Positions 1 to 64,000 of a stretch of DNA of 64,000 nt are shown one piece after another. The position numbers and the translations under genes were made by a program. Every line of letters starts with the position of its first letter. Within the stretch, counting starts at the first letter, position 1. This DNA is from Polytrichum commune (taxonomy: Eukaryota > Streptophyta > Polytrichopsida > Polytrichales > Polytrichaceae), in NCBI GenBank assembly GCA_950295325.1, contig OX485806.1:18228001-18292000 (forward strand). The letters are read 5' to 3'. Under the pieces are notes generated by a model, which saw nothing but the letters and a program-made list of their open reading frames with translations, made no database searches and was not told where the DNA came from.

Positions 1-508
1 ACATAAGTGTTATTCATGTAAGTGTTACAAATTGCCAATGCTACCCCCAATAAGTGTCAAAGTGTTAACACCACATAAGTGTTATAAGTTTCCCGGCTTT
101 GAATTGTTAACAAATATTGAGGGTGGATTGTATGCTCATATGCGATTGTTCCCTCTCGGTAATCTCAGTAATATGGTTGAGATGAGGTATATTGCATAAC
201 TTTACTTAAGGTAGATGTGCCCAAATCCAGCATAGCAATAATTTTGATGCCTACATTTTAGTGGTATATGGTCATCAATGGATCTCAAAACAAACATAAA
301 GAAGATAGATCTTCTTTAAAGATCGTCCCGCATGCTCAAAATATGCTAACCATTTTAGGCTCAACAATGAACATGATTGAGGGGGGGACCTATATGACCA
401 CTTTATGAGCATGTGAACCTTCACTTTGATAATGAATAAGATATTCATATGATCTAAAATAGGAGGCAAAGAGTTACGGGCACGATTGAATTTGCTAATC
501 GTCTACAC
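1..508. other. No gene recognised; short ATAAGTGT-like repeats at the left edge
   Basis: The first 100 bases repeat variants of ATAAGTGTTA several times. This may be the end of a MITE that starts outside the window. The rest is AT-rich with no coding pattern. Confidence 0.4.
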
Positions 509-511
509 TAA

Positions 512-2106
512 GGGCCGCTTTACACTACGGTGGAGAAGTGCACCGGTCGGTCAAGAACTTTCGCCCAAGACATGGTTGTTTGAGGCGAGGGATGGTATGC
601 CGGAGAAGATGAAAAGACAATAAAATAATGCCTTAAGAAGTCTTGACCGGCCGTAGTGTAACCACCTAGAGGAGAAGTGTATTGGACAACTTCACCAAGA
701 GGAGAAGTCCACCGGACTACTTCACAAAACGGTCAAAACCGGCCATAGTAGAAACCTTACCCCCTAAATGACCATTGTATTGATATTTAAAAAAATTATA
801 TTGATAAAAAAATAAAATGTACATGGCAATGTTTTAGAACTTCTTTCATGACAATAATTTATTTGAAAATGTTCCACCTCTATAATACATCCAAATTAAG
901 GTAAATAAGTAGGTAACATTATCTTCTTATTAATTTTTAAAGAAATAACATGTTGGTATAGTTCACACTCGTTTATACGACACCCTCAATATTACGACAC
1001 ATTTTTAGAGAACTCTTTATATTTTGGTGTTAATGAAATTATTAGTTCCCAAAAGTTAGATGGGAATTTAGATAAGATGACAGTTGCTAACTTGGGTAGG
1101 CAACACCAAATATATATATATATATATTTATTATTTATTTATTTATTTAATATTTCACAAGAATATTTGTAATTATTTGGAGTTATAAGTTATTACTTCA
1201 TACCATCTATATTGCTTAAAATTATTGTATATATTTTTAAGCTCATATTACTTATGTTTTCGTATTCCCTCAATAGTATGACAACTTTATGTCACTTGTC
1301 ATAGTAATGAGAAGACAACACCTCGATAATACGACTTTTTGTATTTTCCAAAAATGTCATACCAAAGAGGGAGAACAATAGTGCAAAGATTTCTCTTGGG
1401 GCGATCACACCCCCTTACGTTTCATAACCATGTGTGATAAAAGTTTGCTACCCTATATTATATGCAATATATAATTTTGAAAATTATGATATTTTTTCTA
1501 CATATGTATAACCATTGATAATATATATTTTTTGAATTTTTTTGAAATTTGTGAGCATCTTAATTTTTGTAGTAATTTTTTAGTTCAATTTTGCATCATT
1601 CTAGTTAGCAACGGTATGCTTTATAAAATTTATCAAAAAATCAAAAAAATTGGTTATTATTTTTTACTATGTAATATATACCGTGTATATCTACTCATGA
1701 AAAACAATTGATAAAATTTTGACCCATATTGGTGATGCTTTATGTAGAAAGTAGATTTTATTTATCGCATGTGGTGTTCTACTTGACAATGGAGTGCACC
1801 CCCGAGAGATTTCTTTAAGGAAGAAATATTTTATTGAAGTTGGAGTTCTCCGGAGGCCAAGTTTGTTGTCCGAGGCTTTGAGGTTGCCCAAGAAACTTGA
1901 CCTCCGGAGAACTCCCCTTGGAAAAAGTGTTGTCACGTTGCCAACCATGTCATTATTTCATTCATGTACAAAGTTCTCCACCAAAGGACTCTTGGCCGTA
2001 GTGTAAACCACCACCGAACAAGAGTGTCACTCTCGGCCAATCAAATTTCAGAATTCCCCTAGAATTCTTGACCGGAGGACTTCTCCACCGTAGTGTAAAG
2101 CAGCCT
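512..2106. mobile_element. Non-autonomous TIR transposon, 1.6 kb, PIF/Harbinger-like
   Basis: The left end reads GGGCCGCTTTACACTACGG and the right end, read inverted, AGGCTGCTTTACACTACGG. The match continues through GTGGAGAAGT, about 30 bp of TIR. A TAA flanks each side (509-511 and 2107-2109), the 3-bp TWA-type duplication expected of PIF/Harbinger elements. Sub-terminal stretches (600-770 and 1980-2090) repeat CTTCWCC- and CCGG-rich motifs. The AT-rich middle has no transposase. The only open frames there are short and unlike known proteins, so it probably depended on a transposase in trans. Confidence 0.8.
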
Positions 2107-2295
2107 TAATTGCATGTTTCAAAATCCTGATAGAAAGTGGATGCAGAGAGAAATGTCTCCAAATAACACACACTTCTACCTAAATGGAGTTTTCAAGGAG
2201 GGCCAAACTTGGCAGTCGCTCACTTGCAGGAGCACTTGTGCATGCAAATGGTAGCTTACCTTAAGGTAGGAAAACCGAAAATGGTGAATGACAAC

Positions 2296-2690
2296 TAGAG
2301 TAGAGGTGCCTATAACTGATCACTTAAGAGATTATGTGTCAAATATGGAGAAGTATAAGGCGGTGCAAGTTTTTCCTATGTAGGAAGATAGAAATTAGGA
2401 GGGTTGTAAATTTTTTGGTATTTTATTTCTTAAATTGAAATTATTGTGAATTTTTGAGGTCAAAAGTTGGCCCGAACATATTACCAATGTCTATTGTTTG
2501 TCAAAACTGTTCATTTTAGCCGCTCATTCCTCCTCACTTTTAGCACTCAAACCAGGGTCATGTGTCATGACACTACTGTATCTTACCTATTTAAGATGTA
2601 ATCCCAGCTTGATCAAAATTTAAGCCCAACATGATCAAAAGTATGGCACCCTATATGAGGTCATGATTGGGAATAGATGCCTCTACTCTA
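2296..2690. mobile_element. MITE with TAGAGTAGAGG ends
   Basis: The ends are TAGAGTAGAGGTGCC and, inverted, TAGAGTAGAGGCATC. A related copy lies inverted at 52801-53167, sharing the blocks around AGTGATCACTTAAGAGATT and the GACACATGTCAT region. About 395 bp, non-coding. The class cannot be assigned without target-site data. Confidence 0.65.
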
Positions 2691-3015
2691 TTGGTGCACT
2701 AGACTAGGGATAGAATGATTATTGTGTGGACCCAAAATGGCTAATTATGAAAGTGGTGGCCCAAAAAGGATGTAGTGATAGGTGGGATGTAATGATTGGC
2801 CAGATAAGTGTTGCTTTACACCACTTCTGATCATTTTTTTTTTGTTTTTTTTTGTTTTGGAGAGAGAAGGCCAACCCAGCCAACGCCTTGCCGATCACTT
2901 TTGGGTGCCATTGAGTGCCATTTGGGCACACAAATGTTTTGTGTGATCAAATGTATACGAAGTAGGATATTTTGATGCCCAAATTAAGGAGACTCTATTG
3001 TACAAGTAGGGGGTT
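2691..3015. repeat. Dispersed repeat, copy 1 (second copy 10912-11132)
   Basis: It opens TTGGTGCACTAGACTAGGG and shares long blocks with 10912-11132: a GTGTGGACCCA block, AAAGTGGTGGCCCAAA, the block ending TTTACACCACTT, and CTTTTGGGTGCCATTGAG. Copy 1 has an extra T-rich insertion near 2828-2880. Both copies directly follow a MITE. Confidence 0.6.
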
Positions 3016-3469
3016 TGACTTATTTGCCTCTTTGGGAAAATGTAACTAAACATTTACATGGAATAAAACTATGAAACAACTTGCATTCCTCATAATTTCC
3101 TCTACTCCATATTTGAAAAATATTGCACAAATTTCAAGCCATATTTTTTTGGCCAAGTCATCTTATTTTCACCATTTTCTTGTACATCTACCTCAAAGTT
3201 GTGGATGGAGCACTTTTATGGGGGCCTCCACTAGTAGCAAGTCCCTAGTACCTAAGGTAATTAGAGCCTCTCCACCAGCCTTCCCAAGTTGGTGGGTAAT
3301 GGCATGCCATGTTTAAAGTGTCTGGGACCACCAAAGGTGGATCCCCTTGAAGGCCTACCAACAACATAAGAGGCGAGAGGGCGGGCACTCCGCCAAATTG
3401 GCCTTGATTTCCATGCTTAACTTTCCCCCACTACCAATCAAAAGAAATGAATTTAGGTATGTCAAGGTC

Positions 3470-4290
3470 GCATGATGTGAACGTCGTTGTGGGTGGGCCG
3501 AAGCATTACGGATTGAAGGGAAAGAATTTCCTGCCTGGAATGGAAGACCGATGTTACATGAGTTTTATGTATGTCTTAACCAATGTGCAGTGAGGGATAG
3601 GGCAAACTAAAAAGCATTTTGGATAGTTGTGGCTACGCATTATGAAAAAAACAAGCATGCATCAGGTTGGAAAGACCTTCTAGGAGTTTCAAAAACCAAA
3701 TGGGGTGATTTGAGGGTGAGCATCACCATGTTTGTCGGTTGCTATGAGCATGTCAAGGCTTGGACAAGAGTGGGCGAACAAATGATGACATCATTGTTGA
3801 TGTTTTGTAGTTCTTTTTCGAAAGGTTGCAAAACCCTTAGCATACAAACATTGTTGGCTCCTCTTCCAATATCACCTATAGTTTGTAGCCATCCTCAGGG
3901 TCATGGAATCAAAATGCAAGGTGTGATGTGTGGATGCATCCAACCTACCCATTGACATGATAGAGAGCAACACTCAAATTGGACAACAACAACCTCAAAT
4001 GAACATTAGCCTTGATAGGCCATTAGGAAGCAATTTAGCTAAGTGAAATCACAAAGACGTCAAGGTAAAGGAACCAACTATATGAAAAAAAGGTTGAGGA
4101 GATTGCCCAACAAAATGCCTTTGGCCTCTTCATATTGGAGGAATCCCTCATAACATGTAGTGTAGCATGGCAATGGATCGTTCTCCACCAAGAGCAAAAG
4201 CTCAAATGGTTGGAGAAAGACATGGCAGCACATGAAAATGCCGAAAGGGTGGCTATGCAGGAGGTTGTTGCTCTGATTGTTGGTATGTGT
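3470..4290 (+). pseudogene. Decayed PIF/Harbinger ORF1-type (trihelix/MYB-like) gene
   Basis: Around 3690-3760 the frame reads KWGDLRVSITMFVGCYEH, fitting the 'W..+...V.KF.GCY' core of the trihelix/MYB-like DNA-binding protein that accompanies PIF/Harbinger transposases. In another frame HCWLLFQY follows at about 3850, as expected for the 'HCW..L...PKW' block, so at least one frameshift separates them. Near 4000-4030 ISLDRPLGSN.AK matches the conserved 'RPxGxKxAK' signature, and the downstream stretch to 4290 is helix-rich, as the C-terminal domain would be. Stops interrupt all parts. It points towards the minus-strand Harbinger transposase relic at 5753-6236, so the two may be the convergent genes of one element. 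Confidence 0.6.
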
Positions 4291-5750
4291 GTATCTACAT
4301 ACTGACTTTCCTTGGATGCACAACTGCACCCAGTGGTACCGCCTCAAATCCCCATTATCTTTTGCTACACTTGCATCCAAACTTGAACAAGGCCAATGAT
4401 GATTTGTCCGACAACAAAGATCTCAAGGTTGAAAACAAGGAGGGGTTTAACTAAGAGGCAACCCATTGCCAACATTACCGGCAACCTAATCCCAACCTCT
4501 ACATGTATGCAACAAGCTCTTGCGCAAGCCAGGACAAACGAAGAGAAATGGGAGTGGTATGAAAGTCACCTCAATATTTCTTTGCAAAGGATTGAAATCA
4601 TGATTAGGTGATGGTTGAAATCCAAGGGTTAGATTTGGATGCAACTCCTCCTTTGCAATGTTGCCACACTAGTGATTATCCCAACCCAAACTTTGTTTTC
4701 CTTGCTGCATCACATGAAGTCTTGTGGAATAAAACCATATCTTCCAACTATGCCTCCAAGATTTTGTTTGTTGCCATTCCCCCCTCCAACGCTATCCCTC
4801 CCCCCATTGGTAGTCATTGCACAACCCTGTCTTGGGCACCTCAAGCTAGTTGGTTGCATGGTGTCATAGTGATTTAGGTTTTAGGGATTGTATTCATTTT
4901 TTAGCATCAAGAGTCGATGCATGAGTGCATGTGCCCACGGAAAACATTCTACCTTTCAATAAATGCCTCAGTTTGTTTACTTCTTGTCTCATTTTTTCTT
5001 GGTCTCCTTCATGTTGCCTCATCAATTTGTTTGCATGCATGGGTTTAGGTTTTTATTTTTTTATTTTTTTATTTTTTAGATTGGCTACTAGCTTGCAACT
5101 TGTAGCTTGCAACTAACACCTTCTAGGATTGTTTGCAATTGTGGCTTGGTTGGTTGTAACCTTGAAGAATTGGTTTCTTGCTCCAACAAGGTATATCATG
5201 TTGGTATATATCATATGTTGAATCGCAATGTTAGCATTTTGAGATATGATTTCCAGTTGAGCATCCTTGCGCACTTGAACAGGTTGTATCCACCACAATT
5301 TCCTTGAAATTTGAAAGTTAAGTCTAAATTTCTTTAAAAACAATACACTTTGCATTTACATTACACTATATCAACTAAAAATTGCCAATGACAACATGAA
5401 ACAATAAAGGTTGGTAGGATCACAAGCATAAGCAAGCATTACCACTGCATTAACATTGCATAAACAATGCTTCAACAAGTAGCCCACATCCACAAGCATT
5501 TGGCCACACAAAAATTTAATAAAACCACATAGAATTTTCAAGAAACCCACCCATAATTTTAATAAAACCACAAAATATTTCGATAAAAGCAACCAATTTT
5601 TGAAAGAAATTAGCATAGTGCAATACATGAAGTGGGTGATCCCAAGAGATATACACAAATGCGTATGGTCAGTAGCAATTTGACCCTTTACGTTCCCATA
5701 GGTGTTGTACAAGATCGTCGTGCAGGTTGTAGTATGTATTGGTGTCCTCA
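4291..5750. other. No gene recognised
   Basis: Open frames here are short and overlap on both strands, without family resemblance. There are T-rich runs near 5050-5080. It may be the interior of the Harbinger element flanked by the relics at 3470-4290 and 5753-6236. Confidence 0.4.
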
Positions 5751-5752
5751 AT

Positions 5753-6236
5753 TAGGGCAATTCTTGAGTTAAATATGCAAAGTTGAAACCTTTCCGTGGC
5801 CCCGCAGAGGATGAGGATGCAACTTGTGGTGTACAAATTTCCAAGTGTTTGCCTCTTTCATCCTCCATATTCATATTATGGATTATAATGCATACATACA
5901 TATCATTAGCAATGCCTGCCATATTCCACATAGCCTCCATAACTCCAAAACATCGCTCAACATCCTTGCATGCATATTTTTTTGCTCCGAAGAATTTGAA
6001 TTCTATATGGTCTTCGGGGTCATGAAGGGATTGCACGAAGCAACTCCACTCAGGGTAAATGTTGCTGGCAAGGAGGTAATATTTTTCATATTTACCCGGA
6101 AGTCAATATTACTAGCATTGCCCTCTACTAGCTTGTGGATGAGGGGCCTACAATCCACTACATTCAAGTCGTTGTTGCCACCCAGGAGGCCGAATAATGC
6201 TTGCCATGCCCATAAACTTTGATCACATATTGCTTC
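5753..6236 (-). pseudogene. PIF/Harbinger transposase, C-terminal part, decayed
   Basis: The minus strand reads NNDLNVVDCRPLIHKLVEG (about 6190-6140), then in a shifted frame IYPEWSCFVQSLHDP, then the open stretch 6036-5752 with KDVERCFGVMEA and CIIIHNMNMEDERG. These match the conserved end of Harbinger DDE nucleases, where 'RKDVERAFGVLQ' contains the catalytic glutamate and 'CIILHNMIVEDER' closes the domain. At least one frameshift lies near 6080-6140 and the first half of the nuclease is not visible. Together with the ORF1-type relic at 3470-4290 this looks like an old Harbinger element, and a candidate relative of the source of the TAA-flanked MITEs nearby. Confidence 0.82.
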
Positions 6237-6239
6237 TAG

Positions 6240-8080
6240 AATTATACTTTTTTTAATCTTTATGTTGAAAGGTCCACTCTAATGCAACTGGACATATTTT
6301 CCATATCCAATACATATAGTCTATAAAACCAAACATACTTGGCCAATCTCGGTCCAGGTTGATCTCCATGTTTCACAATATCATCTTGTGAATGACCCAA
6401 CAAATAAAATACAAGAAAAAGATTTGTCTCACCCCCCCCCCCCGGCACCATCTCAACATCGCCTTGGGCTAGTGTTCTCATTACAAATTCCTCAATCTCG
6501 TTGTCCCCTAGATTCTCTTGAATTGTTTGGTTATACCTTTTTTAACAATCTGACATTGGAGAGTCCAATAAAGAAATTGAATTGGTTTTCTAAAAATGTG
6601 AAAGGAAAGTGAGAGGATTAACACATTAAAAAAACCAACAAAGAGAATATTAAGAATAATTCCTAAAACGGACATGAAAGAAAGGGAGACCTATTTAAGT
6701 GATCTCGAACAAAAGAGAGTGAGGGTTACCCTAAAAGAAGAGAGAGAGGGTTGCACTATTGAATGAAAAGGAGAGAGGATGGAAGGCTAAACCCAAAACT
6801 ACTACAAAAATCATATAAGGCTTGAAGTGACATACACGCATCATGTGTTCCAATTTATAGGGTAGAACTTGTGTGAAGGCGTACTACACTATGTTGGTTG
6901 TACACATTAGATATTTAGGTAATTGCATGTGGCAACTTTTTATTTCAATATCCAAGTTTGTCGTTGGAATCCTAGATGGCCTAAACATGTGGCTCAAAAG
7001 AGTTCCATTGGTATCCCATGTAATTATTGCTAGACAAAAATGGATGAGACAATAAGATGAATCAAAGTAAGGTTTTGCATGTATTATGGTGTTAACGAAT
7101 ATTAGTTGAGTTAAGACAAGAACATAGACAAAGTAGCCCACTCCCCGTGATGTGTGAGCCGAGGTGCACATTGGCACAAATGCACATGTAAAACAAACAA
7201 TTGCCACCCCCAATAATTTGTGATTACTTTACAATACATAAAGTGCATCATGAATGTGAAGAATACATCAATAGGTACTAGCATATCGAAAATGGGTCAA
7301 ATGGTTGCACCTTGGCCAGTCAACTAACCTATGAAGTAGTTGCCCCAGGACCCAAGCCGGACACCCCATCCCAATTATTTTAATTTTAAACTTTGTGGTA
7401 TTGTACCCTCTCTTGGGGATACTCTTAGTAGGTCCTAAATGGGCCTCGTATAGCTCTGCACCCTCTTCTTGAAAGGAATGAAACACACAATAGTGCAATA
7501 TGATTAGCAAATCCAAATCAAGCCCATATTCCATTTTCCTCGTAATTTATGAAGCTCGTATTAATATCATATTTATTGTGAAAGATAAGATTCACTTCAT
7601 TAGGAAATGATCATGGAGACCTTATGTTGATTGTTGAGTTCAAAATGGATACTACATTTGGAGTATGTAGTCCAATCCATTTCAAAGACACATTTTTTGA
7701 TATCCATTCTTAGATTCACACCTAACGATGAACCATCATATTTGAGTGTCCATGTAAGATGAATAATCAAAGTAGGTCGAGGGTTAATTCATACCACTTG
7801 ATCTCCATTAGACTAATTTGAGGTCTTCGATTTCAATTTCGGAGTCAATTCATCTACATTTTATTTTATAAAGGAATATATGTTTAGGTTATTGTGTTCT
7901 TAATTTCCAAACATTGAGTTACACATCATGATGTTGTAGACACATTACATAAGTCAGATCTCATATTTGAATTTGGAGAATTAGCAGCACTCATTCCTTT
8001 TTGCACTAATCTCGATGCCAATGTTGAGCCATCCTCCCACTGGTTGACCATAAGGTAGGAGAAACCGAACACAATGAATG
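6240..8080. other. No gene recognised
   Basis: AT-rich, with a C-run near 6432 and GA-rich tracts at 6690-6780. Open frames up to 109 codons occur on both strands without recognisable motifs. Confidence 0.4.
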
Positions 8081-8083
8081 ACC

Positions 8084-8253
8084 CCTACACTAAATATGAT
8101 ATTAAGTGTTTGATACACTAAATACAAACGCATACACTAATTATCACTAACCCCATGAAAGTAAGTAACACTAAATGTAAACTCAAACACTAACTATCAA
8201 CTATGGTAATATGTGGAAGTTACATGCACAAATTTAGTGGTAGTAAGGATATG
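8084..8253 (+). mobile_element. Left half of a split ACTAAATATGATATTTAGTG-family MITE
   Basis: It starts CTACACTAAATATGATATT and follows, in order, the inverted sequence of the intact 325-bp element at 23954-24278, up to the block AAGGATATGAAAAA. The rest of that element resumes at 10556, in the same orientation. Confidence 0.7.
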
Positions 8254-8510
8254 AAAAAAAAATCCCACCGGATCCACCTCACATCTCAATGACGTCTAGC
8301 TAAAATCTCACTTCTAAGTTAACCCCCACCATTGCTCCATACCTTTCACCAATTAAAACAATTAAAATGCCTCCCATGCCTCCTCCTCTCAACCACAAAA
8401 GCATCTCGAACTCTTCAATTCCACGCGAAGACAGATAGAGACACACACACCAACACACGTCATCTACACTGCCGCTATTAGCCTTTGAATGACTACGTTG
8501 AGACAATTTA

Positions 8511-9013
8511 GGGCCACTTCACACATGAGCCAAGAGCCGTGACCATGAAATTGTGACAACCCAAAAGAACGTGTCCAAAGGCTGTCCCAAGACCACCTCC
8601 AAAATCATGCAGTGTGGTCACAGGCCCTCAAGTGTAGTGTGAAGTCATATGTGATCGGGCCCTCAACCAAATGCTATTTCAATGCATTTTTATTCATGCG
8701 GGTCCTCACACATGATAAAGTAGAAGAAACCAACAGTTGTGAGCGTTCGGAGTGCCATGGTCTCCCGGTTTTGTGTTAGGTCTACCTCCAAGAGGTGGTT
8801 TTTGAAAATAGTCCAAGTGACCGTGAACCATGATCCATTTGATGCCACGTAGGAATCCATGTGAACTTTACATCCATCTTGCATTCACATACTCCGTTGG
8901 TCCCTCAAGCGTGGTGTGAAGTCGCGAACTTGGACCGGCTCCGCCTTTTCCACCAATGAGAGTGCTTGGAGTGAAATGGTCACGGGCTCTCAGTCTCGTG
9001 TGTGAAGTGGCCC
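8511..9013. mobile_element. 503-bp MITE, family M1 (copies at 21548 and 22069)
   Basis: The ends are GGGCCACTTCACACATGAG and, inverted, GGGCCACTTCACACACGAG. TTA flanks both sides (8508-8510 and 9014-9016). It is inverted relative to the two copies at 21548-22050 and 22069-22565, which share the interior (lightly diverged GTGTTGGG, CTACCTCCAAGAGGTGG and CTTGCATTCACAT blocks). The short TWA duplication and GGGCC ends suit a PIF/Harbinger-mobilised MITE. Confidence 0.85.
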
Positions 9014-9639
9014 TTATATCTACAATGCACACTGCATGCACATCTAAGAATCAAGGAGAAAGTCGAAAGGGGTTCAAAAATAGAGACAGCAACCCAAGAA
9101 AGCAGGATCCCCTGAAGGTTGACTGCTTGAATGTCGGAACGCGAAGGTTGAAGCCCAATCTTAGCTAACGACTATATTCGGCAAACGTATGCTCGATGTC
9201 ACTCGGCTTAGAGAGAGAACGTGCAAAACGAAAAGGAAATTTGAAGCTTTTAAACGTGATGTCTCCTCCTTTACGCCAAAGCGGCTTGGAACCGGGGTGA
9301 TTGAACAAAGCGAGATGAGCAGCTTCTCCGCGGTGGCCATGCTCCAGGGTTTCGACAACACTTGGGGTGATAGGAATGTTCTTTGTAGGAGACACGATTT
9401 GCATATGAAGTGGAGCTGGAAAAGGCAATGTAGTTAGGTGGGCAAGCCCCTTTGTGGGTTGTTTTGGTGGCTTGGGGGTTGTCTGTCCTTGGCCGGTGGG
9501 GTGGGGTGGGTCCTTGACTTGGTGGGTCCGGGGAGTTGTCCTTGGTGGGGTCGGTTCTTTCATTTCTCCTTACATGGCAGTGTTTCGCGTCCGAGGGGTC
9601 CCGCCTCCCCTTAGTGGGGGCGCGTTTTCTTGTTTTTAA

Positions 9640-9705
9640 TTCATTTGGCGTTGGCTGGGTTGGCCTTCTGACTCAATAAATAAATAAGTAAATAAACAAG
9701 AAAAC
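9640..9705 (+). repeat. LINE/SINE-type 3' tail
   Basis: The block GGCGTTGGCTGGGTTGGCC is followed by TTCTGACTCAA and a run of (TAAA) units to about 9695. A closely similar block followed by an A-rich tail lies at 54815-54945. A shared 3' end running into A-rich repeats is the mark of retroposition by a LINE or SINE. The element's body upstream (9060-9640) is GC-richer, but I cannot identify a protein in it. Confidence 0.5.
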
Positions 9706-10313
9706 GGTAGAACCGTGAGGCTCTGTTCTTTATTATGAAAGACTACAATTGTAGTAACTGTTGTCCACTTTGCTCATGCCAATTCATGGCTATTCACTAT
9801 ACCAAACCTTTCTTGGATTTTGTGCACCTTCTTCTCAAATACGGGTCAAGGATTGAAGCTACTCATTTATCACCCGAATTTTTTAAATAAATAATCAAGA
9901 ACTACCGAAATAACTATAGTTAACTAGATTTCTTTCAATGCATTTTAGGGAGCACTTATATATAAACTATAGTTAACATCCACATTAAATAAAGTGGACC
10001 AAAAATAACAAGAACAAGTAACGTCCAAGTGTGAACACAAAGTGGCTAGGAAATTTGCTCTTGAAACGAAGAAGTTGATGCATAGTCTTTGTTCTACAGA
10101 CAGAGCCAATAAAGAAGAAGAAGAAACGTGATGTCTCCATACGATCAACCTCCCAGCCCAAGTATGAGCATTTCTTCCAGATTCGCTATAGAAATCTCCA
10201 GGAATTGAGGACAATCCGCTATATATGTGCTCGCTTGTAGTTCATGTAAAGAAAGATACAATCAAGGAATACCATTCATTCATGCTATGAGTCTGTGCAA
10301 ACGAGGCACCTAC

Positions 10314-10553
10314 CTTCAAGCGAACCTGCCTTGCAAATCCACCCGAACCAAGCCCATGGTCTCCAATTTCTTCCACCGGTTGGTTTAGTAACAAGATAGA
10401 TCCCGAGCTAGCGAGCAAGCGAAGATGGCGTTGCAATGGTGATCCTTGAGGAAGATCGTGAGGGTTTTGGTTGAATGGGAGCTTAAGGAAGTGAGGAGGA
10501 AGGGAAGAGAGAGAGAGAGAGGTTCTTGAAGCGATCAATGAAGAGTGTTTCAC
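10314..10553 (-). pseudogene. Possible captured exon fragment
   Basis: An open stretch of about 80 codons on the minus strand begins at the insertion junction without an ATG in frame and ends at a good splice donor (AAG then GTAGGTGCC). It is rich in Ser, Leu and Pro, like an organelle transit peptide region, and GC-richer than its surroundings. It could be part of a host exon carried in by the inserted block at 8254-10555. No family is recognised. Confidence 0.22.
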
Positions 10554-10555
10554 AT

Positions 10556-10696
10556 GAAAGGAGGTGGCAGTAGGGAAGGTGGCAACGCATTTATGTCTAC
10601 CACTAATTTGTCAAAGAAGTGAAGATTAGTGTTGAGGAGGGTAGGGTGGTAACAACACTAAATGTAATCGAACGTTGCATAACATATTTAGTGTAC
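10556..10696 (+). mobile_element. Right half of the split MITE
   Basis: From GGAGGTGGCAGTAGGGAAGG onward it follows the second half of the inverted 23954-24278 element: ATTTATGTCTA, GAAGATTAGTGTTGAG, GTAGGGTGGTAACAACACT, then TTTAGTGTA at the end. Order and orientation match the left half at 8084-8253. Confidence 0.7.
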
Positions 10697-10911
10697 TTAT
10701 GTTGTCTAATTAGTGTGGGTTACCATTTGGAGTAATGTGTTGCTATAACTTTTCTTACTAAGTGTCACTCCTTACCCAACTAATATAGGTAGTTAGCATG
10801 CCCACCAAAGATTATGATAGAGCTTAGTTGGTAAAAGTGATTATGTCAATAGAAAGTTACATCAACACGTAACTCAGATTGGTAACCCACACTAATTAGA
10901 CAAAATAATGT
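10697..10911. mobile_element. Small MITE, family M3 (copy at 47622-47848)
   Basis: The ends carry TAATTAGTGTGGGTTACCA and, at the other side, TGGTAACCCACACTAATTA, so the TIR is longer than 20 bp. It is about 215 bp, AT-rich and non-coding. The copy at 47622-47848 shares the ends and the middle block around TTGCTATAA. Confidence 0.7.
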
Positions 10912-11132
10912 ATTGGTGCACTAGAATAGGGGTAGAATGATTCTTGTGTGGACCCATAATAGTTGATTGCAAAAGTGGTGGCCCAAAGAGGTTGCAGTGA
11001 TTGGCCGGATAGGTGTTGTTTCACACCACTTGCGATCACTTTTGGGTGCCATTGAGTTAACCATTTTGTGTGCATTTGTATGGAAAGTGCCATATTTTGA
11101 TGCTCAAATTAGGGAGATTCTAGTGTAAAAAT
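10912..11132. repeat. Dispersed repeat, copy 2 (see 2691-3015)
   Basis: Same orientation and block order as 2691-3015, without the T-rich insertion of that copy. It directly follows the MITE at 10697-10911. Confidence 0.6.
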
Positions 11133-11147
11133 AGAGGTGTTGACTTA

Positions 11148-11740
11148 CTAGGTGAAACAATACTCCTCCCACATGTATATTGTGTAAGCCAAATTTTCAA
11201 TAGGAACTTCAGCTATTAGGTTGTAGTGCATGTAATTTGTGTATGTTGGGTTGGGTTGCTTGATGCAAGCGCATATGTTTTAGAACAACAAAAGCTATTA
11301 GGTAAAACCTAAAATTTGCAACCACTAGAGTGTGCTATAATTTAAGTCTCCTACAACATTTAAATAATGATAGGTGTTATGTATAACAATTGGGTACATT
11401 CAAATCAAGACATGCACATAATACCACCCCCAAAAAAAAATTTAATTAATTAAACTCTCTTAAGGCATATGTATATCACAACACATATCAGTTTTCCTCC
11501 TAAATAACCTACCACATGTGCATGTGCATAGTTCATTGTTTTTAAGAGAAAGGCCATAATCTTGATTGTTTTGAAAGATTATGGAATCCTCCCTATGTGG
11601 CTACACTATAATACAATCACCAACATGGAGTGACATGGTATTATGTTTTAATTTCTTATATTGTATTGTGTACATGCAAATTAATTTTTTTTAAATAAAA
11701 TAAAATAAATTGCAACAACAATTACATGTGTTTTTGGGTG
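11148..11740. repeat. 600-bp dispersed repeat, copy 1 (copy 2 at 27770-28340)
   Basis: Shared blocks include TGTAAGCCAAATTTT, TTGGGTTG with GATGCAAGCGCATATGTT, CTAAAATTTGCAACMACTAG, GTATAACAATTGGGT, a GGAATCCTCCCT-like block with GAGTGACATGGTATT, and TTACATGTGTTNTTGGGTGAT. No coding potential is seen in either copy. Confidence 0.6.
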
Positions 11741-12542
11741 ATTTTATTTATGTTGGCTAACACCTGGAAGTTTGTTGTTGTTATCATTGTCGTTTTTCCC
11801 CCTACATTCATGATCCTCCATGGCTACGATAGAGGGAAGTGATTAGAATGGCAAGGAGGATCCGTTAAGGAGGTTTGGGTTGATGGCCAGTCCTCAACGA
11901 TCAAAATTTTGGTTCTATGATGGCATGAAAGTGCCCCACACAAACACACAAAATGTCCAAGAAATGTTTTTAAAAAGTATTAAGAATTCTTGAAAACACC
12001 CTCTCGGCACCGAAAGGATGTTTTCAAGAAATTTTCATTAAAAATAAAAATAAAAATATATCCATTGTGTTGAATAATAAGTATTATATTGGTCTCAATG
12101 CTCTTCATGTTGGTGATGCTCTTTGTGATTGGCTTATGTGTGTAGAATGATGGTGACACAATTCCAAGTAGAGAGTTCACTTGCACGAGAACGAGTTTGT
12201 CGATGGATATCTTGAAGGTGATAAAGTTCTATAAGTTTCCATTGTTGATGACAAAGGGGAGAGAAAGAGGTTACACAAAGTTAGTACAATTCATGAAATG
12301 AGTTGAACTCTACCATATAGAACTCTACTATGTTCAAATCATATTGAATTAAAGGACACTTTGTTATTAGGTTTAGGTATTTGACCAGAAAATTTTATGG
12401 TTTTAATATACTAGAACATTTTTTTCTAGTATATTTGATTGTGCATCAGATAGATTGTTGGACAATATAGACCATAAAATTCTTTACTTAGTAAGAACTT
12501 ACATGTCAAGGTGAAATTTATAGCTCGTCAGTACTCCGAATA
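11741..12542. other. No gene recognised
   Basis: AT-rich sequence with no repeat partner or motif that I can recognise in the window. Confidence 0.35.
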
Positions 12543-12924
12543 ATTACACTAAATATGACATTTAATGTCACCAATTCTAATTGTCTTACTCAATACTAAT
12601 TGTAAACTGTGGTGAAGTGTCACCAATAGTAAATGTAAACTCAACATTATTTTTCATTTCTTGCTAAAAAAAAATTGGGGGGATTATAGATTTATAGTGT
12701 TGCAATTATTGTCACTTACCAAGTGATTTCTCATCCAATTTTCAATCATCCATAACATTATTTCATCACAAGTTGCTGACAAGAGAAGGTAGGGTTTTGG
12801 CCAAGGGATGAACTCATCCCTCATCAATGACAATATTTGTTCACTTATTCATAAGAAGCAATATCCAAAAAGTTACCATAGTGACATAAAATACCATATG
12901 ATACTAAAAGTCATAATTAGTGTC
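12543..12924. mobile_element. MITE, family M2b (copy at 46777-47139)
   Basis: It begins TTACACTAAATATGACATT and is the inverted counterpart of 46777-47139. They share CAATTCTAATTGTCTTACTC, AAGTTGCTGACAAGAGAAGG and CATAGTGACATAAAATACC. Its right end (AATTAGTGTCG) sits directly against the next TIR element. Confidence 0.65.
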
Positions 12925-13677
12925 GTTACAACCACGGGTAGATCACTAAGTGCATTTTAAAAACGACGTGCGGCATAATATAGAGAGGATTAAAATCATT
13001 TGAAATAAAGATTATAAAGGAATTCCAAATAATGAAGGGGCCATTAAATGTAGACAATCCCATTATAAGTAAGTTAGATGAACATAAAATGTGGGCCATT
13101 ATTTTTTTGTAAAATTAATATAGGGGCTGAAGATAAGGATCCTACAAGGTATGTTTAGTACTTGGGGTTATTTTGTATGCGCTGTAACATTGTGGACTCC
13201 ACCTTAAATTGTAAATTCTAAACCCGCTTTACTATGCTCTGTGTTTTTGGTCACTTGCATTGCAATGACCGCTATGGTATTTGTGTTGGCATCTCCTATG
13301 TGTTTTCATCATAACAATGTTTGCAATGGTATTTCTTTGCTATGGTCTCCTATGTGTTTTCTTCATAACTATGTTTGCAATGGTATTATTGTTTCCACCC
13401 TTCTTTGTTTCCATGCTTTCCCTCAGCACTCGTCAATTGCGTTAGGAAGTAGATTAGCTTTTATTACTTAAAAGGAATATAGAGTACAAAAAATTGCAGT
13501 GACTTGGACAATATAAGTGATGGAAGGGTGCAAACAAATGGGCCATTTTTGAAATTTAAGTAATTATAGGGAGGCTTTAATTCAACCCTTGAAGGTAAAT
13601 AACCCCAAAACAAAAAAAAAACCCAGCCGCACGTGGTGCACAAAAATGCCTTAGAGTGATCTACCCGTGGTTACAAC
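12925..13677. mobile_element. 753-bp TIR element
   Basis: The ends are GTTACAACCACGGGTAGATC and, inverted, GTTGTAACCACGGGTAGATC. The TIR continues with a CAC..TAAG..GCATTTT segment and ends near a CACGTGCGGC motif, about 50 bp in all. The interior has a short tandem duplication (around 13285-13390, unit TCTCCTATGTGTTTTC...TTTGCAATGGTATT) and no transposase frame. Confidence 0.7.
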
Positions 13678-13679
13678 AA

Positions 13680-15440
13680 ATATCATAGATGGTGTAGAGA
13701 GGTTGAGAAGAAAGAAGCCTTCTCATTTGTTGGAAGCCTCTTATGCATGTTAATTCACAAAAGTCAAGTTTATACATGAGAATTTCATTTGGAAGCTTGA
13801 ATTTTTTAGTGGGTTTGTAAACGTCTGGATGGTGCCTTATTAGATCCCAAGTGGACTAACTATGATAGTCTCTTGGTCATCTTTTACAAGTCCTCCATCA
13901 AATCCTGACATGGTCCAATTTGACTCTCATTTGAAAATCGATTTTTTTTTAAATGAGAATTTATGAGAATTTATGAGAATTTAGTGCAATGTACCCATTA
14001 AAGGGGGGGGGGGGGAGTTTGTCAGTATTAGTTCCAAAGTGGTCTTGTCATATAGAGTGGGTTAGTAGACACTTTTTGTGCAAGGAACTTGTGGGCATGA
14101 CATCCAAGGTTCAAATCCATTAACCACATTCCTTGACATACCCTTCTAGATGGCTATGTACCTAAGAATCCCATACGCAGAGGCCCACCAACGTGCTATG
14201 TAGGCCTTTCAACGAGATAAATATAATTATTCAATTTAAAAAAAGTTATGAAAATAATCGGACCAAAATTACCACGAACCAAAATATCACCACATCGAGA
14301 TGAAGAATTTGTTAATGTTTAGATTTTGAAAAAATTGTACAGCGGCCGAACCAAAAAGTTGAATATGATTGATATTTGACATAAGTTGCCTCAACCAACC
14401 ACACATGTCATGATGGATCACTTATATCTTCTAATGTCAAAAACAACATCCCAAAGACCCCCTCTTCCTACTAGTGTCGGTGCTCAATTTGCGTCCTCTT
14501 ACACTAATTACTCGACAAACCTTCTAGTTATTTTATTTTTTCAAGGAGTCAATTTCCAGCATGTAGTGATTCCCTATCCAGGGAATTTATTTTGATCTAG
14601 CAATTTCATACAACTAACTAACTCATTCGGTCTCAATTGCAGCTCAATTACTAGTGTAAACCATTTTGGGGTAGTGTCATCACAACATGCATCAACATTG
14701 TATGCATTGAATTTGTGCAAATTGAATGAAACAAGTCCCGAGCCAATTCAAGGGCCAGAAATGTCGCTAGAGTTGGAAGGGCCACACACGTTTAGAGGGA
14801 TTTGGGATGAATTTATTATGAGCCGTTTAGGGAAGTTTTAAGTCACAGGCAACATTGTAACCCGTGACGTGCCCAACATCTATCACTTCCAAGAGCTCCT
14901 CAAGGATGGCTTGCTAATAAAGGTACATCTCACCTCGTTAGCACAAATTATTATTTCTAGCCATACAAAAACAAAGAAAGGGATTTATCAAACACAACAT
15001 TCAGCATGAAAGAGTGTGCAGCTTGAATGAATGTGTGCTGTATTTAGTTTCTTTGACACCAGAATTAGTCTAATCCAAGTCATCTGCGACGGATCGGCTA
15101 TAAACCTATAGGAGGTCAAGTTTCTATGTTTGATGATGAGAGGTACAGTATGCTCGTATGCACTAAATTGCCTCTCCATACAAAACATCACATGCCACCA
15201 TGCTATTGAACAAAGAATTAAATAAGTTGTTAGGTAAATTTACGGTTGATTTTATGTTGTAACATACAAACTCTTCATTCACTTCATTTGAGTAAGAGCA
15301 AGATACAAACATCTTAAGAACGCAATCTTCAGAGCTCATTGTTTTCAAACAGTCACACAAAGTCAATTCTTTGTTGGATTCAACTCATCAGAACATTATA
15401 GTGATCTTTTTGTATCATAATGTACACAAAGATTACCTCA
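13680..15440. other. No gene recognised; weakly exon-like patch near 14750-14930
   Basis: It contains a G-run at about 14003-14016. Around 14800-14930 the plus strand reads IVTRDVPNIYHFQELLKDG followed by LLIK and a possible donor (GTACAT). This looks like protein, but no family was recognised and flanking frames are closed. The remainder is AT-rich with short, unconvincing open frames. Confidence 0.3.
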
Positions 15441-15444
15441 AATG

Positions 15445-15655
15445 AATGGGGAGAACCGACTGCGAGCTACATATGAATCGATTGAGTTTGAGGAAATATC
15501 GTTTGAAGTTCAAGACTTAAGAAGGAAACTTACCCATCATTTTCAGAGGAATCTATGGAATGTACCTGAAATTCATAAAGTAAAACCGAAAGACCACAAC
15601 ATGTAACTGATTGGATTTTGACCGATTATGCCCCAAAATATCTGTGGACATTGAT
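15445..15655. repeat. Dispersed repeat, family R3 (copies 45040-45275 and 50850-51070)
   Basis: Begins GGGGAGAACCGACTGCGAG. The three copies share TTCAAGACTT, CATTTT.AGAGGAA, TGTACCT and GATTATGCCC-type blocks, all in the same orientation. Here and at 50850 a related MITE lies within 70 bp (15702-15909 and 50567-50790). Confidence 0.55.
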
Positions 15656-15701
15656 TACCTCCACTTAACGTCTCTCATGGGGCCAGCTAATTTTGCTCTG
15701 A

Positions 15702-15909
15702 CTACATTAAATATGATATTTAGTACCACTTACTATTTGGAATTACGCAATGCTACATCTATTTACTGTATATCTCATATTTTACCAACAAATGTTAAAT
15801 TGGCAGTGTGGACATTATAGAACACTAACAACTTTACAGCAATAGTAAACAGATATAGCACTGTGTAAATCCAAATAGTAAGTGACACTACATATCAAAT
15901 TTAGTGTAG
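15702..15909. mobile_element. MITE, family M2a (copy 50567-50790)
   Basis: Ends CTACATTAAATATGATATTT and, inverted, CTACACTAAATTTGATATGT. The interior block ACTATTTGGAATTACGCAA is the same in the copy at 50567-50790. About 208 bp, non-coding. Confidence 0.75.
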
Positions 15910-16539
15910 CATTAATTGTTTGAAACTCTTGAAAGCTTGAAAGGGCTTCAAGAAAACCAATATTTATTGAGGTCTCCAAAACTCTAGAATCTAGAGGAAG
16001 ACTTCAATGGCACATGTCATATATGAAGAACCACTCAATTTGCCCTCCAGTTGTAAGTTTTTCAAGGCACTAACATATAATAGCTTCCATGGGTTTCTCG
16101 CTTCCAAATATCTATGTATTTTGGTGATCATCAACCCACAAAATTTCAAATATTGAATCTGTGCAGAATATACAGTGACTGCATTGTTGTTGTTGATACA
16201 CCTCTCCTGTTCTTTTCAAAAGAGGCTTCAACTCCATGTTCAACATTCTTGACAAACTCAACATGTCAGGAAGTTTGTGCCTAGGTCTGCGATTCTACAT
16301 CTACCTCACATTGAGCTTTTTTATGTCTAGGAGAATCATTATTTATAGAGAAATCTTCAGCATTGCTCGGACAGCAGAACAAGTCTGTCTGCACAAATAT
16401 TTGAAGCACGACATCCGACCTCTTGATGTTTACCAAGTGAGCAGCCTGCAACCACCAAAGGAGTCAAATTGCAGAAAGTCAATGAGATGCAGGACATAAA
16501 CAACACTATAGTCAGCTAAACCTGAAGGAATCAGGTGAC

Positions 16540-16795
16540 CAAGTAGCCTAACATGACAGCACAGCTCAGACAAACGATAACATGGAGTCCTTGATTTGCA
16601 TTCATACAAAGAAATCAAGCAAAGGATGCAGATGTCGCCCAACTTGACTCAAATCGGTGACCAAATGATCAAGTAGCCTAGCATGAGAGCACAACTCAGA
16701 CAAATGCTAATTTGCAGTTCCTGAATTGCCTTCATACAAAGAGATTGAGCAATGGATGCAGAATTCACCCAACTTGACCTCAAATCAGTAGCCAT
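16540..16795. repeat. Two-copy tandem duplication, unit about 125 bp
   Basis: The blocks CAAGTAGCCTARCATGA, AGCACARCTCAGACAAA, TTCATACAAAGARAT, GGATGCAGA and CCCAACTTGAC occur in the same order at 16540-16660 and 16670-16795, with moderate divergence. Confidence 0.7.
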
Positions 16796-16903
16796 ACAGA
16801 TTGAAATGTGGCCCTGACAAGGCTTATACAACTATGCACATGCACCTCCCAACATTCCAATACTGGGGAGAAAAAAATCACTTCAGGAGCAGAAACAGAG
16901 AGA

Positions 16904-16941
16904 CTAAGGTAATGCCATGTGAGTGGCATTACCCTAGTCCT
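16904..16941. repeat. 16-bp stem hairpin
   Basis: GACTAAGGTAATGCCA is followed after a 6-base loop by TGGCATTACCCTAGTC, which pairs with a single mismatch. The length suits a small foldback. There is no evidence for a microRNA or a terminator. Confidence 0.6.
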
Positions 16942-17599
16942 ACATGCGAGCATCTGAACAAATCTCTTCATGTTTTCTTTCAGCAGAGAGCAGAAAGATG
17001 AGACAAATTGTCAGCTAAACCAAAAGAAAAAAAACATGCACATGAAAGCATGAAAAGCCACCCACACCTTGCTCACAACCTTCCTCATCTTGCACCTCTG
17101 TTCACACGTGGTTTAACATTCCATGCGACTCTTAACCATTTCGTGTGCACATGACGCCTCTAGCAACCCATAATTTCATCAAAGCACGACTTGCGCTTTT
17201 GATGCACCCAACTATCGATGTGTAGGGGAGCTAATGGTCATTACCATAGCGGCTTTGGCTTTTGGTTCTTTGGTAGCTCACAAGTGACACCTGTGGTGTT
17301 ACTCGATTGTGAGTTTGTGTTGTTGTGTGTCGTTGTCTTGGTCTCCCTCTTTAACCTGGCTTGAGGTAAATGGAGTGCCACTGTAGTGTACATTCAGTTT
17401 CAATTAGATCAAACACCAATTGTATCCAGAAAAACAAAAAAAGATGGAGCAAATTGCAATGTACTCTGGACCACTTACCAGCTCAATTCAGGCTTGTGAG
17501 GCTGGCTCACAGAAGCAGTGGAGCATGGTCATTGAAGATGCTCACTTGGAGTCCAATTTGGAAGATTAATCTCCTGCGATAACTCTTCAGGTTCAAGGT

Positions 17600-18300
17600 C
17601 CCCATCCCTCTCCACCTGCTGTTTCTTTGGTTGCCGCCTCTTGCAACCTTCTAATTTCTCTACCTCCTTACTACTCACCTTTTACCTGCTCATTGTTCAC
17701 TAAAAAACAAAATCCAAACATGTGGGGTCAACCCTTAAGATTCCATGCAAGAACCTTTAAACAGGATGGTATACATTGCCATTCGACCTTTGCAAACCAT
17801 GCTTGCTCCGCTCTGTAGGGTTTAGCATGCTAACTTTCGAGCCTACCCCAAGAAACTAGGGGCAAAGAGAGAGAGATGAGGTCCACTCTACAACACTCCA
17901 CCCATTTGATATACAATCACTTGAACTCCAATCAGGATATTTACTATAAACACCATCTTCGGAACCCGCTTCAGCCTCCCGAAAATAGTACCGGTTCTAC
18001 TAGTAGCTCTCGACAGCCGATGGGAATCATCATGAATGAAAGAATGTGAAGCCAAGTGCTGCAAAGAGGACCTCATCCTTCTCCGCCCACCGTTTTTTGG
18101 GGTCGCCGCCTCCTGCAACCTTAAAATCTCACTACCACACTACTGCTCACCTTCTACCTGCTCATTGTTCAATTATTTTGATGGCGATCATTCGGCCTTC
18201 GATAGCTCTCCTCTGTAGGGTTTCCATTGTAGGGCATGCCCCAAGGAAACTAAGGGCGGAGAGAGATGGGATGCCCTCTGCAACACTCTAACCTGGAAAT
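17600..18300. repeat. Decayed tandem repeats downstream of the fucosyltransferase gene
   Basis: 17600-17890 and 18085-18300 share TTGCCGCCTCYTGCAACCTT, CTACCTGCTCATTGTTCA, CTCTGTAGGGTTT and CCCCAAG.AACTA.GG.C, ending CTGCAACACTC. The last part matches 18540-18600 directly after the fucosyltransferase stop. So the gene's 3' flank has been copied in tandem at least twice, with divergence. Confidence 0.65.
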
Positions 18301-18315
18301 TAAGCTATCTATGTT

Positions 18316-18540
18316 AAGTGATCAACTGAATGCCATGTCGGGCATCCACCGCTAGACAATTCTTTAAGTAAGGGATGGAGTCCAGAACGCCCTTGCCCAC
18401 CACATTGTGATCGTGACACTTGAGATTGTCCACCGGAATTTGGTAGCAAGTATCCGCAGTTTGAGCACGAATACAAGCCTCGGTACTCTGAACTCGGCTG
18501 TCGATGAATCAAGGGGTGAGACCGCCATAGCCCTGTTGGA
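18316..18540 (-). pseudogene. Truncated tandem copy of the fucosyltransferase 3' end
   Basis: This stretch aligns base for base with 18615-18838, the last 75 or so codons of the neighbouring gene, at an offset of about 299 bp. It starts at the QGYGGLTPW motif and runs to the stop region (DAQHGIQLI in the gene). Many substitutions and small indels have closed the frame. Upstream of the motif the similarity stops abruptly, so only the 3' end was duplicated or survives. The repeated 3' flank at 18255-18310 belongs to the same duplication unit of about 300 bp. Confidence 0.85.
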
Positions 18541-18601
18541 ATGTAAGGGCAGAGAGACACGGAGTCCCCTCGGCAACACTTTAACCTAGAAAATGAGCTA
18601 C

Positions 18602-20329
18602 TTATGTTGTTGTTTTAGTGATCAACTGAATGCCATGTTGGGCATCCACCGGTAGACATTTCTTCAAGTAAGGGACGCTGTCCAGAACGAGCTTGCCGTC
18701 CACATTGTGATCATAAGGGCACTTGAAATTGTCCACAGGAATTTGGTAGCAGGTATCTGCAGTTTGAGCGCGAATGCAAGGCTCCTTGCTGTCAACTCGG
18801 TTGTCGATGAACCAAGGGGTGAGACCGCCATAGCCCTGCGCTAATCCACCGAATGTTGACAACGGCGTGACAAAGAGGTAATCTGAAAAACTCAAACTCA
18901 AAACTTCCGCAAGAGCCTGCTTATCTTCTTCCAGGTTGAATTGCTGCTGTATCCCATGCGTGACCTGCGTTATGCCAACGTACTCCATCGGCGGAGGGTT
19001 TCGGTTGTAAATCTCAGAGAGGAAATCGTGTAGGCTTGAGAACAGAGAGGTGATGTAAACCCTAGTTTGCTTGATCTCTGTAGACGGAGCAGCCTCGGCA
19101 ACTTTCGGTGCTGGATTTGTCTCGGGAAGGATTTTATTATCCAACGCACATTTCAGAACTCGCTCTTCAATCATTTGATGATTCTTGTTGAAGTCATCCT
19201 CCCCATAGCGGTAGCGGACTTGGATGCCGACAAGGCGGTCTGCAGTTTTCATGTAGACAGAGTAAATCTGCTCCACTCTTCGCCATACCGCGTCAGAGGG
19301 GAGCATGGCAGAGCGAAGAAGATGTGTCAGAGCCATCCTGTCTGGGAAAAGTTCCTCCAACACGGGGCGGAACGAAGGGATGGCGAAGAGCTTCGGCAGG
19401 AAGTAGAGGCAGCCATTAATGTAGAGCCAAGGGATGTGACCCAAATAAGATTGTTCGGTGTCGCAGAAGAATCTTGCACCCGGCTGACACCAATCATCGT
19501 TCGCCACAAGGGCATGTATGGCACTCACTCCATCCGAAGTTTTTAAGGTTTCAGCCTCATCAACAACTTTGTAGAACACATCCTTCATGCTCCAGAACTT
19601 ATCATTGCCTGGACCGTATTCCGGGGTGAACTGATGCTTGGTGTCAAGCAGCCACGATGAGCCTTCAAAAGGCTCACACATGATCCCCGGAACCAGAGTC
19701 TCATCTGGCACCAAGAACACTCTCTGCGTTAAGATTGCATATAACAGGCCTGACACCATGGACAACACCTTGTTCCCTAACCCTGCCCTTGGGGGAATCC
19801 CTCCAACAAGGAACCGACACCCGCTGTTGTTGCTCTTGCTCAAAAAATACTCTGACATGTCATTCCCGATGTTCTGCGTGCATATTCGATGCAGCTTCTC
19901 GTAATCATCGAACACCTGCTTCCACTTCGAATTCGGTGCCACATCTTTCGTGAGCTTCCGAAGTGCGTAGAGAGGCTGCAGCTGTTCCCTGCTCTTGCAA
20001 GGGTTCCTCTGCCGCCAGAGATTCCTGTCGCTCGCACTGAACTCCGGCTCTGGCCTGCCCTGGAGTGCGTGTTTGCTTGCGTTCCGGATTGAGTCGATGA
20101 GAGAGGCAACGTCAACCACGTGCGCCTTCTCCTCTGGCAGGGGATTGAATATCGGTGTAGGTGCCGGTTGCACCATCACCGAAGTGCGGGGAACTAGGGT
20201 AAAGATGATAAGCCCCAGTCCCAGAAGCGCCAGAATCGAAGCTGTTCGAACAGATACATAGCGCGAAGGAATGCCCGGAGGCGACCATCGCGTGATCTCG
20301 TGAAGTAGTCCCGTGGGTTTAGAAATCAT
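18602..20329 (-). CDS. Xyloglucan-type alpha-(1,2)-fucosyltransferase (GT37), single exon
   Basis: Plant GT37 enzymes move fucose from GDP-fucose onto galactose of cell-wall polymers (xyloglucan, arabinogalactan proteins) in the Golgi. The 575-residue product fits a type II Golgi protein: short cytosolic N-terminus, one membrane anchor (residues 26-46, SILALLGLGLIIFTLV), a Pro-rich stem, then the catalytic domain. Family motifs are clear: GLGNKVLSM (about 184), CEPFEGSSWLL (about 218), VGIQVRYRYGED (367-378, the GDP-fucose-binding arginine motif) and STFGGLAQGYGGLTPW (491-506). Several cysteines follow near the C-terminus as in relatives. I place the start at the ATG at 20329: the frame extends to a TTG at 20359, but a TGA lies two codons before that. 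The frame is open throughout and GC-richer than the surroundings. The exact acceptor cannot be told from sequence. Confidence 0.93.
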   Translation of the reverse strand: MISKPTGLLHEITRWSPPGIPSRYVSVRTASILALLGLGLIIFTLVPRTSVMVQPAPTPIFNPLPEEKAHVVDVASLIDSIRNASKHALQGRPEPEFSASDRNLWRQRNPCKSREQLQPLYALRKLTKDVAPNSKWKQVFDDYEKLHRICTQNIGNDMSEYFLSKSNNSGCRFLVGGIPPRAGLGNKVLSMVSGLLYAILTQRVFLVPDETLVPGIMCEPFEGSSWLLDTKHQFTPEYGPGNDKFWSMKDVFYKVVDEAETLKTSDGVSAIHALVANDDWCQPGARFFCDTEQSYLGHIPWLYINGCLYFLPKLFAIPSFRPVLEELFPDRMALTHLLRSAMLPSDAVWRRVEQIYSVYMKTADRLVGIQVRYRYGEDDFNKNHQMIEERVLKCALDNKILPETNPAPKVAEAAPSTEIKQTRVYITSLFSSLHDFLSEIYNRNPPPMEYVGITQVTHGIQQQFNLEEDKQALAEVLSLSFSDYLFVTPLSTFGGLAQGYGGLTPWFIDNRVDSKEPCIRAQTADTCYQIPVDNFKCPYDHNVDGKLVLDSVPYLKKCLPVDAQHGIQLITKTTT

Positions 20330-21545
20330 CGCTTCAAACCACGCATCACCTGTCCTCAAACCTCAGAAGTCGAAAGCCAATTCAAAGCTGAAATCTTCCT
20401 TAAATCCTTCCTCCTCGCTCCTTTTGGATCTGAATCTTCTTCCCAGGAATTGTCAAGTACCGTATAAGTTCCTGACGCCAAACTGAAGAAGAAGAGAAGA
20501 TGAATCAATCATGCAAGAAAAATCTCTAAAACATAAGTTCTCATCTTGTGCAACCTAGATGCGCTCTACCAAAGTTCCCCAGTGTTGCAAATGCGCAGAT
20601 TTTCGGCCAGAATTTCATCACAAAGATATAACAGGTGCCAAGGTGGAGAAGTTTTATTTGCCAGCGGATGATCAATAAGCAGCCCTGGAGCGGATTCAAG
20701 ATCACATTCAACTTCAACGTAGCGACAGCTCCGCACTGCACACATGCGTGCCGATGGCAAGTCTACTAAAATTACTCCCCTAATTATATCCCGCCGCATA
20801 CACCCCTCAGAACTAATTAGCTAACAACTAGGAAAGGCCGCACTGGCCTTGAAAACAAATTATTGCAAATTCAATATTCGTACTTAAGCTTACATACAAG
20901 CAGACGAAGAGCTCTTTCGGAGAAGCAGAAGACGACTCGTTTTCTCCTCGTCGATGTAAGTAAGGCACATGATGATGGTAGTCGCTGACCATAACCCTCC
21001 ATTAGTCAAACAGGCTCTTCGTAAAACCCTGCTGCCACAGCTTCTATCTAGTGCGCACGCACCACGTGAGCTCAGCAGCATATTGGATTCTGCAACCCGT
21101 GTTCAGCTCAACTCGGACTAGGTATCCATCCTCCATCCTCTTTAAATCAGAAACTTCCGATGATCCATGCATGCTCCACAGAAAGTCGGGGCCCAGGAAA
21201 CTCCCCTGCACCTGCTACACAGAAACGAGCCCGGCTTTTCTTTTATCGCCGAACACCTATTACTACCCTATCCAAGGCTGCCATTCAAGGTGACTCCGGT
21301 GGACATAGGAGAATCTATCAGATTATTTAAGACACCAGATTCTTCTCCGAAATGTTTCCTGGAAGTTGTTGCATTTGGGTCTCATATTCCGAGCATCTAG
21401 CATTTTTTTGAGTTTGAACCTCCCATTGACTTTCTACCCAGGAATTAGTCAGCATCTACCGGAGACTTTAATTAAGCTATGAAACGCTTGGAGTCCGGAC
21501 CTCCCGCGTGAAGGTTTGAATGTTGAAACATCGCCGAATGGTTCT
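20330..21545. other. 5' leader and promoter region of the fucosyltransferase gene
   Basis: The first 150 bases upstream of the ATG are purine-rich on the minus strand, as in plant leaders. Beyond that the sequence to about 21400 is less AT-rich than the repeats and has no repeat partner in the window, so it is probably unique host DNA. I could not place a TATA box or leader intron with confidence. Confidence 0.4.
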
Positions 21546-21547
21546 GA

Positions 21548-22050
21548 GGACCGCTTCACACGCGAGACTGAGGGCCCGTGATGGTTGCCCGTCAAGCACT
21601 CTCATTGGTGGAAAAGGCGGGGCCGGGTCCAAGTTGGCTTCACACTAGGCTTGAGGGACCAAATGAGTAAGTGAATGCAAGATGGATGTAAAGTCTACAT
21701 GGATTCCTACGTAGCATCAAATAGATCATGTGTTCATGGTCGCTTGGACTATTTTCAATATCCACCTCTTGGAGGTAGGCCCAACACATAACCAGGTTAC
21801 CATGGCACTCCAAAATTTCACAACCGTCCATTTATTATATAGTTCATCATGTGTGAGGGCCCCGTCTGAGTAGAAATTCATTGAAATAGTATTTGGTTGA
21901 GGGAGCGGTCACTAGCAACGGCACACTACATTTGAAGGCCCACAACCGCACTACATGACTCTGGGAGTGTCTTGGGACTGCCTTCATACACTTTTTTTGG
22001 GCTCTCACAATTTCATGGTCAATGCTCTTGGCTTGTGTGTGAAGTGGCCC
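21548..22050. mobile_element. 503-bp MITE, family M1
   Basis: Ends GGACCGCTTCACACGCGAG and, inverted, GGGCCACTTCACACACAAG. It is inverted relative to the copy at 8511-9013. A TAA follows at 22051-22053; the left side has TGA. It lies 18 bp from the next copy. Confidence 0.82.
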
Positions 22051-22068
22051 TAATATGGCAGTAGGTAA

Positions 22069-22565
22069 AGGCCACTTCACACACAATACTGAGAGCCCGT
22101 GACCATCACACTTCAAGCACTCTCATCAGTGGAAAAGGTGGAGGAAGTCCAAGTTCGCTTCACACTACACTTGAGGGACCAATAGGGTATGTGAATGCAA
22201 GATGGATGTAAAGTCTACATGGATTCCTACATGGCATCCGATGGATCATGTTCATGGTCACTTGATTATTTTCAAAAATCACCTCTTGGAGGTAGGCCTA
22301 ACACAACACATGGAGACCATGGCACTCCGAATGCTCATAACCATTGATTTACTCTATTTTATCATATGTGAGAACCCGCATGAATAAAAGTTCATTGGAA
22401 TAGCATTTGATTGAGGGCCCAGTCACATATGCCTTCACACTACACTTGAGAATCCGTGACCACAATACATGATTTTAGAGGTGTGTTGGGACAGCCTTTA
22501 GACACTTTCTTTTGGGCTCTCACAATATCTTGGTCACGGCTCTTGGCTTGTGTGTGAAGTGGCCC
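22069..22565. mobile_element. 497-bp MITE, family M1
   Basis: Ends AGGCCACTTCACACACAAT and, inverted, GGGCCACTTCACACACAAG. TAA flanks both sides (22066-22068 and 22566-22568). The right-hand TAA is also the left flank of the next element. Confidence 0.85.
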
Positions 22566-22568
22566 TAA

Positions 22569-23107
22569 GGCCGTTTTACACCTAGAGGCCAGGCCAATTC
22601 CCCTTGAGGTCGATTGCATGAAATTTCTGCCCCTTTTGGGTTGGAGGTTGGCCTCAACTACACATTATAATAAGATTATAATGGGGGCCAATTTTCCCAT
22701 ATGTAAAGGCCTTAAGGCCAAGAAGCTAGGCCAATACAATAAATCTAGCATAATCCAACGGATCTAGCATAATCTAGCATAGAGCCGTTCATATTTCCAC
22801 ATAATCCATTGAATATGGTTCGCTAAAAACAATCATGTTTTATTAAAGAAAGTTTTTTTAATTGAAATTTGACATTGGCCCCGAGGCCAAGAATTGGCCT
22901 TCCATTTTGGGTGCACCCAATTCAATGAGCTCGGGCCGAGTCATACCATGCATTTTTTTATTAAAAAATTCATACCACCAAATCGGCCCAGCATGTAGGT
23001 GTAAAGGGGTTGGGGCCAATTTCAGCCTTTTGACCAATCACAAGTGAGGATTTCAAGCCTCTTACACAACGAATTGGCCCGGCCTCTAGGTGTAAAGCGG
23101 AAGGCCC
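22569..23107. mobile_element. 539-bp MITE, family M4
   Basis: Ends GGCCGTTTTACACCTAGAGG and, inverted, GGGCCTTCCGCTTTACACC followed by TAGAGGCCGGGCCAATTC, so the TIR is about 35 bp. TAA flanks both sides (22566-22568 and 23108-23110). The interior is rich in GGCCAATT and GGCC words and non-coding. Its ends resemble those of the 512-2106 element (CNNTTTACACNNNG). Confidence 0.85.
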
Positions 23108-23110
23108 TAA

Positions 23111-23950
23111 GACTGGCTCGTGACTGGCTCACGACTGGCTCGATGCCAACTGACATCCCTCGTTGACGGCCCACTGATGGCTGACTCATATGTACATGGG
23201 AACAGCTAACTTATCTTAAACCCTAGCGCATGAAATTCATTTGATCCAATCAAGCCAAGATGCGATCAGATGTGGTTAAGCAGATTATCTTGCCATGAAC
23301 TACGGCAGGCAATGACTTGATATAAAGCGTTTGCTCAATATAAAGTGAAATTTGCAGCAGGAACTTACAAATCGCTAAGAGCATCGCCACCCATCCCAAA
23401 CTGAACTGAAAATCGGATGTAGAGTAGTTCAGTTCAGTCTGGAATTGCCCCACCCAACTGCAAAATGGATGAACTAAACACCGAGGGCAGCTTCAGTGCA
23501 GTTTATATCCTGCAAAACATAGCAAGTTTGCAGTGGAAGGTATCGACCTGAACTGCAACGAAACGAGAATAAGACAAGAGAAAAAATTACCCGGAGGGAG
23601 GGAAAAAGAAGAAGAGGGAGAATGGTTTTGCCATGAGGGGGATAAGTTCTCCCACAATCATCAACATCTTCACGCCATGTTTGGTGCATATTAAGTTTAA
23701 CCTTTCTTGAAGCCGGTCGACGAACTTAAGTTTCTGTCAACAATCTGTGGCCCAAGGGAATTAGCAAGCAACTTAATGTTACGAACCGATGTCGTCATCT
23801 AAAGTTGGACCTGATGTCAAACGCAAGCATTCAACCGAGTAGGTTTGAGGTTTCTCGAACTTCTCCCACAATGAAATGAGGATAATTAATTTCAACATAT
23901 TTCACGAACTTCTCCCACAATCAGCATCTTCGCAACTTACACACCGGATT
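23111..23950. other. No gene recognised; contains direct-repeat copy 1 (23708-23945)
   Basis: CTGGCTCG is repeated at 23113-23150. From 23708 the stretch AGCCGGTCGACGAACTTAAG to the CACAATCAGCATCTTCGCA region is repeated at 24284-24480, so two direct copies bracket the MITE at 23954-24278. Confidence 0.5.
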
Positions 23951-23953
23951 CAA

Positions 23954-24278
23954 CTACACAAAATATGATATTTAGTGTTTGATTATATGTAGTGTTGTTA
24001 CCACCCTACCATGCTCAACACTAATCTTCAATTCTTTAACAATTAGTGTTAGACATAAACGTGGCGTTACCTTCCCTACTGCCACCTCCCTTACTATATC
24101 ATGTTTTTTCATATCCTTACTAACACTAAATTCAAACATGTAACATCCACATATTACGAAAGTTGATATTTAGTGTTTGAGTTTACATTTAATGTCACTT
24201 ACTTTCATAGGGTTATTGATATTTAGTGTATGCGTCTGTATTTAGTGTATCAAACACTAAATATCATATTTTGTGTAG
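23954..24278. mobile_element. 325-bp MITE, family M2c, intact
   Basis: Ends CTACACAAAATATGATATTT and, inverted, CTACACAAAATATGATATTT: identical over 20 bp and beyond. The internal words TTTAGTGT and CACTAAAT recur at every scale, so the element can fold on itself. It is the reference copy for the split element at 8084-8253 plus 10556-10696. Confidence 0.85.
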
Positions 24279-24283
24279 CCTAA

Positions 24284-24480
24284 GCCGATCGACAAACTTA
24301 AGTCTCTGTCAACCATCTGAAGCAATTTACGAACCGATGTCGTCACCTAAGGTTTCACCAATGTCAAATGCAGGCATTCAGGCGAGTAGGTCAGAAGGTT
24401 TCCCGAAACTCGTGCACCTGAAATGAATGACGATGCTATTTTTTTCTCACAATCAGCAGCATCGTCGCAAACTTATTACA
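24284..24480. repeat. Direct-repeat copy 2 (copy 1 at 23708-23945)
   Basis: Shares GACAAACTTAAGTCTCTGTC, TACGAACCGATGTCGTCA, GATGTCAAA, CATTCA.GCGAGTAGGT and CACAATCAGCA with copy 1, with about one difference per ten bases. Confidence 0.6.
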
Positions 24481-24749
24481 CACTTGCTTCGTATTAGGTT
24501 GCTATTGCTTTTTTTTCCTCCTCCTCTGCGAACGTAACCACATCAAGGCTCGGGGAGAATTTACGTGTTAATTTTTCACCTGCTTTTCAATGGTGCAAGT
24601 TGAAGCCGGACTGAAAAGTGAGTTTGTGGGTGGGGCGTGGCATATGCCTCCTACCCAAACTGAGCTATGATGAAACTATGTTTTGTGTGTGCAACTTTTG
24701 CAATTCAGCTTCACCATGGGTGGTGATGCTCTAATTGGTATCACACCAT

Positions 24750-25180
24750 TTATGGTATTTATTAGTGTCACATACACTATTTCCAAAGGGACTAAACTAG
24801 ATGTCTTGAGGTCTCAAAGTGTCACGTCTGCTCATTGTCAATATGGTATTCGTTTCAGCATGCAAGGGAAGGATATTATTGAGCATACTAAAGTCGAGTG
24901 TCATGTGTTTGTAAATTTTAGTTACATGCAAGAGGAAGATATTCTTGAGCATACTAATGCCAAGTGTCATTTGTATACACTTTAGTCAACTTGTAGACCA
25001 TTGTGTAACATACACCTCACAGTACTATTGAGCATACTCACACCAAGATATTAGTAAGCGCACTTGGATGCCAAGTGTTATAAGGTAACACTAACAATGA
25101 AGTTGTTCACCTTTAGTATAACCTAGCATACACCTCAAAATGGGGTAAGTGAAGTTATTCTGCATGTAACACTACACACC
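24750..25180. repeat. Dispersed repeat, copy 1 (copy 2 at 47145-47620)
   Basis: Shared blocks are ATGCAAGAG.AAGATAT, TTGAGCATACTAATG.CAAG, GTGTCATTTGT, CAAGATATTAGTAAGC, GCCAAGTGTYATRAGGT and CTCAAAAT.GGGTAAGTGA, in the same order in both copies. There is no TIR pair and no coding frame. Confidence 0.6.
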
Positions 25181-26485
25181 ATAAGCAATGTAATACCATG
25201 CCTACAATAGGACTAGTCGTTCGTTGGTCCTCCATAGTGGGAGCAATCTTTCTTGATAAGGGAAAGTGCATCTCTTTCCGAAAGTTATTACCACCAGTAA
25301 GGACTTTTCAGCCTACTCACAGTAACCTCACTAGGTGCAACGTACTGTAATTACGCCAATGCGTACAAGACAAGAAACTCCCATCAAGATGGAAGTCCTC
25401 CCAATGATGTGGACCCAGTCGTTAGTCCTAGTGCGGGCATGGTATTAGATGATAATATTTTTGACTAGGGTCTTGATTGGCGGTTTATTTCGATTTCCTA
25501 CTTTCTACCTAAATTTGGTGAGTGATAAGACATGACACTTTATGAAGGTCACCGGCACTGAAGGTCATCATCATTTAACTTTTCATATTTTATTTGCACA
25601 TCAACTTCCATACATTTATTGAATGAAATCCAAATTATGTGTTGTTGATATGCATAGGTTGGTACTACTGTCATCTATGGAAATATGTAAATATAAATAT
25701 TTATTATTATTATTATTATTTTAGTTGAAATTGTCGTTGTACATTGTTTATAAGTGATTTTTGATACTTTTTTCTATTAAACCCGACCCGTAACATGGGC
25801 CATCATTAGTACATATTGACTAGAATTAAGATAACGGTAGTCTAGAATGAATTTAAAGTAAAAGCACGTAGTTCATTATTTTTGCGTTAGTAGATTTGCA
25901 AGAATAACATGCATTTACATGGTTTAGGGTTTGCTACATGGTTTGTTACATGGTTTGGGGTTTGCCTCATAGAAGAATTGAATTATTATAGAGGTTAGAT
26001 TCCTCATGTGATTGTCAATATGTGGTTTAGCTTATTGATGCGATCCATGAATATTCTGATTACTTTGGCCAAGATTAGGTAAAACGCTACAACATGACAA
26101 CCTAATTTAAAATCATAGTTAATTTAAGAATGTCGATAGTTTAAATTAATGTTGACTACATTGTAAAATTCAAGTTACACTAATTCTTTAAAATTAAATG
26201 CAAGAGTATGGACTATACCCAAGTGCCCCCGGTTTTGGTAAGTAAATGGCCTACTCACTGCTGGATTGTTGTTCGGGTAATTAGAGTGAGTCGAGTGGTT
26301 GTCAACATTGCATGTACTGATACATAATTTTTTTTAAAGTTTATACCCCTAATTGATAATCTAATCGTCAATGTAACCACTACATAAAGTAAAATAATCA
26401 TGTGTTTGTTTTAATAAAACTTAACTGTGACACCTAAATGATACCAAAATAGTCTTTCATGAGTGTTTCCTTTGGTTTGTTTGTG

Positions 26486-26521
<36 letters not shown>

Positions 26522-27769
26522 GTTAAGATCTAGATTCTAAAAACATCATAAAATACACGTTCCCTAAGAGTACTCCTCAAAAGAAAGGACTTGAAGAACA
26601 AAGTGGCCTTTAGTACCCCAGGGTGTACCCTAGGTGACTGGCCGATTGGGTAATTGGAGCTTTCTAACCGGCACATGTCCTTCTTGTGACCGTTAGGACC
26701 GACAGTCCTTTGGCACCCGTTCTTGCACAACACAAAATGTGGGACACCCATCCATGGGGGGTACCGGTCCTCTGGTGAGAGGGATGGGCACATGGCACAA
26801 CCCTCTTTTCACCAGCCCACCCATCTATTTAAAAAAAAAACGGACTGGGACCGGCACATGGAACCTTGCCCTTAGGCCAACGGTTGAGAAACAAATGGAG
26901 CAATCTAATCGTTGAGGCCAAAGGAGTCTACACTAGGATCCAAGTATGAGAAAAGGAAGTGTGACTAATGTGCATTATTTTCCTACCAAACCCGGCGATC
27001 CCCACTCAAGAGAATACTCCTAGTTTGTGTACTCAGTCTTCAACCTTGGGTATGAACTTAAATTTAGTAACTCAACCCTAAGTTTTAACGGGTCTAAAAG
27101 GGACATTTTGAGCTATACACCTACTTCCTTAAACATGGAGTGATAGTGTAGCTAGGGCCTTAAACACATGCAATTTGAGGTTGTAGCCACTTTCCTCATA
27201 CTTTTGGCAAGGCTACACTATTCATATTGTGTTTAGTGTCATATAGTATTCTATGTCATTGTGGTAATTTTCTAATGATACTTCTTATAAATAAGTTTAC
27301 AAATGTCATTGATGATTGAAATTTAAAAGAAATCCATGTTAATTACTAAAACAAGATTTTGGTAGTTTTTTTTAAAAAGAAGCTTTAAAGATGTTTTCAT
27401 TCATATGATGTAGCTCATGAGAATTTGACCATGCACCATGCGTCGTTAAAGCTAGAAAAATCATAGAATCTAGAATTACTAACAAATAATTGTTCAAGTC
27501 ATAAGATAAGCACAAATATTATCAATATTAACAAACTTTAGGATTGTGGTTTATACATCTACCTCTACTTTTAAGATCTCAATAGCCATTTTATTTGTAG
27601 ACAACAACAAATTATAATAATCAATAACTCCCCTTTAGATAAATTATACAAATCAATGTCTTTAAAATCTCCTTTTATACACTCATGTTATTTAACTTGT
27701 GGTGTCCAAAGAACATACTTGTCTTTTCCACAAAAAATTATAGCACCTTATTGATTTGTACATAACTAG
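25181..27769. other. No gene recognised; TA microsatellite at 26487-26519
   Basis: Mostly AT-rich. It includes an ATT run near 25697-25721, a long TA dinucleotide run, and a GC-richer patch at 26560-26900 with no recognisable protein. Confidence 0.4.
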
Positions 27770-28340
27770 GTGGAGCAATACATGTCCCATATGTATGCAT
27801 TTGTAAGCCAAATTTTGAATAGGAGCCTTAGATACTAGATTATAGACTTTTATAATGTATGTACTTTGTGTTTCTTAGGTTGGGTTGTTGGCTGCAAGCA
27901 CATATGTTCCAAAATAACAAAAGTTGTTAGTCAAAAACTAAAATTTGCAACAACTAGTGTGTGTTGAACATTTACGTCCCATACACGATCTTAGTAACAA
28001 TAAGATCAATGGAATTGACCCCTCAAACAATGGTATTATGTATAACGATTGGGTGCAGTCAAGTCAAGATCATGCACTTTATACCCCCTAAATAAATACC
28101 CTCTTGATGCATATGTATACCACAACATGTATTAGTCATCCTCCCTAAGAACCTACCAAGAGCATGTGACCATTTCTTTGTATGTCAGGGAAAGGCCACA
28201 ATCTCAACTATTTTAAAAGATTGTGGAAGCCTTCCTTTGTGCCCGCACTAGAATACAACCACCACCAACATAGAGTGACATGGTATTGTGTTTCAACATT
28301 CTTGATTATATTGTGTACATCTAATTCTTGTAAGGTTTTT
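27770..28340. repeat. 600-bp dispersed repeat, copy 2 (see 11148-11740)
   Basis: Same block order and orientation as the copy at 11148-11740. An extra segment near 27990-28015 separates two shared blocks. Confidence 0.6.
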
Positions 28341-28879
28341 ATGTTGAAACTGCAACCACACTTACATGTGTTGTTGGGTGATCTTGATCATAGAGAGTTG
28401 TCTAAGTCATAGTTGGGTCATAACATCTTCGGATTGTGTATCATAACAATCAATAATTTGTATTATATATCATTTGCTATCACACCCACATCATGAAATT
28501 ATGATTTTATCCTTCAAATATTGGCCATGGTCACATCTTTTAAATGCGCAAACTATAAACAAGAGCAACCCTTAATGATCATGATACGAGCAATCCATCA
28601 TTCCGATATTTATGGAATGAAATGACTGAACCCCTAAACATATCAAGGTCAATATCCAAAATTATACACAAACATTGTTTTGTTCTCTAGTTGATACCCA
28701 ATATTTCAACGAGTTGTTGCTCCAAAAAAGAATAGTTTAACTTTGAAATTGATGTTTATTGTGAACTTTGACAACATAAATGAATTGTATTTGCGTCATG
28801 GGATGTTACCCACAACCATTAGTGTGCATTACAATGTATCCTCGAATCTCATGAAGATAATTGAAACATGCAAACCATC

Positions 28880-30200
28880 ACCACAAAATATGGTCCTTTT
28901 ACAAGCTCGGGTTAATAAGGCCAAACTTGACTTGGATCCGCTTCAGTTCAAATACTTAGCTTCTCCTCACCTTGTCACAAAGGCCCATGGACTGTGCATT
29001 CAAAATCACGCCGTGTGGTAGTCATGGACCATAATTTGGTTAAATGCATCATGCATGGGTCTCCTTATTATTTGCTATCAAATAAATCCGCCAAAATTCT
29101 ACATCATGATCTCATTAAAATACAATTCCTAAATAATCGTATACATAGATGGCATCTTTATACCAACGAACAATAAAGGCATCGGTAACAAAGCATGTTC
29201 AAGAATATACAACCTAATTAACGGCATACAAATAGCAGATTCACTAGCACGTTTCCAAAACATGCTATGTGCCGAGCTATATGTCATTTGGCTAGCCCTA
29301 GCTAACACACATAAAACCTATCCCACTTTATTCATATTTACCGACAAGCTACACAACATCTACATCTTAAATAATCACATAAGGCATTCATCCTCCAAAC
29401 ACAACCATCTTGATAAACTCCTCATAGCCTCAATCATACACCTCAATTTAGTCCCAACACAAAATCACAATCTAAACAAATATCCCACATAGTCATCCAT
29501 GGCAATGATCAAGCAAACATACTAGCTAACAATAGGACAACTAAACATGCCACCTCCCCAGTGCCACACATACACATAGCCCACACCATACAATACAAAC
29601 TAGCTAAATTGCCCTCAAAACTAACCCCACATGGACAATATGCAATCTAAAGACATTCATAAATAAAGAACAAAATAGACTCAACATAGAAAAAGGTAAA
29701 CAATTTCACTGCATTGAAAAATGGATGTCCATTGACCAAATTCACCATGAACTATTTAACTTATTATGGAAAACACAATAAACCACAAACACCCAAATCA
29801 CACAAATCTTAAAGTTCATGTCAACTCGATACATGGGAAACTACATGAAAGTTTTGTTTTGGCCTAATAAGTTTCCTATCCCAATTGCACATTATGCCAA
29901 AATAACAACAAAGATACGTGGTTGCACCTATTAAACTCGTGCAACCACAAGTTCCTCAAAGTCCTCATACTATCAAGACATAACAATGTGGGCCAACAAA
30001 TTACCAGCCTACTTAAATCAAGTGTACATGCAAGACATTACAAACTCACAAACGTTGGCAACAATGAAAACCAAGTCCAAGGCAACACCATCCCACCATG
30101 GCCCCTTGAATGCTCTTGCAAAACAACAAAGATGCACATGCCTAGCAAGACTACAATAATGTATATACAAAGAGTAATACAAGAACAATCCAGTTAGCTT
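28880..30200 (+). pseudogene. Decayed LINE ORF2 end: RNase H domain and C-terminal zinc-knuckle region
   Basis: The plus strand reads RWHLYTNEQ (about 29150, matching 'W.IYTDGS' at the start of RNase H), then MLCAELYVIWLALANTH with FIFTDKLHNIYILNNHI (29262-29400, the 'AE..A...AL...TDS' core) and GNDQANILANNR (about 29500, matching 'GNEQAD.LA'). TWLHLLNSCNHKFLK (about 29920) resembles the cysteine/histidine motif that closes such ORF2 proteins, and NTIPPWPLECSC follows near 30090. Stops and frameshifts separate these pieces, and several key residues have changed (for example D to N in YTNEQ). The reverse transcriptase and endonuclease parts are not visible upstream. A 5'-truncated LINE is the natural reading. 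Confidence 0.65.
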
Positions 30201-31069
30201 GGACCATCCCCTTGCTTAACCATTCAAATAATAAAAATCACATTCACACAAGATAGATTTGTGAGGGTTGCCCTGGCCCCTATCTAGCTCCCCCTGAAAG
30301 CTCGTAGGGGGGGGAGGGTTAACTTCCCCCCTTTGACTCTCGGTGATGAAGCTTAAAGTTTTTGTTCCACTATAGAACAAGCTTAGACAAATAAGAAATT
30401 GCATGTGATTGGATTTTTGTAAAGTATGTGAGCCTATTGTGGGCATTTCCAACTCCATAGATGTAATGGGGGTTGGATCAATGGGCTGCATAACTCATCA
30501 TTTTGCTAGCATCTCCCTGGGGGCTGCACCTTTCATAACACATACAAGTACTCGTGAGTGCACAAAAGGGATATTATTTCAAACTTTTATGTACTACGAA
30601 TACATATCCTACACAAAATATAACTCGTAATTATGTACATATATGGAGGACTTCTAGAAAAAATATATAACATTTGTACTTGTATGGTAGGGTTAGTAGA
30701 CTTCATGGGACAAGTATTTAATATTGAATGAAAAAAGGATGAATGATTTCTCATTTCCTTATGCATGTGGTTGTTATGCAAATGAATAAACAAAGTTATT
30801 GTATTATGATTTTGATCCAAGGTAATTCGCATGGGTAAAGAGGCAACCCATTGGCATGTATGAGTGTAAGGTGGGGAGTGCTATCTTATGAGCGGTGAGC
30901 AATGAGCGGTGAGCGATGAGCGGTAACTTATGAGCAGTGAGGAAGATGAAAATTTTGGTAATAGGGCCACCAATATCCTATAACCGTGGAATTGTGGCCT
31001 TAAAAATGATGATTTTAGGGTTTAGTAATAAGAGGGTTGAGAAGGATAAACAACATGAAGTCCAAAAAT
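30201..31069. other. No gene recognised; short GAGCGGTGA minisatellite at 30887-30942
   Basis: A G-run lies at 30307-30316. The 30887-30942 stretch repeats GAGCGGTGAGCRATGAGCGG-like words about four times. The left end of the large element at 31070-41176 should lie in or before this stretch, but I could not identify a TIR. Confidence 0.4.
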
Positions 31070-34000
31070 TTATTCATCAGTAGTAGCACTAGACATGAAA
31101 CTATCTTTTGCCTCGTCATCTATATATATTCGAGCACCTTTGCATTGCGAATTGATTTTGGAACTATAGCAAGATTCTTCATTTGGATCCGAATCTTCGA
31201 GATTCAACATTGCAATTGCAACATTCTCGGCATATGATGGGAGACGCGGGCTACGGCTTGGACTTCGTAGGAATTGTCTATGTGCCCAAAACGGGAGACA
31301 TGTCCTCTTTCCAATCGTATTCCTGAAATCAAATCGATTAAACATGTAAATAATGTGAAGAAATAAAAATGAACCAATGAATTGAATGAAACGAATGAAA
31401 TGAATAAAAATTTATTGTATTAAAACTTACTCACACTCAAATTCAAGCATCTCCTCATCTGAGAGGTTATCATCTTCTTTTGTGAGATCTTGTATATTCT
31501 CCTTAGATGACCCCTCTTTCAAAACGTTTTCCAAAAGCGGTTTTAATATGTGCTCAAACATGTCATTATCACCCTCAAATGCAAGAAGATGTCTGCCACA
31601 TGCGCGTGTTGCTAGGATAGAAGCTCCAGTGGAACATGTCAAATCAACAACACGTCCATTCGATGGTGTAAACAATTCAATAAGATCTTGAAAAAAAATG
31701 CGGCGATTTTTGATATGGCCCCCTCCAAGGTCTTCCCGATTTTTGAAGAAGCATGTTTTTTTCATCCACAAAATTGAAAAGCAAGTTTTTGCTTTTCAAT
31801 CCAGTGCCAAAAAAAGTGGAATTTGGTTGTCTCGTGGATTTTGTGGTAGTAAAATCTCTTACCAAGACATGAGCCATAAATGCCGGAGTCTACAAAAAAA
31901 TATAAATTGTGTTAAAACTATATACAATGCAAATAACACCAAAATAATTAAATAGAAACAATTGTGATGTATTATATTTACGGTGTAGGTTGGAGACTCC
32001 GGATCCTTGAACACCATGTACGAATTGAGGCAAATAAAAGTCCTAAGAACTTTCATGTTGCCGTTGTGTAAGGTTGAATTCAAAACCTTCTTGGTTTGCA
32101 TATCGATAGCAGAAAATACTATGAGGACGTCATCATCAGACAAGATGGACTTGCACAAGGACATTGTTGCAACCATCCAGTTGTTGTCATATTTATTCCA
32201 AAGAGGAATTTCAGCAGGTCTATTGGAGAGGTTGAAGTCAAGACCGTCGGGAAATTGCAGAAAAACCAAGTTAACGGCAAATGGAGTCGGACTTCCCATG
32301 ACATGAAATTCGCGATTGTCTTTGAACTGAAATACCACAACATATCATAATATAAGACACAAAATAAAATCCAAATGAAAGTAAGAACATTACAGAAAAT
32401 ACCAAAACAATAATACTTACGTTTTCAAGAAATGTCCGCCATTGGATCCACTCAGGAGGGCCTACTTCAACCCCTTCAGACTTGTTCTTGACAGCAGTAG
32501 ATCGAGCAAAAGAGAGCGTGAGAAAGTTCTTCAGTATGAATAACTATTTTCTCAAAACATTCGTTGGCGCACAATGAATAGCGTCATAGGTGCTCGAGTA
32601 ATGGAATTCCAATACATCGCACCTAGACTTTGAACTTTCGCCTCCAAGTGGATTCTTATCCAAATCATTGGAAAGAATAAGCAATTCTTCATGTTGTGAA
32701 ATTTCCGATTGATCTTGTATTTTGGTTTCAGGAACATGTTTCCTCTTACGACGTTTTGTTTCTTTTGGTTCTGGCTCTCTAAGTTTAAGCTGTACAATTT
32801 GTGCTTGCAAAATTGCAGTATCACGAGGATCCACATTTTTAGCATCATTTATCTGACGGATTGTCTTCTCAATTGACGGACATGCATCCTTAGGACAATC
32901 AAGATACCAACCACAATCCTCATAGTGTGGGAGCGACCAATCCAAACAAATCTCAGTAGTGAACATGCATGAATCTCCTGCACCAGTGTCACGCCAATTT
33001 GGGACAAAACGAGGTTCCCCTATAACGCATTTATGTGAAATCAAAACATATCGAAAATACCTACACACAAAAATATTGTAAGTAAAATATTCCATGACAA
33101 TTGAACAAATGGAATAAAAAAAATCAAAAAAATAATAAAATTAGGTTGTACATGTATAATACACGTTTCATAGCAAGATCAATATTAGGTTGCTCATCCC
33201 AACCGTTGTGTTTTTTAACTTTTCCGCTTAGGAATTCACGATAAAATATTGAATTGAAAGCCGCAAACTTTCAGGTTTGGATATACTCGGAGAGAGTAGG
33301 CACATCTGCAGGCAACTGAAGAGGAGATGAAAGAATACTTTGAAGCTCTTCGATAGCATTTTTTTTCCAACTGTGCCCAATATGTAGACTTTGATAACCA
33401 ATCATCAAGTGCAGAATCAGAGAGGGGCGATTTCGGGAAATGCAATGCATCTTTGTCAAATCTATTGCCATTCCAAAGCTTGAGCCATCCAACTTTGACT
33501 TCTGCATCCACATTACTGACAGCAACACGATGAAGTTTCTCTTGTAGCATTTCAGGCACCGAAAATGAACCCCAATGGTGTTTAACTTCTTCAAGGAAAG
33601 CAGAGGTAAGGTTGATATCGGCAATCGCTAGTTGTTTCGTAAAACTATAAGATAACATTGCACGTTTTTTGTTGACAGCTTCGGACATTGCTTTTGAAAC
33701 TCCGTCTGATGTCCGTTCAAGAGGATGAATTTCATTGTACTGGTTAAGAGCAATATCGCTAGCCTCAGCAAGTTCTTGCTGAAAAATCAAACAAAAGTCA
33801 ATATTTATAAGTTCATATAGATGTAATGTAAAATGAAGGTGAATAAACATAAGGCACATATTAGCAATGGTAGAAGAACTTACACTGTACATGTAATCCA
33901 AAAAAATTGGTCGTGTAAAATAATACCAAATTTCGACGGACTTCTCCTTACATCGTTTATAACTCTTTGGATCCAGTTGCTTTCTGAAGGAAGTCAAAGA

Positions 34001-35163
34001 CATGGTGCCAATACTTTGCATCCGATATAAAGTATGCACCAAATTGGTGGATACGTGAGAATTTTCGGTTGACCTAAAAGAAACATTAAATTGATTAGAT
34101 TCATGATGATATAATTTGGAAAACAAAATATAAACTAGAAATAAGTGTAAAAAAATAGGTAAGAACATTACTTGTTGATGTCATGCATAGCAGTCAATAA
34201 ACTTGGAATGTCGTCAGGCTCGGGCGCCAAAATGATAGAATCTACAAAGACATAACGTTCATAATCTTCGGTATATACGCGGTCAATATAATTTTTCCAA
34301 GCAAGAAATCTGTGATTACCATCCCATATAAAAAACATCTTGTTCTTGTATGACGTCAATGACAAATCTGTATCCAATTGAAATTCAAACAGGGCATTGG
34401 CTTGAGCCCAATTTGGACTCCAAGATGCGCAAACCTCATCATCCACGAATTGAAAGTTTTTCTTAGAATCGGTGGCCGATATATAAAACACACGGTCACC
34501 ATTGAAAAAATCAGCCTCCAATTTAGTAATGTCACCCTTCAAAGCAGGACGCACAATCGGCATAGGAACCATGCGACATAAGGGTACACGTAAGCGAGCA
34601 TTAGGTCCAGCACGGATTGAACAAATTGTGGAAGTGGAATTGACCTTTCGTTTGTTCGTAAGCTCCCACACTTTCTCTTAATAAGTTTTATTCTCACCAT
34701 CATTATCTTCATCTGAGTCAAAATCATCGAGGGATTCATTTATTTTTTTCTTTTTCTTATTATGAAGATATGACGATATGTCCTGATGATGATGAACTTG
34801 TTGAGATGGACGATCTTGAGTTGAATGCATTGTGGAATCATCATCAGTAGAAATAGGAGTCGTACTTTCCAAATCCATTGATTGGTCCTAAAACAAATGA
34901 AATAAGTTTCATAAATATTTCGAAACAAATAGTAACACATTAGCAATAACATTACAAAAACAACAGCAATAGCAACAACAATAACAACAGAATACCACGA
35001 ACACAGGGAATAATAACAAAAATTATTCTAAACACAACCATTTGCACCTTTAAATATTGTACGATTAGGGTGGCCGCTCCCCCAAAATTACAAGGCCAGA
35101 ACCTGTGCGTTAACGCACAGGGTCTGTCCGTCCAACTACAGGTCTAACAAAATTGGACGCGAG

Positions 35164-35377
35164 GTTTGGGTCGAACGACCCAAACCATACTCAGAGTTTG
35201 GGTCGTTTGACCCAACCTAGGTAGACAATTTGGGTCGAACGACCCAAACTAGGCACACAGTTTGGTTCGAACGACCCAAACCATGCTCAGAGTTTGGGTC
35301 GTTCGACCCAAACTATGCTCAGAGTTTGGGTCGTTCGACCCAAACTAGGCACACAGTTTGGGTCGAACGACCCAAAT
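35164..35377. repeat. Array of seven 20-bp palindromes (TTGGGTCG type)
   Basis: Seven units of TTTGGGTCGTTCGACCCAAA or its AA-centred form are separated by alternating short spacers (CATRCTCAGAG and CTAGGCACACAG). All lie inside intron 1 of the ParB-methylase gene. The same palindrome occurs about three times at 40039-40130 in the transposase gene. Confidence 0.9.
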
Positions 35378-35591
35378 TGTCCGCAATTTACGCCTGAATA
35401 TGCGCAATTACCCAGTCACCACGAAAGTGCAAACAAACCTTGTACTGCACCTGTAGATGAGAGAGCTTGCAGCGATGAGCTCAAGTCCGACGGAGGAGAG
35501 AAAAAAAACTGAATGCTTTGGGGTTGTGGCAATTTATACTACTTGTCCATGCAGCCATATTTAGCTTGGCTCTTCGTGGCCCCACATAGCC

Positions 35592-35657
35592 GCTAGAAAG
35601 TTGCCAGCGCAGACCCTGTGCGTTAACGCACAGGGTCTGCGCTGGCAACTTTCTAGC
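35592..35657. repeat. Perfect 66-nt palindrome
   Basis: From GCTAGAAAGTTGCC to GGCAACTTTCTAGC every base pairs with its mirror around the central GTTAAC (between 35624 and 35625). The centre is the 18-mer CTGTGCGTTAACGCACAG found throughout intron 1. Confidence 0.95.
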
Positions 35658-36120
35658 CACTATGCGTTAGCGCATACACCCTGTGCGTTAGGGCATAAGG
35701 CCTGTGCGTTAACGCACAGGGCCGAGACGTAAATCTGGAATTCGTAGATTTGCCAAAACTTGTAAAATCTGGAAAAAAATGCTAATGGGGTCCAAATAAA
35801 AAATTAAAAAAATGTTATATTATCTAAATCTTCGTAGCTACAAATTCTTCTCATATTTTGTTTTGGTTTGAAATGATTTTCTTTTCTCATTCTTCTATCT
35901 ATTTCCTTGTTTTGGGCCACCTCGTAGATTTTGGATTTCGGGGCAAAAAAAATTTATGCTATTTTGTGTCATTTTCTAGCTCCTATAACATATTGCATGA
36001 GTACTTGAATAGTCATATTTCTCATTTCTTGCATTCTAACCTCGTTTTCAATAGTTTTTTTTGCTCCTATGTTCTGAACATCGATTTAAATTCATACAAT
36101 AGATATTTGTTTTAATTTTA

Positions 36121-36870
36121 GGCTCTCCTAGTCGTTTTACCTCCCAACTTTTGGCCTTCCTAAATTGCTCTTCCAAACCCTGTGCGTTAACGCACAGGGT
36201 TTTACCTCCCAATTTTGGCCTTCCTAAGTTGCGCTTACAAACCCTGTGCGTTAACGCACAGGGTTTCTCCTCCCAACTTTTGGCCTTGCTAAGTTGCGCT
36301 TACAAACCCTATGGGTTAACGCACAGGGTTTCGCCTCCCAACTTTGGCCTTCCTAAGTTGCGCTTTTAAACCCTGTACGTTAATGCACAGGGTGTCTCCT
36401 CCCAAGTTTTGGCCTTACTATGTTGCGCTTACAAACCCTATGCGTTACACACAGGGTTTCTCCTCCCAACTTTGGCCTTCCGAAGTTGCTCTTACAAACC
36501 CTGTGCGTTAACGCACAGGGTTTCACCTTCCGACTTTTTGCTTTCTAAATTGCTGTTATAAACCCTGTGCGTTAACGTACAGGGTTTCACCTCCCAACTT
36601 TTCGCCTCCTAAGTTGCTCTTATAAACCCTGTGCGTTAACGCACAGGGTTTCGCCTCCCAACTTTTTGCCTCCTGAGTTGCTCTTATAAACCCTGTGCGT
36701 CAACGTACAGGGTTTTACCTCCCAACTTCTCGCCTCCCAAGTTGCTCTTATAAACCCTGTGCGTTCTCCTCCTAACTTCTAGCCTTCCTAAATTTCTGTT
36801 ATATACCATGTGCATTAACGTATAGGGTTTCTCCTCTCCAATTTATAACCTCTATAAATTGCTACTAAGT
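36121..36870. repeat. About 11 tandem units of 64 bp, each with a GTTAAC-centred palindrome
   Basis: Each unit joins a palindrome (CTGTGCGTTAACGCACAG, extended by AAACC and GGTTT) to the spacer YCTCCCAACTTTTGGCCTTC and AAGTTGCKCTTAYAAA. Six or so palindromes are perfect or near-perfect; those towards 36760-36870 are degenerate. Further single copies lie at 35102-35121 and 35690-35720. The array is in intron 1 (34888-36954) of the ParB-methylase gene, about 0.1 kb from exon 1. Confidence 0.92.
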
Positions 36871-37236
36871 GACATGTGAGTGAACGTAGAAGGTTCTCCG
36901 TCCTAACTTACAACTTATGCACTATCAAATTGTGTGAACATTGAACTGACTTACCTTTTTGTTTGTCGTCTTCTTTGAACCCGTCTTCAATTCGGACTCT
37001 GATATACGATCGTCTACATCTTCTTTGTTCTTTGCACCTTCATCATCCTCCATCGCATCAAAATCCAGTGTCTTCACAGTTTCTTCTACCGTACTCAACA
37101 AGTTTCTTTTCCATTCTTTTTTTGCATCATTCTTTCCCACATTGAGTCTGAACCTCTTTTTCTCGGAAGTGAAATACAAAGTTTTCTTACGTCTTCTCTT
37201 CGGCCTCACAGATGTTCTCTCTACATCGTCCACCAT

Positions 37237-37748
37237 TGTTGGTGTCTATGATATGTTTTCTATCATTTATTCTTCCAATGTATCTATCTCACAAAATCCG
37301 GCGTATATTACAATCACATGTTGTAATTGGCGTTCAATAAACGAGATATTTCGACGCGTTTGTCATTATGTGTTTATTTTTGTTATATCCGCCAAAATTT
37401 TCTGACACCTACTTTGTTCTATTTATAATGATCAATAATTTATTTTTCCAACCAATTTTAATTCTTTCTACATCTACGTCAGTCCACACATATATATTTT
37501 AAATTTCTATCAATACTTTTAGTATTTCACGCCGTTTTGTATATATCTTGTTCGTAAAAAGTCTCTGACTATTATTGTATTATGTCCACTTCTGTATTAT
37601 TAGATGTTATGTATCACACACTTTCATCTCCATCCATTATTGTATCACATGTTTTCATTTCCATTCATTTCCTCACACAACTCTATACAAAAGCAACATT
37701 CACCCCATATTTTTGTGATGTGTTGTTCATATGTTCTTTTGATTTTTT
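37237..37748. promoter_or_regulatory. Shared promoter region between two divergent genes
   Basis: The 512-bp space separates the first ATG of the minus-strand ParB-methylase gene (37236) from the first ATG of the plus-strand transposase gene (37749). It is AT-rich with several TATA-like words (for example TATATATTTT near 37490), but no single box can be chosen. The head-to-head layout would allow joint expression. Confidence 0.5.
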
Positions 37749-40700
37749 ATGGCTACCATTAGAGCTCATGGATCTTTTGTTCCCTTCATTTTGCCACTAC
37801 AAGATGATGGTCATGTGAGTGTTTCAGAGGATTTACTTAGTTTGAGATTCAACCTCCAGATAGGAATTATGTATTTAGAGCATGAGATGTACTCTGCAAA
37901 TGGAGAGGTGTATGAAACGATTTTGGTTCCAAAAAATAGAACTGATGTTGGTTTTATGTGGATCTTAGGACCTGGTTCATTTAGGGTAATAGGACTTTCT
38001 GAGTCTCAGATGCAAGCTTCAACTGTCATTTTGACAAACGAATCCGGTACATCCACAGTTCAAATTCCCTCTATCACACCTGTTATGGTGGAACCCCTTG
38101 ATGATAGTGTGTTTGTGCTATCAGATTCAGAAGATGACATTTGTGCATCTGTTGATCTTTCAAACACATCGTCATTTCCATTTAGAAGTGTTCATTCTAT
38201 TCCTTCCCAACTTCCTATACATGTAGCCAAATCCCCTTGCAGTCTTATGTACAAGAAGGTGGTTCCCCAAATCTCACCTTCTCAACGTCCTCCACTACAC
38301 CCTTCACCTTCATCTACAGGGTTGACTATGGTTGATGCCTTGAAGCTGACAAAGTTAAGAAAAAAATCAAAGTCCGATCTTGCATCCATTGATTTTGACA
38401 GTATAGATGTTCGAGAAATCAAGTACTTACCATCTTCTTTTAATGGTGATGTTTTATTTCTCTTGCCTCCTGTGGCACTCAAAGCTCCAAATACGTATGG
38501 TCGCTCAATGGACGGCATGGACAAGATGTGCGACGGTCACCCTTGGTGCACCACCAAAACCACCAATATCGAAAATGACTTTGGACTGTCCTTCCGGCGC
38601 TCTACTTGTGTTGGTCATCTCCAATGTCATAATGACTACTGTTATTACATGAATCGCAATGGGGGCCTCCGGAACAACACTGAATGGGTCGGTTCAACTC
38701 CTATCCCATTTGTTGTGGGTGTTGTTCCCCCTACTAAGTCCACTGTCGAGTATAAGGTATGTCGTTCCACACCTGTGTGCATTGCTTTGTGTAATGCTCG
38801 AATCATATACATCCACTCCACATCCGTTGGAATATCTAGGGCTTGCATTCATCTTGGTGTACATGATCACCCTGTGGCCAATGGCACATGCCGTGAATCA
38901 TTGGACATGGCATACCAATGCGTTGCAAATGAAGTTTTGAAAACACCCATAGCAAAAAATTCAGCCATAGTTATGGCGGCGAGCAAACAATTTTTGGCCG
39001 ATTACCTTCTCAAATCTCCCGCAAATGTCGAAGGCCATCACTTGATTGGTTCATCCCTAGAGGTCGTCATGGACAAATTCAGCACTCTTGCTTCTCCAAA
39101 TTGTCGTAACTTTGTATCTGGATCAAAGCGGTTTTTGTGTAGTGGAATAGGAACTATGGATAGTATTATGGCGCTCAAAGACCACTCTGCTTTCAAATTC
39201 GTCCATGGTAGTCGGTTCCCATGGCAGTCAAAGAACAAAGTGTTTGTTTTGAAGATGTCTGTAGACCTTCCAGGTAGTGGTGTGGAGCTTGTGAAGAGGA
39301 TGCAAGTCGGTGGGGATATGGAGAATTCATGGATTATGTTTGACCATGTCAAACGTTTGAAGGACTGGACGACCATGGCTTGCCATGTGTACGACAGTCG
39401 ATACTGTAAAGTGTTGACTATTGCGTGTTGTGATATGCAATCTGAAGATGGTGCAGCACAAATTCTCTTTTGGAAAAATTTGAATGCTGTCATGGCAGAT
39501 AATGATGTACCAAACGTAAACTTCAAAGGATTTATGGCTGATAGTGCTCAAGCTAATTGGAATGCGGTGAGGGCGATTTACGGGGATGGTGATCCAAGTC
39601 TACCCATGGTTGCACGTGAGCGTACATGTCTTTTCTATTGGTCCGCAAGTTTGGATAAGGTGACCCAAAAGTATATCAAACCATCCTTGCAATTTCAACA
39701 CAAACAAATATGCAAGGATTACAAAGACGCGAAAACAATGGACGACGCTGAGACCAAGTACCATGTGATTCGTTCTTGGTGGTTGTCATCTGGAGCTGCC
39801 TCCGAAGAAGGCATCATTAGCCTTTCAGAGTGATTGGGATTTTGGCACTTTCGTTACAGACAATGGGGTGGCCATATGCTACTTGTAAGTACATATCAAA
39901 CTTCATTAGTCAATGTAATATATCCTATATTTTTCTTATCTTTGTCTTTCTGTGTTGTTCATAGGATATGATAATAAAAGAACGTGCGGGAATGCCAATA
40001 TGCAACCTTGCAGAGACTGTACATAACAAACAACAAACTGTTTGGGTCGTTCGATCCAAACCTTGTAGGCAGTTTGGGTCGTTCAACCCAAACGTGGCAG
40101 CCATTTTGGGTTGAACGACCCAAACCTAGATATATAATCTATCTTATGTTTGTCTTATCCTTGTATTTGTGTGTTGTTCATAGGATATGACAATAGAAGA
40201 GCGTGCGGAAATGCCAACATGCAACCTTGCAGAGACTGTATACAACAAATGGCTCCAACAGTCCGGCAACAAGATGACTTGTTTATATGAAGCTACAGTG
40301 GACGACATGATCCGTGCCTTCATGCAAATTGCAAATTACCGGACATGGTTGAAAGGGGGGTCGGATGGTAAAGGTCCTGATTCGGCATCCTTGAAACTCA
40401 AAGCGGCTGCCAGGTGTGGAGATCCAAAAATGTTGGCCGATGCCATGAAGTCTTATCCAAGGGCAGAAGACGTCAACACTAGAGATTGTGCATTGGAAGG
40501 GTCAGAGCTCTTTGGTTCCACCAAACGCAAACTCAACCTACCACCGGGTGCTGATTGTGACTCTCATCGACCCGACAAAGTGAACTATTCCATTCCTCGT
40601 CCCAACACCCGAGCAACTCGTCAACGCATAGAGGAATCGTTGAGTTCTACAATTCATGGTGTGGCTCATACTACATCCGTGTTAGAGACAGATTGTCTTG

Positions 40701-41176
40701 CTTCCAAGTGGCACATTGCAAGATTACCACCCAACTCAGCCAAACGATGTTGGGCACTGCAGGCCATCACAAGGACTATGTGCAATGCCAAAGTCGGGAC
40801 TGGGAAACATGGCACACCTGCTCCAACATACAAAGGGCTCAGGAAGGAATTTCGCACTCCCAACAATGTGGAGTATGAATTTTGGTTTTGCCCTGACGAC
40901 ATCAAACGTTGTGTGAGTGGCAATAAGAAGAAATATGTGTTGGACTGGCCTATAGTACCCAACACATGGCCGGTGAAGATAGGTACCAATCTATTGCGAG
41001 AGGAGGTTTTGGCACTTGAAGATGTTGGATTTCAACTACAGCAGAGGGAGGCATTGTCCCCTCGTCGTAGGCTTTCAACAAATCGCAACTCTCCCCATCC
41101 CTCGCTCGCATTTTTCTATGCCACCAAACCCGGACGCCCACCCTACATTCAGGTTTGGGAAGACAGTGCGTCGTAA
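37749..41176 (+). pseudogene. Mutator-like transposase with GCM/WRKY-type zinc finger, two exons, one stop
   Basis: Exon 1 runs 37749-39884 and exon 2 40184-41176; donor GTAAGT and acceptor TTCATAG join in phase 0. About 1,040 codons. Order: a Ser-rich N-terminus with an acidic patch; a zinc finger (residues 287-374: CVGHLQCHNDYC, then CIALC and CIHLGVHDHP), the GCM1/WRKY-related type found in some Mutator-like transposases; a DDE nuclease region with VYDS (about 549), FMADSAQANWNAV (about 598) and RTCLFYW in place of the usual 'C.WH'; then FWHFRYRQWGG and, in exon 2, MPTCNLAETVYNKW. A TGA at 39831-39833 sits where a Trp codon would fit and is the only stop in the spliced frame, so decay may be recent or a base may be wrong. 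The C-terminus beyond 41150 is uncertain because a retroelement abuts it. Confidence 0.72.
39917..40248 (+). repeat. Duplicated intron end and exon 2 start, with palindromes between the copies
   Basis: 39917-40030 and 40131-40248 both contain the intron end (GTGTTGTTCATAG) and the first 20 or so codons of exon 2 (ATGCCAAYATGCAACCTTGC, AGAGACTGTA). Between them, 40039-40130, lie about three TTGGGTCG-type palindromes. Splicing to the first copy would read into the palindromes and stop; splicing to the second continues the transposase frame. Confidence 0.88.
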
Positions 41177-41249
41177 TCCAACAACACCGCTAGCGGATCA
41201 CAAAAACAAATGGGAGAGCGCCGGACTCATGGAGGGTTACTATGTGGTT

Positions 41250-44200
41250 GGGGTCACTGTTGATACCACCCAATTGGGGTAAACCTTTTCACGTCTATTG
41301 TGATGCTAGTAATGTGGCAATAGGGAGTGCGCTTTGTCAAGCAACGGGAGAAAAAGAGAAGGATCAACCTATAGCTTATGCGAGTAAGCAATTGACCCCC
41401 GCCGAAAGAAACTACTCTACAACGGAGAGGGAGTGCCTAGCCATGGTGTTTTCCGTTAAAAAGTTTAGGCATTACCTCATGTGCAACCCGGTTGTATTTT
41501 TTGTTGACCACATGGCTATCAAGTATCTAATTAATAAGGCGGAGTTAAGTGGTAGGTTAGCTAGGTGGGTTTTGTTATTAGAAGAATTCGACTACACGGT
41601 GGAATATAAACCGGGTCGTATGCATTTACAAGCGGACCACTTGTCTAGGTTGTCGGAGGAGATAGGAAAAAATCCGGTAAATGATATGTTAGTAGATGAT
41701 AGCCTCTTTGTGGTCACTTCTACACCGGAGTGGTATGCGGGCATAGTGGAATTTCTAACAACCCACAAGTTGCCCAAAGAGTGGACAAAAGAAGAGAGAA
41801 GGAAGGTGAGGGTAAATAGTAGGCAATTTGTTGTAGTGGGCCATAGGTTGTTTAGAAGGGGGTCCGATGGTATTTTACGACGATGCGTGTCAAAAACGGA
41901 GGTTGAAGCGATTTTAATCGCTTGCCACGATAGCGCTTGCGGCGGTCACTTCTCGGGTCAACTCACCGGGCAAAAAATACTTAGAGCGGGCTACTTTTGG
42001 CCTACACTATTTAAAAACGCCCATGACTATGTAAGGAAATGCGACGCTTGCCAACGGTATGCCCGAGACGACCTTAGAATGGAGATGCCTTTACATGTAT
42101 CATTACCCTTAATTCCTTTCGAAAAATGGGGCATCGACTATGTGGGTGAGGTCCATCCCCAATCTTCAAAAGGAATGAAATATATTGTGGTGGCAACCGA
42201 GTACCTCACCAAGTGGGCGGAAGCCAAAGCGGTGAAGACCGACACGGCGGAACACGCGGCAACATTTATGTACGAAAACATAATTTCGCGGTTCGGGGTG
42301 CCGAAGATCCTAGTAAGCGATAGGGGTACTCACTTTTTGAATGACTTGATTCGAGAGATGACAGAGAAATTTAAAATTGATCACCGGAAGACTACTCCCT
42401 ACCACCCACAAACCAATGGACAAACGGAAAGGGTTAACGGAATTTTGGTGAGTATACTACGCAAGACGGTTATAGACTCGAAGCGGGATTGGGATACGAA
42501 ACTAACGGCGGCACTTTGGGCATACCGTACAACCTATAAGGTAACTACGCGTGCTACACCATTTTCCTTAGTCTATGGTCTTGAAGCGACACTACCAATC
42601 GAATATGAAGTCGAGTCACTTAGGGTGGCCGTGAGTACGAAACTTACCGAAAGTCAATCCTTACGAAATCGACTAACCGATTTGGAAGCACTTGACGAAG
42701 GGAGGAGCATGGCGGCTCAACATATTGAGGCAATCCAAAGAAGGAGAAAAATTACTTTCGACAAACGACATAAGAGAAGGGCCCTAACACCGGGAATGAT
42801 GGTCATGATTCAAGACGCACGAAAGCTTGAATTTCCGGCGAAATTCAATGCGGTATGGTTAGGACCTTACCTTGTCTATGAGGTCTTTCCTAATAATTCA
42901 ATTCAATTGGAAACGTTGAATGGTGAGCTCTTTCCTACCCGTACATCGGGAAGTAGATGTAAGGAGTACCGAGCTTGACTAGGCAACTTACCCTTGGAGC
43001 AAGAGATGTTTGGATTCATCCCCCGATGGTCGCCAATTATGTGAGCCCAAAAGGGTGCCCACATTTAGTCTTAGACCCTTGAAACGTTAGTTGATGCACT
43101 TTGAAGTAGCATGTTACTTCACAAAAATATAAAAAGAGTGAAATGTTAGTCTTAGAAGTACCATGTTGTAAGAGGCTAGGATGTGAGTTGTTATTGTGTT
43201 TTTACCTTCGGAAGGATTTGAATGAATGAGGATAGGTAAGGAGAACTTGGATTGAGTAGTTAGTGAGTAGGCTAGTACAAATGGATGGAGACAACCAAAG
43301 TGACTCAAGAGGCAAGTGCATTCGAATTGGGATGAATGGAGGATCACATGGAGCGCACAAGTGGACCACCTCATCATGGCCACTTAATGGGGAAGGCCCA
43401 AGGAAGAATGCAAGGTGGAGGATAAGCAAATTCTCAAAGCACCAATCAAATCACGAGTTAAGCATCGTGGTTTGAATTAAGTGGTGAGCGACGATTTGGA
43501 AAAGTAAGGGGAGAAAGTTATGGCGGCGGAAAGCGAAGGAGGCTAAGTTTGGGTTGAAGCATCCCAAGTTTGGTAAAGTGTGGTAGGTAGAAAGCCAAGG
43601 CTAGTTAAATGTTCGAATTAGGATCCTTGTTGATCATTTGAGGGAGGAAGGCTTAGAAGATAGGATTGGCGCCTACTAAGTAGGAGGAAATCTCAAGGGC
43701 TTATCGTGAGCCTTGAGGGTGCTCACCCCCTCAAGCTTACTATATAATCCCTCATTCTTCCCTCACTCATCCTCTCTTTCCTTTGTGCTCCAAGGCACCC
43801 CACGAGTTATAAGTGTGGGTGTGGGAAGCCATATTGGAGCACATGTGTGTGCTTAGTTTTTAGTTTGAGAGCCAAGGCTTGTTAGCCTTGAAGAGGGCTT
43901 GACCTCTTGGTAGAATTAGTGTTGACGTGAAGGATTTTAAAGTTAATTCATGATTCCAATTTGTGGTACTTAAAGTTCATGTTTTGAATACACGTGGTTG
44001 TAAGTTCCATGTTTAAGAGTTGAGCACTTGATGTTGTGATGAGTGCAAAAATATACTTGTGTGGATTAGTTAGTCTTAGTGAAGTTAGGAAATTCTCTCT
44101 CCCCCTCTCCTCTCTAGGATTTTAGGATTTTAGGATTAGAGAAGAATTGTGTGATTAGAAAGGGGTTGTTAGTAGAATTAGGGAAATTAGGTAGGAAGAT

Positions 44201-44650
44201 TAGTTAAGGGCTTGAATAATTAGTGAGGTAGTTGGGGATTACAACTACAAAGTTGTGGGTTCATGAAGGAGCTGGGTTTGTTTAGTTAGAAAGTAAAGAG
44301 CTGGGTTTATGAAGGACCTGGGTTTGTTTAGTTAGAAGCTAAGGAGCTGGGTTCATGAAGGAGCTGGGTTTATGAAGGAGCTGGGTTTGTTTAGTTAGAA
44401 GCTAAGAAGCTGGGTTTATGAAGGAGCTGGGTTTATGAAGGAGCTAGTTAAATCCAAGACCACTTGAAGGGTGAACCTTGCACTATGGACTCATCCAAGT
44501 CCAAATCCAATACCGCGGAGGAATGTGAGCCCAAACCCACTACTCGGACTACGGACGCTTAAGGGTGGGGGTTTGGCCTCACACACCCCATTTTCGCAAC
44601 TTAGGCCAACCTATTTCCGTGCATCACACTATCAACCTCTGATCATTGTT
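41250..44650 (+). mobile_element. Ty3/gypsy retroelement fossil: RNase H, integrase and probable 3' LTR
   Basis: About 570 codons (41265-42978) stay open and carry RNase H (FHVYCDASNVAIGSALCQ, ERNYSTTERECLAMV, RMHLQADHLSRL), the integrase zinc-binding and core region (WGIDYVGEV, GVPKILVSDRGTHF, TPYHPQTNGQTERVNG) and the integrase C-terminal domain, with no chromodomain seen. The type is closest to plant Ty3/gypsy elements of the Athila/Tat side. A probable 3' LTR follows from about 43035 (TGTGAGCCC) and contains a TATATAAT word near 43742. Gag, protease, reverse transcriptase and the 5' LTR are absent, so this is a broken copy. The open integrase frame suggests a fairly young fossil. With one LTR, age cannot be measured. 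Confidence 0.85.
44250..44450 (+). repeat. Tandem repeat inside the probable LTR
   Basis: GAAGGAGCTGGGTTTATG and GGGTTTGTTTAGTTAGAAGC alternate about six times. Confidence 0.8.
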
Positions 44651-44659
44651 GACATGTCA

Positions 44660-45734
44660 TGATTGAAATCCAACTTAGGCAATGCTACCATCTAAGTTGA
44701 GAACTAGGTTTAGTTTGCAACCAAACTTAGGCACCAAAATTATCAATAACAAGAATCAACCATAATTGGTTTTGTAATTGATTGGTGATCAAGAAGAGGG
44801 TGACCTATATTGCGAGTATGGGTCGGAGAGAATATCCACTTTAAAAAATCATCATAATTTGGTTATTCCAGTATGAAAACATTATGAAAAAACATGAATT
44901 AGATTCATGTTTATGTTTCTCTACATGAGAAAATTTTCTCTTATCATATCTAAAGCGTACAAATTCTAAATTGATTAACTAGTTAGGAATGGGTCAACTA
45001 CCTTACATAGCCACTCCAGAGAGTGTGGGAAACACTGTCCGGGGAGAACCAACGGTTAGTTACAAATGAACTGGTTGAGTTTGAGAAATAACCAGTTGAG
45101 GTTCAAGACTTCAGGAGAATTACTGATCATTTTAGAGGAATCTATAGAAGAATATACCTCGAATGAATAAAGCAAAACTGGAAGATGTCAACATGTGACC
45201 GGTTGGATTTAGGATCATTGGAATCTTGACTGAATAATATGCCCAAAAAGTTCCTGGGCACTGGTGGGAAAGCCCTTAGTTTACTTTTTTGGGGAATATA
45301 AAGCTTTTGTATTATTCAAGCATTTCTGCAAATTTTCTGTAGCCGCATTTCAGATTTTCAACTTAGACAATGGGCTAAATTAGCATTGAACATTGTCAAC
45401 AGACATGTAACATTACAATAGAATTTCAACACTACTTGGGACTGGATTTTTTTGAAAGAGGTCAGTTCTTAGCTTATATGAATGAATGTAAGAAAGGAAG
45501 ATGACCACGATGTTGCCACTTGTGTGAATAATGGTGTTGCTTCATTTTCAAGTTGGTCTGAATCTCTATGTAGTTTCGAAATGGGCAATACAAGATAGAG
45601 AGTCCATAATGACCACTATCTCCTTTCAAAGGTGAACACCTTGAACATGCGTGGACAGGTCGAGCCAACACTTTTCTTCCCCAAGGGCAAGTTCTTAGGT
45701 TACCACATGGTTGGTTGGAAATATATGGTTCACC
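44660..45734. other. No gene recognised; contains dispersed repeat R3 copy at 45040-45275
   Basis: The 45040-45275 stretch (GGGGAGAACCAACGGTTAG onward) matches 15445-15655 and 50850-51070. The remainder is AT-rich. Confidence 0.5.
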
Positions 45735-45860
45735 CATATACCCCCACCATGATTAGGTGGCAGGGTGCACCCAAAATCAAGTACTAGGAAGGTCACCCAT
45801 CTGAGTACTATTTTGGCTTAGGCAACTTAAACTTTGGGGTTCCCATGGGATCTGGTTTAG
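45735..45860 (-). mobile_element. 5S rRNA-derived repeat (Cassandra-like LTR fossil or 5S-SINE), minus strand
   Basis: Read on the minus strand, 45856-45781 gives GATCCCATGGGAACCCCAAA, then GTTTAAGTTGCCTAAGC and AGTACTCAGATGGGTGACC. This follows plant 5S rRNA from about base 35 to 105, including the internal promoter elements. Similarity to the plus-strand copy at 49793-49915 continues beyond the 5S part (AGYACTTGATTT, then YACCTTACCACCTA), so it belongs to a repeat family and is not a 5S gene. Cassandra miniature LTR elements carry such a domain. No LTR ends, coding parts or partner LTR were identified. Confidence 0.65.
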
Positions 45861-46440
45861 AGCCTAGGGTTCAAGTTGCCCTTTGGATGAATATGTATAC
45901 TCTCCTTCATCATTGCCTACATTGATTATCCCATTTAGTGAGAGTGGGCTAATAGTGCATGTGGGAAGTTAGTGAAGGCGGAACTAAAATTCTTTACGCT
46001 ATGTGATTAGGGCCACCACAAGATCTAGGGTTTTGGGGTCCAAAGTGTCAAAACACCGGAAACTCTCAATGCAAGCTCTCTTCGGTTTCTTAGTATTAGG
46101 AGATGCCTTAGGATTGAGTGGCGCCGACTTAGCAAATCCACAATAAAACATCAACAAAAAAATTGGACCCTCCCATAATGTAGTTATGGTTATTGGAATC
46201 AATAATTATCAACATTTTTATTGATAAAGCCTCCCAATTATGTTCATTATTAAATCGGAGTAGTTAATAAAATATGAAGTAGTCCAATCTCGTTTAAACA
46301 CATGTCTTCATGGTGTTTGTTCTTTGATCCTCGTCTAACCACACACCAATTTAATTTCAAGTGTCTGAGTAAGAAACTAATAAACTAACACCCGCATATC
46401 TTATGGTTTGCTCAGTACAATTATTTGTAAAGTAAAGAAG
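45861..46440. other. No gene recognised
   Basis: AT-rich flank of the 5S-derived repeat, without motifs. Confidence 0.35.
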
Positions 46441-46444
46441 ATGA

Positions 46445-46750
46445 AACCATGGATTTAGTCCCATACGTTGAGTTTATGAGAATTAACCTAAAGCCATTCA
46501 AGTTTTCTTTGCATAGGCCAAATTAGGATATAGGACAATGGATCCATGCATGTACCATGTTTTAGATCTTAAAATTTTCTCAAAGTTTGAAAGATAGAAA
46601 GAGGAAGTCCCAAAAGTTCCACCCCAAGTTTTGAATTAGGCTCCAATACACGGTGAGCTTCAAAGCTCTTAATAGAGAGTTTTCTCAAAGAAGGATCAAA
46701 CCCATAGTGACGTCCTTCTTTGAGGGACATTATGGACAACTCTAGTGTCA
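46445..46750. repeat. Dispersed repeat, copy 1 (copy 2 at 51780-52195)
   Basis: Shared blocks are TTTAGTCCCA, AAGTTTTCTT, TTTTAGA, CCAAGTTT with GAAAG.TGGATAGA-like text, AGTTYCACCCCA, GGCTCCAATAYACG, GTTTTCTCAA.GAAGGATC and TCTTTGAG. Same orientation in both copies. Confidence 0.6.
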
Positions 46751-46776
46751 CAAACACTATTTGCAGAGGGGCCAAA

Positions 46777-47139
46777 CTACACTAAATATGATATTTAGTG
46801 TCTTATGGTATTTTATGTCACTATGGTAACATTGCGGATGACACTTTTGATGAATAAGTGAACATGTATTGTCACGGATGATGGATGAGTTCATATGTTG
46901 GCCAAAACCCTACCTTCTCTTGTCAGCAACTTGTAGTGATAATTGAAATTTGGATGAAAATTCACTTGGTAAGTGACAGTAATTGCAACATTGTAAATCC
47001 CTAATCCCCCTAAATATTACAAGGAATAAGAAATAATGTTGAGTTAACATGTAGTGTTGGTGGCACTATACCAAGGTTTCCAATCAGTATCGAGCAAGAC
47101 AATTGGAATTGGTGACACTAAATACCATATTTAATGTAG
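46777..47139. mobile_element. 363-bp MITE, family M2b
   Basis: Ends CTACACTAAATATGATATTT and, inverted, CTACATTAAATATGGTATTT. Inverted relative to the copy at 12543-12924. It sits between two dispersed repeats. Confidence 0.8.
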
Positions 47140-47144
47140 ATGCC

Positions 47145-47620
47145 TAGAGGTTTCACAGTGTCGCTACTGTTAATTGCCAACATGATACTCTTTGTCAACA
47201 TAAGTAAATTCTTTAAGTGAAAGATTGCTCACATAATGACATTTAGCGTAGAACATTAGGATACTTGAGATGATTGTTTTGCATTTTAGTATGCAAATGG
47301 AAGTTATTCCTAAGCACATTGATGGCAAGTGTCATGTGTTTACATGCTAGTATGCAAGAGAAAGATATCCTTGAGCATACTAATGTCAAGTGTCATTTGT
47401 GCACAATTAACTTGAGACCATTATGTAACATAGGCATAGACCTCATAACATTATTGATCATACTCTACCAAGATATTAGTAAGCACACTTGAGCACCAAG
47501 TGTCATGAGGTGACACTACCATCAAAGTTCTTGATTATCATTAGTGTTAGTGTAACCCACCATATGTCTCAAAATAGGGTAAGTGACAATATCACACATG
47601 TGACAATAAATACTGTACAT
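47145..47620. repeat. Dispersed repeat, copy 2 (see 24750-25180)
   Basis: Directly follows the MITE at 46777-47139 and directly precedes the one at 47622-47848. Block order is as in copy 1. Confidence 0.6.
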
Positions 47621-47621
47621 A

Positions 47622-47848
47622 CTGTACACTAAAATGTCTAGTGAGTGTGGGTTACCACTTGGAGTTACATGTTGCTATAATATTTTACTGACATTATTGA
47701 TTCTTACCCACTAAGTTATATCATATTATTTGGTGTGCAAACTAACTACTTATGTTATTTGGGTGAAAAAATATATACTCTTTCTAAAATGTTATAACCA
47801 TGTGTAACTTCAAATGGTAACCCACACTAATTAGACAAAACAGTGTAG
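47622..47848. mobile_element. MITE, family M3 (copy at 10697-10911)
   Basis: The left end carries ACACTAAAATGTCTAGTG then GTGGGTTACCA; the right end is TGGTAACCCACACTAATTAG followed by ACAAAACAGTGTAG. About 227 bp. Confidence 0.72.
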
Positions 47849-47849
47849 C

Positions 47850-49792
47850 TCCTTGGGGAAGCAAGCATGGAATGAACTTTTATCCCGAATAAAAAAGAAC
47901 CAGGTTGGCCCAGTTGTGTTATCCTACGATATACAATGCTTGTAAACAAAATAAGAAAAATAAAATAATGAAGTGTGCCTAGGGTAGATTTTATTCTCAA
48001 GCTCTTTGTTTCTTAGTCCATATTCTAAATTAAGCCCCTACACATTCAACCGATTGATTCATTGTTTTGGAAATGCCAGGATAATTATCAAGTTTTGGTA
48101 GAATACAACATAGGCAATGATATATGTAGTCCACAAAGGACAAACTTGTGAACTTGTTAGGGTATAAATATAAGAGGTCAACATAGTGGTCTCATGCTAG
48201 ATTACATCTTCATTTGGCTGGGCCCCGTCGCTCTCATGCCTCCTTCACTGTCCAGTCTTCATGTCTACACCTGTGTGGGAATTTTCACTCCTCCCCATTG
48301 GGAACCAGTGTGACAATACCCAGTCAAAATTACAAATATTCAAGTTGACATCACTTTCATTATCCCCAAGTTAATTGATGGAGTTCCTTCACATGCCAAA
48401 GGAGCTCAATGCCTTAAGTGACAAGGTATTATCACATTGGGTCCCTACAGGGAAGAGTTCCCACCCAAGGAAGGTGTGGGCAGGAAGACCGGACACGGGA
48501 GGAGGCGTGGGAGTGATGGGGCCCAACCAAATGAAGATGTGATCTAGCCCGGGGCAACAAAGTGGTGTAGGGTACATGAGGGCCATGCCACCAAATTGGT
48601 TGAATGAAATCCAACAAACGAACAAAATCTATTCAACTTAGTAGAATACCTATAACATGTCTTAAAGCATGAACAAGTATAGAAAGTTCATTGAGCATTG
48701 ACCTTAATGTCGAGGCTAAAGATAGCTTTGGGTTTTAAAAAATTATGGGAATGTATATCGATTGACTAGTCTATGCCTTAAGATAGAAGAACATTTAATA
48801 TGATCACTATGGTATACATATTAGTAGTCTTAATCTTTCAAGGCTGAGGCAAACATTTTTGTCCGAGCAATCACTACTGCTTAACAATACTAGCATAAAT
48901 ATGTATATTAAAACTTTGTGTTCTTTGAGATGGTGATAATTGAAATTTGTGTGAAATATTTCAACTCTACAAAACCTCCACATGTATAGTTAGTTTTATC
49001 ATAAGAATTGGAAGTTTTCTTTAATGAGGTTGAATTGGATGGAATTGTTTTAGACGATTTTAAGGTGGTTTTGCTTTAATTTGTAAAAAAATTAACTTGT
49101 ACTTAAAAAAAATAATAGCAACAAGTAATTCATTGAGATGTGAGATGTGAGAACAAAACATTGTGTGGGATCAATATTTTCTGTGTGATCACATTTGGCA
49201 AGCCTTTATATAAAGGGTTGTTATTTTTTAATGTTAAAAACAATTGGTGCAGTGGACATGGGCCATTAACTTATGTATTGGAGCCCGTTGAGGTATGTTG
49301 GTCTTAAATGGCTCATTTTTCATGTTTTCCAACTTATGCAATGAAAGTTGGTTTTCTTTAGCAAATCTACGATGACACATCAACATAAATGCAAGTGTTT
49401 AGGTTTTGTAAATACACCCCCCCCCCTCCCAATTGTGATGTCTATTGAATGTAGAATGGCTGATATTTTTTTAATATTTAGTCCAAACTCTCTAAAATAC
49501 ATGTCTTGTTTGGTTCCTTTCTTGGTTATAAGCTAACCACACACCACTCAAATGTAAGTGCACGATTGAGATAAACAATTGAAGAAGGTCTAAGTATCCT
49601 ATTGGGTGTGTTTTCCTCACATGGTGGGTGGTTACCATGACATTGTTTGTTAACCCTTAGAAGATCAAGGGGCTCAAAATCACGTGGTTGCATGTTCTTC
49701 AAATACTTTTCTCTCTACACCCACTTCTCATAGGGTATGAAACATATAATTAGTGTGAGATAATTAGCAAATCCAAATCGTATTCGTAGGTG
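47850..49792. other. No gene recognised
   Basis: Includes a GC-richer patch at 48430-48600 without a recognised protein, and a C-run near 49418-49429. The rest is AT-rich. Confidence 0.35.
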
Positions 49793-49915
49793 GCCCCATA
49801 AGAACTCCAAGGTTAAGCAAGCCTAATGCCATAATAGTATTTGGATGGGTGACCTGATTGCTAGCACTTGATTTCCCATTCACCTTACCACCTATAGTTC
49901 ACTCAATCCTAGTGG
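49793..49915 (+). mobile_element. 5S rRNA-derived repeat, plus strand
   Basis: The stretch AGAACTCCAAGGTTAAGCAA, then GCCTAATG, TAGTATTTGGATGGGTGACC and TGATTGCTAGCAC follows plant 5S rRNA (AGAACTCCGAAGTTAAGCGT ... GGATGGGTGACC). The A-box-like and C-box-like internal promoter words are kept, but the 5' third of 5S is absent, so it is not a functional rRNA gene. It is the same family as the minus-strand copy at 45735-45860, and the two have diverged clearly, which suggests old insertions. Confidence 0.7.
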
Positions 49916-50566
49916 GGTATCCAAGTGAACTAGACACCTAAGATACATGAGCCGAACACATCCACTCATTATAAGGCAGTCGCAATCTTCTAAAAAGGAA
50001 CACGTATCTTCGTTTGAGAATGCAAATCTTTATATATTGTACATTAGTACAAACATTGGATAGCTGCCAAAATAACTATGGTTAACTAGATTTTTTTTCA
50101 ATACATTTTACGGAACAACTATAGTTAACTGGAAAATTTTCAAATCAATTTGAAGAAAAACTATAGTTAACTAGGAAATCTTTAGACAACTATAACTTGA
50201 GAGTCCAGGAGCCAACCGGCATGTTCTTTCATTTATCTCAAAAATGAAATGAAATATATTACAGTAACGTGTTTGTCACCCATGCCGGCCCATCCCAAGA
50301 AGGAATGTAATCCACCATTCCTTGTGGTAGTTGAACCCATTATACTCTAAGTTGCTTATAAATAATGAGGTCGTGGTCATTGGGTGTTGATTGAGTCAAA
50401 TTCGCAAATGCAATCATGTTCTGAATTTAAAATTATGAATGAAAGAAAAGAAAAAGATATAGATGCTATTTTTTGTCGTGATACTACATTGCAGGTTGTG
50501 CTCAATTTTAGTTAACTACATTTTTTAGTAGGTCAAATCACGAACAACTATACTTATGAAAAGAAA
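49916..50566. other. No gene recognised; ACTATAGTTAAC repeats at 50076-50175
   Basis: Three ACTATRGTTAACT words occur within 100 bp, a pattern shared with 9907-9980. Confidence 0.4.
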
Positions 50567-50790
50567 CTACACAAAACATGATATTTAGTGTTCCTTACTA
50601 TTTGGAATTACGCAATGCTATAAATGTCTACAGTGCATCTCATTTTTTACCAACCATGGTTGAATTCGTTGTTTGGACACTATAGAACATTAACACCTTT
50701 ACTTGGTAAAAGAATAACATTTATAGTAAAAAAATATTGGAACATGTAACTCCAAACAATAAGTCACACTAAATACCATATTTTGTGTAG
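50567..50790. mobile_element. 224-bp MITE, family M2a
   Basis: Ends CTACACAAAACATGATATTT and, inverted, CTACACAAAATATGGTATTT. The interior matches 15702-15909 (ACTATTTGGAATTACGCAA). Confidence 0.8.
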
Positions 50791-50849
50791 TTATCCAATA
50801 ATTGAATTAGTTGGTTAGTTGTCCATGATCTGCATTAGTACAATGGACG

Positions 50850-51070
50850 GGGAGAATTGGCCGCTAGTTAGAAATGAACCAGTTGCAGTTGAAAAATAAT
50901 TGGTTGGAATTCAAGACTTCAGAAAAATTACAGATCATTTTAGAGGAACATGTAGAATGTACCTCGAATTAGTATAAAAAAACGGAAAGATCACAACACA
51001 TAACCGGTTGAACTTGGAAACACTAAGATTTTTACTGAGTATGCCCTAAATTTTACCCAGACATTGCTTT
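50850..51070. repeat. Dispersed repeat R3, copy 3
   Basis: Begins GGGGAGAATTGGCCGCTAG; matches 15445-15655 and 45040-45275 in order and orientation. Confidence 0.55.
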
Positions 51071-51779
51071 AGCAAATGTTGAAGAAACGTGTCCCATTTA
51101 ACTTACTAGGCTCACGTACCTTTTAGGATATTGATGTCCGAGATGTTGTAGCTGTCACCTGTCATAAAGTAGCACGTTGGTGTAGATTCTTGGACAGAGC
51201 CTTGCACCTCCTACAACCTGGGCATTCAAGGTTGGTATCCTAGTTCGACAAAAATACTTAGCCCAATAGAGTTACACTCTAAACTCCGTATTATCACACC
51301 TGTGGCAATCAAAGTGCACATGATATTACGGAGTTTTGTAGTGTTGACATGGATGTGTGATACTTTAGAATTAGTGTAGTATGTGACATTGTGGAATAAA
51401 CAAAGAAGATGTGAGGATAATTTGAATTCATTCTCCTGTCACTTACGCTAGTGTGGTCCACTCCACTTGGCCTTTCCAGACGATGTGGTGGACGCATGCA
51501 CCAACATTCAACAAGTGGCATCAAAAGAAGTAGAAGAAGAATAAGAAGGTGACACTTCACATGTTGTCATATGGCGCAATGCGAGGGTGTGGGTGGACTT
51601 CTTGGGTGGTTTGCACTAATGACAAATTTCGTGATATAAGGGAGAGAAATGTGACAATAAGGAGTGAGATTCGAACTACGAACATCCATTTCCTAGGGTC
51701 CCGGGATATTAGAGAGTGTGTGACATTATGGAGGTTGATATTACGGAGTTTAGGGCGTATTTGTATAGTAGAGTAGATG
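51071..51779. other. No gene recognised
   Basis: Contains ATATTACGGAGTTT twice (51333 and 51741 areas) and no convincing frame. Confidence 0.35.
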
Positions 51780-52195
51780 AAAACATTTGGTTTAGTCCCA
51801 AACCTTGAAATTACGAGAATCAATACAAACTACCCAAGTTTTCTTAATGCTTAAATTACCGTACACAAAGAGTGGTGTTAGGCTATTAAAAAACAACTTT
51901 TAACTTGTTTTACTAGAATGGGTGGACCAAGCTAGCCTTGCATAGGTCAATCCAAGATTTAGGACATCGCGTCTCACGTGTATACTTTGTTTTAGACCCT
52001 AAAAATGGAAATCCTCTCCAAGTTTGAGAGGTGGATAGAGGAGGTCTTAAAAGTTTCACCCCACTTTCAAATTAAAATAGGCTCCAATATACGACGAGGT
52101 AACGAGCTCTCTTAGTAGAAGGTTTTCTCAATGAAGGATCAAACCCGTGGTTTCATCCCTCTTTGAGAGACTTTACGGATAACTCTAATATCTCA
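51780..52195. repeat. Dispersed repeat, copy 2 (see 46445-46750)
   Basis: Same block order as 46445-46750, with an extra segment around 51850-51950. Confidence 0.6.
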
Positions 52196-52800
52196 TTGAG
52201 AAATAATGCCAAGGTTAACTTGTAGACCAAAAGTAGGATAAGGTTGATGGTGCTATAACTGCCACTTTAAGTGTTTAACAGAAACAATAGCACGATTAAT
52301 TAAAAAATTATAGACAATCGCAATTATAAGTTGACAAAGATATTATGACGCAACAGAGTATGTCCTATATGAAGTCCGTGTGCAAAAAAGTTATAAGGGT
52401 TCAAAGTTTTATTGATAGATGGCCCCAAACCAACACTACTTTATAAGACATGAGTGTATGAACTATGATACATGCATTATGCCCCCTCCTAACTTGACTT
52501 TAACAAATCCTCACTTCGCGTAAAAGATCGTTTTTAAAAAACTTGGCCTCCATACCATCAATGCTAGCTAGTCCCGATCCTAGCTAACAAAGGGCGTGGC
52601 AGGGTTCAAAAACAAAGGTTTAACTAAGATATTCAACAAGCTCCCAAAATCATGTCAAGGAAAGTGGTGAAGGCCTCAATTTGAATTTGCTGAGCGTCTC
52701 GTATTAATCGTGTGTTTCATATCTTAAGAGAGATGGGCTAGTTAGAAAAACTAACAACTTAAGACCCATCTACCTTCTCAAAGTGATGTCGAGAAGATCA
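52196..52800. other. No gene recognised
   Basis: AT-rich, with no recognised motif. Words such as GGCGTGGCAGG and CCCCCTCCTAACTTGACTTT recur in degraded form near 56200 and 56690, so old repeats are likely. Confidence 0.3.
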
Positions 52801-53167
52801 TAGTAGAGGCGTCTATTCCCAATCACGACCCCATCAACAATCTATAGGGTACTAGAATTTCAATCAGGATAAGACTAAATCTCAATCATGCCGAAACCAA
52901 TAGTGCCATGACACATGTCATTGTTTTGAGTGTTAAAACGAGGAGGAACGAGTGGTGATGATAGACTCTAGACATTGGTAATATGCTAGGTCCAACTTTT
53001 GACTTCACAAATTCACACTAACTTTGATATAAAGAATAAAATTATCAAAAAAATTGCAATCCTCATGATTTCTATCTTCCTACATGGGAAACATTTGCAC
53101 CGCCTTATACTTCACCAGATTTGGCACATAATCTCTTAAGTGATCGGCTATGAGTGCCCCTACTCTA
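52801..53167. mobile_element. MITE with TAGTAGAGG ends (copy of 2296-2690, inverted)
   Basis: Left end TAGTAGAGGCGTCTATTCCC; right end, inverted, TAGAGTAGGGGCACTCATAG. The interior matches the inverted 2296-2690 element (ATCTTCCTACAT, GCACCGCCTTATACTTC, GGCACATAATCTCTTAAGTG). Confidence 0.65.
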
Positions 53168-53511
53168 TCTAGTCGATCTTATGTCATCTTATGACGACCA
53201 AGCAACGCCGGTCCCAAAACTCCAACCAAGTGGGGACTAAGAATAAGTTAAAATCTGCCTAACCAAAATGTTGTGAGCACGTCTCCTAGCAGTGTGATTG
53301 GGTCTCTCCTATTTTGAATGCAGGGTTGTACGAAAGAACAACATTTCCATATAAAGCCAAGTGGAGGAGGGTTTAAATTATCCCCTAAAAGCCAAGGTGG
53401 ATGCTATTGTCCATAAGTCATTGTTGCCTGGCATTACCAACTTACATGTTCATGTTATAGTCTTTTGATTATGGACATGTAGAGTAGTAGATATCCGTGT
53501 GAACAATCTTA

Positions 53512-54091
53512 GGGTTGGTTTACACCATGGACCATTAAGTTGGACCATGGAAGATGGTTTTTGTTTTCATGGTCCGACTTGATGGTCCAACTTTCATGGT
53601 CCGATTTCTTAAAAAACCAATTTACAAAGTCTTTGGGCCCCTTACTAGGTGTAAACCGAATGTGGATCAAGAGGAATAACCATGCACCCAAAAGTGAATG
53701 TTTTGATTTTTTTTTAAATATATGTTCAAAAAGGATAGTTTTGGAAAAAAAATTCAAGTTTGACCATTCCTTTGTCTTCTTTTGACTTCATCTTCCCTTC
53801 ACCCCCAAAAAAATCATTCAAAATTTATTCTAATAATATTTCTTTGCCATGGGTCCTTGCCTTTTTCTACCAAAGCACCTCTTTTGCCTCTCCCACCACA
53901 AAAACCGTTGGACCATGTTAGTGAATAATATAGGCCTAAAAAATGTGTCTTTTGGGGACCTCGAACTCCATGTTCATTCTGGCATTTTTTTCCTTGGTGC
54001 AAACGGAAGTGGTCCCGGGACAAGTATAACAACTAATCACAAAATTTACAAGGCCTTGGGATGACTTCATGGTCCATAGTGTAAACAACCC
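53512..54091. mobile_element. 580-bp MITE-like element
   Basis: Left end GGGTTGGTTTACACCATGG; right end, inverted, GGGTTGTTTACACTATGG. Sub-terminal copies of ATGGTCCGACTT and TTGGACCATG repeat near the left end. A TTA precedes the left end (53509-53511), but the right flank (CTC) does not match it. Its ends resemble the TTTACAC ends of the 512 and 22569 elements. Confidence 0.7.
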
Positions 54092-54094
54092 CTC

Positions 54095-54814
54095 GACTCT
54101 ACAAAGCTTCCATCCATATAGTCCGATCTATCATCAAAGGTTCCGATTTTCTTTAATGAGCTTCTAAACTGACTAAACTACTTTGAACGACTTTGGGACA
54201 ATTTTGTTTTGGCATCATCACTGCCATACATTGCCATACACACTGGAGGTGATAAGCCATGCCTCATAAAATCAAGCGTTTGCATACATTAATTTTATTA
54301 GTTTAATTTACGCGTGTTGTGCCCCTGGGGCACCTAAAATAGGCGGTTTTCAAAAAATGACTGGAAAGTGCTCATAATTGAACAACTAGAGTGTGTTTCA
54401 TATGATGTTGTGTGTCTCATGTTTTATTATGTTGACAGTGAGAAAGCTCTCATCAACAAAGACGACCGTCATAAAAGCGAATTGCACATACTCGTCGTCG
54501 AGACACGTCTTGGACGTTTTTGAAATGTTTTTTTTTTCCTTAGTTTATGCGCACCGCTCTAATAAGTCTCTTTAGTTTATGCGTTTCATGCGTCCATCTA
54601 TAGAACGCCTGATTTAACGAGGCGTGTGATAAGCGCAACAAAGACTTTATTTTCTTCATCCTTGCATGCATGCATGCACCGGGGGTGGCGACTTTTCTAT
54701 TCAGGTGCTTATATTAAATGCTTCAAACGTGTGATCTGGATCTGTCATCCATATTTGGCTGCAGGGATGTGGCTGGGTGAAGATGTATGTATAGGGGGCG
54801 TAATTAATTTTGGC
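54095..54814. other. No gene recognised
   Basis: AT-rich, with a T-run near 54528. No motifs. Confidence 0.3.
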
Positions 54815-54945
54815 ATTCATTTGTCGTTGGTTGGGTTTGCCTTCTGTCTCAAAAAGAAAAAGAAAAAGAAAAAAAGAAAAAAGGCATTGGCTAATTTGAC
54901 CTTTCTGTCAAAAAAATAATTAAAAAGAAAAAAAAAGAAAAAAGA
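54815..54945 (+). repeat. LINE/SINE-type 3' tail with A-rich run
   Basis: GTCGTTGGTTGGGTTTGCC, then TTCTGTCTC and a run of A5G units, then a second shorter copy (GGCATTGGCTAATTTGACC, TTTCTGTC) and another A-rich run. The first block matches 9640-9665. Two tails in a row suggest nested or tandem retroposition. Confidence 0.55.
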
Positions 54946-57900
54946 TGTATAGTGGGCCATAGCTTTTAAACTTGTGATCATGATGGACGCAGTCCAAGAC
55001 TCACAGGACGTGTGCGTTGTGGGCTATGGCCTTCGTCAGTTGTTGATCTATAAGGCATGTGGGTGTTACTTGGTTCGTTTTGTCACATGTTCTCCAACTT
55101 CTACTGATTAGATTTATACAACAAAGCAAGTGTTGCATTAGCAAATCTAGGATGAAATATATGCAAAAACCGGATTGGATGTCTCCTTGTTTAGTTATGG
55201 TTATTTGAAGTGTATGTTTGTTGATTCTTTACTTGGATATATAGGCCCTCCCAGTTGCATTCACTATTGAGGGTAGAGTAATTACTAATATTTGAAGACG
55301 TACTCTAATCTCTTGTGAACATGTGTCTTATGATATTTGCTCTTTGATCCTCACTGAACCACGTATCCAATCAAATATAGGGGTCCGATTAAGAAAATGA
55401 GCCACTTAAGTCCTATCTACTTCATACAACTTACAAACATGCCTTGTGGCTTCTCAAAGATCTACATTTCATTCTAAGGAGTACATGACCAAGCACTAGC
55501 ATCAAGGGGTGTTGAATTGGGTGACTTTAGGTTAGAGGAGAGTAACACTTCTACATGTCACTTCATGTGCATTCATCTATATGAGCACTTCGAGTTTTGG
55601 AAGTTTGAAACAAAGACATGTGGATGTTGATGTAGTAGCCATTTCAACCATCAATGACAACATCTTAAGCAGTTGGTGCAAGGCGGTCCGAGACATTAGT
55701 TCATATGCACATGTGCAACATGCCTAGAAATGAGGGTCCAAAATATTTGTAAAAATTACATAAGGCTTACCATTCCACAAAGAAAGAGTTAATGCTAACA
55801 TTTTATTTTGTCAAAGATTGTGAGATGATGATAGTCAATTCATTTGTAGAGGATTTAAATCTTTCTCCTCTCCATGTTGCATATTGGAAAGGGTGGAAGA
55901 GTTGACCCCTAAAGGTTGGCCACCATATTTTGGTCTCTTTGTTTTTTTTGTTTTTTTTGTTTTTTAAACAAATTTGTCATACAATGTAATATTCTGAATA
56001 TTTTGTGCATATGCACAAACATTTAGAATTTGAACATGATCAACATCTGTTAGTAGCCATTTGAGGGCACCTATTAATTATTCTTTGTTGCTAACCCTAA
56101 TTGAACATATGTGCTCATGTTCTCCTCCTCTAATGGCTTGTCTTCGTTGCCTGCCCGTGTAGCAAAACCAGGATTGGCTCTTATGCCCACTCCCCACCTG
56201 ACTTTACCAGATAATCAAAGTTGTTCCTAATACCCGGGTAAAGCTCCCTTAGTTATAGCATAGGCATCTGTTTAACCCAATGCACCTATAAGAACTTGCT
56301 CTGGAGATTTTCAAGTAGGTTTTAGTTAAGTAGCTTTCACACATGTTCGTTGTTTTCATCTACCAAGCAATGACATGTTGGATAGTTTTTGTCCCATCCC
56401 CAAATGCTTCACTACTCATCTATCTTACCATCGGTTTTTGTTAATGAAGCTCCTTTTACCTTCATAGCTAAGACTAAAATCAACCAATCACAAGGGCATG
56501 AGGAGACACTTTTAAACGTCCTACATTCTTGCCTCATGTCTAGATACTGATGGGAGGGTCGGTGCTTGAGGCTTAGAATCTCTACTTTTAAGCCATGCCA
56601 CATCGTTTGCCAACTAGGCTTGGCACTAGATAATGTCGATGATGTGAAGGCCGTGTTTTTAAAACCAACTTTTAGGCTTAGCTAAAGTCAGGAGGGGAGG
56701 GGGCATTAGAGTAGTAACCACCACATGTAGCCATGCATGGCCTACCTCATGCCCTAATCACACCAAACTTTATGTCTTGTTCCAGCCGTGAAATAGTTGG
56801 GAAATTATATTAAAAAATAGATGTTGGCCCACCACTTTTCACACTATTATAGCCAGAGATGATGATGAATGGTGCCAAAAAGTGGTTGGTGTGATCAACC
56901 TCTAAGTTCTATCACCCATTTCCCAGCGGGATTCGGGTGTGGTAACAATAATTGTTGGCAACAACCTTCATGTGACCTACCACAATGCTATACATGTCAA
57001 GAGTACAAGTGACCAAACATGAAGCCTACGGAATGGGCTTCTTTCATGCGGTTGTGGAGGACAATTTATGGAGGCAACCAGTCTTTAAAGAGTACGAGTC
57101 ACAACTGAAACTCATGTTGGTTAGGCTTAGAAAGCATTGAACACATTGGGCGGTCAACAAGGATGACAACTACAAGAATGGAGTTGGTTGTACTTTGTTA
57201 CGTTCCACCTTTAAATTGCAGGCATGACGTTGGAGGTGTCCCTAATTGCAATAATAATGATATACAACGTCGGGCAATCCGACGTAAATTTGAGCCCATT
57301 TTCCCTACCTTGCTCAAGGATCTCCTTGGTGCAGGGTGGTGTTTACTGCCTACCTTGCAGTGGGTGGTCTCTTGGGTTTTTCGTCAAGTAGAGAGAAGAT
57401 TGCATAGTCAGGAATCGAACTGTCAACCCCTCTGTTCGGATTTGGGTACCTCTCCAATGTTGTTTGTAATAGCAATTTGTAGGGAATCAAGATGCTCCAA
57501 CTTCTAAGTACTCAAAACTCAAGAATTCAATACATTGTAGCCATATCTACTTAGTGGTTGGTTGGATGTAGCATTCTCCTTTGGTAAGATGATTTCACGA
57601 AAGTTCAAATTCAATTTTATGCACGTTCCAAGCTAGTTCATGAACCTTCCGACCAATACTACCACAGTGTTCTAACAATCTCATGAGCCTTCTAAGTTAA
57701 TTTAAGATTCTTCTTATTCAACTTCATCACATTATTCAATTACATGGTTGTGGTCCATCCTATATTTAGCCTCTGAGATGGGCCTCCGTTATCCTATATA
57801 TATGAGAAGAAACTTATATGATAGGAAGAAATTGATGTTGGTATAAATAGTATCGGTATTGTCAATGAATAATCTTGCTATGAATAATATTTTCAATGAA

Positions 57901-58545
57901 CAATGCCCATATGAACAGTGTTTCATGTGTATAATGTCGGGATGAACAATGACTCATGTGAGTAGGCCTAGAGTATAATTCCACCCAAATTTCCGAGTGT
58001 TAAGTCTAAACGTATGAATATTAAACAAATGTTTCTACTTTGTTCAAGGGCTCCACATAATATAATTGACATATTCTAGGGTTAGTAGAACCAACCAACA
58101 TGGTTGAATAATGTTATATTGACATGTGACACACCTCAATTTCATGATGGTGGACCTTTACCTTTCGCAACTTCATGATTCTTCTAGACCAATTTCATAA
58201 ATATTTTTGCACTTTGTGATTTTCGTATTCTCAACTTCTCGCCACTTCATTTCACATTCTTTGCCTTCTCATTGTTCATTGGTTCCTCTTTGTTTTGTAT
58301 TTACTTGAAAGCCTCTAGCCTTGATGTTGATTTTTCCTTGGTCTTTCATTACAATACCTCAAAACTAGAAGAACCTCCCCATCTTTAACTCAATGAAGCT
58401 TTTCAATTTTCATGCCCTATATTTATCAATTATGTTTCAAAAGCCACTTGAAGTCAAGATGGATATACCCTCAAGTTGATGCGATGTGAACCAAATAATT
58501 ATAGCAATGAAGAATGCCTTAGAGAGTGCATAGAGTAGTGTCAAA
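54946..58545. other. No gene recognised
   Basis: 3.6 kb without a recognisable gene. The plus strand near 57030-57120 reads GMGFFHAVVEDNLWRQPVF, followed by closed frames. It looks protein-like, but I cannot name it. T/G runs (TTTTTTGTTTTTTTTG) lie at 55938-55965. The rest looks like old, degraded repeat DNA. Confidence 0.35.
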
Positions 58546-58549
58546 GGAT

Positions 58550-58975
58550 TTGAAAAGCTTGGTGGCAATATGATGGATGTTGTATACATGGATGAGGTTG
58601 GTTTCAATTTATATTTGACATGTCGTTTTGGAAGGTCTTGTTAAGAACAAAGATCCCAACAAATTTATCCAACTCAAAGGGGTCAAAAGTTATTTGTGGT
58701 AGTTGTAGTTGGTCATGAAGGAGTCGTTGCTCATAATGGTATACTTGGTGCCTACAATACATATAAGTTTTTAGAATTCATTCAAACCAAGGTCATTCCT
58801 AGCCTTGATAGACAAAGGTTCATCCTCATGGACAATGTCCCAATTCACAGATCTTATGAAATACAACAAGCTTTTGAAGATGTTGGCCGCATCTACTTCC
58901 ATTAGCCATCATACAGTCTATTCTCAATGTTGTAGAATGTGTATTTGGACACATCAAAAGCCATGTCCAATGGGG
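58550..58975 (+). pseudogene. Tc1/mariner-type DDE transposase fragment
   Basis: The plus strand reads VVYMDEVGFNLYLT (58580-58620; matching 'IDE.GFN', which holds the first catalytic Asp), then GRS, then a 69-codon open frame with LFVVVVVGHEGV, YNTYKFLEFIQTKVIP and ILMDNVPIHRS (58825-58860; matching 'MDN...H', which holds the second Asp). PSYSLFS (about 58910) corresponds to 'PPYSPELNPIE', with the last acidic residue lost. Stops lie between the blocks and the N-terminal DNA-binding part is absent, so it is a decayed fragment of the IS630/Tc1/mariner superfamily. Confidence 0.75.
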
Positions 58976-59017
58976 TACAATGGGGTAGATTTTGGATTTC
59001 TTGTTTTAAATGATTTT

Positions 59018-59620
59018 TTTGGCCTTGAATTTTGTCACACATTCTATTAACATAGAAATCATTTTGTGACAAAAAAAAAATCATAGTAAATAGACAAATT
59101 TTCAGCCCTTGGGAGGGTGTCAAAGTTGGCATTAGTGAAATGGTTTTCATGATTGTTTCTCAAAACAACACATGTTGGTAGATTGTGAATATCTTTTTTG
59201 TATTCATCTTTTGGCCTTGAAATTTGGAACATATGTATTTAACATAAAGAGCTTGTTGTTCCAAAAATTTCATGGCAATTTTCTTTTCCCAATCCTTGGG
59301 AGGTTGTTAAAATTAGCAGTAGTGAAATGTTTTCCACAACTACACATGTTTGTAGATTTTTAATATATTTTTCTAGTGAATCTTTTGGCCTTCAAATACG
59401 GTACACATATTATTAACTTAGATACAATTTTGTTAAAAACATTTCGTGGTAAAATACCAAATTCTCAACCCTTGGGAGGGCTAGGGCGTACCAACCTGTA
59501 CATTGGTTCATTGCAAGCAAGGGTTTAGGCATCCAACAAGGAATGAGTGTATGAGTTGGTTCGCCCAAATCCCTCAGGAGGCTGTCAAAGTTGGCAGATG
59601 TGAAATTTCCTTCACCGCGA
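59018..59620. repeat. Three to four tandem units of about 180 bp
   Basis: Units start near 59020, 59209 and 59385 with TTTTGGCCTTSAAATTT. Each ends with CCCTTGGGAGGNTGTCAAARTT and GCAGTAGTGAAATG. A partial fourth unit is at 59570-59615. Divergence between units is clear. The unit length is satellite-like, but the array is short. It follows the mariner-like fragment directly, so it could be a sub-terminal part of an element. Confidence 0.7.
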
Positions 59621-59915
59621 ATTCAAAAATGCCATTTTGATTATCACCCCATTGTACAACGTGCTTAATATCTTTGTTGATTGCCTTCACTGTGAAATGT
59701 GTCATGTAAGTTATTGTTATGGTCTTATTCCATAGAGAGCCTTTTTGAAACTCGAACAATAAAGAATAATAGTGCATATTAAAGATATTAAGTTTTCAGA
59801 GTTAAGGTTGCAATAGTTGGTTTACTTATCATAGTCGAGGCATTAACTGAATTCATGGTACCTATATGTATACATAGATGAGGTTTGGGTTAGAAGCAAA
59901 GCCCTACATTGGGTG

Positions 59916-60057
59916 CCCATACCCATGCCCACCCATGCCCATGAATTTTGGGTGGGCATGGGTGCGATATTATTGTTCATGGGTGGGCAAGGGTGCAATA
60001 TTATTGTTCATGGGTGGGCATGGGTTCGATATTATAATGGGTGGGCATGGGTGATCA
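59916..60057. repeat. GGGTGGGCATGGGTG minisatellite, left block
   Basis: Units of CATGGGTGGGCATGGGTG alternate with a TATTATTGTT spacer. It runs straight into the hAT fragment. Confidence 0.85.
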
Positions 60058-60330
60058 TGAGATCATTGCAGCGGTGAGCTTAGCATTGCCAATGAATCGG
60101 GATACCACTGCTAAATTCAGTATTCTCTTGTGGTGGAAGCTGAAAGGAGCCCCCACATTCCCCATCATGTCACACGTGGCGCGTTCGGTTTTGTGTATCC
60201 CTGCATCCAACTCCAAATCGGAGTCAAACTTCTCGGATGCAGGGAATACGCTAACCAAGAAGCGCTCCGGGCTGAAGCCAGCGATAGTGAACGACCTTTT
60301 ATTTGTCTGATCCAACCAATACTTGGTGTA
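60058..60330 (+). pseudogene. hAT transposase C-terminal dimerisation domain
   Basis: An 80-codon open stretch carries LWWKLKGAPTFPIMSHVAR, VLCIPASNSKSESNFSDAG and LTKKRSGLKPAIVNDLLFV, the hallmark of the hAT C-terminal dimerisation region ('WW......FP.L...AR..L.IP.SS...ER.FS..G......R..L.P..V..L'). A TGA at 60308-60310 then interrupts, followed in frame by SNQYLV and a stop. This fits an ancestral VRSNQYLV ending with CGA changed to TGA. No other part of hAT is present, and minisatellite flanks both sides. Confidence 0.85.
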
Positions 60331-60369
60331 GGCGGGTAATACACATTACACAATTTTTGAATACATGGG

Positions 60370-60570
60370 CGCAATTTGAATAGCATGGGTGGGCACATGT
60401 CATGCTATGTGTGGGCATGGGTGGGCATGGGTGCGCACATGTCATGCTATGGGTGGGCATGGGTGGGCATAGGTCGCTGTTGATGGGCATGGGTGGGCAT
60501 AGGTCGCTGTTGATGGGCATGGGTGGGCATAGGTCGCTGTTGATGGGCATGGTTTGGGTATGGGTGCAAT
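60370..60570. repeat. GGGCATGGGTGGGCATAGG minisatellite, right block
   Basis: A 30-bp unit (GGTCGCTGTTGATGGGCATG plus GGTGGGCATA) is repeated almost perfectly three times at 60463-60555, preceded by two units containing CACATGTCATGCTATG. The near-identity of the 30-bp units implies recent expansion. Confidence 0.88.
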
Positions 60571-61085
60571 TTAAAAGGAAAATGTTGGGCTCTGGTTAGA
60601 AGTGGTTGCAGTGACCTTGGTGATTGACATAGTTTTGTGACAATGGAAATGACAATTTCTATATATACCACTGTATTCACGTGCACATCTTTTGCCCAAA
60701 TTTATTTGATTCCCAATTTTCAAAGGAATAATTTGAGATTCCATGCATTACATTGAAATAAAAAAATGTTGTTCATGGCCGTCTTATTAGTTTAGAATAA
60801 AGTTATTTAATATAATTATCCTAATAAAATTAAAATCACATGGCTTTTTAATCCCGTGGGTAAAAGTGTAAGTTGCATAACATGGTTGATGTTGGGATAA
60901 TCATCATACTGCAAAGCTTGTTACTCTCCCCATATAATAAAGCTTTTAGCAAAGACAAATTTACATGACTCAAATTGAGAGAAGTTGCATTCATTCAACT
61001 GTTAAATAGTCATAACCATAAAGTGAGATCACATTTCTTGCATTAAAGTTGTTACGCATGTTACGGGGAAAAAAAATTTGGAAAA
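60571..61085. other. No gene recognised
   Basis: AT-rich flank next to the CACTA terminus. Confidence 0.35.
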
Positions 61086-64000
61086 CACTATAAGAAAAAG
61101 TTATTTTTTTGGACGTAAAAAAAAACATGTGTTCGCGTTCACTTTGACATGGATGTCGTTGTGAATGACGTCACCTAAAATCCGTTATGTGGGACACGCA
61201 AAAAACGTGATGGAAGACATGAAAACAACGCCAATTTCAGCCTGTTTTTACGTGACGTCTAATAAAACATGGTCTTCCTTAACCTCCACAGAAGGACACG
61301 TGGAGAGCACGTGGCCTCCACGTAAGGTTTTTTTGGGCGGGCAGTGCCACGACGGCCATTCCTGCATTTGGGCTCTTGCTGACGTGGAGTGTGACTTGGA
61401 CCCGCTTTACATATGATATGGACTGCGAGATTTGTGACGTGTGAGCTGATGTGGACATTGCCTCTGGAGGTGATGTTGCGTCCCGTGCTTGGCATGGCAG
61501 ACGTCCACTGGGACACTGGAATGTCATGTGCAACATTCCGTTGGACGTGGAAATTTCCTTTTGGGAATTTGCAGTGTTATGCATTGTTTTGGTTAACGGC
61601 CTATGCGGGAGTACATTGTCCTTTATGACATCATATTGGACACAAGATAATTTCTCCTGATTGGCCTGATGATGAATTTTCTTAGGCATCCCATATGAAG
61701 GCTTGAACTTCCTAAAGTTACTATTGATGTCTATCTGGATGGCTATTACATCAACCACTTCTGAGTGGCTCGTTTTTTGGGGCATTTATGTGAATCAGCT
61801 TGGACATCAGAATTTACACATGGCCATGGAATAGACATGACGAACGCAAATACCCCATATTGTAGACCATATCCATGCAAACCATAAAATGCATTGTATT
61901 CATTGCCAATACATATTGCAACCAGAAGGCCGCACCCACACAACAGTATTTAGCACCCCAAAAATTCAAAACAAATCCATGTTTGCAATGTCACTATCTA
62001 GTTCGGCAACTCTATCCCGGAAGGCGGAGTGGAGAAGGTCCCAAATACTGCATCCAATACCGCGGCATTACCGATGACGACTCATTTTTTCTTCTGTGTT
62101 TGTGGTTTCGTGGCAGTCCCCACCTACCATAACCCAACGCCATCCAAAAACCAACATGGCATTTGTTAGTGGAATTGATTCCGTTCGCCAACATTACATG
62201 CAACCAACACATGAGCATGCGTTTGCGCTGGTCCTCTTGCGAGTAAACCGGGATGAACCCAAATTTCCATTCAATCACTAACTCCCTCACCTTTGCAAGA
62301 ATTTGGGGAGGTTTAGGCAAACCAACCGCTTTTGGTGGTGCGAGTTTGACGATAGTCGACTTCAATGTCGATTTCACCGATGTTGCACGGTGTGCATTTC
62401 GAACAGCACGTCGAGGACGGCCTGCTGCCTCTTCCACGACTTGTGCGTCCTCCTGCCAAATCAGACCACATTCATGCGTGAAGTCAGTGTGCTACAAGGT
62501 ATGCATTCTGGATGACCTTAAACTACGTCACAGCAGACGTCCAAACTGATGTTGCATCGAACATGCACATGTCCAACAAAGCAACAAGTCCGACAACCGC
62601 ATGACCACAAAGTAGCTCCCCGAAATACACAGTTTAGTTCATAAATTAATTGCAATTCTGGGTTTGGGGTTATCTCACTTGCTCCGAAATGCCAACTTGT
62701 TCGGGTGCATCCACAACGCCTTCGGTCACAACGACACCTTCCTCCAGGTCTTCCATGGGTAGCACAGGCTCCTCCTCCGGTTCGGGCTCCGCTGGGTCGA
62801 CAATGGCATTGCCATCTGTTGATTTGTTGGACTCTCCTTGGATGATTTCCTCGACCAACGCAGCTATGGCACTGTTAGGGATGATCTGGGCTTCTTGATT
62901 GTTCATGCCGACATCAGTTGCAGCATCCTTGGCAACATCAATGGTAACGGGATACTCAGACGGCAATGGCGCCTCCGCAACACCCATGGTGGTCAGAATC
63001 GGCGCCGGGGCGGGTTGATGCACAAGCGTTGTAGCAGCTACCGTGGTGGATGTCAGTGCGTATGTGTCCAGCATTTGCGCCGAGGATGAAGGCTCCATCG
63101 TGTCCTCACCTGCATGAACTTGTTTCTGGCCTTGATTTTGAAGAATCTTTTGCATCATGTCCTCCATGCGTTTGTGGGACGCGGCCACGCTCTCTCCAAG
63201 GCGTGTGACGGTGCCCTCCAAATCCGACACCCGAGTGCGCACCGCCTCTATCTCTCTACCATGATTGGGACGTGCTCTGCGTTTTTCCTCTTGGAGGCGT
63301 TCGTACTCCTTAGCGACCTCAGCGTCTACCTCCGCGTCGTACGGTGCCCGGTTTTTCATCATTGTCTACAAATATGGGATAATGCATTTGGGTTTAGAGA
63401 AGACATCTTTCACTTGAATGAAACAAGTGTAAACTGAGGACAAGGCCCCATACTAATCATTGCATAGGTCAGCACTTAATGACAACAAAAATGCCTTGTC
63501 AAACTACCGAATCCATCCAAGTACACGTCATACCAGACGTGCGTTGTCCCGAAGAATGTTCGACTTAACGTGTGTTGGCACAAATGGACGCCCATGACAT
63601 CAACTTCTACATCTGGTGCAACATAGCTAGTCGGGATACTTACCAGACGTGACACCACTTCCCTTTCGATGGCTTTCATCTGCGCTGTGGTGGACCCTTT
63701 CCCTTTTGAGATGGAACGCATGTGATCCGACTTCACCTGCGCGGCCTCAGTGGCGCGCATAGTCACCAATGTTTTCCAATGCTCCGGATCGACATCGGCT
63801 GGTTTACCCGCGTTGTTGTCGATGAGTTGATTTAGTCTCCAACGCATGTTGATAAGGACCTTTGTGATGATTGGCCGCATCCACTTCTCGCACACTTTGT
63901 CGTTTTGTCCGCACATCTGCCAGTCTGGAGGCCACACACGAACGTCATTTTCCGCGAACCAATGCGGCATCCTCGAAACAACTCTACCCAAGAATGCCAA
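61086..64000. mobile_element. CACTA (En/Spm) transposon, one end; continues beyond the window
   Basis: The sequence CACTATAAGAAAAAG at 61086 fits the canonical CACTA terminus, preceded by AAA as a possible 3-bp target duplication. The next 500 bases (61100-61560) are dense in ACGTG/GACGT words in both orientations (GGACGTAAA, CACGTGGAGAGCACGTGG, GACGTGG), as expected of CACTA sub-terminal repeats bound by the TnpA-type protein. The gene inside (62012 to beyond 64000, minus strand) is of the plant En/Spm type. The other terminus and the main DDE transposase should lie past 64000. Confidence 0.75.
62012..64000 (-). CDS. CACTA-associated En/Spm (Ptta-type) protein, 3' three exons, partial
   Basis: Exons on the minus strand: beyond 64000 to 63644, 63365-62679 and 62491-62012, with GT-AG introns (donors GTAAGT and GTGAGA) that keep one open frame. 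The first exon has CEKWMRPIITKVLINMRWRL, HWKTLVTMRATEAAQ and HMRSISKGKGS, resembling the plant transposase (Ptta/En/Spm) family domain, where 'W..L..........S..NK.NR...... GS' recurs. The middle exon starts MMKNRAPYDAEVDAEVAKEY and contains a predicted coiled coil (EAVRTRVSDLEGTVTRLGES), then a low-complexity Ala/Pro/Glu-rich tail. The last exon is basic and unrecognised. Such proteins bind CACTA sub-terminal repeats or assist transposition. No stops are seen in the window, so the gene may be intact. The start is outside the window. Confidence 0.6.

Follow-up and report, generated by a model that had tools for sequence, protein, structure and literature searches.

The window, a stretch of 64,000 nucleotides of the Polytrichum commune genome (C4:18228001-18292000), contains two spliced genes that diverge from a gap of 512 bp between their start codons (37237-37748). 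This intergenic region is a putative shared promoter region. The minus-strand gene has eight exons, at 37236-36955 and 34887-31070, with borders identical in other copies in the genome, and with the 512-bp gap this confirms the head-to-head pair of spliced genes described in the initial annotation. Comparison with the other copies places a Lys/Arg-rich exon 1 at 36955..37236, followed by an intron (34888..36954) that carries arrays of palindromes. Exons 2 to 8 (31070..34887) also have counterparts in those copies and consist of a ParB-like exon with homologous proteins and, by eye, the motif WDGNHR (E2, 34171..34887), E3 (34072-33884), E4 (33778-33163), E5 (33059-32421), E6 (32326-31982), E7 (31889-31430) and E8 (31321-31073), of which E6 and E7 together make up a permuted DNA methyltransferase-like domain (31430..32326). 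We refer to this gene as the partner gene, and to the family to which the pair belongs as family A.

The plus-strand gene encodes a transposase. Its exon 1 (37749-39884) comprises an N-terminal Cys/His domain and the first two candidate catalytic Asp residues of an RNase H-like core, and its frameshifted exon 2 (40184..41259) begins with a stretch, NLAETVYNKW, that holds a candidate third catalytic Glu. The intron between them (39885..40183) includes imperfect repeats of the P1 type described below (40040-40127) and a duplicated piece (39913-40030 and 40132-40249).

Both genes of the window copy are interrupted by in-frame stops and frameshifts, and the transposase coding sequence runs on beyond 41176 in a different frame. 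The left end of the element is kept: a terminal inverted repeat common to the copies (GGGGAGTGCTATCTTATGAGCGGTGAGC, 30873..30900, plus strand) is followed by ATGAGCGGTGAGC-type subterminal repeats up to 30941 on the same strand. The match to other copies ends at 41259, within transposase exon 2 and ahead of the C-terminal SWIM-type finger present in relatives, and the right end of the element is replaced by a plus-strand fragment of a Ty3-type retrotransposon running from RNase H to integrase (41260..42978, from Pfam matches to pol). In the explanation that we favor as a whole, if not strongly, the window copy would be a dead, right-truncated member of an abundant family of Mutator-like DNA transposons.

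The gene pair as a mobile unit

Ten other loci were fetched: nine family-A copies, selected mainly for an open ParB exon, and one locus (c6a) of a related family, family B. The two genes stand head to head in all nine family-A copies, and the spacing between them is similar. The ends of the element are sharp across copies and form 28-bp terminal inverted repeats with 23/28 identical positions (left, GGGGAGTGCTATCTTATGAGCGGTGAGC; right, as the reverse complement, GAGGGAAGCTATCTTATGAGCGATGAGC). All eight copies that have both ends are flanked by a perfect target-site duplication, 10 bp long in seven of them and 9 bp in c2a (10 bp with a one-base shift). The initial annotation had placed both genes in one element and had suggested a genome search for head-to-head homologues between shared terminal inverted repeats; such loci were found, with duplications, and the gene pair, the shared ends and the duplications constitute one mobile unit. 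Elsewhere in this genome the element measures 11.4-12.6 kb; c5a, at 13.6 kb, seems to contain an insertion.

Some of the fetched copies are broken too. All eight partner exons are open in c1a, c3b and c5a, three of the five copies read exon by exon, and the base before exon 8 is changed in c3b. In c1b, stops interrupt exon 5 of the partner gene. In c7a, exon 3 has a stop at its beginning and exon 7 is frameshifted; the transposase is shortened in c5b.

Genome-wide searches covered 407.8 Mb; the seven contigs of 42-78 Mb and, by eye, a plant-type fucosyltransferase would fit a bryophyte. With the ParB-like exon 150 of 1157 candidates were scored, and with the transposase 144 of 1595; because only part of the candidates was scored, both lists are lower bounds. 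Removing 15 family-B rows (42-44% identity) from the 150 and merging six fragment rows less than 1.5 kb from another gave 129 ParB-exon loci. Among the matches listed, a divergent transposase lies no more than 20 kb away at 89 of these 129 loci (median distance 4.4 kb); 1000 shuffles of position averaged 0.45 such loci and never gave more than 4. One of the other 40 has a transposase in another arrangement, and 39 have no listed partner. Seen from the other gene, a partner is present for 90 of the 144 listed transposase matches, and 46 of the 54 with no listed partner rank below 72. Within family B, a divergent transposase was seen by eye at two of the 15 loci, 6.6 and 7.6 kb away.

The transposase

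The transposase has 74 relatives in the protein database (30-88% identity). Cys and His residues ahead of the core are conserved in 20 aligned proteins, and in the core of the same proteins Asp 599 is invariant and Asp 533 nearly invariant. By eye, exon 2 supplies a candidate third catalytic residue in its initial NLAET, and longer relatives (P0008, P0072 and L001) have a C-terminal SWIM-like finger, for which the Pfam SWIM profile gave E=0.17 in P0072, below the cut-off. The transposase ORFs matched no transposase profile when scanned against Pfam. The subfamily is therefore left unnamed, and such a match is not essential to membership of the superfamily. The zinc finger had been described as of the GCM/WRKY type; the conserved Cys and His residues speak for a finger, but the GCM/WRKY label found no match in Pfam.

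A structural model of P0072 has a mean pLDDT of 55.6, with values mostly of 80-94 in residues 101-320. The fold search with this model gave no match at E<=0.001. Among the best 50 of 831 fold matches, the ISCth4 transposase alone exceeded a Foldseek probability of 0.2 (0.97 and 1.00), at E 0.007-0.01 and TM 0.26-0.27; three hemophore entries with probabilities of 0.14-0.16 ranked above it. We take the ISCth4 transposase to be of the IS256 type. Because there is no Pfam transposase match, membership of the Mutator-like elements (MULEs) rests on the motifs, the ISCth4 match and the duplications. Mutator-like transposons create target-site duplications of 8-11 bp, and all eight duplications found here fall within that range. 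Taken together, sequence and model lean to a DDE RNase H-like transposase of the MULE/IS256 type. In comparisons with c1a, dN/dS of transposase exon 1 is 0.34-0.52. Viral contigs contained no relative of the transposase.

The partner protein

Exon 7 of the partner gene matches DNA methyltransferases in PHROG (PHROG 3008 at E=6.6e-5, and PHROG 67) and, by tblastn, 11 records of phage DNA methylases (E=3e-3). When E6 and E7 from three copies were aligned with three phage methylases by hhalign, the match reached E=6e-7 and a score of 51.8, where the best of 20 column shuffles scored 18.3; identity is 33% across the 75 columns that surround motif I, and the E7 part only was aligned. The permuted methyltransferase-like domain of the initial annotation is upheld by the PHROG 3008 profile and by hhalign, although searches of Pfam and NCBIfam yielded nothing significant for this part of the protein. 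Motif I (DLTCSTG), which lies in E7 together with FEGDND, is placed C-terminally, as in permuted enzymes, an arrangement that we take to be beta-class.

The position of motif IV lies in E6 (FLQFPDG). This position falls beyond the region matched by hhalign; in an alignment by eye, the three phage proteins have DLPYG there. Four of the five family-A copies read have QFPDG by eye and c3b has QFPNG, while family B has DIPEG and a third paralogue DVPEN. Active N6A and N4C DNA methyltransferases have [DNS]-x-P-[YFW] as motif IV, and this pattern is absent by eye from the five family-A copies, from family B and from the third paralogue. Since the catalytic motif is changed, base methylation is doubtful. 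The partner gene is nevertheless under purifying selection, with dN/dS of 0.14-0.38 in all seven comparisons with c1a; comparisons among c7a, c2a and the window, all of them degraded, give values of 0.58-1.04 for both genes. The earlier idea that a modification-like partner could mark or hide the DNA is partly supported: the methyltransferase fold is present and the gene is selected, but the catalytic motif differs in the three families read.

The ParB-like part of family A reads FFIWDGNHRFFAW. The single ParB-like exon has 75 homologous proteins in the protein database, and the ParB-like part of family A gave no significant match in Pfam, PHROG, NCBIfam or the PDB. A fold model of the exon was poor (pLDDT 50), and a fold search with it returned no match at E<=0.001. 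Nothing was found when the whole spliced partner protein was compared with the protein database, probably because the exons are annotated as separate short proteins. The ParB/sulfiredoxin-like domain that had been called here is thus weakly supported: the DGNHR motif can be read, but profile searches with family A gave nothing significant and the fold model is poor.

Palindromes in the introns

Perfect palindromes (arms of 8 or more, centre of up to 2) are concentrated in the element, with 177 in the 116 kb of ten elements and 27 in 84 kb of flank, where 16 of the 27 fall in a stretch beside c1a that belongs to another gene family (family P, below). In eight elements, 13-25 were observed per copy against dinucleotide-shuffle means of 0.5-0.95; the window has 13 inside the element and six in the remainder. 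Two sequences recur. P1, GTTTGGGTCG-NN-CGACCCAAAC, forms an array with a 32-bp period at 35164..35376, and P2, CCCTGTGCGTTAACGCACAGGG, one with a 64-bp period at 36134..36765, with further P2 sites at 35102-35121, 35592-35657 (a 66-bp palindrome) and 35701-35720. Across the ten elements, matches to a relaxed P1 pattern fall exclusively in the introns, 61 in intron 1 of the partner gene and 16 in that of the transposase, and all 54 P2 sites are in intron 1; these counts use default bounds for the window and c5b, both of which are without a right end.

Genome-wide, P1 with any centre has 9231 sites and its reversed control none; P1 with a TT/AA centre has 1000 sites and P2 444, and their reversed controls also have none. 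A listed family-A gene is within 8 kb of 45 of the 50 P2 sites that head the list, where 0.7% would be expected. The corresponding number for TT/AA P1 is 38 of the first 100 sites listed; the other 62 are farther than this from any such gene, and we reject the notion that P1 is confined to the family-A element. These 100 sites make up 34 clusters on C1 (below 42.5 Mb), of which 15 are by family A.

Family P is a second family of ParB/methylase-like genes accompanied by P1. Its ParB-like sequence is FWLIDGQHSVEASKK, a fragment of which matches the PHROG 'ParB-like partition protein' at E=0.014; its methylase-like part has the motif GDCIFNVFGG by eye and no profile match, and the ParB-like and methylase-like exons of one locus (L036) have no relatives in phages. 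Of three loci fetched for P1 alone, two (L032 and L036) encode family P. The third, L037, has no ParB/methylase-like gene and consists only of repeats and short ORFs, and the sequence of its repeat array is common to the P-type flank of c1a. Among the 19 P1 clusters on C1 that are not by family A, eight lie by a listed family-P gene (null mean 0.1, maximum 2), L032 is one further such cluster judging from its sequence, and the remaining ten adjoin no listed gene of family A or P. Conversely, 5 of the 13 listed family-P matches in the C1 stretch have no TT/AA P1 within 8 kb. Families A and B gave only 1% probability in hhalign against family P, so the palindrome that A and P have in common is not explained by demonstrated homology of the ParB-like domains. 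The introns of family B (L030 and L031) contain different palindromes, also with a 2-bp centre.

The 10-bp arms of P1, with their free 2-bp centre, recur at periods or spacers of 32, 35, 36, 57 and 158 bp, and the number of array sites differs between copies. The 48 distinct P1 variants comprise 480 pair positions, and 412 of these still match; the changes are 63 one-sided, four paired complementary and one otherwise paired, and with only four paired against 63 one-sided changes the evidence for compensation is thin. P1 is absent from the IMG/VR viral contigs.

Discussion

ParB-methyltransferase partners are already known from algal transposons. In Ectocarpus, the giant DNA transposon Sola1-1_Ec32 encodes a ParB-like and N4C/N6A DNA methyltransferase protein opposite its transposase; the passages concerned suggest that such accessory proteins bind and modify their own transposon, and they cite green and red algal cases (PMC12477816, citing Iyer 2011 and Petroll 2025). 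The element described here is alike in that a partner with a DNA methyltransferase domain lies on the strand opposite the transposase within common termini. It differs in being a Mutator-like element of 11.4-12.6 kb in a plant-like genome, not a Sola1 of 21.5 kb, in its altered motif IV and in the palindrome arrays in its introns, which those passages of PMC12477816 do not mention. A search of the open-access literature found no land-plant or MULE case of a ParB-methyltransferase partner and no such palindrome arrays. What is new is the MULE host and the candidate binding sites.

MuDR carries MURA and a second gene, MURB, and MULEs capture genes. The present element shares with MuDR and other MULEs an N-terminal Cys/His region, a probable RNase H-like core, a C-terminal SWIM-like finger (by eye, in longer relatives), duplications of 9-10 bp and a second gene, but its 28-bp terminal inverted repeats are short, its partner resembles ParB plus a methylase and its transposase lacks a Pfam match. 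As in bacterial ParB-parS systems, palindromic arrays adjoin a gene with a ParB-like motif, and the permuted methylase is similar to phage DNA methylases; here, in contrast, the protein is eukaryotic, its gene is spliced and sits in an integrated element, binding is putative and the ParB homology is weak.

By analogy, we propose that P1 is a parS-like site. In this model, the accessory protein encoded divergently from the transposase joins a permuted DNA-methyltransferase module to a ParB-like one. This protein may bind P1 and P2, which are kept in the two introns of the element, much as bacterial ParB binds parS arrays, and binding would let it recognize, cluster or protect copies of its own family. 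The methyltransferase module would perhaps serve to bind DNA or SAM and not for catalysis. On balance, we lean toward this reading, in which the accessory protein of a MULE binds intronic palindromes in a parS-like manner for self-recognition, and the arrays lend indirect support to the earlier suggestion that the partner organizes its DNA. More tentatively, and with distinctly less confidence, eukaryotic DNA transposons may have built a self-recognition system from prokaryotic parts: a ParB-like protein joined to a methyltransferase fold whose catalytic motif was lost, and parS-like palindromes in introns. It would gather or shield dispersed copies of the family, and two different element families would have one palindrome in common. 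The interest lies in the putative binding sites and in the change to the catalytic motif. If the palindromes are binding sites, a short defined sequence would allow a direct test of the published idea of accessory proteins acting on the DNA of the element that encodes them, and partition-like recognition of DNA would extend to a eukaryotic mobile element, with thousands of candidate sites in one genome.

Alternatively, the partner might be active as an N6-adenine or N4-cytosine DNA methyltransferase and mark its own element in this way, with the ParB-like part giving sequence specificity. Motif I, the fold match and purifying selection on the gene all fit, and the same idea is offered for the Sola1 element in the passages concerned (PMC12477816). 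We nevertheless think it unlikely, because DLPY of the phage relatives is replaced by QFPD or QFPN, DIPE and DVPE here (by eye). The aromatic residue of motif IV faces the flipped base, and this position is acidic, or Asn in one copy; family A also has Gln at the head of the motif.

We give similarly low credence to a partner that is a MURB-like transposition helper, with palindromes that are unrelated selfish minisatellites growing in the introns. MuDR does have a second gene besides its transposase, array site number varies among copies and replication slippage can also expand palindromic minisatellites; however, identical arms recur at different periods and spacers and by two gene families, which slippage alone does not predict. 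That the partner is a passenger gene captured by chance, as in a Pack-MULE, is very improbable: MULEs do capture genes, as the passage concerned in PMC9168764 states, but the gene structure is constant across copies, dN/dS is 0.14-0.38 in pairs with c1a, and a ParB-exon family of 42-44% identity has a divergent transposase at 2 of its 15 places (by eye).

The fetched family-B locus, c6a, from which the family-A pair is absent, resembles a nest of elements.

Related genes elsewhere in the genome and in another assembly

Family P, a second family of ParB/methylase-like genes, is high-copy, with at least 150 scored matches, from 947 candidates, in a genome search. At two loci fetched for the palindrome P1 alone, L032 (contig C1:3967500-3973500) and L036 (C1:41527000-41536999), family P genes with ParB-like and methylase-like motifs are accompanied by arrays of P1, a candidate parS-like site.

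The locus L028/L029 (contig C6:9563400-9583399) carries a ParB exon of family B, and the same 20 kb also holds a transposase exon 2 with a SWIM-like finger, exons of a third methylase-like paralogue with the motif DVPE, and long repeat arrays of the 85-bp type. A two-exon relative of the window transposase is encoded on the contig CADCWO010000080.1, which is deposited as an uncultured cyanobacterium; judging by this gene, the contig appears to be eukaryotic DNA that has contaminated the assembly.

Repeats and other features of the window

A piece of the transposase intron, together with the beginning of exon 2, is duplicated in the window, and the two copies (39913-40030 and 40132-40249; 87% identical) flank a P1-type array. 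The second intronic palindrome, P2, sits at the core of a 66-bp perfect palindrome (35592-35657). Judged by eye, an open reading frame at 18602-20362 resembles a plant xyloglucan-type fucosyltransferase.
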